DNA of 28,054 bases from a virus. A program made the position numbers and the translations under genes. The notes under the pieces were generated by a model, which saw only the letters and a list, made by a program, of their open reading frames with translations, did no database searches and was not told the origin of the DNA. The first letter of the stretch is position 1. Each line of letters begins with the position of its first letter. Location: positions 1-28,054 of the IMG/VR virus record IMGVR_UViG_3300019752_000017; one strand, written 5' to 3'. Positions 1-28,054 of this stretch are shown in pieces.

Positions 1-1
1 A

Positions 2-157
2 AGTTTAAACAAAAATAAAACACCAACTATCGAGGAGTTTACAAATGATTTATTTGTAGAAGTTACAGTAAATAGTTACCTTAGAAAAAATGATTATAAG
101 ATTTATGGCTTAAGAGAAATTACCGATGAATATAACGAAAGATTTGAAAAGGTTTAA
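2..157 (+). CDS. Hypothetical protein, 5' end cut off by the window edge
   Basis: An open frame runs from the first bases to a TAA at 155-157 and gives 51 residues ending NERFEKV. No start is visible, so the gene begins upstream. Composition is charged and hydrophilic with no membrane segment, and I recognise no family. It has the same orientation and codon use as the small genes that follow, and is followed at 158-195 by the right half of an intergenic element (TTAACGAATAG, then GCAACCAAAGTTAAATT) like the one before the gene at 611. It is probably another member of the accessory gene chain. Confidence 0.55.
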   Translation, partial: SLNKNKTPTIEEFTNDLFVEVTVNSYLRKNDYKIYGLREITDEYNERFEKV

Positions 158-210
158 ATTACGGATTAACGAATAGAGCAACCAAAGTTAAATTAATTAA
201 AAAATAAATT

Positions 211-486
211 ATGAAAATAAGCGAAGAACAGATTTTTGTTTTAACAAACCCATTTTTTTGGATATGGGCAATTATAGTTTTAATACTACACTTAATTAAA
301 AAAGCATTAGATGTTACTGGTATATACGATTGGTATTATGTATTGTTTAGATTTAAAAGAATGAGTAAAAGAAGCAAAGATGAAATGGTTTTTTTAATGG
401 ATAAAAGAGCAATAAAGTTGTTATGGTTAAAACGAAAAGCATGGGAATATGCAACTAAACTTATTAAAGAAGAAAACAACCTTTAA
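211..486 (+). CDS. Small membrane protein of unknown function
   Basis: The product is 91 residues with one hydrophobic segment near residues 13-30 (NPFFWIWAIIVLILHLI) followed by a strongly basic stretch rich in K and R. This suggests a single-pass inner-membrane protein with a cytoplasmic basic tail. The start has the A/T-rich leader usual here (AAATAAATTATG). The gene is bracketed by an inverted repeat: GCAACCAAAG at 178-187 upstream and TTTTGGTTGC at 487-496 downstream, overlapping the end of the gene region. I do not recognise the family. It could be a superinfection-exclusion or host-modifying protein, but nothing in the sequence shows this. Confidence 0.6.
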   Translation: MKISEEQIFVLTNPFFWIWAIIVLILHLIKKALDVTGIYDWYYVLFRFKRMSKRSKDEMVFLMDKRAIKLLWLKRKAWEYATKLIKEENNL

Positions 487-501
487 TTTTGGTTGCGCAT
501 A

Positions 502-568
502 GTTGGCATTAGTACAGCCACGCAACGTTGTACGGACTGAGAATACATCGGCTGTATTAAGTGCCAAC
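502..568 (+). repeat. Intergenic hairpin element 1 (30-nt loop)
   Basis: The left arm GTTGGCATTAGTACAGCC (502-519) pairs with the right arm GGCTGTATTAAGTGCCAAC (550-568), with one extra base and one mismatch. The loop is 30 nt (520-549), starts ACG and ends ATACATC. An outer pairing of GGTTG (491-495) with CAACC (578-582) is also possible. The same design, with different inner base pairs, recurs at 4792-4860 and, with an insertion, at 3389-3467. It could be a structured RNA, a recombination site or an mRNA processing/stability hairpin. There is no T-run, so it is not a classical terminator. Confidence 0.75.
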
Positions 569-610
569 TGAATAGTACAACCAAAGTTAAATTTTAAAAA
601 ATAACAAATT

Positions 611-811
611 ATGAGTAGAGAAACAGACATACAAAAATTATGCAAACAAGTGCTTGAGGAATGTTATCCGAATGAGAATTATAACAACGGAGAAACATCT
701 TGCCCTTTTTGTGCTGAAAGTACATATAAAAATAATGCAGGTATGCAAGATATAAAACACGATGCTGACTGTGCATATTTAATAGCAAAAGATTTAAGCA
801 CTGGCTTTTAA
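611..811 (+). CDS. Small zinc-ribbon protein
   Basis: The product is 66 residues. The motif C-P-F-C (residues 31-34) is followed by H-x3-C (H50, C54) and an aliphatic tail leading to YLIAKDLSTGF. This CxxC...HxxxC layout is seen in many short phage zinc-binding proteins and makes a single structural zinc site likely. The substrate or partner is unknown. The gene is flanked by TACAACCAAAG (576-586) and TTTTGGTTGTGC (813-824), again an inverted pair, and the C/G variant seen around the gene at 211 is here A/T on both sides. Confidence 0.65.
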   Translation: MSRETDIQKLCKQVLEECYPNENYNNGETSCPFCAESTYKNNAGMQDIKHDADCAYLIAKDLSTGF

Positions 812-976
812 TTTTGGTTGTGCATAGTTATTGCAAGTGGTTGAGGTGTTAACGCTTTAACAGTAAATAAAGCCTTGACCATTGCATTAAAAACAAATAT
901 TGTAAATACATAAAGACAACAACTATTTGTTATAACGAATTACAATAATAAATGTTAAATATAAAATACAATAATT
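812..976 (+). other. Intergenic element between small genes
   Basis: There is no gene here. The stretch begins TTTTGGTTGTGCATAGTTAT and ends with TTATAACGAATTAC, so its borders follow the element pattern of this region (CATAGTT at the left, AACGAATTA at the right). Inside, GGTTGAGG (839-846) can pair with CCTTGACC (872-879) through G-U pairs, and ATTGC/GCATT copies lie beside them. The structure is weaker than the three 30-nt-loop hairpins. Confidence 0.4.
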
Positions 977-1189
977 ATGATAAAAGCAAAATTAAACTAT
1001 ACAGGAAACGAAAAAACGATTATAGAAGAAGTAAAAATACCACAAGTTCCAAATATTAATGACGGTTTTAATTTTAGATTTAGAAAAATGGATGCTAATT
1101 TTAATGCATTTACGATTGAAAGTATTGACTATTGGTTTAAAGATGGAGTTTTTGAGGGGGTTGATCTTTATTTAAAAGATGAGGTTTAA
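977..1189 (+). CDS. Hypothetical protein
   Basis: The product is 70 residues, with no membrane segment, no cysteine motif and a mixed beta-rich pattern with many aromatic residues (FNFRFRK, YWF, VDLYL). The start follows a TAATTATG leader. I recognise no family. The following element (1190-1311) is a near copy of the one after the gene at 2059. The compact acidic C-terminus and small size fit a host-interaction or inhibitor protein, but that is a guess from location only. Confidence 0.5.
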   Translation: MIKAKLNYTGNEKTIIEEVKIPQVPNINDGFNFRFRKMDANFNAFTIESIDYWFKDGVFEGVDLYLKDEV

Positions 1190-1311
1190 TATTTTTTATT
1201 GATAGTTAACCGATGGTTTTGAGGGATTTAAAACAATTACCGAGAGTTAAGAACAAAGTTTAAAACACGTTAAACGTTGAGGTTATTACACCGACAAAAA
1301 TAACGGTTAAC
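1190..1311 (+). repeat. Intergenic element, copy A of a ~120-bp direct repeat
   Basis: This is a near copy of 2302-2425. Both start with a T-rich tract, then ATTGATAGTTAACCGATGG, share ACACGTTAAACG and GAGGTTATTACACC, and end AAAATAACGGTTAAC. Terminal inverted repeats AGTTAACCG (1204-1212) and CGGTTAAC (1304-1311) bound each copy. The middle parts differ by short insertions and substitutions. Each copy lies directly after a small gene. From 1312 to 1379 I see only A/T-rich leader sequence, with GCGGTGGC at about 1342 and GTACACAAGACAATATG at the start codon. Confidence 0.7.
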
Positions 1312-1379
1312 GTACACTTATAACATTAGAAATTTAAAAAAGCGGTGGCTATTTGCGTTAGCAATGTACACAAGACAAT

Positions 1380-1922
1380 ATGAACCAAGTACAACAATTT
1401 TTTGAATACATACTTAATGCTGTTAAAATATTTATTATAGTTCAGCCTTGGCAAACAGGTATAAGGGTTAGAAATGGAAATAAAATTAAAAAATTAAATA
1501 AAGGTATTTATTTTAGGATGCCTTATTTTGATAGTGTTTACATACAAGAATCAAGACTTAGAGTTGCTGAAATTGCAATGCAAACATTAACATCTAAAGA
1601 TTTGAAAACGATAACTCTAAACTGCTCTTTTGGTTATTCCATAAAAGATATTGAAAAACTATATAATACACTATACCATCCAGAAAGCACATTGAAAAAT
1701 ATGGTAAATAGCGAAATAGCAAGTTTTGTATTTGATAAAAATTTAACTGAAATAACACCAATAGATCTTGAAAATTTTGTACTTAATAAACTAAAAGAAA
1801 TGGATTATGGGTTGAATTTTGAATATTTTAAAATAATCAATTTTGCAGTTGTTAGAACATATAGATTAATACAGGATCAGAGTTGGACAGGCGAAGGACT
1901 AAGTATGGATGATAAGAAATAA
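1380..1922 (+). CDS. SPFH/band-7 (stomatin/prohibitin-like) domain protein
   Basis: The product is 180 residues. An N-terminal hydrophobic stretch (residues ~8-22, FEYILNAVKIFIIVQPW) resembles a membrane anchor or hairpin. It is followed by the SPFH core: GIRVRNG, L-x-K-G-I-Y-F-R-M-P-Y-F-D-S-V, a V-A-E-I-x-M-Q-T-L-T-S-K-D segment, then C-S-F-G-Y-S-I and a helix N-M-V-N-S-E-I-A-S-F-V. This order and spacing are typical of band-7 proteins, which oligomerise on the inner membrane and scaffold proteases or transporters. It is shorter than cellular stomatins and lacks their long coiled-coil tail. Here it is part of the accessory chain. A role in modifying the host membrane or in phage-phage exclusion would fit but is inference. 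Confidence 0.7.
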   Translation: MNQVQQFFEYILNAVKIFIIVQPWQTGIRVRNGNKIKKLNKGIYFRMPYFDSVYIQESRLRVAEIAMQTLTSKDLKTITLNCSFGYSIKDIEKLYNTLYHPESTLKNMVNSEIASFVFDKNLTEITPIDLENFVLNKLKEMDYGLNFEYFKIINFAVVRTYRLIQDQSWTGEGLSMDDKK

Positions 1923-1973
1923 TACGTGTAGATGGATTTTAAATTTTTACTGTTATGAGGAGTTATTTTTAGT

Positions 1974-2024
1974 GCTTGCGTACCGAAACAGATATACGTA
2001 AGCCCATTAATCCGCAAGGATTAA
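1974..2024 (+). other. Two adjacent stem-loops in an intergenic region
   Basis: GCTTGCGTA (1974-1982) pairs with TACGTAAGC (1995-2003) with one G-U pair. Directly after, TTAATCC (2007-2013) pairs perfectly with GGATTAA (2018-2024) around a GCAA loop, a GNRA tetraloop. The two helices lie 3 nt apart and could stack. No T-run follows. The rest of the gap (1923-2058) is A/T-rich with no ORF. It is a candidate structured 3' end or small RNA. Confidence 0.55.
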
Positions 2025-2058
2025 TTATAACTTTAATTAGATAAAAAATGTAAATATT

Positions 2059-2298
2059 ATGGATGAATTAGATAAAATTTTTGAAAATAAAGAAGAATTA
2101 AGAAACACTAAAGAAGTGCAAGAGTTAATAAATTATTGCCAAAAAGTATTTAAGAAAAACTTAAGAATTGGTAAAATGTATGAGGACTTTCACGACAGAA
2201 CTTTAGATAAAATAATGTATAGTGAAATTATTTTAAAAAATGGTAATGACACAAAAACAGTGTTAGAGGCAATAATGCAGGATATAAACGATATGTAG
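2059..2298 (+). CDS. Hypothetical small helical protein
   Basis: The product is 79 residues, highly charged, and predicted mostly helical from its pattern (DELDKIFENKEELRN; VQELINYCQKVFKKNL; AIMQDINDM). There is one cysteine and no membrane segment. I recognise no family. Upstream GATAAAAAATGTAAA and downstream TTTATATTTTTTATT are near inverted complements, in line with the matched flanks of neighbouring genes, though both are A/T-rich and could match by chance. Confidence 0.5.
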   Translation: MDELDKIFENKEELRNTKEVQELINYCQKVFKKNLRIGKMYEDFHDRTLDKIMYSEIILKNGNDTKTVLEAIMQDINDM

Positions 2299-2301
2299 TT
2301 T

Positions 2302-2425
2302 TATATTTTTTATTGATAGTTAACCGATGGTTTTGAGGGGTTTAAAACAGATACCGATGGTAAAGACAACAGTAACAAACACGTTAAACGCTGAGGTTAT
2401 TACACCAACAAAAATAACGGTTAAC
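2302..2425 (+). repeat. Intergenic element, copy B of a ~120-bp direct repeat
   Basis: This is the second copy of the element at 1190-1311, bounded by AGTTAACCG (2318-2326) and CGGTTAAC (2418-2425). It differs from copy A mainly in the centre, while ends and inner blocks are conserved. Two related elements behind two unrelated genes suggest the element, not the gene, is the repeated unit. From 2426 to 2462 there is only an A/T-rich leader. Confidence 0.7.
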
Positions 2426-2462
2426 TACATTAGAATATGAACTTTTAAAAAATATTTAAAAT

Positions 2463-2666
2463 ATGAAAACAGACTTAATAAATTATCTAAAAACAAAGCA
2501 TATATATGATGTTTACAGCTTATGGGGTGAAGCTAAAACTTATTATAAAAACAAGTGTATTGAAATGGGTGGAGGCTATGCAAGTTGGGGTAAAGACATA
2601 AGTGTAACATTGAATATATGCGGTAAATTAGAAAGGTTTAAAGTAAGTGTAGACGAATGTAAATAA
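2463..2666 (+). CDS. Hypothetical protein
   Basis: The product is 67 residues with a central glycine/aromatic patch (CIEMGGGYASWGKDISV) and a beta-like C-terminal half. No known motif is seen. Flanks 5' ATATGAACTTTTAAAAAA (2436-2453) and 3' TTTTTTAATTGTTTATAT (2668-2685) are inverted complements at about 15 of 18 positions, which marks gene and flanks as one unit. Function is unknown. Confidence 0.5.
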   Translation: MKTDLINYLKTKHIYDVYSLWGEAKTYYKNKCIEMGGGYASWGKDISVTLNICGKLERFKVSVDECK

Positions 2667-2690
2667 TTTTTTAATTGTTTATATGCAATA

Positions 2691-2804
2691 GTTGGTTGTG
2701 GGCTTTTTGAAACCTTTGCGCTTAAATAATTTATAAGACAAACAAGTGAATAGTATTAAAACCATTAGCGTAAACTGATAAAATAAACAAAACTCACTCC
2801 CAAC
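2691..2804 (+). repeat. Large intergenic inverted-repeat element
   Basis: The stretch starts GTTGGttGTG (2691-2700) and ends CACtcCCAAC (2795-2804), so GTTGG/CCAAC and GTG/CAC pair at the borders. Inside, TTTGCGCTTAA (2716-2726) can pair with TTAGCGTAAA. It continues into CGAATTAG, the same right border as the hairpin at 3389-3467 (CCAACGAATTAG). It is longer and more branched than the 30-nt-loop hairpins but looks like the same class. Confidence 0.5.
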
Positions 2805-2812
2805 GAATTAGT

Positions 2813-2866
2813 AAATGGTTTGTATTAATTTAAAGAAAGTTACTCTTAGATTTGTATAAACCATTT
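2813..2866 (+). repeat. Inverted repeat with no gene inside (possible empty cassette)
   Basis: AAATGGTTT (2813-2821) and AAACCATTT (2858-2866) are perfect 9-bp inverted complements separated by only 36 nt. The left arm follows GAATTAG as gene flanks do elsewhere here. Other genes in this chain sit between such matched flanks, so this may be a flank pair whose gene was lost. Alternatively it is a stem over the promoter at 2851-2882, which overlaps its right arm. Confidence 0.4.
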
Positions 2867-2882
2867 TTTATTACTACATTTG
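2851..2882 (+). promoter_or_regulatory. Bacteroidota-type promoter for the rightward small genes
   Basis: TTTG (2851-2854), exactly 20 nt, then TACATTTG (2875-2882) is a perfect match to the Bacteroidota housekeeping consensus (-33 TTTG, -7 TAnnTTTG, 19-21 nt apart). Transcription would start near 2888-2890 and read the gene at 2945 and those beyond. It indicates that this block is read by host RNA polymerase, that is, early or constitutively. Confidence 0.65.
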
Positions 2883-2944
2883 ATTATTATTAACAAAGTG
2901 ATATAAACTATTTGCATAGTTATACGCTTTTAAACCACTAAATT

Positions 2945-3088
2945 ATGCCTACATACTATTATTTAATTACCAGCACTTTTTTAGCAGAACCAATAAGAAC
3001 AAGTGACCGATATAAAAAAAACTTATTAGAAAGTATATTTGAAAAGAACTCTATAAAATATGATATAGAGAAAATATCACTGGTTTAA
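2945..3088 (+). CDS. Hypothetical small protein
   Basis: A 47-residue ORF begins MPTYYYLITSTFL and ends KISLV. It starts with ATG after an AAATT leader and lies 56 nt downstream of the expected start of the 2851-2882 promoter. There is no membrane helix long enough to span and no known motif. It is flanked by perfect 9-bp inverted repeats AGTTATACG (2918-2926) and CGTATAACT (3092-3100), the clearest matched flank in the region. Function is unknown. Confidence 0.5.
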   Translation: MPTYYYLITSTFLAEPIRTSDRYKKNLLESIFEKNSIKYDIEKISLV

Positions 3089-3139
3089 TTACGTATAACT
3101 TAATAGTATAACGGAATAACGAATAAATACAAAATAATT

Positions 3140-3370
3140 ATGGAAGATTACACTTGGGTTACAACAGTTGCACTTGCGACAAACGAAGATACAATGAATG
3201 ACTTTATAGACAACCACCTTTACGAACATTGTGGAGAAAGCTACGAAGTTGTTTATGAGGATGGAACTTATGTAGAAATACAAGACGATAACGGAACTTT
3301 ATATGGTGTGCACGCAAGTGGAAATGGTGATTTTTGTAGCCACAGAGTTAGTTTTGAAGAACTTACTTAA
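3140..3370 (+). CDS. Hypothetical acidic protein
   Basis: The product is 76 residues, strongly acidic (many D/E, few K/R), with a beta-like pattern (YEVVYEDGTYVEIQDDNGTLYGV). H and C residues (HLYEHC, FCSH) could bind a metal but form no standard motif. Acidic, DNA-mimic-like composition is common in phage inhibitors of host enzymes, but that is inference. Flanks GTATAACGGAATAAC (3106-3120) and GTTATACCGTTATAC (3371-3385) are inverted complements at 14 of 15 positions. Confidence 0.55.
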   Translation: MEDYTWVTTVALATNEDTMNDFIDNHLYEHCGESYEVVYEDGTYVEIQDDNGTLYGVHASGNGDFCSHRVSFEELT

Positions 3371-3388
3371 GTTATACCGTTATACATA

Positions 3389-3467
3389 GTTGGTTGCCAA
3401 CGGCTTGTAGTGCCTTTTGCGTGTGAGAAAACATAAAAATATATATCAAAAAGGCATTACAACCAAC
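3389..3467 (+). repeat. Intergenic hairpin element 2 (30-nt loop)
   Basis: GTAGTGCCTTTT (3407-3418) pairs with AAAAGGCATTAC (3449-3460) with one G-U or mismatch pair, around a 30-nt loop (3419-3448) that starts GCG and ends ATATATCA. The outer pair is GTTGG (3389-3393) with CCAAC (3463-3467); a 13-nt insertion on the left side carries its own CCAAC. The right border continues CGAATTAG. It has the same loop length and loop ends as the elements at 502-568 and 4792-4860. Confidence 0.7.
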
Positions 3468-3517
3468 GAATTAGCTATGCTTAGTTTAAAAGAATATTAA
3501 CATTAAAATTTATAAAA

Positions 3518-3790
3518 ATGAATAAAGAATTAGAAACATTATTAGATAAAGAATATCAAGACAGAATGTCACAAGGCGAGATAATAAATTTAGACCAAGC
3601 TTATGGATATAAGTTGGGTAGTACTGATGCTTTTAAATTGAGTATAGGTGTAGTTAGCCGAAGTGTTTGGATGGTGCAAAACCATAACACTTTATTAATT
3701 CACGGACTTTTTAGTACACAACAAAAAGCTATAAACTTTGCAGGTACAAGCGTAAATATGGCTATAACAAACATTACCGTTGATGGGTAA
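3518..3790 (+). CDS. Hypothetical protein
   Basis: The product is 90 residues. An N-terminal helical, charged part (NKELETLLDKEYQDRMSQG) leads into a beta-rich part with hydrophobic strands (LSIGVVSRSVWMV, TLLIHGLFST). No catalytic motif or signal peptide is seen. Flanks TGCTTAGT upstream (3479-3486) and ACTAAGCC downstream (3798-3805) are inverted. A further perfect stem TAAGCC/GGCTTA (3800-3805, 3815-3820) follows the stop. Function is unknown. Confidence 0.5.
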   Translation: MNKELETLLDKEYQDRMSQGEIINLDQAYGYKLGSTDAFKLSIGVVSRSVWMVQNHNTLLIHGLFSTQQKAINFAGTSVNMAITNITVDG

Positions 3791-3896
3791 TTAGATTACT
3801 AAGCCAAATATTACGGCTTAACTGTAGCAGTATATGATTAGCGAAATAAATTTAGAGAATGCAAATTGGCGGTAGCCAAAACATACACGAAATATT

Positions 3897-4745
3897 ATGA
3901 ATGTAATAAGTTTATTTAATGGAATGGGAACGTTAAGACAAGCGTTTTCAGATATGAATATTAAGGTTGATAAATACTATTCAAGTGAGATTAAACCTTA
4001 TGCAATAGAACTACAACAACACCATTTTCCAGATGTTATACAAGTTGGAGATATTAATAATTGGAAGGAATGGGATATTGATTGGAAAACTATTGATTTT
4101 ATTGGTAGTGGTTCACCTTGTCAAGATTTAAGTGCGGCTGGTAAACGTGCAGGAATTAACGGAAGTAGAAGTAGTTTATTTTTTACCTTTGTTGAAATAT
4201 TAGAACACGTCAAAAAACTAAACCCAAATGTAAAATTTTTACAAGAAAATGTTGGAAGTGCAAACGTAAAAGACGTTGGAATAATGAGTAGGGCATTAGG
4301 TGTTTACCCTGTTAGGATTGACAGTAGTTTAGTTACTGCGCAATTACGTGATAGATACTATTGGACTAACATAAGAACTAAAAATACGATGTTTGACGTT
4401 GTTGTTGATATACCACAACCAAAAGATAAAAAAATACTCTTAAACGATATATTGACAAGTGGTAAGAGTGATAGAGAAAAACATACTTGTTTAAATACTG
4501 GTAGTGGAACAGGTGGTACTCAACGTTATTTAATACACAGGAATAATACAACAGGAATGTTAACACTAATAGATGATTATGGTAAATTCAGAACTTGTAA
4601 TACTATTGAAATGTGTAGATTACAAGGTTTTGAAGATGATTATTGTGATATATTAACTCAAAGAAAATCAGGTAGTTTATTGGGTGACGGATGGACTTTA
4701 CCAATAATTATACATATTTTGAGTTTTTGGGAATGGGATAAGTAA
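3897..4745 (+). CDS. C5-cytosine DNA methyltransferase
   Basis: The product is 282 residues and transfers a methyl group from S-adenosylmethionine to C5 of cytosine in DNA. The motifs are in order: motif I LFNGMGT (residues 6-12), a DNMT3-like S-S-E-I (29-32), motif IV GSPCQ with catalytic C75, motif VI ENV (117-119), motif VIII QLRDR (149-153), motif IX RLQGF (241-245) and motif X LLGDGW (261-266). The target-recognition part between VIII and IX is short (about 85 residues), as in small phage enzymes. No restriction endonuclease is beside it, so it is an orphan enzyme, probably protecting phage DNA from host restriction. It is the longest gene of the accessory chain and sits between hairpin elements. 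Confidence 0.9.
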   Translation: MNVISLFNGMGTLRQAFSDMNIKVDKYYSSEIKPYAIELQQHHFPDVIQVGDINNWKEWDIDWKTIDFIGSGSPCQDLSAAGKRAGINGSRSSLFFTFVEILEHVKKLNPNVKFLQENVGSANVKDVGIMSRALGVYPVRIDSSLVTAQLRDRYYWTNIRTKNTMFDVVVDIPQPKDKKILLNDILTSGKSDREKHTCLNTGSGTGGTQRYLIHRNNTTGMLTLIDDYGKFRTCNTIEMCRLQGFEDDYCDILTQRKSGSLLGDGWTLPIIIHILSFWEWDK

Positions 4746-4791
4746 TTAAAAAAGCGCAAAGGCAAAATTTATTGCGTTAATTATATACGCT

Positions 4792-4860
4792 GTTGGCATT
4801 AGTACATTTTACGTCTGAAAAAAGGGTACAGCATATATCAAAAATGTATTAAGTGCCAAC
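4792..4860 (+). repeat. Intergenic hairpin element 3 (30-nt loop)
   Basis: The left arm GTTGGCATTAGTACATTTT (4792-4810) pairs with AAAATGTATTAAGTGCCAAC (4841-4860). The 30-nt loop (4811-4840) starts ACG and ends ATATATCA. Compared with element 1 the outer ten bases are identical, while the inner pairs differ on both arms (AGCC/GGCT there, ATTTT/AAAAT here), a compensatory change that supports a selected fold. Followed by GGTTTGTGTATG. Confidence 0.8.
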
Positions 4861-4913
4861 GGTTTGTGTATGCCACGTTGCGTAATTAATAACAAAATTA
4901 AATAGATAAAAAA

Positions 4914-5090
4914 ATGAATTGGATTAAGAGAATATTTGGCAAAAAAGTAGAAACCAAGCAATGTGATATACACGTTGTTGGTTGCCAAAGGGAACAGTTA
5001 AAAAGAAATAAGACTTGCTTTATGTGTGACAAGGAAAAACCTAACGATGGACACACTTGCTGTGAAGATTGCGGTGGAGTTTCTTTTTAA
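4914..5090 (+). CDS. Small cysteine-rich, zinc-binding-type protein
   Basis: A 58-residue ORF has a basic N-terminus (MNWIKRIFGKKVE) and a cysteine-rich C-terminal half: C-F-M-C, then H-T-C-C-E-D-C. The spacing CxxC...CCxxC is that of a small zinc ribbon or knuckle. The amphipathic basic start might associate with membrane. It begins with ATG after GATAAAAAA. I recognise no family. Confidence 0.5.
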   Translation: MNWIKRIFGKKVETKQCDIHVVGCQREQLKRNKTCFMCDKEKPNDGHTCCEDCGGVSF

Positions 5091-5134
5091 TTGCCACCAA
5101 CTACTAATAACATTAATTCAAAAAATTGAACAAC

Positions 5135-5368
5135 ATGGAAACTATTGAAAACACTAAGAAGTTGCTTAGTTTTACTGCTAAAAATTTTGAACAAGGTAAG
5201 TTGGATAATTCTAGTTTAGTTCAACTTATTGAACTATGTATTGATTACGGAAATATCATGTCTATTCCTGATTACGCTAAAAAACATGGATTAAGTTATA
5301 ATGGTGTAAAGAAGTTTAGAAACATAATATTAATAGCTGGGCAAAAATTTGTAATAGATAACGATTAA
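5135..5368 (+). CDS. Small helix-turn-helix protein
   Basis: The product is 77 residues from the ATG at 5135 (METIENTKKLL); a TTG at 5126 in the same frame is a weaker start choice. Residues ~44-74 (SIPDYAKKHGLSYNGVKKF, then a basic-hydrophobic tail) form a helix-turn-helix pattern like those of small DNA-binding proteins or excisionase-like regulators. It lies 2 nt before the lipoprotein gene, so the two are probably co-transcribed and translationally coupled. It may regulate the block or act in DNA metabolism with the exonuclease downstream. Confidence 0.55.
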   Translation: METIENTKKLLSFTAKNFEQGKLDNSSLVQLIELCIDYGNIMSIPDYAKKHGLSYNGVKKFRNIILIAGQKFVIDND

Positions 5369-5370
5369 TC

Positions 5371-5811
5371 ATGAAAAAAATAAACGTAATATTATTAGTA
5401 TTGTTGATAATTTCTAGCTGTAGAGCTAAGAAGGAATACACTAATACAGTAACAAATGATACTATCAAGATAAATAGTATTGTAAAGATAACACCTCAGC
5501 AATTAAATAGTTTAGTTATAGACGAGCCATGCGATAGTTTAGGTAACTTAAAACCATTTAAATATACATTTGGTTCAGGTGAGAATAAAACAACCTTAAA
5601 AGCTAAGAATGACACTATATATTTAGAACAAAATAACGATAGTATTATTAACTCTTGGAAAGAAGAGTATAAAAGTAGTTTTAAAAGTGAAGATAAATTA
5701 GTGATTAAAGAAGTAAAAAGACCGTTTAATTTGTATAGTATAATATTAAACGTTATATTAGCAGCTTGGATATTTAGAAAACAGTTAATTAGATTAATTA
5801 AACCATTTTAA
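5371..5811 (+). CDS. Candidate unimolecular spanin (lipoprotein with C-terminal membrane segment)
   Basis: The product is 146 residues. The N-terminus is a lipoprotein signal (KKINVILLVLLIISSC, lipid-modified cysteine at residue 17). Near the C-terminus is one membrane segment (residues ~121-136, LYSIILNVILAAWIF) followed by basic residues (RKQLIRLIKPF). An outer-membrane lipid anchor plus an inner-membrane helix in one chain is the signature of a u-spanin such as T1 gp11 (131 residues), which joins the two membranes at the end of lysis. The ~100-residue periplasmic part is polar and beta-like. Holin and endolysin candidates lie on the opposite strand just beyond the next gene. It could instead be another envelope lipoprotein. 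Confidence 0.6.
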   Translation: MKKINVILLVLLIISSCRAKKEYTNTVTNDTIKINSIVKITPQQLNSLVIDEPCDSLGNLKPFKYTFGSGENKTTLKAKNDTIYLEQNNDSIINSWKEEYKSSFKSEDKLVIKEVKRPFNLYSIILNVILAAWIFRKQLIRLIKPF

Positions 5812-5819
5812 AATAAATT

Positions 5820-6767
5820 ATGAGCGTTAACCATTTAAGTAAAAAGAATAGACAATTAATTATTGACCAATATTCAAGTAATAAGTCAAGAAAGAAAGTT
5901 CAAAAAGAATTAAGTAAATTTTTAAATGTAACAACAAGACAAGTTAGAAACTATGCACGTGAATTAGGATTAGGAGTAAACAAGAAAGATATTGTAAATG
6001 ATAAAGTAATGGTTTACGATATTGAAACAAGTAGAATAAAAGCAGATATTTGGTGGTCAGGCAAGCAATATATTAGACACGAACAATTAAGAACAGAGCC
6101 ACAAATTATATCAATAGCGTGGAAGTGGGTAGGTAATGATGAAGTGCATTATTTAACATGGGATAAAAATCATTCAGATAAAAAGATGGTAGGTGAGTTT
6201 TTAAAAGAATATAATAAAGCATCTATGATTATTGGTCAAAACAACAATTCATTTGATAATAAATGGATTAATACAAGAGCTGCTAAACATAATTTTCACG
6301 TTGATAGATATGTTAAATCTTTTGATATTTATAGAATGGCTAAAAGATACTTTAGATTACCAAGTTATTCAATGGCTTATATGGCTAATTACTTTGGATT
6401 AACATTAAAGCAATCACATGAAGGATTACATATGTGGGATATGATAGAGTACGGTAATAAAGACGAACAGAAAGAGTATTTACAAAAGATGGTAGATTAT
6501 AATAAAGGCGATATTGTAACTACTGAAGAGCTTTATATGACTTTAAAACCATACTTTGGTAGTGTTACTAATAATGCAGTTAAGCAAGGTTTACCTAAAT
6601 GGGCTTGTCCTGTTAGTGGTTCAACAGATATTAAATTGTTAAAAACTATATTTACAGAACAAGGAACAGTACAAAGAATATTATTTTGCGAAGAGAGTAA
6701 GCACCAATATAAAGTAAGTAATAAAACTTATATGGATTTTTTACAAAGAAATATGTTAAATAATTAG
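5820..6767 (+). CDS. DEDD-type 3'-5' exonuclease (RNase H-like) with N-terminal HTH
   Basis: The product is 315 residues. Residues ~5-52 look like a helix-turn-helix (QKELSKFLNVTTRQVRNYARELG). The exonuclease fold follows: ExoI VYDIET (D67, E69), ExoII GQNNNSFDNKW (N141-D146) and ExoIII YNKGD (Y227, D231), matching the DEDDy pattern of DNA polymerase B or YprB-type exonucleases. No polymerase domain follows. The C-terminus (residues 263-300) looks like a zinc ribbon that has lost ligands: CPVS and CEES where C-x2-C pairs would be expected. It is the last gene of the plus-strand block, 8 nt after the spanin candidate. Likely role: phage DNA or RNA processing or repair. Confidence 0.75.
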   Translation: MSVNHLSKKNRQLIIDQYSSNKSRKKVQKELSKFLNVTTRQVRNYARELGLGVNKKDIVNDKVMVYDIETSRIKADIWWSGKQYIRHEQLRTEPQIISIAWKWVGNDEVHYLTWDKNHSDKKMVGEFLKEYNKASMIIGQNNNSFDNKWINTRAAKHNFHVDRYVKSFDIYRMAKRYFRLPSYSMAYMANYFGLTLKQSHEGLHMWDMIEYGNKDEQKEYLQKMVDYNKGDIVTTEELYMTLKPYFGSVTNNAVKQGLPKWACPVSGSTDIKLLKTIFTEQGTVQRILFCEESKHQYKVSNKTYMDFLQRNMLNN

Positions 6768-6811
6768 GTAGTTTAAATAATTATAACTACTTTAGCATTG
6801 TTAAACTTTTA

Positions 6812-6903
6812 AACGGTTTGTCAGCACCGTTGATCCGACTGGCTTAGTGCAACAACTTTTTTTCTCATTATAAATTAAGTTGGTTTATTTCAAATTGCAC
6901 TAA
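6812..6903. other. Structured convergent intergenic region
   Basis: There is no ORF between 6768 and 7013. AACGGT (6812-6817) pairs with ACCGTT (6826-6831) around 8 nt. Then TTAGTGCAACAACTT (6844-6858) pairs with AAGTTG (6877-6882) and, after a 12-nt bulge, TTGCACTAA (6895-6903), a 15-bp interrupted helix. The region is less A/T-rich than its surroundings. It could be a small RNA, a transcript 3' end or an attachment site. Nothing else marks it. Confidence 0.5.
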
Positions 6904-6910
6904 AAATTAA

Positions 6911-6946
6911 CCTACTAGTGAAACGGAATGACGCTAGTAGGTTTTT
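6911..6946. terminator. Bidirectional intrinsic terminator
   Basis: CCTACTAG (6911-6918) and CTAGTAGG (6934-6941) form a perfect 8-bp stem with a 15-nt loop, followed by TTTTT (6942-6946) on the plus strand. Read on the minus strand the stem is followed by TTAATTTTTA. It lies between two converging operons and can stop both. Confidence 0.8.
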
Positions 6947-7013
6947 ATATGTTATATGATATAAAAATGCTATTTTCTTATCATTTATATTTAATTACGT
7001 ATAGTTTATTTAA

Positions 7014-7370
7014 TTATTTATACAACCAATAAACCATACTAGACTTATCTACATCAAAATCTACATGAATAAAAGTCTTTGCTATACCTATACGAGTAAA
7101 TCCAGCACTAATTAAAGAGTTTAACATAATAAAACGACTTCTACTATCAACACATTTTATATCGGCTGCTAATCCTTTTAAATGGCTTGATGATTTTACG
7201 CCACCTATTTTTTTATTATGCTTTTGTGTTCTGTAACCGCTATTTATAATAAATGGTATATTAGCTTCGGCTCGTGCTTGTTCTAACATAGATAAAAACG
7301 TTTCATCCATAAATTGACCTGAGCCTTTTAAGTCAGGGCTATCAAATTCGTGTAATTTGAAATACTTCAT
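7014..7370 (-). CDS. M15 peptidase endolysin
   Basis: The product is 118 residues, of the peptidase M15 (D-Ala-D-Ala carboxypeptidase-like, Peptidase_M15_3) type. It carries the zinc motif S-S-H-L-K-G-L-A-A-D (H63, D70) and the third ligand in I-H-V-D (H102), with N-S-G-Y-R-T ahead of them. It would cleave peptide cross-links of murein during lysis. There is no signal peptide, so it should need a holin. It overlaps the stop of the gene at 7370-7612 by one base (TAATG), and is the last gene of the leftward operon, ending just before the shared terminator. Confidence 0.9.
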   Translation of the reverse strand: MKYFKLHEFDSPDLKGSGQFMDETFLSMLEQARAEANIPFIINSGYRTQKHNKKIGGVKSSSHLKGLAADIKCVDSRSRFIMLNSLISAGFTRIGIAKTFIHVDFDVDKSSMVYWLYK

Positions 7371-7612
7371 TAGAATATTAGTTTTAATATTAACTTACCC
7401 ACAAATACAGAAGCTCCACCAATAACACCACCGAAAATAGTAGCTTTCCCAACCCTTACTTTATCTTTAGTTTCAATTACATTTACCTTACTTTCTAAGT
7501 CGTCTATTCTTTTTATAGCCCCTTTTTGACCTGTCTTTGGGTTGTTCTCTAGTAATCCTAACATATATGTATTTTGCTTTATTACTAGGTCTAATTTTTC
7601 GTGTTGATTCAT
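7370..7612 (-). CDS. Small membrane protein of the lysis module (XhlA-like layout)
   Basis: The product is 80 residues. A helical, charged N-terminal part (residues 1-52, coiled-coil-like DLESKVNVIETKD) is followed by a single C-terminal membrane segment (residues ~57-78, ATIFGGVIGGASVFVGKLIL). This layout resembles XhlA/haemolysin-type holin partners and sits directly before the endolysin. It is likely a holin or holin-associated protein. It overlaps the preceding gene by 4 nt. Confidence 0.6.
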   Translation of the reverse strand: MNQHEKLDLVIKQNTYMLGLLENNPKTGQKGAIKRIDDLESKVNVIETKDKVRVGKATIFGGVIGGASVFVGKLILKLIF

Positions 7613-8049
7613 GTTCCGCTGTGGGTTTTTGCTAGTTTGTTTAATCTTTTAAAGTCGTAGTATGAAACTAAAAATACTACTATAATCATTCCTAAATCTG
7701 CTAATGTATATTCTCTTGTGCCTAATATTCTTCTATCTATAAAATTTGAACTAGTAAAACCTATTCCTATATTTATTATAAGCTTTTCTATCATTCTTAT
7801 TCTGTGGTCGCTTGTTCTCTTTTGAGCTGCGTAAATAAATAATAAAGCTATTATTAGTGCATAAATATCAACCTTTAAAAACCACCAATTAGATATGCTT
7901 TCATCGTCATTTAAAGGATAAAAGTAATTGCAAATTTGATAGTTACCTAAAAAAAATGCAATTACTAATATTATTATTAACAACCTCTTATATAAATTAA
8001 CCTTTCTTTTTAGGTGTTTTAGGATTATCTGGGTCAACGATATCATCAT
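7609..8049 (-). CDS. Multi-pass membrane protein, possible holin
   Basis: The frame gives up to 146 residues with about four hydrophobic segments (near residues 22-37, 60-75, 85-100, 114-130). No family is recognised. It is placed among the lysis genes, so a holin or accessory membrane protein is reasonable. The start is uncertain: the first ~17 codons (MMISLTQIILKHLKRKV) overlap the end of another reading frame (7997-8098) and may not be coding. There is no other ATG before the first membrane segment, so a TTG just downstream is an alternative. Confidence 0.5.
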   Translation of the reverse strand: MMISLTQIILKHLKRKVNLYKRLLIIILVIAFFLGNYQICNYFYPLNDDESISNWWFLKVDIYALIIALLFIYAAQKRTSDHRIRMIEKLIINIGIGFTSSNFIDRRILGTREYTLADLGMIIVVFLVSYYDFKRLNKLAKTHSGT

Positions 8050-8098
8050 CAGTTTCAGTTGTTTCTACTGGTGGTATTACTATTTCTTAATCAGGCAT
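7997..8098 (-). pseudogene. Small ORF interrupted by an in-frame stop at codon 4
   Basis: From the ATG at 8098 the frame reads Met-Pro-Asp-stop (TAA at 8089-8087), then stays open for 29 further codons with clearly protein-like acidic/proline composition (EIVIPPVETTETDDD, then DPDNPKTPKKKG) to TAA at 7999-7997. Without the stop it would be a 33-residue peptide filling the gap before the membrane protein. One base change (GAA or CAA to TAA) explains it. Recoding or a sequencing error are alternatives. No other start codon lies in the open part. Confidence 0.45.
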
Positions 8099-8116
8099 AT
8101 ATATTAATTTAATTGG

Positions 8117-8296
8117 TTACTTTTTTATACTGTTATATAAGTCTATTGCTCCTTGTGTGCCTATATACATTAATGATATATAAACCCATTCAGAACCGCT
8201 AATACTACCTTTTAATATTAGTATTGTAGCTATTAAAAATACAGTAAGCTTTTTACTTATAGTCCAAGCTAAGACTTTATCTATTAATCCTTTCAT
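8117..8296 (-). CDS. Small membrane protein, possible holin
   Basis: A 59-residue ORF starts MKGLIDKVLAWTISKK, has a hydrophobic segment TVFLIATILILKG (residues 18-30), a second weaker one (EWVYISLMYIGTQGAI, residues 36-51) and ends LYNSIKK. Two short membrane spans in a tiny basic protein beside lysis genes suggest a class II-type holin. It starts 2 nt after the stop of the structural gene at 8299. I have seen no catalytic or signal motif. Confidence 0.55.
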   Translation of the reverse strand: MKGLIDKVLAWTISKKLTVFLIATILILKGSISGSEWVYISLMYIGTQGAIDLYNSIKK

Positions 8297-8298
8297 GT

Positions 8299-9285
8299 TT
8301 ACGCTTCTACTTTGTGCCCTTCCGCTATTATTGACAATGAATTTAATCCTGTTAAATCGTCTTGTATTATAACCTCTAAATTATCATCTTGACCAACTCT
8401 AAGAGAGACGCCTATTTTATTTTGACCTGCAAATGTCAATCTACTTACAAATCCATCTAATCCTTGCGCTGGATTTGTAGTGTCATAAATATTAAAATCA
8501 TAGGCTATGTTAGATATATCTGCATTTGTTTTAACGTTAAATATATTATTAGTTAAATCTCTTATTTGCCTAAAAACTAATCCATTATCTAAAGCGTCTC
8601 CATCTCCAAAACCTGATAAGTCAATACCTCCATTTGTAGTACAAGTAATAATAATACGTGTTATATCCGTATCTGAAGGTGTTGATGGCATACCTAACCT
8701 ATGTTTAAAAACAACAGGTGTAATAGAACCATCCACAGCCATATTAGTTATAGCATCAACAGCTTGTGAGCCTATAGCGTAAGGAAAATCTATGGGAGTA
8801 TCTACGGTTACAACATTAGCAGCTACATTTAATATTGTAGCGTAATAAAACTTATCAGAATTAACATCTACTAACCTAAAATGATGACCAATAGTAAATC
8901 CTGTATCATCAGAAACAGTAAATGTTCTTTCCCCTACTACAGCTTCTACTGTTATAGTTGTTCTGACATTTTCTAAAGCCATTGGTAATATAATAACAGG
9001 AGTTGTTTGATCTTGTATTTTAACATCTAAAGTTCCAGCACCACCTGAATTATCTCTAAGCCAATCTAATAATGTTGGTAAATCAGTCCAAGAAACCTCA
9101 TCTTTATCTACTAAATCACTGAATTGATATTCTTTATTTTGAGAACTATCATCTATATATTTAAACTGTATAGTGTTGTTGTAATCCTTATATCTAACCC
9201 TATCTTGTGGATATTCTACAGTTTCAAGTGTTATTGTATCTGTTATTATCAGATAATTTCTTATTACCTCCAGCTTTTTTGCCAT
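8299..9285 (-). CDS. Putative virion structural protein
   Basis: The product is 328 residues. The N-terminal ~90 residues are charged (VEYPQDRVRYKDYNN, FKYIDDSSQ). From ~110 onward it is beta-rich with a carbohydrate-like repetitive pattern (FTVSDDTGFTIGHHFRLVDV; VVTVDTPIDFPYAIGSQAV). The segment near 120-160 resembles short beta modules common in tail-tip and fibre proteins. It lies between the head-tail connector gene and the lysis module, where Bacteroidota phages often encode an accessory tail or adhesion protein. No family is firmly recognised. Confidence 0.55.
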   Translation of the reverse strand: MAKKLEVIRNYLIITDTITLETVEYPQDRVRYKDYNNTIQFKYIDDSSQNKEYQFSDLVDKDEVSWTDLPTLLDWLRDNSGGAGTLDVKIQDQTTPVIILPMALENVRTTITVEAVVGERTFTVSDDTGFTIGHHFRLVDVNSDKFYYATILNVAANVVTVDTPIDFPYAIGSQAVDAITNMAVDGSITPVVFKHRLGMPSTPSDTDITRIIITCTTNGGIDLSGFGDGDALDNGLVFRQIRDLTNNIFNVKTNADISNIAYDFNIYDTTNPAQGLDGFVSRLTFAGQNKIGVSLRVGQDDNLEVIIQDDLTGLNSLSIIAEGHKVEA

Positions 9286-9349
9286 CTTTTATATATTTTT
9301 TTAGTTTAAGTACGTTTTCTTTCTTTGGTTTGTATCGCTTCACTTCCAT
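9224..9349 (-). CDS. Possible small basic protein overlapping its neighbour
   Basis: The ATG at 9349 lies directly behind the stop of the connector gene (TAATATG) and opens 41 codons to TGA at 9226-9224. The product is very basic (MEVKRYKPKKENVLKLKKYI). It fills the 65-nt gap between two structural genes but overlaps the next gene by 62 nt in another frame. Tight coupling and basic composition favour it, while the long overlap argues against. It could be noise. Confidence 0.35.
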   Translation of the reverse strand: MEVKRYKPKKENVLKLKKYIKDGKKAGGNKKLSDNNRYNNT

Positions 9350-9350
9350 A

Positions 9351-9854
9351 TTATAAATACCATCCACCAGTATAGTTTACAGTACTATCTGGGTTTATTT
9401 TGTTATCTGTATTAGTTGAATACTCAGGGTATAGTTGACTATTATCACATAAATAATCTACTAATCTTTGAGTGTAGTATTGTGCAAAATCTCTTTCTTT
9501 CTGTACTAAATAGTCTACTTCTGACTTGTCTACACTAATACTATTATCTGATACATGTTTAAATACACCACCATTACCAACTGTATAAGCTGCAAACGGT
9601 AAATATTCAGCCCCAGCAAAATGTATTAAAGCATCTTGTATATAATCGTTAATTAAAGTAATTTCATTAGCTGTTAAATCGTTTGCTATAATACCAGCTT
9701 GTAAACGCTTATATAAATCAGTTCCTAAATAATTTTGTATGTGTATCTCTTGAGCTATTTTAATATAGTTCATGAATTTATCATTGTCTATATTACCATC
9801 TAATATAGTATTTCTCTTTAAATCTTCTGCTTTTATGAATAATGCTACTGCCAT
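9351..9854 (-). CDS. Head-tail connector protein (DUF6712-like)
   Basis: The product is 167 residues, mostly helical. It begins FIKAEDLKRNT, then FMNYIKIAQEIHIQNYLGTDLYKRLQ, and continues with LINDYIQDALIHFAGAEYLPF. This resembles the gp6-like head completion/connector proteins of Bacteroidota phages and prophages (the DUF6712 pattern). It would assemble on the portal ring and carry the neck. It follows the portal gene by 3 nt, the usual order. Confidence 0.7.
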   Translation of the reverse strand: MAVALFIKAEDLKRNTILDGNIDNDKFMNYIKIAQEIHIQNYLGTDLYKRLQAGIIANDLTANEITLINDYIQDALIHFAGAEYLPFAAYTVGNGGVFKHVSDNSISVDKSEVDYLVQKERDFAQYYTQRLVDYLCDNSQLYPEYSTNTDNKINPDSTVNYTGGWYL

Positions 9855-9857
9855 ATC

Positions 9858-11651
9858 TTATTTATTTACAAATCCTTTATTAGGCATATTAACAGGTGCT
9901 ACACTTACCTTACTATCGTTTGCAGTTGCTCTAAACCCCTCTTGTCTTGCCTTAGTAGTGCTTATTGTTGGTGCTAATGGACTTTTAACATCTATTTTAG
10001 TATCTGTACGCTGTACATAAGTCTTTCTAAACCATTTATGATGGCAACCTCCACCACCTTTATACAACCAAATAGAATAGTTATTAGCACCACCTAATCC
10101 CCAGCCTGGATTAACTGATTGATTTTCCATCGCTATAATATCTTCTTTACGGTATATTTTAGAAGCTGTAACCATTCTTTTACAAAAATCCCTGCTGTTT
10201 TCTCCTGCTGCTAATGGTGCGTATTGATAACGAACTTTAAATTTAACACCTTGTGAGTTTTCGCCATCTTGCTCACTATTTGCATTAGGTCTAGCAGTTC
10301 CAGTTGTTACGAAATTATATACTTTTTTCTTAAATGATAGTTTAGGGTTGTTTAATTCTTCGACTTGACCATCTAAATAATCTTCCATTAGATAATCTAC
10401 TTCTCTTTCATCTATTAACTCCCACTTTTCTAAATCTTCATCTTCACCTAAACCGATTAAAGCGTTAGCTATTAAACTATCGTCTTGGTGTGCTGATAAT
10501 TCTGTATTTTCATTATCTACAACAGTTTCAGCATCTTCAGTAGTTTCTTCTGTTGTTTCTGTAACCTCTTCAGTTACCTCTTCATCATCCATAAAAGGAT
10601 TTAAAGAAATAAACTCTAAATCTCTTGTAGTGTTATTAAACTTGTCTAACTTTTCAAAACCTTGTATTAATAACTGTCTAAATGGACTTATAGATAGTGT
10701 TTCAAATAGTACAGAAGCTACTTTTAACTCATCTGCATTACTTCCAAACCCAGTGCTTGTAGATAATCCAAATAATAAAGGACTTGTAACTCTATGAGAT
10801 ACTAAAATCTTACTCATAGATTCATTAGATAAGAATTGATATTGTTCAGAAGCATCAGATAAAGGAACTGGTGTTATTGTACTTTCACTTTCTTTATTAT
10901 CGTTAAACATAAGTACAACACGACCAGCATTTGAACTACCACTATATTTAGCTTGAATTTTACGTTCTATTTCTTTTGCTTTTTCCTCTGTTGCTGGAAC
11001 TCCATTATTCATATTAATTAACATACTAGGGGCTAAACCATTTTGTATATTATTTATATGGTAATTACCTATTTCCTCTTCTAATTCAGCATACTGTAAG
11101 CCACCTTGATAATCTACAGTACTATAATAAAATAAACCACTATTATAAGGTTTGATATATAGTATTTCTATACCTCCTTTTTCTTTTGATTCAAACGTTG
11201 GTATTCTATCTAAGTCTGATATACTTCTAACTTTACTCCAATCCCTTGAGTGATAATAAGCATTTATAATACCTTTATCATCTACTTTTTCAGCAGCTAA
11301 ACTCTCTACTGGTATATGTGAGCCTTTTACAGACTTTCTACCACCGAAATACTGTAATTGAATAGCACATTGCCCCATTCTTTTAAGGTCGTTTACAAGT
11401 CTTTTAACGTCATCTTCTGGTATAGTATCATAAAAAGATTCATCATTTAAACCTTCACCGTAAATCATATCTATGATAGAGTTTATTACAGATCCGTTTG
11501 TTGCACTACCTCTGCTTCTATCTATTAAATACTGAAAATAACTATTTTTAGTTCCGTAAGTAACATATTTTTTACTAGGCACTTCTTTTATCTCAGGTTG
11601 TACGTAATTACTTAAATTAACGATACTAATTCTACTTTCTTTATCACTCAT
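9858..11651 (-). CDS. Portal protein with C-terminal MuF-like domain
   Basis: The product is 597 residues. Residues ~1-360 look like a portal: SYFQYLIDRSRGSATNGS, a helical membrane-protein-like stem region, and LVSHRVTSPLLFGLST before a helical tail. An acidic linker rich in T and E (residues ~360-395) follows, and then a domain with S-R-D-F-C-K-R-M and G-C-H-H-K-W (about residues 485-565). That pattern resembles the MuF/gp7-type minor head domain. A portal-MuF fusion puts the 12-subunit DNA-entry channel and a capsid-interior protein in one chain. It overlaps the preceding gene by 8 nt. Confidence 0.75.
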   Translation of the reverse strand: MSDKESRISIVNLSNYVQPEIKEVPSKKYVTYGTKNSYFQYLIDRSRGSATNGSVINSIIDMIYGEGLNDESFYDTIPEDDVKRLVNDLKRMGQCAIQLQYFGGRKSVKGSHIPVESLAAEKVDDKGIINAYYHSRDWSKVRSISDLDRIPTFESKEKGGIEILYIKPYNSGLFYYSTVDYQGGLQYAELEEEIGNYHINNIQNGLAPSMLINMNNGVPATEEKAKEIERKIQAKYSGSSNAGRVVLMFNDNKESESTITPVPLSDASEQYQFLSNESMSKILVSHRVTSPLLFGLSTSTGFGSNADELKVASVLFETLSISPFRQLLIQGFEKLDKFNNTTRDLEFISLNPFMDDEEVTEEVTETTEETTEDAETVVDNENTELSAHQDDSLIANALIGLGEDEDLEKWELIDEREVDYLMEDYLDGQVEELNNPKLSFKKKVYNFVTTGTARPNANSEQDGENSQGVKFKVRYQYAPLAAGENSRDFCKRMVTASKIYRKEDIIAMENQSVNPGWGLGGANNYSIWLYKGGGGCHHKWFRKTYVQRTDTKIDVKSPLAPTISTTKARQEGFRATANDSKVSVAPVNMPNKGFVNK

Positions 11652-11985
11652 AAATCACGTATGTATTATCTTTACTTGTATCTTCTGTAAATTTACCATC
11701 ATTCATACTAAAAGTATCAATATCTTGGTTTGTACAGAAAATTCTACCTCTATAAATTAATGTGTTATCTGTTTTTGTTATATCTATATTGTAATAAATA
11801 TTCTCTTTTAAATCAAAAATTTCAGTTATTTCTAAGTAACCACCGTTAGTAGTTGCATCTATATTAGTATCTGAAACACTTGTATTAGATTGTTCGTTAG
11901 TAATAGTGTAATTAACCAAACTAACGTATTCTCTAGGTATAAAATTTAGTGTTTGAGGTGTTGCACTCTCTAATAAAATCTTCAT
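11644..11985 (-). CDS. Hypothetical protein at the head of the portal transcript
   Basis: The product is 113 residues, beta-rich and hydrophilic (FIPREYVSLVNYTITNEQSN; LEITEIFDLKENIYYNIDITKT), with no membrane segment. The start ATG lies 5 nt after the promoter-like motif at 11991-12020, and the end overlaps the portal gene by 8 nt, so portal and this gene are probably one transcript. It is likely a virion or assembly protein. I do not recognise the family. Confidence 0.55.
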   Translation of the reverse strand: MKILLESATPQTLNFIPREYVSLVNYTITNEQSNTSVSDTNIDATTNGGYLEITEIFDLKENIYYNIDITKTDNTLIYRGRIFCTNQDIDTFSMNDGKFTEDTSKDNTYVIYE

Positions 11986-11990
11986 ATTAA

Positions 11991-12020
11991 TATAACTAAT
12001 TTTTTGTTTATCTGTTTACA
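11991..12020 (-). promoter_or_regulatory. Phage late-promoter-like motif, site 5
   Basis: On the minus strand: TGTAAACA, 14 nt, TAGTTATA, then TTAAT and the ATG at 11985. It is the copy with one extra A in the left box. It lies directly downstream of the terminator at 12023-12050, as expected if it restarts transcription for the portal block. Confidence 0.6.
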
Positions 12021-12022
12021 AT

Positions 12023-12050
12023 AAAAAAGGGTAAGCAAACTGCCTACCCT
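12023..12050 (-). terminator. Intrinsic terminator after the tail tube gene
   Basis: On the minus strand AGGGTA (12050-12045) pairs with TACCCT (12033-12028), with two further inner G-C pairs, and is followed by TTTTTTAT (plus-strand A-run 12023-12028). It lies ~30 nt past the end of the gene at 12080. Confidence 0.8.
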
Positions 12051-12079
12051 CTAAAACAAATTACTATGAAATCAAAATA

Positions 12080-12619
12080 TTAAGGTGTTATTTGTACTGC
12101 ACTAACTGTAGCTGTAGTTGTAGGAATATCAACAGCTAAGAAATTAGCAGGAGCAGCCTCTTCAGCAGTCATAGTTAAGGTATAACCAGCTGCATCACCT
12201 CTTGCCCCACCTGTTGCAATAGTACCACCTGTTACATCAGCACCATTAGCTAATCCCATTACTAAATAATTATCATTATAATCTTGAACTATAATAGTAG
12301 GACTAGCCCACACTAATAGTTTTACTTCTTTATGCGTAGCCTTATCTAATTTAGGTAAGAAAACCGATAAAGATTGTGCGAAAAATGAAGTCCCATTACT
12401 AATATCTTTAGTTATAGTACCAGCGTCAAAGGTGTTATTATTACCTTTTAAATCAAATTCAAAGAACTCAGGAGTACCTCCAAATGTTGTGATAACATCC
12501 GTATCAGTAACATCATAAGTAATAGCACCTAAATCATCAGTAGTAGCAAAGATTTTTTTAATACCTCCTAAAGCATCAAAACATCCTTTAGCTCTACCTG
12601 TTGTTATATCACAAGCCAT
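12080..12619 (-). CDS. Major tail tube protein
   Basis: The product is 179 residues. It begins MACDITTGRAKGCFDALGG and is rich in T, A, G and D, with an all-beta pattern (FFEFDLKGNNNTFDAG; AQSLSVFLPKLDK; GYTLTMTAEE). Length and composition fit siphovirus tail tube proteins, and this type is common next to the capsid gene in Bacteroidota phages. The gene stands alone between two intrinsic terminators, which suits high, separately tuned expression. Assignment rests on pattern and position. Confidence 0.7.
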   Translation of the reverse strand: MACDITTGRAKGCFDALGGIKKIFATTDDLGAITYDVTDTDVITTFGGTPEFFEFDLKGNNNTFDAGTITKDISNGTSFFAQSLSVFLPKLDKATHKEVKLLVWASPTIIVQDYNDNYLVMGLANGADVTGGTIATGGARGDAAGYTLTMTAEEAAPANFLAVDIPTTTATVSAVQITP

Positions 12620-12633
12620 ATTATATATTTATT

Positions 12634-12666
12634 AAAAAAGGGTGAGCAGACAAAACTACCCACCCT
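12634..12666 (-). terminator. Intrinsic terminator after the major capsid gene
   Basis: On the minus strand AGGGTG (12666-12661) pairs with CACCCT (12644-12639) with a 16-nt loop, followed by TTTTTT (plus-strand A-run 12634-12639). The next gene starts 15 nt beyond the T-run, with TATATAATATGG at its start, so readthrough or a weak local promoter must supply the tail tube mRNA. Confidence 0.8.
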
Positions 12667-12690
12667 TTATATGATTATTAATTTAATTTA

Positions 12691-13626
12691 TTATACTACA
12701 GCAGTTGTAGATAAGTACCAAATAATTTCCTCTGGATTAACATATTGTACTCCACCAGTATAAACCATTTTAAATCTAACTTGACCACTCAAATCAGTTT
12801 CATCCATGTCTTTAATTCTAATTTCGTTATGGTCTGACATTAAACCAGTTCCGAAATAAACGTTTTTACGTTGATAAATAGCAAATGTATTATCAGGTAA
12901 ATCGTTATTTACAGTAAATGTAATTCTACCGTATTTTAATTCATGTGCTTCTGCTCCTAGTCCATTAGAAATACTTGGATTTGTTTGAGCAAAATCATAA
13001 GCTAAAGCAATATCAGGAGAAATAGAGTAAATAATATCTGGTTTTCTTCTTAATGCTACAGGTACAGCAGCTAAAACTTTTTCAATTTCAGAAACTACAT
13101 TAGTTTTATCAATTGCAGCAGCTAAAGGAACAATACCATTGTTTGCTTTAATAACATTTGCATCAGCAGTAAATAAAGGAATTAAACCACCTATTTCACC
13201 ATCTGTTGCAGCGTCACCACTCCAAATTTCATTACCAGTTGCTACGGCAGTATCTGATAAAACCTCTGTTAAAAATGCTTCTTCTTCATCTGCTGGTAAC
13301 ATGTCATTATGAGCAGAGAATCCCATAGAAGCAGTAGACCAAACCTGTCTATAATCTTCTTTACATAATTCCATCTCATTTTTAATCTTTTTAGGGATTA
13401 ACTCTACTTCACTTCTTGTAACAGCTCCTGTAGGTGTAAATCCACAAGAATAATCTACTTTACCGTTAGTGTATTCAATTTTTCTTAACGAAGCTTTATA
13501 AGCTACATTAGGTAGTACTGTAATAAGTCCTTTAGAAATAGTATCAGCTTCTTTAAACGCTTTACCTACAATTTCACCAGCTACTTCACCGTTGTAATTA
13601 CTATTAATTGTTGCAGTTGTTGCCAT
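12691..13626 (-). CDS. Major capsid protein
   Basis: The product is 311 residues. It begins MATTATINSNYNGEVAGEI, continues with E/K-rich N-terminal segments, LPNVAYKASLRKIEY and CGFTPTGAVTRSEVEL, and has the conserved helix K-N-E-M-E-L-C-K-E-D-Y-R. The late part (YGRITFTVNNDLPDNTFAIYQRKNVYFGTGL and the ending VRFKMVYTGGVQYVNPEEIIWYL) is typical of HK97-fold capsid proteins of Bacteroidota phages. It directly follows the protease-scaffold gene (5-nt gap) and is followed by a terminator, the usual context for the most abundant virion protein. Confidence 0.85.
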   Translation of the reverse strand: MATTATINSNYNGEVAGEIVGKAFKEADTISKGLITVLPNVAYKASLRKIEYTNGKVDYSCGFTPTGAVTRSEVELIPKKIKNEMELCKEDYRQVWSTASMGFSAHNDMLPADEEEAFLTEVLSDTAVATGNEIWSGDAATDGEIGGLIPLFTADANVIKANNGIVPLAAAIDKTNVVSEIEKVLAAVPVALRRKPDIIYSISPDIALAYDFAQTNPSISNGLGAEAHELKYGRITFTVNNDLPDNTFAIYQRKNVYFGTGLMSDHNEIRIKDMDETDLSGQVRFKMVYTGGVQYVNPEEIIWYLSTTAVV

Positions 13627-13631
13627 ATCTT

Positions 13632-14081
13632 TTATTTATTTAATGCTTGTCTTAATCCTGCTGTAATTCTTCCTTTAGCAGTTTTGTTTGTTGTTAATTT
13701 AACTTCTTTTACTTCTGGAGAATGTACAATTTTTTCAGCGTCAGGTTTTTCATCAACTTGTTTTTGTAATTCAACATTCTTAGCTTCTAAATCTTCTTTC
13801 TCTTTAGTGAAAGTTTTACTTAGTTCTGTGATTTGTTCGGATAGTTTGCTGAATTCTTCTTTAGTTGCGTATTCAGGTTCTTTAACCTCTACAACTTCTT
13901 CAGCTTTAACTTCTACCTCTTCAACAGGCTCTTCTGCTTTTTCTGTCAAATCTACAACAGGTGCAGTTTGAATTTCCTCAGCAGTAATAACAGGCTCTCT
14001 GTTTTCTTCTTTTACTTCTTCATCCGAACCGAAAAATAATTTTTCCATTCGTGAAAGAAACGTTTTTTTGTCTAAACTCAT
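13632..14081 (-). CDS. Nested in-frame scaffold protein (internal start)
   Basis: The same frame as the protease gene, entered at an ATG at 14081-14079 (MSLDKKTFLSRMEKLFF), gives 149 residues: the E/K-rich scaffold with coiled-coil. The ATG stands 5 nt after a full copy of the late motif (14087-14115). Lambda Nu3 inside gene C is the known parallel. If made, free scaffold would be produced in excess of protease, together with capsid protein on the same mRNA. Confidence 0.55.
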   Translation of the reverse strand: MSLDKKTFLSRMEKLFFGSDEEVKEENREPVITAEEIQTAPVVDLTEKAEEPVEEVEVKAEEVVEVKEPEYATKEEFSKLSEQITELSKTFTKEKEDLEAKNVELQKQVDEKPDAEKIVHSPEVKEVKLTTNKTAKGRITAGLRQALNK

Positions 14082-14648
14082 ATTATTATAACTATTTATT
14101 GGTTCTTCTGTTACATTTTCGGTTAATTCTTTACTGTTTTTAACTAACATATCTGCAAACCTACCCTCTATGCTAAATCCGTTTATTAAACCATCCTTAG
14201 CCATTTGGTAAATGTTATCATCTTCTATTTTCATAGATATAAGCCACGTTCCTATAGGTACATCAATGCCAAACTTAACAGACTTATCGTGTACATTATC
14301 TTCTTTAATCCATGATTCAGATACGGTGTTACTATCTAATTGTATAGCGTGTTCTAGTGTAGTTTCGCTCTGAAAACCATTCTTTAAAAACATTTCAGAC
14401 GCTTTTCTAACTGTATCGTCACTAAAAAACACATTAAAAATACCTGATTTATCTTTTCTAGGAATAAGTTTATTAGGTATTAAAGCAGCTCCCATTAATA
14501 TATGCTTCTCATCATCTACAACAGCCATTTTAACATCTTTACTTAATGCTATCCAATCTGATTCTATCGCAGGATCAGAAACTAAAGATATAGCAAACAC
14601 CCCCTTTTCTTTTGTTTCTTCATCTAAAAATAATTCGTATGTTTCCAT
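13632..14648 (-). CDS. Capsid maturation protease fused to scaffold (XkdF-like)
   Basis: The product is 338 residues. The N-terminal ~175 residues match the XkdF-type prohead protease: GVFAISLVSDPAIESDW, HILMGAALIPNK, E-H-A-I-Q-L, W-I-K-E-D-N, GTWLISMKI and GLINGFSIEG. The remainder is a charged, E/K-rich tail with a coiled-coil (TKEEFSKLSEQITELSKTF) ending in a basic segment, as in scaffolding proteins. The protease would cut scaffold and capsid tails during maturation. An in-frame ATG at 14081 with its own promoter-like motif could yield the scaffold alone. Confidence 0.8.
   Translation of the reverse strand: METYELFLDEETKEKGVFAISLVSDPAIESDWIALSKDVKMAVVDDEKHILMGAALIPNKLIPRKDKSGIFNVFFSDDTVRKASEMFLKNGFQSETTLEHAIQLDSNTVSESWIKEDNVHDKSVKFGIDVPIGTWLISMKIEDDNIYQMAKDGLINGFSIEGRFADMLVKNSKELTENVTEEPINSYNNMSLDKKTFLSRMEKLFFGSDEEVKEENREPVITAEEIQTAPVVDLTEKAEEPVEEVEVKAEEVVEVKEPEYATKEEFSKLSEQITELSKTFTKEKEDLEAKNVELQKQVDEKPDAEKIVHSPEVKEVKLTTNKTAKGRITAGLRQALNK
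14087..14115 (-). promoter_or_regulatory. Phage late-promoter-like motif, site 4 (inside the protease gene)
   Basis: On the minus strand: TGTAACA (14115-14109), 14 nt, TAGTTATA (14094-14087), then ATAAT and an in-frame ATG. Both boxes are perfect although the site lies within coding sequence. It would drive scaffold and capsid genes. Confidence 0.6.
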
Positions 14649-14668
14649 TTAAGATATATTTATATAAT

Positions 14669-14697
14669 TATAACTAAATATTTAGTTGATTGTTACA
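14669..14697 (-). promoter_or_regulatory. Phage late-promoter-like motif, site 3
   Basis: On the minus strand: TGTAACA (14697-14691), 14 nt, TAGTTATA (14676-14669) followed by ATTATA. The protease ATG is 20 nt further. The spacer and right box form a perfect 16-bp palindrome AACTAAATATTTAGTT (14672-14687). The left box abuts the end of the tape measure gene. Confidence 0.65.
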
Positions 14698-14699
14698 TT

Positions 14700-16136
14700 T
14701 TAACCGAATGTAGCAGTGTCTGTTATCTGTCTATCTAGTGCTTGTTGAGATGTAACCTCACTTGCTACTACAATAGCTTTAATTGGTTGCTGTGTTTGTG
14801 TACTTATACTCTCTGCTAATTGGTTAGTACCTGACGCACCGATTACATTAAACTCTGGGGCTAATGGTGGAAATGACGGAGCAGATAATCCACTTGGAGC
14901 ACCACCTCCACCGCCTCCAGGGCTTGGCGTTGACAATATACTTCTTACAGATGCAAACCCTTTTAAAGCTACTGTAGCTGCTGCAATAAAATTAAAAGGC
15001 GGTTTTAATGTTAATGCTTTTGTTATACCTTCGTGCACGTTCCATATAGCTTGAGCTACTGCAAAAGCTTTACCTGCTGCTGATGCTTTCCCAAAAGCGT
15101 CAATTGCTGCGTTTGCAAAATCATTAACAATATCTTTCTTTTGTTTAGAAATCGCTTTTTCTGTGTTTATTGTATTTATTTGAAATTCTCTATTTAACGC
15201 TTGTCTTTCTAATGTTGCGTCTGCATAAGCTTGAGTGCCTACCTCTAAGTTATCTTGCCTTTTAGCTAAAAGCGCATCCTCTTCTTCAAATTGTATTCTA
15301 ATTCTTTCTTTTTGAAGTTCTAACAACCTTAATTCTCCTAAGTTAGATATTCTAAAAACCTCTATTGCAAATTGAGATTGAGTTTCTAGCAAAGTGTTTA
15401 ATTCTTGTTGTAACGCTACCTCATTTACTTTTTGTTCTGACCTTTGGCTTGTTATTCTTTCATTTATTTCGGCAAGTTTTATTTCAGCATCTAATAAAGC
15501 TAAATAACTTTCTTGTGTTCCTAATTTTTCATTTTCAGACCTTGCAAAGTTTAAAGATTCTAAAGCTAATTTCTTTTCAAACTCTAATTGATTTTCTAAA
15601 ATAACACCTAACTTTTCATTAGCTTCTATTCTTCTAACAATAGATATACTTACATCATCTCTTATCTGTCTTTCTTTCTCTGCTATTTCTTGTTGATTTA
15701 ACTGAAATTTCTCTAATCTTTTAGCGTTTATTTCTATTTCTTTTTGAAGCCTTACGGTTTCTTGTGCGTTTTGAAATGCTATCTCGAAATTTTGCCCTTT
15801 AAATATATTATTAAGTGTTTGAGCTGCAATAGTTAATGAATCTGTAGCTAAATCACCTACAAATAACTCTTGAAACTTAGCAACAGCAGCAATTAACAAA
15901 CCAATACCAGCAGCTTTAATAGCTATACCAACTCCTTTTATAGCAGTAGCAAACTTTCTAACACCTTTAGAACCTTGTTCAAATCCTTTTTTAGATTGTT
16001 TACCTGTCTTAGCAGAATCTTTACCGACCTTTTCTACACTATCATCAAGCTTATTTACGGATTCGTCTAACTGCTCAACTTCTTTTATACCATCATCAGC
16101 ATCTACATTTAATATTATTGTTTTTTCAATTGCCAT
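14700..16136 (-). CDS. Tail tape measure protein
   Basis: The product is 478 residues. It begins MAIEKTIILNVDADDGIKEV, then a coiled-coil region, a membrane-like segment (residues ~68-88, GVGIAIKAAGIGLLIAAVAKF) and a long, nearly uninterrupted helix rich in E, Q, L, R and A (residues ~120-330). A further hydrophobic part (FAVAQAIWNVHEGITKAL) and a glycine/proline-rich stretch follow. This is the layout of a tape measure protein, which sets tail length and helps DNA cross the membrane. At about 0.15 nm per residue it predicts a tail near 70 nm. It is shorter than most. Confidence 0.8.
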   Translation of the reverse strand: MAIEKTIILNVDADDGIKEVEQLDESVNKLDDSVEKVGKDSAKTGKQSKKGFEQGSKGVRKFATAIKGVGIAIKAAGIGLLIAAVAKFQELFVGDLATDSLTIAAQTLNNIFKGQNFEIAFQNAQETVRLQKEIEINAKRLEKFQLNQQEIAEKERQIRDDVSISIVRRIEANEKLGVILENQLEFEKKLALESLNFARSENEKLGTQESYLALLDAEIKLAEINERITSQRSEQKVNEVALQQELNTLLETQSQFAIEVFRISNLGELRLLELQKERIRIQFEEEDALLAKRQDNLEVGTQAYADATLERQALNREFQINTINTEKAISKQKKDIVNDFANAAIDAFGKASAAGKAFAVAQAIWNVHEGITKALTLKPPFNFIAAATVALKGFASVRSILSTPSPGGGGGGAPSGLSAPSFPPLAPEFNVIGASGTNQLAESISTQTQQPIKAIVVASEVTSQQALDRQITDTATFG

Positions 16137-16273
16137 TTTATACGTCTTTTAGCATTTTTATAACCTTCTTTAATAGTTTCTGGTGCTTTATATTTACCTT
16201 TAGCTATTTCTATTAACTCGCTTTTACCATAAAACTCATCAACCTTTAATAATTCTAATATATTATTAAGCAT
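16115..16273 (-). CDS. Small basic protein upstream of the tape measure gene
   Basis: A 52-residue ORF starts MLNNILELLKVDEFYGKSEL and ends KNAKRRIKWQLKKQ. It fills the gap between the gene at 16276 and the tape measure gene and overlaps the latter by 22 nt in another frame. Its start lies 2 nt after the preceding stop, so translation is probably coupled. It is helical and basic, with no known family. Position suggests a tail assembly factor. Confidence 0.6.
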   Translation of the reverse strand: MLNNILELLKVDEFYGKSELIEIAKGKYKAPETIKEGYKNAKRRIKWQLKKQ

Positions 16274-16275
16274 AA

Positions 16276-16614
16276 TTAATTAAATATGTATTGTGTTTTT
16301 CTATAATCTTTTTTAGGGAATATATTTATAGTTGTAGTAATAAATAAACCACCTCCAACTGTATAAGCCCAATCTCTTGAGTCAAAGCCTTTGTATTTCT
16401 TCTCATCAATTAACTCTTTAGCTAATCCAATTACAATAGGTGTTATTATACTATATATTGTAGCTTTTTTATGGTCGTCTGTTATTTGTATTACAGTAGC
16501 ATAAGTAACTAAAGATATACCAGCACCAGCAGCAAAATGTAATTTCTTATCTACTGGTATTTGTCCGTAGTTCAATAACGGTATAAATAATAATATTAAA
16601 AGTATTTTTTTCAT
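16276..16614 (-). CDS. Secreted/membrane YfiM-like (DUF2279-like) protein
   Basis: The product is 112 residues. It starts with a signal sequence (KKILLILLFIPLLNYG, cleavage likely near residue 17), then DKKLHFAAGAGISLVTYATV, GLAKELIDEKK and FDSRDWAYTVGGG. The DK-LHF, G-KEL-D and DW-Y--GG blocks recall the YfiM/DUF2279 family of small periplasmic or membrane proteins. It is unusual within a tail gene cluster, between fibre and tape measure. It might act on the host envelope (exclusion, lysis timing) rather than in the virion. Confidence 0.6.
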   Translation of the reverse strand: MKKILLILLFIPLLNYGQIPVDKKLHFAAGAGISLVTYATVIQITDDHKKATIYSIITPIVIGLAKELIDEKKYKGFDSRDWAYTVGGGLFITTTINIFPKKDYRKTQYIFN

Positions 16615-16624
16615 TGTTTTTATT

Positions 16625-18781
16625 TTATATATCAGTCCAGCTTAAACCCCATTTTGTAGCTAAATAATTGCAAGTTGTATTTATATCAGCATCACTAACT
16701 AAATTATTATACATAATAAAATCAGCAAAGTTACCCAATTTATTAGCCGTTTTATCGTATTTAGCTCCAAGCGTTAAACCTTTTATTGAATTAGCTCCAG
16801 CATCACCAGTAGTTGTGAAAACCCCATTTCTAATTATTTTAGAATTAACACCATTAAAAATACATACGAATATTTCCCAAGTTCCCGAAGCTACGTTCTC
16901 AGGCATTTTTAATTCACTTCCAGCGTTTAAAGCGTAGTCGAAAAAATCTACGGTAGCTAAACTTTGTGAATCTGTTGCGTCTATACCGTCAAACATAAAT
17001 GTATTTGAGGCGTTATTACTTTTCGCTACAAATACAAAAGTATTTGCTTGAGATTGTACTCCGAAATTTTGCGTTTGCATCCAATTAGCTCTAATAGTTA
17101 ATGTATTTAAAGAGTTTAAAGACTCATCATTAGCTCTAAAACTATCCACCTCTATTGGCTCATCGTTAAAGGCATCGTTACCGTTTCCGCTTTTATCTAA
17201 CCATTTATCTACATAATCGTTAGGACTTAAATCTAACGAGTCGAAATCGCTAGCGTCAAACCATACAAAAGGCTCGCCTAATTGAATAGGAATAGCAAAA
17301 GAAACAGCCTCTATATCATAATAAACTAACTCTACGCCTGTATTACCGTTTACGCACTCTATATTTAACCTGTTAACACTCGTTAAGGCGTAATTTTTTG
17401 ATGTTGTTTTTTTCCAATAATTAGGGAACGTAGGCAAAAATCCCCCTTGCATATATATTGATATTTTTTTTGTATCTATTCCTGTTGGTAGATTATCATC
17501 TATAAAAGTAGTTGGAGTCGTCATTGTTTTTAGAAATACACCGTTAGGGTTAGTCCAATCTATAACATTAGAAACTCCCATATCTACTCTTGTAGGGTTT
17601 ACAGAACATCCACCAGTAGAATTTATAGTTAATGTTTCATCACCCCCATCATTATCCTCAACTAAAGTTATATTTGTTCCAGCTACTAATTTACCGTTTA
17701 AAAAACCAGCAGCTATGTCATTAGGGCTAACCTTTACAGTGTCACCTATCGTAGAGTCCTCAACCCACGATGCATCTCTTCTATTGTATGATTTTCCATC
17801 TATAGGAGCTTCCTCTACACCTTTAGTTATTGGTTCGCTACCACTACCATTATGTATTTGTATTAAATCTAAAAAGAATCCACTAAAATTCTTATAAAAA
17901 TATATTTCTATATTGTCAAAATCAGTAACAGGTAAACCTAGTTTAGATGAATTTATACTTATCTTTTGCCAAGTTAAAATAGAACTATCAAAACCGTTAT
18001 CACCATTTTTAAATATGTATGTATTACCAACTTGTGAAGTACCATTAAAAAATTTAATAAGTATATAATTATCCTCAAAGTCTGATTTTAATTTAACATA
18101 GAAAGTCAATAAATCCACATTAGATGTAGATTCAGTAGAAACTCTTGTTAATATAGCTCTATTCCCTGCTGTTACGTTAGTACCCTCAATAGAATTAGTA
18201 CCACTAAAAGCATCGTTTGTTGAGTTTACAATATTACCTGAGTTACTAGTAAATGCAAATTCTATAGGTGTTCCTACATTTTCATCATAAACCAATTCTT
18301 TAGATGTGCTTTCTGGCTCTGTTGCTGATGCTCTAACTATAGCTTGTTTAATAGGATATACTAAACTAGGGTCATAATCAGGTTCAACAACTAAAGCTGT
18401 TGTTGCTGGTGTTCCTGTTATTTTACCAACAGTACCAACTGTAGCTGGTGAAATAGGAGCAATTGCCACTATTAAGTCTATTCTATCTAGTGTAGGGTCG
18501 GCAGCATCTAATGTAACAGTAGCTGATGTTGATGAATAAAAAGCACCTAATACAGGATAATTATCAGCCGTAACATCAAACGATAAACCACTAGTCCATT
18601 CAGCATTAACATCTATAGGCGTAACACCTGTAACGCCACTTGACTCTATAGCTATTACTCTATCATCAAGATTATTATGTTTATCTTTAATCTCATTCAT
18701 ATCAAGGTCTTGCACTTGATTTTTCCTAACTGTTTTAGGTTTTATACCAACCTTATCTTCATATGTTATTTTATCGCTCAT
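16625..18781 (-). CDS. Tail fibre / receptor-binding protein with LamG-like domain
   Basis: The product is 718 residues. The N-terminal part (1-130) has a short coiled-coil (LDMNEIKDKHNNLDDRVIAIES) and a beta domain (VTLDAADPTLDRIDLIVAIAP), typical of fibre bases. Residues ~150-320 look like a carbohydrate-binding beta-sandwich. A linker with DGKSYNRRDASWVED follows, then a collar-like stretch. The C-terminal ~200 residues (FVWFDASDFDSLDLSP, WLDKSGNGNDA, FADFIMYNNLVSD) fit a concanavalin/LamG-like fold. It probably binds host surface glycans. Confidence 0.7.
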   Translation of the reverse strand: MSDKITYEDKVGIKPKTVRKNQVQDLDMNEIKDKHNNLDDRVIAIESSGVTGVTPIDVNAEWTSGLSFDVTADNYPVLGAFYSSTSATVTLDAADPTLDRIDLIVAIAPISPATVGTVGKITGTPATTALVVEPDYDPSLVYPIKQAIVRASATEPESTSKELVYDENVGTPIEFAFTSNSGNIVNSTNDAFSGTNSIEGTNVTAGNRAILTRVSTESTSNVDLLTFYVKLKSDFEDNYILIKFFNGTSQVGNTYIFKNGDNGFDSSILTWQKISINSSKLGLPVTDFDNIEIYFYKNFSGFFLDLIQIHNGSGSEPITKGVEEAPIDGKSYNRRDASWVEDSTIGDTVKVSPNDIAAGFLNGKLVAGTNITLVEDNDGGDETLTINSTGGCSVNPTRVDMGVSNVIDWTNPNGVFLKTMTTPTTFIDDNLPTGIDTKKISIYMQGGFLPTFPNYWKKTTSKNYALTSVNRLNIECVNGNTGVELVYYDIEAVSFAIPIQLGEPFVWFDASDFDSLDLSPNDYVDKWLDKSGNGNDAFNDEPIEVDSFRANDESLNSLNTLTIRANWMQTQNFGVQSQANTFVFVAKSNNASNTFMFDGIDATDSQSLATVDFFDYALNAGSELKMPENVASGTWEIFVCIFNGVNSKIIRNGVFTTTGDAGANSIKGLTLGAKYDKTANKLGNFADFIMYNNLVSDADINTTCNYLATKWGLSWTDI

Positions 18782-18785
18782 ATCT

Positions 18786-20786
18786 TTAGCTTATATCAAA
18801 ATTTAAATCATAATTCAATCCATCAAAATTAACAGGAACTTCTTGCGACACAGCACCTATATAATTTAATAATTCTAACTTTACTTTACCTGTTGTTAGA
18901 TTTGTGTTTATAGTATTTATAATATACACCCTGTCTCTTATAATTAACTTATCATTGAGGTTTATGTTACTAATTACAGATAATGGCATAATAGCATCAA
19001 ACTTATATACACGTCTTTTATTATCGTAAAGGTCTGTGATATAGTCCTCCCAATAATTAGAGTATAAAGAAACTTTACTACCTAATTCTGAGTTAGGGTT
19101 TACTGGTGGTGGTGCAAAATTAAATGTACTTATTTCTTCACCGAAATTTAAAGAATGTGTTATATCTGATGTTACTGTTTTATTCTCTTGCCCTACATTT
19201 AAATAACTTTTAATTTCTATCTGAACATCATCTTCATCTTTAAGCATAAATCCGACATCTAAATTAGTTATATTTCTATTGTAAAATAAAATAGGTTTAG
19301 AATCTGTAGGTGATAAATCATTATCTATAACCTTACCCACTAATATATTTGAAAAATCGTTATCTAAAACGCTTGATAAGTTTTCAAACATCAAATTTTC
19401 AAATGGTAATTCTACATTTAAAATACCTCCATCATAAATAAACTCAGCTTCTAAATCTCCGTACCCAACTTTATTAGTACCTCTAAATTCCTCACCTAAT
19501 ATAGTATCTGTTTCTCCATACTTAAAGTTGATACGTTTATATAGATTAGGTTTGTTAATTGTCGAATCTGATATATCAATATACTTTGTAATATCTTTAG
19601 CTACCCCATCTTCATACCACTCATTTAAAGGTGTTAAATTAAATGATGTTGCGCTTAATGGTCCTACAACTAAATTATTCATCTTAACTAAACCACTTAT
19701 AAAATCTCTCACACTTATATCTGGTAAATTAGATTCTATAGATGTATTACCATTAGTTATAGTTGTTACAGGAGATATAACAGATGGTTGTTGACTCGGT
19801 ATAGAGTAGCTAAAAATAAATGAAAATTCTTTAGTTGCAGATATATACATATCGTGAAGTCCAACACCTAAATTTATACCTGTAAAGAAATCACCTTTAT
19901 TAGTATATGTAACCTCATTACTATTTGTGTTGTTTACTACTCTTATTTTATATTCAACATCTTCAAATCCAATCTCTGGTAACATAAGTATTGTAAATAT
20001 ATTACCATCTATTTTATAATCTACATTTTCAAATATTTTTAATTCTTCTGAAAAAGGATTTATATCACCCTTATTTTTATTTAACCATAAAAATAAATCT
20101 TCTGTATGATTACTATTATTAAAAAAATTATCTGAAAAAGTTATACCGTAATGTGTTTCTATAGATTCTATAATCCTATTTACTTTTATTGCTGGTTTAA
20201 GCTCTAAATAACTAATACCGTTATTAACTTGTAAAAATGTATTTCTTATATCGTCAGGCTCTGCATCTGTACCTTTAGCATCCCATCGCCAATTACGCTC
20301 AGAACTAATTAAAGGATATATAATATTACCACCGAATAAACCAGTAGTAATACCATCCTTTACATTAGCGCTTGTATAGTCGTGGTCATAAGCAGTTAAA
20401 GGTAATACATCTAATTTATCATCACCAAACAAATCAGACAAGTTAACTAAGTTACCAAAGAAAGTAATATTATAAGATATAGGTTTACCATTCTTTAACT
20501 TAGCGCCTTCTAGCTGTATAACACCCTCTTTAAACGGTGTATAGTTTAATTCTATATTAGCAGTCTTTCTAGTCTTAGCATTAAAACCATCTATTATATC
20601 TGAGTTATACCAGTGTTGAAATATCTTATTGTTAACTACTGAAGCTGGTATATTAAAAGATTGTGTAAAGTCAGTGAACACCTTACTAATATCTTTTATA
20701 TTCTGCACAGAACTACTTAAAGATATTGTTTCATCTTCAAACAGTTCTAATCTTTGCCCTTCTATATATATCTGTACATTATACAT
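18786..20786 (-). CDS. Tail-tip / baseplate structural protein
   Basis: The product is 666 residues. The N-terminus (VQIYIEGQRLELFEDETISL, then KDISKVFTDFTQSFNIPAS and ITFFGNLVNLSDLFGDDKL) is a pattern I recognise from large tail proteins of Bacteroidota phages, found between the chaperone block and the fibre. The rest is beta-rich, with a C-terminal YKFDAIMPLSVISNINLNDKL. By position it is the tail hub or distal tail protein. It overlaps the preceding gene by one base (TAATG). Confidence 0.65.
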   Translation of the reverse strand: MYNVQIYIEGQRLELFEDETISLSSSVQNIKDISKVFTDFTQSFNIPASVVNNKIFQHWYNSDIIDGFNAKTRKTANIELNYTPFKEGVIQLEGAKLKNGKPISYNITFFGNLVNLSDLFGDDKLDVLPLTAYDHDYTSANVKDGITTGLFGGNIIYPLISSERNWRWDAKGTDAEPDDIRNTFLQVNNGISYLELKPAIKVNRIIESIETHYGITFSDNFFNNSNHTEDLFLWLNKNKGDINPFSEELKIFENVDYKIDGNIFTILMLPEIGFEDVEYKIRVVNNTNSNEVTYTNKGDFFTGINLGVGLHDMYISATKEFSFIFSYSIPSQQPSVISPVTTITNGNTSIESNLPDISVRDFISGLVKMNNLVVGPLSATSFNLTPLNEWYEDGVAKDITKYIDISDSTINKPNLYKRINFKYGETDTILGEEFRGTNKVGYGDLEAEFIYDGGILNVELPFENLMFENLSSVLDNDFSNILVGKVIDNDLSPTDSKPILFYNRNITNLDVGFMLKDEDDVQIEIKSYLNVGQENKTVTSDITHSLNFGEEISTFNFAPPPVNPNSELGSKVSLYSNYWEDYITDLYDNKRRVYKFDAIMPLSVISNINLNDKLIIRDRVYIINTINTNLTTGKVKLELLNYIGAVSQEVPVNFDGLNYDLNFDIS

Positions 20787-21847
20787 TAATAAATATTATT
20801 AATTACATTGTTAGCATAGTCAAAACTAATAGTATAGTTTATAAGTTTATCATTAACTCTTGTTTGATATGTTATATCATTTGTTTTAATATTAACAGGT
20901 TTATCATCTACCCAAACTAACTCACTAAGTATTAATTGTTGCATGACCTTATTATGCTTTTCTTTTATATATCCAGTGTTAAGTGTTATATCTCTTTGCC
21001 CTGTTACATTGTAGTTTTTAAATTGATGTTGTTTAGTGTTGTAAGTATAGTTATTAAACTCAACATCACCTATTATAGCGTTATACTTATCTCTTTTAGT
21101 ACTTAATGATTCAATTGATTTCTTAAACATAAAGATTCTTTGTAAAGCACCATTAGCATCATAAAACTTAACCTCTCTAGGTGTATATTTACACTCATCT
21201 AATATATTAATACTTATAGTGTTTTGTAATACCGCACTTTTATATAGTTTAATCTCATCAACATCACTTGTATTAGTTAAATATTGTATCTTATCATAAG
21301 AAAATAAAGAAGCTACTGGAGTAGTTAAATCATCCGTATCTATAACAACACTATCCTTCAACCATTCAACAGTATCAATACCATCTGAATTAGCAAATAC
21401 AGGGAGTAATTTTGGCTCTCCATCTAATATATTTAACTCATCAACTATTATATTAGTTCCTTTTGGATTTGCACCTTCTTCAAAATAACCATACCCATCA
21501 ACAGCTAAATAAATATCATTAACTATTAAAGGATCTCCAGTTACAGGAGTCATTGTCAAATCAGTTTCAACCCATAAAACATCATCAAAAGAACTTAATA
21601 AATCTGTGTATGCATCTCTATTGTGATTATAAAAATCTCTTATTAACTCGCTAACCTCAAATATAATATTACTAGTTGTATCTGTTAAAGCGTTTTTAGT
21701 TATAGTATATGTTGCAGATGCAGGTTTACCAGCACTAGAACCACTCCATATAAAAACACCTAACTCTGCTTTTTCTAAAACTCCAATACCAGCAGCCGTT
21801 ATATAAAACGGTGACCTTGTTAATATTTTACCTTGATATGTTGCCAT
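20786..21847 (-). CDS. Tail structural protein
   Basis: The product is 353 residues, beta-rich. It begins MATYQGKILTRSPFYITAAG and has a characteristic late segment YNTKQHQFKNYNVTGQRDI followed by LNTGYIKEKHNKVMQQLILSE. This matches the general look of tail proteins encoded ahead of the large tail-tip protein in Bacteroidota phages. There is no enzyme motif. One-base overlaps on both sides show tight coupling in the tail operon. Confidence 0.6.
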   Translation of the reverse strand: MATYQGKILTRSPFYITAAGIGVLEKAELGVFIWSGSSAGKPASATYTITKNALTDTTSNIIFEVSELIRDFYNHNRDAYTDLLSSFDDVLWVETDLTMTPVTGDPLIVNDIYLAVDGYGYFEEGANPKGTNIIVDELNILDGEPKLLPVFANSDGIDTVEWLKDSVVIDTDDLTTPVASLFSYDKIQYLTNTSDVDEIKLYKSAVLQNTISINILDECKYTPREVKFYDANGALQRIFMFKKSIESLSTKRDKYNAIIGDVEFNNYTYNTKQHQFKNYNVTGQRDITLNTGYIKEKHNKVMQQLILSELVWVDDKPVNIKTNDITYQTRVNDKLINYTISFDYANNVINNIY

Positions 21848-22377
21848 TATTTACTATCTGTATTTAATTCATCTAAACTAAACTCTATAAAGGTTTCTAC
21901 ATCTAGACCAAATGCTTCAATAATATCATCTGGTAAATTCTTAAACTCTTTACTAAAAGGATCGCTTAAAAAATTAGTTGCCGCTATCCCTTTCTCTTTT
22001 ATCTTTCTGTTTATTAAAAACGCTAAACTGTTGATTTTTGATTCTGTTTGTTTTATGAAAGAATTTGTTCTTGCATCTCTTAAACGTATAGGTTTGCTTT
22101 TTATCCATTTCAATAATTCATTAACAGGAATACCTTTGCCTGGTTTTCTACCTCTATCAACATTCTCACCATAATCCTCCATTGATATATCAAACTGAAA
22201 AGACTTACCAGATTTACTAACACTAGCATTATATTTAATTGAGTTTCTTAACTTACCACTATTATCAATCTTTCTTCGCTTACCGTTTACAGTTCTTGTA
22301 GCACCTACATTAATCTTTGCTAACTTAGTAACACGTTCACCAAACTCATCTAATACTATTTTAACATTACTATCCAC
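21847..22377 (-). CDS. Tail completion / neck protein (HK97 gp10-like)
   Basis: The product is 176 residues. The core holds N-S-G-K-L-R-N-S-I, YGENVDRGRKPGKGIPVNEL and LKWIKSK, the arrangement seen in HK97 gp10-like tail completion proteins, with a helical C-terminal part. It would sit at the head-tail joint. It overlaps the upstream gene by 8 nt, and both neighbours are tail genes. Confidence 0.7.
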   Translation of the reverse strand: MDSNVKIVLDEFGERVTKLAKINVGATRTVNGKRRKIDNSGKLRNSIKYNASVSKSGKSFQFDISMEDYGENVDRGRKPGKGIPVNELLKWIKSKPIRLRDARTNSFIKQTESKINSLAFLINRKIKEKGIAATNFLSDPFSKEFKNLPDDIIEAFGLDVETFIEFSLDELNTDSK

Positions 22378-22843
22378 AATTCTGAATTGTATTAGGCACG
22401 TCTATTGTAAAATCTACACTCCAACCTATTGCAAGATTAGGGAATGTATCTCGAACTCTTACAGCCGATGTAGTACCTTGTAGCTCCCAATCATTATCTT
22501 GTAACAATCCACTGCGTAAAGACTTATCTAAGTTTTCTATTACTGCCAATGTAGAGTTTAAAACATCTTGTTCGTTGTCTATTCCTTTCCAAATTTCATT
22601 CTCTTCTCTTAGATTCTTTTTGTTAATATCTACCATATCAATAACAGACACAGTAATAGTAAATCTAACAACTCCAGTAACAAATTCAGCACCAGATATA
22701 AATATGTGAGATAATGGGTATATCTCTTGCTTATTCATATCTACATCATTAATCTGTTCTACACCTATCTTAACAGTGTTGACATCATTATCAGCTATTA
22801 AATGCTCGTATATTGATTTAGTTACTTCGTAATATGCTATCAT
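22370..22843 (-). CDS. Tail terminator-like protein
   Basis: The product is 157 residues, alpha/beta: N-terminal helix YEVTKSIYEHLIADNDVNTV, strands IYPLSHIFISGAEFV and VVRFTITVSVIDMVD, a helix NSTLAVIENLDKSLRS, and a C-terminal strand WSVDFTIDVPNTI. Fold pattern and place between gp10-like protein and tail chaperone fit a tail terminator or minor tail protein. Its ATG overlaps the TGA of the -1 frame of the upstream gene (ATGA at 22843-22840), an independent sign that the -1 frame is translated. Confidence 0.6.
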   Translation of the reverse strand: MIAYYEVTKSIYEHLIADNDVNTVKIGVEQINDVDMNKQEIYPLSHIFISGAEFVTGVVRFTITVSVIDMVDINKKNLREENEIWKGIDNEQDVLNSTLAVIENLDKSLRSGLLQDNDWELQGTTSAVRVRDTFPNLAIGWSVDFTIDVPNTIQNCG

Positions 22844-23576
22844 TTTTTAATTCTTTTAGCTTCTAATTCGTTCTTTTCTTTCTCAAACTCTAACCATGTT
22901 AGACACTTATGTAATCCTAGTTTAGTGACGTTTTCAAACTTATCAAGTTGTCCTCCAGCAATTGCGTAAATGCTTTGATACCAACCCCATTTTCTTCCAA
23001 AAGCTGCTTCGCTTGTGTATTCGTCTGTACTTCCTTCTCCAAATAAGCTAGGGTATGAGTTAATAGTTCGCTCCCTAAATTGTAAAAAAAAACCTGAGCA
23101 CCCATAGCTATATCTAAAGAAACTTCTTTCATTATATCACAGTACTTTTCAGAACTCTCATAATCTTCTATTAGATACATATCTTTAGTTTTATGTGTTA
23201 TAGGTCTATACATAACCGCCATAGCTCTATGTAAATCTGATGAGTCTGTTAGATAGTTTTGTAAATCTATAAACTCTCCTATACTCATATCTTCTAGGTT
23301 AGGTATAAAACCATACTCTATATTCTGATAAGTAAACCTTTGTTTAAATTTTTGTGTTTGCTTAAAAGCTTTATCTATTACTCCTACTACTTCATTAAAA
23401 TCAGATACCTTAATACTATTAACATCTTTAATCTTTACATCACAAAATATTTCAACAGCTTTTAAGTTTAAAAACTCTGTAGCATCTTCATTAACTTCGA
23501 CTATACTCATATACTTCTGATAGTCTTTTAGCTTTATCTCGCTTAAATCAGTTGGTATTTTTAATTTAACCTTCAT
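22840..23576 (-). CDS. Tail assembly chaperone, long form by -1 frameshift
   Basis: This is a joined product: frame 0 from 23576 to the T9 run at 23092-23084, then the -1 frame from about 23085 to TGA at 22842-22840, roughly 245 residues. The 81 new codons have no ATG and no stop and are clearly protein-like (FGRKWGWYQSIYAIAGG, LDKFENVTKLGLHKCL, WLEFEKEKNELEAKRIKK). They run 77 nt past the frame-0 stop and fill the otherwise empty gap before the next gene. About 170 nt are read in two frames. The arrangement matches lambda gpG/gpGT. A sequencing error in the T-run is the alternative. Confidence 0.65.
22917..23576 (-). CDS. Tail assembly chaperone, short form (frame 0)
   Basis: The product is 219 residues. 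It begins MKVKLKIPTDLSEIKLKDYQ, then FTYQNIEYGFIPNLEDM, LHRAMAVMYRPITH and a helical end (LLEENGVGIKAFTQLLEDN). It is soluble and mostly helical. Position (after terminase, before the tail block and tape measure), family look and the frameshift signal all fit the gpG-type chaperone that binds the tape measure protein during tail assembly. The ATG stands 5 nt after promoter-like site 2. Confidence 0.7.
   Translation of the reverse strand: MKVKLKIPTDLSEIKLKDYQKYMSIVEVNEDATEFLNLKAVEIFCDVKIKDVNSIKVSDFNEVVGVIDKAFKQTQKFKQRFTYQNIEYGFIPNLEDMSIGEFIDLQNYLTDSSDLHRAMAVMYRPITHKTKDMYLIEDYESSEKYCDIMKEVSLDIAMGAQVFFYNLGSELLTHTLAYLEKEVQTNTQAKQLLEENGVGIKAFTQLLEDNLISLKTSLN
23084..23092 (-). promoter_or_regulatory. 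Putative slippery sequence (T9) for -1 frameshifting
   Basis: Frame 0 reads CAG GTT TTT TTT TAC, so the ribosome can slip back one base within T TTT TTT. The -1 frame is closed by TGA about 60 nt upstream, which limits the slip site to this neighbourhood, and no other homopolymer of this length lies in the shared open stretch. Confidence 0.6.
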
Positions 23577-23581
23577 AATAA

Positions 23582-23610
23582 TATAACTATAATTTTGTTT
23601 GTTTGTAACT
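23582..23610 (-). promoter_or_regulatory. Phage late-promoter-like motif, site 2
   Basis: On the minus strand: AGTTACA (23610-23604; first base pair of the box differs), 14 nt, TAGTTATA (23589-23582), then TTATT and the ATG at 23576. It overlaps the stop of the large terminase gene and would start the tail operon. Confidence 0.55.
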
Positions 23611-24808
23611 AATAAACATTATACGCTCCAGCGTTAGGATTTCTAAGGTGATGTTCTATATTATATCTTGCACCATCTATTGAGTGATTCCAATCATCTA
23701 CATATAACTTACTTCCTTTGTCAGCATACACATGGTTATTTAATTCTTTACCTATATTAGTTGATTCTGGTGATACTATCAATTGATAATCTTGCATTAA
23801 TGTTATACCAGTTTCTATTAACCCTTTCTTATGCTGCTTAATATTGCAACCTCTATGTTTTAAGTCAGCTACTAATCTTGGATCAACCTCAGATATAATT
23901 AATTTATCACCAACCTTTTCTAATATCATTTTTGCTAAATCATCAACTCTTAAACCTTTATTATATATGTGTTCTTTTAAGTATATCTTCTTCTTAGCTT
24001 TATCAATAGCTACCTCTGTTAATGTATCAGGATCAACACTAAACCCAAAATCCATACCACAAGAAGTCTGTAATTTATCAGGATTGAATACACCATACTC
24101 CCAGTTATCAAATACAACACCCTCAGCTTTATCTAACCAACCACCCATAACCTTGTGTTTATATTTAGATGGGTTTACACGTTTTATTCTTTCAACATCT
24201 CTTATATAACTTTTAGAAAGATTATCTATATTATCTAAATATGTTGTATGTATATAATTAACATCTTCTTTAGTTGTATTAACCCCTGCCTCTACACCCA
24301 TATCTTCAAAGAACTTTTTATATATCCAATGTTCTTTTGTTGTTGGGTTCATTAACAATATAACTCTATTTTGAACACCCTTTTGTCTAACTGATAAATT
24401 AATAGTATCAAATTTATCTTCATCAACTAACTCTTCAGCCTCATCTAACACCCATGTAGATAAACCTGTTATTGATTTTAAGTTCGCTGTTTGATCTCCT
24501 GAAGATGTTTTAATACCCCTAAACAATATTCTACTACCTGATATCTTATTTATAATCTCATCCTTAGTTATAATGAAATCATTTATTTTATTCATCAGTT
24601 CTATCTTTTCTAAGAACTCAGGTATAATAGAAATTGAAGCGGATCTCAACGTATATCTAGTATATAGTATAGTGTGACCAACCTCATACGATAATAGGTT
24701 AATTAAATATGTTATAGCAAATGATTTACCACTACCTCTACCCCCTGTTACAATAGTAAATTTAGATTCATTCCCTATTCTTTTGTACTTCTCATTTAGT
24801 TTTACCAA
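23609..24808 (-). CDS. terL: Terminase large subunit
   Basis: The product is 399 residues, of the Terminase_3/PBSX type. ATPase: Walker A TGGRGSGKS (21-29), Walker B WVLDEAEE (119-126), coupling motif LMNPTTKEH (152-160). Nuclease: GMDFGF (D253), SEVDP (D309) and SIDGARY (D378) supply the metal-binding acids. All motifs are intact and the length is normal, so it should be an active packaging motor and headful or cos nuclease. Its start overlaps the small terminase gene by 17 nt. Confidence 0.95.
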   Translation of the reverse strand: MVKLNEKYKRIGNESKFTIVTGGRGSGKSFAITYLINLLSYEVGHTILYTRYTLRSASISIIPEFLEKIELMNKINDFIITKDEIINKISGSRILFRGIKTSSGDQTANLKSITGLSTWVLDEAEELVDEDKFDTINLSVRQKGVQNRVILLMNPTTKEHWIYKKFFEDMGVEAGVNTTKEDVNYIHTTYLDNIDNLSKSYIRDVERIKRVNPSKYKHKVMGGWLDKAEGVVFDNWEYGVFNPDKLQTSCGMDFGFSVDPDTLTEVAIDKAKKKIYLKEHIYNKGLRVDDLAKMILEKVGDKLIISEVDPRLVADLKHRGCNIKQHKKGLIETGITLMQDYQLIVSPESTNIGKELNNHVYADKGSKLYVDDWNHSIDGARYNIEHHLRNPNAGAYNVY

Positions 24809-25052
24809 AATTCAACAACTCATTAAAACTTAAAGTTTCACCATCAGAAGTCACATCTAAACTTTCTTTTGGTTTACCATATCTATATTCTAAATATAGT
24901 TTTATAGCATTAAAATTACCATCACTAATAAGGTCGTTTAATTTATTAATAGCATTATCACCATCAATAATATTATCTAACCTCTCTATTAGTTTTAATT
25001 CGTCTGCTTTACTTTTACGACCTGCGCCTGGTCTTGATCCTCCATGTGCCAT
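24792..25052 (-). CDS. terS: Terminase small subunit
   Basis: The product is 86 residues. The N-terminus GGSRPGAGRKSKADE is the common phage DNA-binding-type tail of small terminases. The rest is helical (KLIERLDNIIDGDNAINKL; FNAIKLYLEYRYGKPKE). It is followed directly by the large subunit with a 17-nt overlap. It would recognise the packaging site and recruit TerL. It is short for the class (usually 120-180 residues), so a minimal form. Confidence 0.75.
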   Translation of the reverse strand: MAHGGSRPGAGRKSKADELKLIERLDNIIDGDNAINKLNDLISDGNFNAIKLYLEYRYGKPKESLDVTSDGETLSFNELLNFGKTK

Positions 25053-25080
25053 ATCTTGAAAAAACTTGTTTATTCAATAA

Positions 25081-25109
25081 TATAACTAAAAACTTAGTTC
25101 ATTGTTACA
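25081..25109 (-). promoter_or_regulatory. Phage late-promoter-like motif, site 1
   Basis: On the minus strand: TGTAACA (25109-25103), 14 nt, TAGTTATA (25088-25081), TTATTG, with the terS ATG 28 nt beyond. The spacer and right box contain the inverted repeat AACTAA/TTAGTT. Apart from a few bases it equals site 3 across about 34 nt. The left box overlaps the stop codon of the upstream gene. Confidence 0.65.
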
Positions 25110-25521
25110 ACGTATAAGTTTCATATAACTTTTTAATATCGCTAACTACGTTTTGCATAGCTTTAACACCGCTATTACAGTTAGCGCATATCTTAGGTGT
25201 AATTCTAAATAATCTTCTATACAATCTAACTAATTCAAATACATCAGGCTTAGAGTATTTATTTTTATCATGTCGTTTAAGGTAATCAGTAAACCAAGTG
25301 TACTCAGACTCTACCATACAATTAGGTTTATATCTAAACATTTGGTTTAGTTTAGCTTTTCTTTTATCACATCCACAGTCTTTACCATTAGATAACCACT
25401 CAACAGCTTTTTTAATTCCAGTAGCTTCAGTTATCTTTTCAATAGTATCTCCTAGTCCTTCAGACTTCTTAACACTTTCTTTGTACTCTTTAGTACGTTT
25501 ATCTATTTTCTTTTTTGTCAT
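25105..25521 (-). CDS. Cysteine-containing protein next to terminase
   Basis: The product is 138 residues. Residues ~25-45 (DTIEKITEATGIKKAVEWL) are helical, followed by C-G-C-D-K-R-K and, later, C-A-N-C near residue 115, so a split zinc site CxC...CxxC is possible. The basic middle part (LKRHDKNKYSKPD; LVRLYRRLFRITPK) suggests nucleic-acid binding. I recall similar proteins directly ahead of terminase in Bacteroidota prophages, without a known function. It follows the sigma-like gene by 2 nt. Confidence 0.6.
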   Translation of the reverse strand: MTKKKIDKRTKEYKESVKKSEGLGDTIEKITEATGIKKAVEWLSNGKDCGCDKRKAKLNQMFRYKPNCMVESEYTWFTDYLKRHDKNKYSKPDVFELVRLYRRLFRITPKICANCNSGVKAMQNVVSDIKKLYETYTL

Positions 25522-25523
25522 AA

Positions 25524-26114
25524 TTATATTTTATCGTAATCACTATTTAAATAATCTTCAAAATCTTCTCCAAACTTTTCTTTAAGTTTATTTTTGCATT
25601 TTTTTATCGTATTGAACATTGAGCTAACACTAATTCCATTGCCCTCAACTACTGATTGTAAACTTAAAGCTTTCGTATTAGATATTAGTCTAGGCTGTTT
25701 AGTTGACCCATAAGCCATATCTCGAAATGACAACCCAGAGTACATATATACTTCAAATAGCGTTCTATCATAGTAACTCCAGGTTTCCACTTCTTTATTA
25801 ATCAACTTAAACAAATTATCAAAACACTCTTCTTTATCACAGTTATCAATTTCTTCTAATTGTATTTGATCTATATCAATATGATAGTTTACAGATTTCT
25901 TTTTTATAAAGTCTAAAGATAAATTTCTTATAACAGTATAGAAGTAACCTTTATTAATTTCATCACCGTATTTTTTATTATAAAGATCAATATTAAGCTT
26001 ATGTAATTTTATATACATATCCTGTACTATATCTTCAGAGTCTTGTTTATTATTTAGAAAGTTATAAGCTATTCTAATCCAGTCATCATGATATTTGCAT
26101 ACTTTATCTAACAT
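25524..26114 (-). CDS. Sigma-70-family-like RNA polymerase sigma factor
   Basis: The product is 196 residues. Region 2 is clear (residues ~10-75): DSEDIVQDMYIKLHK, then G-Y-F-Y-T-V-I-R-N-L-S-L-D-F-I-K-K-K. Region 4 (~113-180) starts with LFEVYMYSGLSFRDMA and ends with ISVSSMFNTIKKCKNKLKE, the recognition helix. Between the two helices lies an extra ~25-residue segment (135-159) that ordinary ECF sigmas lack. It is the first gene of the long leftward block, with a -7-like TAATTTTG before it, so it would be made early by host polymerase and could then direct transcription of the late genes. Confidence 0.75.
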   Translation of the reverse strand: MLDKVCKYHDDWIRIAYNFLNNKQDSEDIVQDMYIKLHKLNIDLYNKKYGDEINKGYFYTVIRNLSLDFIKKKSVNYHIDIDQIQLEEIDNCDKEECFDNLFKLINKEVETWSYYDRTLFEVYMYSGLSFRDMAYGSTKQPRLISNTKALSLQSVVEGNGISVSSMFNTIKKCKNKLKEKFGEDFEDYLNSDYDKI

Positions 26115-26127
26115 GTACGCGAATATA

Positions 26128-26135
26128 CAAAATTA
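26128..26135 (-). promoter_or_regulatory. Possible -7 element for the leftward operon
   Basis: On the minus strand TAATTTTG matches the Bacteroidota -7 consensus TAnnTTTG, 13 nt before the start codon. No TTTG stands 19-21 nt upstream; the nearest is CTTG at 12 nt. Weak on its own, but the site is where a promoter is needed. Confidence 0.3.
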
Positions 26136-26185
26136 AATAATACCATGCAAGAAAAATCGTATTTATTTTTTATTTTACATTTTTA

Positions 26186-26217
26186 TTTGGTAGAATGAAT
26201 TATTATTTATATCTTAG
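26186..26217 (+). promoter_or_regulatory. Bacteroidota-type promoter for the rightward early operon
   Basis: TTTG (26186-26189), 20 nt, TATCTTAG (26210-26217) matches -33 TTTG and -7 TAnnTTTG with one mismatch. The predicted start is near 26224, 18 nt before the first ORF. It lies in the divergent gap opposite the leftward operon. Confidence 0.5.
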
Positions 26218-26241
26218 CGGTATAATTAAAAACAATATATC

Positions 26242-26352
26242 ATGACACGTACAGAAAGAATAATCAGAAATTTAATAGTAGGAACGATTTTATTAATTGG
26301 TTTATACATAGTAATAGATTCATGTATTAACCCTAAATCATGGATGATATAA
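26242..26352 (+). CDS. Very small single-pass membrane protein
   Basis: A 36-residue ORF, MTRTERIIRNLIVGTILLIG onward, has one membrane segment (residues ~11-27) after a basic start, so an N-in topology is likely. It starts after an A/T-rich leader (AATATATC) behind the 26186 promoter and ends 2 nt before the likely start of the next gene. No family. It is the leader gene of the early operon. Confidence 0.45.
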   Translation: MTRTERIIRNLIVGTILLIGLYIVIDSCINPKSWMI

Positions 26353-26354
26353 TT

Positions 26355-26642
26355 ATGAAACAAGAAGTATTAAACGGAATCATTAATTTAGATGTTCACC
26401 CTTCAATGTTTGAGCATGACCTTATACCTGATAGTAATTCAACGGACTCACATTTATTTAAGATTGAAACTGAGAATTACTTAATAGAGTTAGAATTAAT
26501 TGAGTATTTAGAATGTGATAACTACGGTAATGTAGGAGATAACTATTTAACCGTTGGAGTGTTCCATATATTTGATGAAAGTGGAGGTGCTTATGAAGAG
26601 TATATAACAGATGAAGAAATATTAAGCCATATAAACTATTAA
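26355..26642 (+). CDS. Hypothetical acidic protein
   Basis: The product is 95 residues from the ATG at 26355; an ATG at 26340 would add five residues but overlaps the preceding ORF, and the 26355 start has the TAATTATG leader used elsewhere. It is strongly acidic, beta-like (LIELELIEYLECDNYGN; YLTVGVFHIFDES), with no motif. It lies 2 nt before the next gene. Function unknown; possibly an inhibitor or regulator in the recombination operon. Confidence 0.55.
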   Translation: MKQEVLNGIINLDVHPSMFEHDLIPDSNSTDSHLFKIETENYLIELELIEYLECDNYGNVGDNYLTVGVFHIFDESGGAYEEYITDEEILSHINY

Positions 26643-26644
26643 TT

Positions 26645-26842
26645 ATGAAAACAATTAAATTAGACACTGGAATTATAAAATTAGATAATAACGATAATAT
26701 CATTAGGCTAGACTTAATTAGTTTAGATGAATGTGATAAGTTAATATCAGAATGTGCATTAGTAACACCTGATATTGATTTAGAAGTCGAGGAATTATAC
26801 GTAGAACAAATTAATAACCAATTATTAAACACATGGATTTAA
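26645..26842 (+). CDS. Hypothetical acidic small protein
   Basis: The product is 65 residues with many D/E and a repeated I/L-D pattern (KLDTGIIKLDNNDNIIRLDL). It has no known motif. It starts 2 nt after the previous stop with TAATTATG and overlaps the annealing-protein gene by 10 nt, so all three are translationally linked. Function unknown. Confidence 0.5.
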   Translation: MKTIKLDTGIIKLDNNDNIIRLDLISLDECDKLISECALVTPDIDLEVEELYVEQINNQLLNTWI

Positions 26843-27396
26843 AGAAATTAAAAGAACCGTTAGAAATCAAAGATATTGATTTTAGAGTACAAAGTATTAA
26901 TAAGGGTGGTTACGCTACCATATTAGCTTATAAGGACGCTAGGGTTGATATAAATAGACTTAATGATGTATGTGGTCAATTAGGATGGAAGAGAGAGCAT
27001 ACTAGAGATAATAAAAATTGTATTGTTTCTATTTGGGATGATAAAAATAAACATTGGGTATCAAAAGAAGATACTGGAACTGAATCGATGGCTGAAGCTG
27101 CTAAAGGATTAGCAAGTGATAGTTTTAAACGATCTTGTTTTAATTGGGGTATAGGTATTGAATTATACGACTATCCTATTATATCTATTAAATTAGCTCA
27201 ATGCACTAAAGATGATAAAGGAAAATACAAGAATGATGGCGAATGGTATTTAGATGAAAATGGTAAGCCTAAAGCAACATTTAATTTAAAATTAAGAGAT
27301 TGGGTTTGGGGTTCTGAATTTGAAGATGGTAAATTATCTAAATTAGCAGTTAAAGATACTAATGGTAAACTTAGATTTAATTGGAAAAGTAAATGA
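26833..27396 (+). CDS. Rad52/22-type single-strand annealing protein (Sak-like)
   Basis: The product is 187 residues. It reads DIDFRVQSINKGGYATILAY, DARVDINRLNDVCGQLGW and TGTESMAEAAKGLASDSFKR, then CFNWGIGIELYDYP. These blocks are the hallmark of the Rad52-superfamily phage annealing proteins. It would bind single-stranded DNA and anneal complementary strands in phage recombination and replication. The C-terminal ~50 residues vary in the family. It is the first recognisable DNA-metabolism gene of the early operon; a partner exonuclease would be expected downstream, and the DEDD enzyme at 5820 is a possible alternative. Confidence 0.8.
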   Translation: MDLKKLKEPLEIKDIDFRVQSINKGGYATILAYKDARVDINRLNDVCGQLGWKREHTRDNKNCIVSIWDDKNKHWVSKEDTGTESMAEAAKGLASDSFKRSCFNWGIGIELYDYPIISIKLAQCTKDDKGKYKNDGEWYLDENGKPKATFNLKLRDWVWGSEFEDGKLSKLAVKDTNGKLRFNWKSK

Positions 27397-27427
27397 AAAA
27401 TAGATTTATTAATTAAAACATTTGATT

Positions 27428-27667
27428 GTGAAAAGGTCTAAAGATTACATAGAAGATTTAAGAGCAGTTTGTATTATGCCTACTGACTTATACGACGAAC
27501 TAAAAGACTTTAAAGGTCTTTATAAGATATCTGTATATGATAATAATATGCGTAAATTCTACAAAGCTAATGAGGAATGGCAAGAGGCTGATGAATTAGA
27601 AAAGTTAGCACGTGATAAAAGAAAGCAAATTGAAGCTAATATAGATTATATGCAATTAGACAAATGA
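27428..27667 (+). CDS. Hypothetical helical protein, non-ATG start
   Basis: The frame starts with GTG at 27428 (or TTG at 27422); no ATG lies near. About 79 residues, charged and helical in the second half (EEWQEADELEKLARDKRKQ). N-terminal part KRSKDYIEDLRAVCIMPTDL. No family recognised. Its TGA overlaps the next ATG (ATGA at 27664-27667), so translation is coupled to the DUF1367-like gene. Confidence 0.5.
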   Translation: MKRSKDYIEDLRAVCIMPTDLYDELKDFKGLYKISVYDNNMRKFYKANEEWQEADELEKLARDKRKQIEANIDYMQLDK

Positions 27668-28054
27668 AATTTACAATAGTAAAACAATTTAATAACACGT
27701 TTAAGGTCGCTTATGATACTGACTATGATAAGATGAAGCGTATTAAAGTAGGTGACCTTTTACAATGTGAAATTAAGAAACCTAGAAACTATCAATTTCA
27801 TAAAAAGTTCTTTGCATTACTTAACATGATATATCAAAATCAAGAGAGATATAACAATATAGACCACCTAAGAAATGATTTAACTATTGAGGCTGGATTC
27901 TATACATTAAGACAAAATCTCAAAGGAGAAAAGATATATGAAGCTGATAGTATTTCATTTTCAAAGATGAATGAAGAAAAATTTGAAGATTATTATAGTA
28001 AATGTTTGGATGTTATTGTAAAATACTTTAACTTTGACAAACAATCAATAATAG
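27664..28054 (+). CDS. DUF1367-like phage protein, 3' end cut off by the window edge
   Basis: 130 codons are visible, open to the last base. It begins MKFTIVKQFNNTFKVAYD and carries the family blocks CEIKKPRNYQFHKKFFALLN, YTLRQNLKGEKIYEADSISF and KYFNFDKQ. This is the DUF1367 pattern, found in early operons of many phages near recombination and replication genes; a role in DNA recombination (NinB-like context) has been proposed but is not shown here. Replication genes probably follow beyond the window. Confidence 0.75.
   Translation, partial: MKFTIVKQFNNTFKVAYDTDYDKMKRIKVGDLLQCEIKKPRNYQFHKKFFALLNMIYQNQERYNNIDHLRNDLTIEAGFYTLRQNLKGEKIYEADSISFSKMNEEKFEDYYSKCLDVIVKYFNFDKQSII

Follow-up and report, generated by a model that had tools for sequence, protein, structure and literature searches.

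Intergenic hairpins of a Flavobacteriaceae phage as probable gene-free cassettes of an integron-like array

The viral DNA analysed here (IMG/VR record IMGVR_UViG_3300019752_000017, positions 1 to 28,054, hereafter the window) carries three hairpins that lie between genes on the coding strand, and the question is what they are. An earlier note, made from the sequence alone, had located them, described loops of exactly 30 nt and common outer arms GTTGG/CCAAC, and named RNAs, mRNA 3' ends and recombination sites folded as single strands as possible readings. We found its description accurate: the three hairpins are present at the positions given in Table 1, all three loops are 30 nt long (ACGCAACGTTGTACGGACTGAGAATACATC, GCGTGTGAGAAAACATAAAAATATATATCA and ACGTCTGAAAAAAGGGTACAGCATATATCA) and all three share the outer arms, hairpin 2 having an additional CCAACGGCTTG in its left arm. 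Folded as single-stranded DNA, hairpins 1, 2 and 3 beat dinucleotide shuffles (z -3.8, -2.9 and -3.5), with 0, 2 and 1 of 200 shuffles, respectively, equalling the native fold.

The earlier note had also proposed a covariance-model search of phages, and a model built from the window's three hairpins (R2) recovered four further copies: L229 2912-2977 (43.8 bits) and L129 6692-6757 (37.6 bits), both with 30-nt loops, L145 3986-4050 (31.4 bits, loop of 29 nt) and, more weakly, L097 8005-8086 (25.0 bits, loop of about 34 nt), a relative of hairpin 2. With all seven copies aligned, 42/42 inner-arm cells are paired, and each position shows two to four pair types; using distinct rows only, 36/36 cells pair against a shuffled mean of 22.7, a value attained by 259 of 100,000 shuffles. 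The arms do change together, and this covariation supports the hairpin structure, although seven copies are few and related and do not amount to proof. Two loose loop patterns run against viral contigs gave, among the matches listed, mostly chance hits, the one in L229 being the sole real copy; the pattern GTTGGCATT-N-AAGTGCCAAC was discarded as a route to copies, its matches being due to chance or unrelated.

The right arm of hairpin 3 opens the one full attC-like site of the window, which matches a covariance model of attC-like sites (R1, length 132) from end to end (model positions 1-132 of 132, 69.6 bits, E 8.5e-12 and 1.4e-11). This site has the R''-L''-VTS-L'-R' palindrome with AAC and GTT triplets by which integron attC sites are recognised; the two triplets are invariant among 32 aligned sites, and the window boxes TGCCAAC and GTTGGCA, like many host boxes, retain AAC/GTT but do not fit the canonical RYYYAAC/GTTRRRY. 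Scanning the window with R1 yielded this clear attC only, with no recognisable intact attC beside hairpins 1 and 2, and a position-matrix scan of the window for half-sites gave scores no better than shuffles. Complementary arms flank genes: those around the C5-methyltransferase gene reach a pairing score of 34, the top among all region pairs, and further pairs enclose a Band 7 gene and a short ORF (Table 1). Window genes mostly occupy the place expected of an attC loop, the reverse of chromosomal arrays. Measured against the definition of a CALIN (at least two attC close together, no integrase), the window offers one clear attC plus degenerate halves, and relatives such as phage contig L129 have more than 10 attC.

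Table 1. Hairpins, attC-like elements and associated genes in the window; interpretations are predictions
Feature	Position	Strand	Description
Hairpin 1	502-568	+	Probable ORF-less cassette body; arms GTTGGCATTAGTACAGCC / GGCTGTATTAAGTGCCAAC; loop 30 nt
GTTAACCG...CGGTTAAC element	1205-1311	+	Repeated at 2318-2426; candidate further cassette body
Arm	1317-1339	+	Pairs with 1937-1959 across Band 7 gene 1380-1922; score 31
Arm GTATAACGGAATAAC	3106-3120	+	Pairs with 3371-3385 across ORF 3140-3370
Hairpin 2	3389-3467	+	Probable ORF-less cassette body; arms GTTGGTTG..TAGTGCCTTTT / AAAAGGCATTACAACCAAC; loop 30 nt
Putative left half-site 5' of C5-methyltransferase	3823-3853	+	R''-like GGCTTAAC, L'' GTATATGATTAGCGAAATAAATTT; pairs with 4765-4791 across gene
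C5-cytosine DNA methyltransferase gene	3897-4745	+	PF00145, E 9.9e-26; between L'' (3826-3853) and L' (4765-4791)
Putative right half-site	4765-4791	+	L' AAATTTATTGCGTTAATTATATACGCT; directly 5' of hairpin 3 R'
Hairpin 3	4792-4860	+	Probable ORF-less cassette body; R' GTTGGCA (4792-4798) opens left arm; loop 30 nt
R'' box of hairpin 3	4854-4860	+	TGCCAAC; ends the right arm and forms bases 1-7 of the attC match
Full attC-like site	4854-4983	+	R'' TGCCAAC, L'' GTGTATG, VTS, L' ATATACAC, R' GTTGGTT
58-aa ORF	4914-5090	+	Starts inside attC VTS, reads through R'; R' GTT is Val codon 22

Palindromes of the same type, about 131 bp long, separate single genes in chromosomal arrays of Flavobacteriaceae. 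The site model detected an attC-like site in 237 of 299 Flavobacteriaceae genomes and, at a stricter cut-off, in 6 of 61 genomes across Bacteroidota; in Lacinutrix mariniflava, for example, an array of gene cassettes with attC comprises 37 listed sites on a single strand of one contig (21.9-72.3 kb), beside a recombinase gene. Cassette starts in the host arrays are complementary to cassette ends: at least 8 contiguous nucleotides pair in 18/21 adjacent cassettes, compared with at least 7 in 3.6% of unrelated pairs, and the corresponding figures in phages are 39/116 and 3.9%. The window's hairpin arms show the G/A step (TAG/TAA) of host cassettes, which in hairpin 1 is a G.T wobble, as in chromosomal cassette ends. 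The paired arm changes on which the earlier note had built its case are real, and they arise mainly from a rule also followed by ordinary chromosomal gene cassettes, whose first bases (R') are complementary to their last (R''). Its hunch that such hairpins occur in Bacteroidota chromosomes held for the arms, which recur in the Flavobacteriaceae arrays, but not for the whole hairpin, R2 finding nothing convincing in 13 host genomes (best E 0.11).

In six loci the array starts at an attI-like site (TATATAACNCGTT or TATATACAATTGTT) located 28-80 nt after the stop of a tyrosine recombinase gene, and in all six a box of this site is complementary to the closing bases of the first cassette; by position and sequence, a cassette-accepting attI beside the recombinase is predicted. 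The array recombinase lacks the I2 helix, the additional domain that defines integron integrases: residues 178-245 of IntI4 (2a3v) align to only 24 of its residues, and the region is missing across the aligned recombinases. No canonical IntI scored above the TIGR02249 cut-off in the 13 host genomes. The top NCBIfam match of the array recombinase is the XerA-type NF040815 (215.7 bits, cut-off 220), from which it is set apart by an additional domain at the N-terminus (about 100 aa) and by its association with attI and cassette arrays.

We conclude that the hairpins are, very probably, very short cassettes without genes that belong to an integron-like array of a Flavobacteriaceae phage, their arms being R boxes; of the options raised by the earlier note, it is the recombination site that prevails, on the strength of the attC match, the box rule, the hairpin copies and the breakpoints described below. 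On this reading a hairpin by itself does not make up a complete site but is the body of a cassette flanked by two sites. The left arm (GTTGG...) would be the R' that opens the cassette and the right arm (...CCAAC) the R'' that closes it, and the arms would pair because R' and R'' form the outer boxes of the folded attC of the excised, circular cassette. Of the attC-like sites between the hairpins, that at 4854-4983 would then be intact and others degenerate or lengthened by a gene. Evidence against the cassette reading is that the window has a single clear attC, with no intact one recognisable beside hairpins 1 and 2, that half-sites scored no better than shuffles, and that window genes mostly sit at the attC loop position. 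Consistent with this arrangement, the hairpin copies in L129, L229 and L097 are flush with attC boxes, and L029 5071-5137 is a 67-nt ORF-less hairpin cassette with an attC on both sides. These flush copies and the sharing of the box rule with ordinary gene cassettes also speak against the view that the hairpins simply act as structured RNA or mark the 3' ends of mRNAs (as terminators or processing signals) and lie between phage genes by chance, a reading that would account for the significant folds, the arm covariation, the conserved loop and the intergenic placement on the coding strand, but that we judge improbable, given that no Rfam family matched the window above its gathering score and that no T tract follows the stems. 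An RNA role can exist in addition to the cassette role: the 30-nt loop and the inner arms are conserved beyond what cassette ends need, which leaves loop conservation unexplained by these ends and suggests that the hairpin may serve some other function as well.

Cassette turnover is visible between the near-identical Polaribacter phages P12002S and P12002L. Both match R1, and cassettes present in one and absent from the other have their breakpoints at AAC/GTT boxes. The exonuclease gene at 5820 led to 20 phage loci that, upstream, have hardly any sequence in common with the window, a sign of turnover. In favour of the cassette reading, attC cores are 64-93% identical, with flanks falling to 0.2-0.5 in most pairs. 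At up to 93% identity, however, the cores give homology-based exchange enough sequence to act on, one P12002S/L junction has a hybrid left half, and ordinary phage homologous recombination could also move cassettes. That the repeats are mere short homologies is still improbable to much the same degree as chance-placed RNAs: the breakpoints fall at AAC or GTT with boxes variable on the outer side, homologous exchange does not produce two complementary boxes in one cassette, and the host arrays come with a recombinase and attI. The units are palindromic, repeated and intergenic like MITE- or REP-type elements, but spread by a transposase and no site-specific recombinase is highly improbable for ends that vary yet stay complementary within each unit and for arrays organised around attI and a tyrosine recombinase. 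Under the cassette reading, the single-stranded site would fold and a host-encoded tyrosine recombinase would cut beside the GTT/AAC triplet, whereupon cassettes, possibly still including those of the window, would be lost, gained or given new neighbours. No recombinase of the array family was found in 105 viral sequences, so the enzyme would be supplied in trans by the chromosomal array of the host.

Sedentary chromosomal integrons of the Vibrio VCR type consist of long arrays of single genes and palindromes of ~130 bp; one end carries attI and a tyrosine recombinase, and the complementary R boxes are specific to each cassette. The Flavobacteriaceae arrays share this layout of array, palindrome, recombinase/attI and R boxes; they differ in a recombinase without the IntI-specific insert, oriented in most loci examined in the same direction as the cassette genes, and in R-box pairing that reaches about 10 nt with a recurrent wobble. 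In the same phylum, the IntegronFinder 2.0 survey names a single complete integron from Bacteroidetes, that of Salinibacter ruber, preceded only by In0 (PMC9024848), and the taxon models for attC mention neither Bacteroidetes nor Flavobacteria (PMC8352920); Bacteroidetes integron arrays are hardly described, yet our site model matches most Flavobacteriaceae genomes examined. The I2 domain is credited with having made recombination of folded single strands possible (PMC7790495), and either it is dispensable or a second recombinase lineage reached the same solution. attC sites and CALINs of phages, in P12002L, were already known and belong to the same site family as the window's; IntI1 is reported to have recombined P12002L attC2 into attI1, with the crossover at the expected GTT (Qi et al. 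2023, PMC9892861), and the text examined reports no hairpin cassettes, ORFs through attC with in-frame swaps, S/L breakpoints or Flavobacteriaceae host arrays. The literature searched contained no account of arrays across the family, of a recombinase without the insert or of in-frame exchange. Cassette exchange would also open a path for genes to pass between phages and the arrays of their hosts.

The window's attC-like site also lies within a coding sequence (Table 1). In many other phages, too, an ORF begins within an attC and continues through its R' box. Some of them carry the N-terminus of the 58-aa ORF, MNWIKRIFGKKVETKQCDIHV, followed by unrelated C-termini, and among ORFs that read through phage attC-like sites we found 11 pairs with the same N-terminus joined exactly at the GTT crossover triplet to an unrelated C-terminus, and one pair with the same C-terminus and a different N-terminus. 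The triplet lies in phase 0, 2 and 1 in 48, 10 and 1 read-through ORFs (48/59 in phase), counts that are not independent, as some of the read-through attC share ancestry; the bias among codon positions is modest, with 23 third-position changes versus 16 and 12. Exchange at the in-frame GTT, a valine codon, would retain the N-terminus and replace the C-terminus. That Flavobacteriaceae phages swap C-termini in frame behind common N-termini via attC-like sites inside ORFs, served in trans by the I2-less recombinase of the host, is a proposal to which we give an even chance; no paper on in-frame fusion through attC appeared in the literature searched, and a crossover within coding sequence would let phages build new in-frame proteins through cassette exchange. 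As a separate observation, positions 1-5100 contain additional intergenic folds ending in GTT...AAC that the earlier note had missed (c 827-939, d 1205-1311, e, f 2318-2426 and g); d and f, whose folds have no clear advantage over shuffles (z -1.0 and -1.8), form a 133-nt repeat that is 87% identical.

The three intergenic hairpins described in the earlier note are present in the window at the positions claimed, with 30-nt loops and outer arms GTTGG/CCAAC, and their single-stranded DNA folds beat those of shuffled sequences (z -3.8, -2.9 and -3.5 for hairpins 1, 2 and 3, respectively). A covariance model built from the three (the hairpin model) matched further copies in the compared sequences L129, L145, L229 and L097; the loop is again 30 nt in the L129 and L229 copies, and inner arms are paired in 42 of 42 cells by several pair types. 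Because of these outside copies and the complete pairing, the proposal that the arms covary is supported. tRNA and Rfam searches of the window gave no match.

We conclude that the hairpins are genuine, and their best explanation is that they form the ends of ORF-less cassettes in an integron-like system. A second covariance model, of attC-like sites (the site model), has a single strong match in the window, which spans the entire model and begins within hairpin 3, sharing that hairpin's final seven bases. Similarly, the right arm of the L129 and L229 hairpins is the first box of such a site, and the L097 hairpin starts on the last box of one. The window hairpins also follow the box pattern of host arrays, TAG/TAA step included. 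The cassette-end reading is well supported for hairpin 3; its basis for hairpins 1 and 2 is the arms they share and their relatives. The ACG loop start and inner GAAAAA/GAGAAT stretches that recur among the copies are left unexplained by cassette logic.

Coordinates of hairpins, attC-like sites and neighboring features
Feature	Sequence	Coordinates	Observation
Small genes	window	1-5100	many; function unknown
Hairpin 1	window	502-568	
Direct repeat, 133 nt	window	1179-1311, 2293-2425	87% identical; ends GTTAACCG...CGGTTAAC
SPFH/Band 7 domain protein gene (PF01145)	window	1380-1922	23-nt inverted repeat pair on flanks
Hairpin 2	window	3389-3467	
Hairpin 3	window	4792-4860	
Site-model match	window	4854-4983	
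P12002S match, 118 nt	window	4855-4972	starts at right arm of hairpin 3
ORF	window	4914-5090	one of five phage ORFs with MNWIK...QC.IH-like start
Site-model match	L129	6751-6881	
Site-model match	L229	2971-3046	

The host arrays emerged from a scan of 84,980 species genomes for CAACGNNTTTGTATATGANTAG, which returned 19 loci, two in Bacteroidetes MAGs and the others in genomes with Flavobacteriaceae names. Most matches lie within a palindrome of ~131 bp, and in the arrays examined such palindromes separate single genes. The site model, built from 32 palindromic sites, gave between 14 and at least 149 sites for each of 13 genomes, with scoring limited to 150 candidates, and sites were present in 237 of 299 Flavobacteriaceae genomes (E 1e-6) and 6 of 61 Bacteroidota genomes (E 1e-8), a contrast that is approximate because the cut-offs differ. 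In host arrays, a cassette starts with a box (GTTNNNN...) whose reverse complement is the box that ends it: contiguous pairing runs over 8-10 bases in 18 of 21 adjacent pairs, in many cases with a G/A step (G.T wobble) next; 3.6% of unrelated pairs reach 7. Such pairing follows integron logic: once a cassette is excised, the two boxes together make the outer stem of its own attC. In two L058 (Lacinutrix mariniflava) cassettes, insertion of a second palindromic repeat, AACTCCTGGCGGCTATGAGTTG...CGTAGCCGCCAGGAGTT, next to the boxes breaks the rule. The IntegronFinder 2.0 survey lists a single complete Bacteroidetes integron, from Salinibacter (PMC9024848), and the attC taxon models do not mention Bacteroidetes (PMC8352920).

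A tyrosine recombinase was found in 12 of the 13 genomes; its best stretch scored 96-127 bits with the integron-integrase model, whose cut-off none reached. An alignment of the recombinases shows conserved catalytic R, K, HxxR, H and Y. Sites lie on the same stretch as the recombinase in eleven of the twelve genomes, and the twelfth stops at a contig edge. Six loci carry a conserved attI-like sequence, TATATAACNCGTT or TATATACAATTGTT, 28-80 nt past the recombinase stop codon, and the first cassette ends in a match to the box of this sequence; L068 (Lacinutrix mariniflava) differs, its array lying 5' of a shorter recombinase. The Winogradskyella recombinase is alignable with XerA and IntI4, and its nearest NCBIfam is NF040815, scoring just below the cut-off; compared to IntI, it lacks ~43 residues at the place of the IntI-specific insert, and an archaeal study takes the IntI-specific domain as a defining feature. 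Judged from sequence, the arrays fail as integrons proper on the recombinase, while appearing integron-like in every other sequence test made. Searching 105 viral sequences (1.09 Mb, many fragments) with the 13 host recombinases by tblastn found none, so the simplest inference is that a host-encoded recombinase acts on phage sites in trans.

The window, a 28-kb virus record, has a long minus-strand gene run. Its intergenic regions are more complementary across a gene when adjacent than when non-adjacent (mean 21.8 vs 18.1, permutation p 0.0047), most strongly around the C5-methyltransferase and the Band 7 gene. Therefore, this phage's genes mostly sit inside the L''-L' interval, which in a chromosomal attC holds no more than a short loop, and it is the hairpins that occupy the cassette-body position; the usual order of gene and site is inverted. 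The 133-nt direct repeat is possibly a second cassette-body family. Genes run opposite to the orientation of the site model in host cassettes (L058, L062-L080) and along it in phages (the window, L003). The viral contigs L011, L012 and L015 share a different element, GTTGGCATTA...AAGTGCCAAC, which is flanked by TTTTG / CAATTAGAGC and encloses a hairpin of the GGGCAGATTTCTCTGCCC type.

Window intergenic DNA had a long match in just one phage record, that of Polaribacter phage P12002S, whose intergenic regions contain repeated ...CCAACGTATTTGTATATGATTAG... blocks. According to a published study, its sister phage P12002L has attC sites, one of which was recombined by the class 1 integrase (PMC9892861). 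The two phages are 97.6-99.7% identical over the long stretches they share; entire genes set their cassette regions apart, and alignment edges fall at AACAACGG, GTGTT or AACGTT, i.e. at boxes. One junction has a hybrid left half, compatible with site-specific or homologous exchange alike.

A pattern scan brought in ~80 more phage contigs, and in the phage set the site model found 232 sites in 81 sequences (144 unique after alignment). An ORF starting upstream of R' reads through 59 sites, with the GTT of R' forming a codon in 48, in phase 2 in 10 and in phase 1 in 1; many of these ORFs encode ...EQLTLTD-V... at the crossover. Eleven ORF pairs have a common N-terminus and unrelated C-termini past the crossover Val, and one pair shows the reverse. 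DNA identity from AAC to GTT is 64-93%, dropping outside to ~0.2-0.5 in most pairs; two pairs have a flank in common as well, a mark of exchange confined to a single box. With 20 synonymous against 20 nonsynonymous codon changes, the N-terminal part shows a modest codon-position bias, making translation of the read-through ORF starts likely but not proven. Our search of open papers found none on in-frame exchange through attC. Lengths in the phage attC set form classes near 52-62, 91-97, 127-138 and 193-207 nt; most in-phase ORFs belong to the longest of these. In a phase-2 class (L059, L132, L152 and L081), the read-through ORFs encode hydrophobic starts that resemble those of lipoproteins (e.g. 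MKNLRTKLSYTLYILLA...C) and span the crossover.
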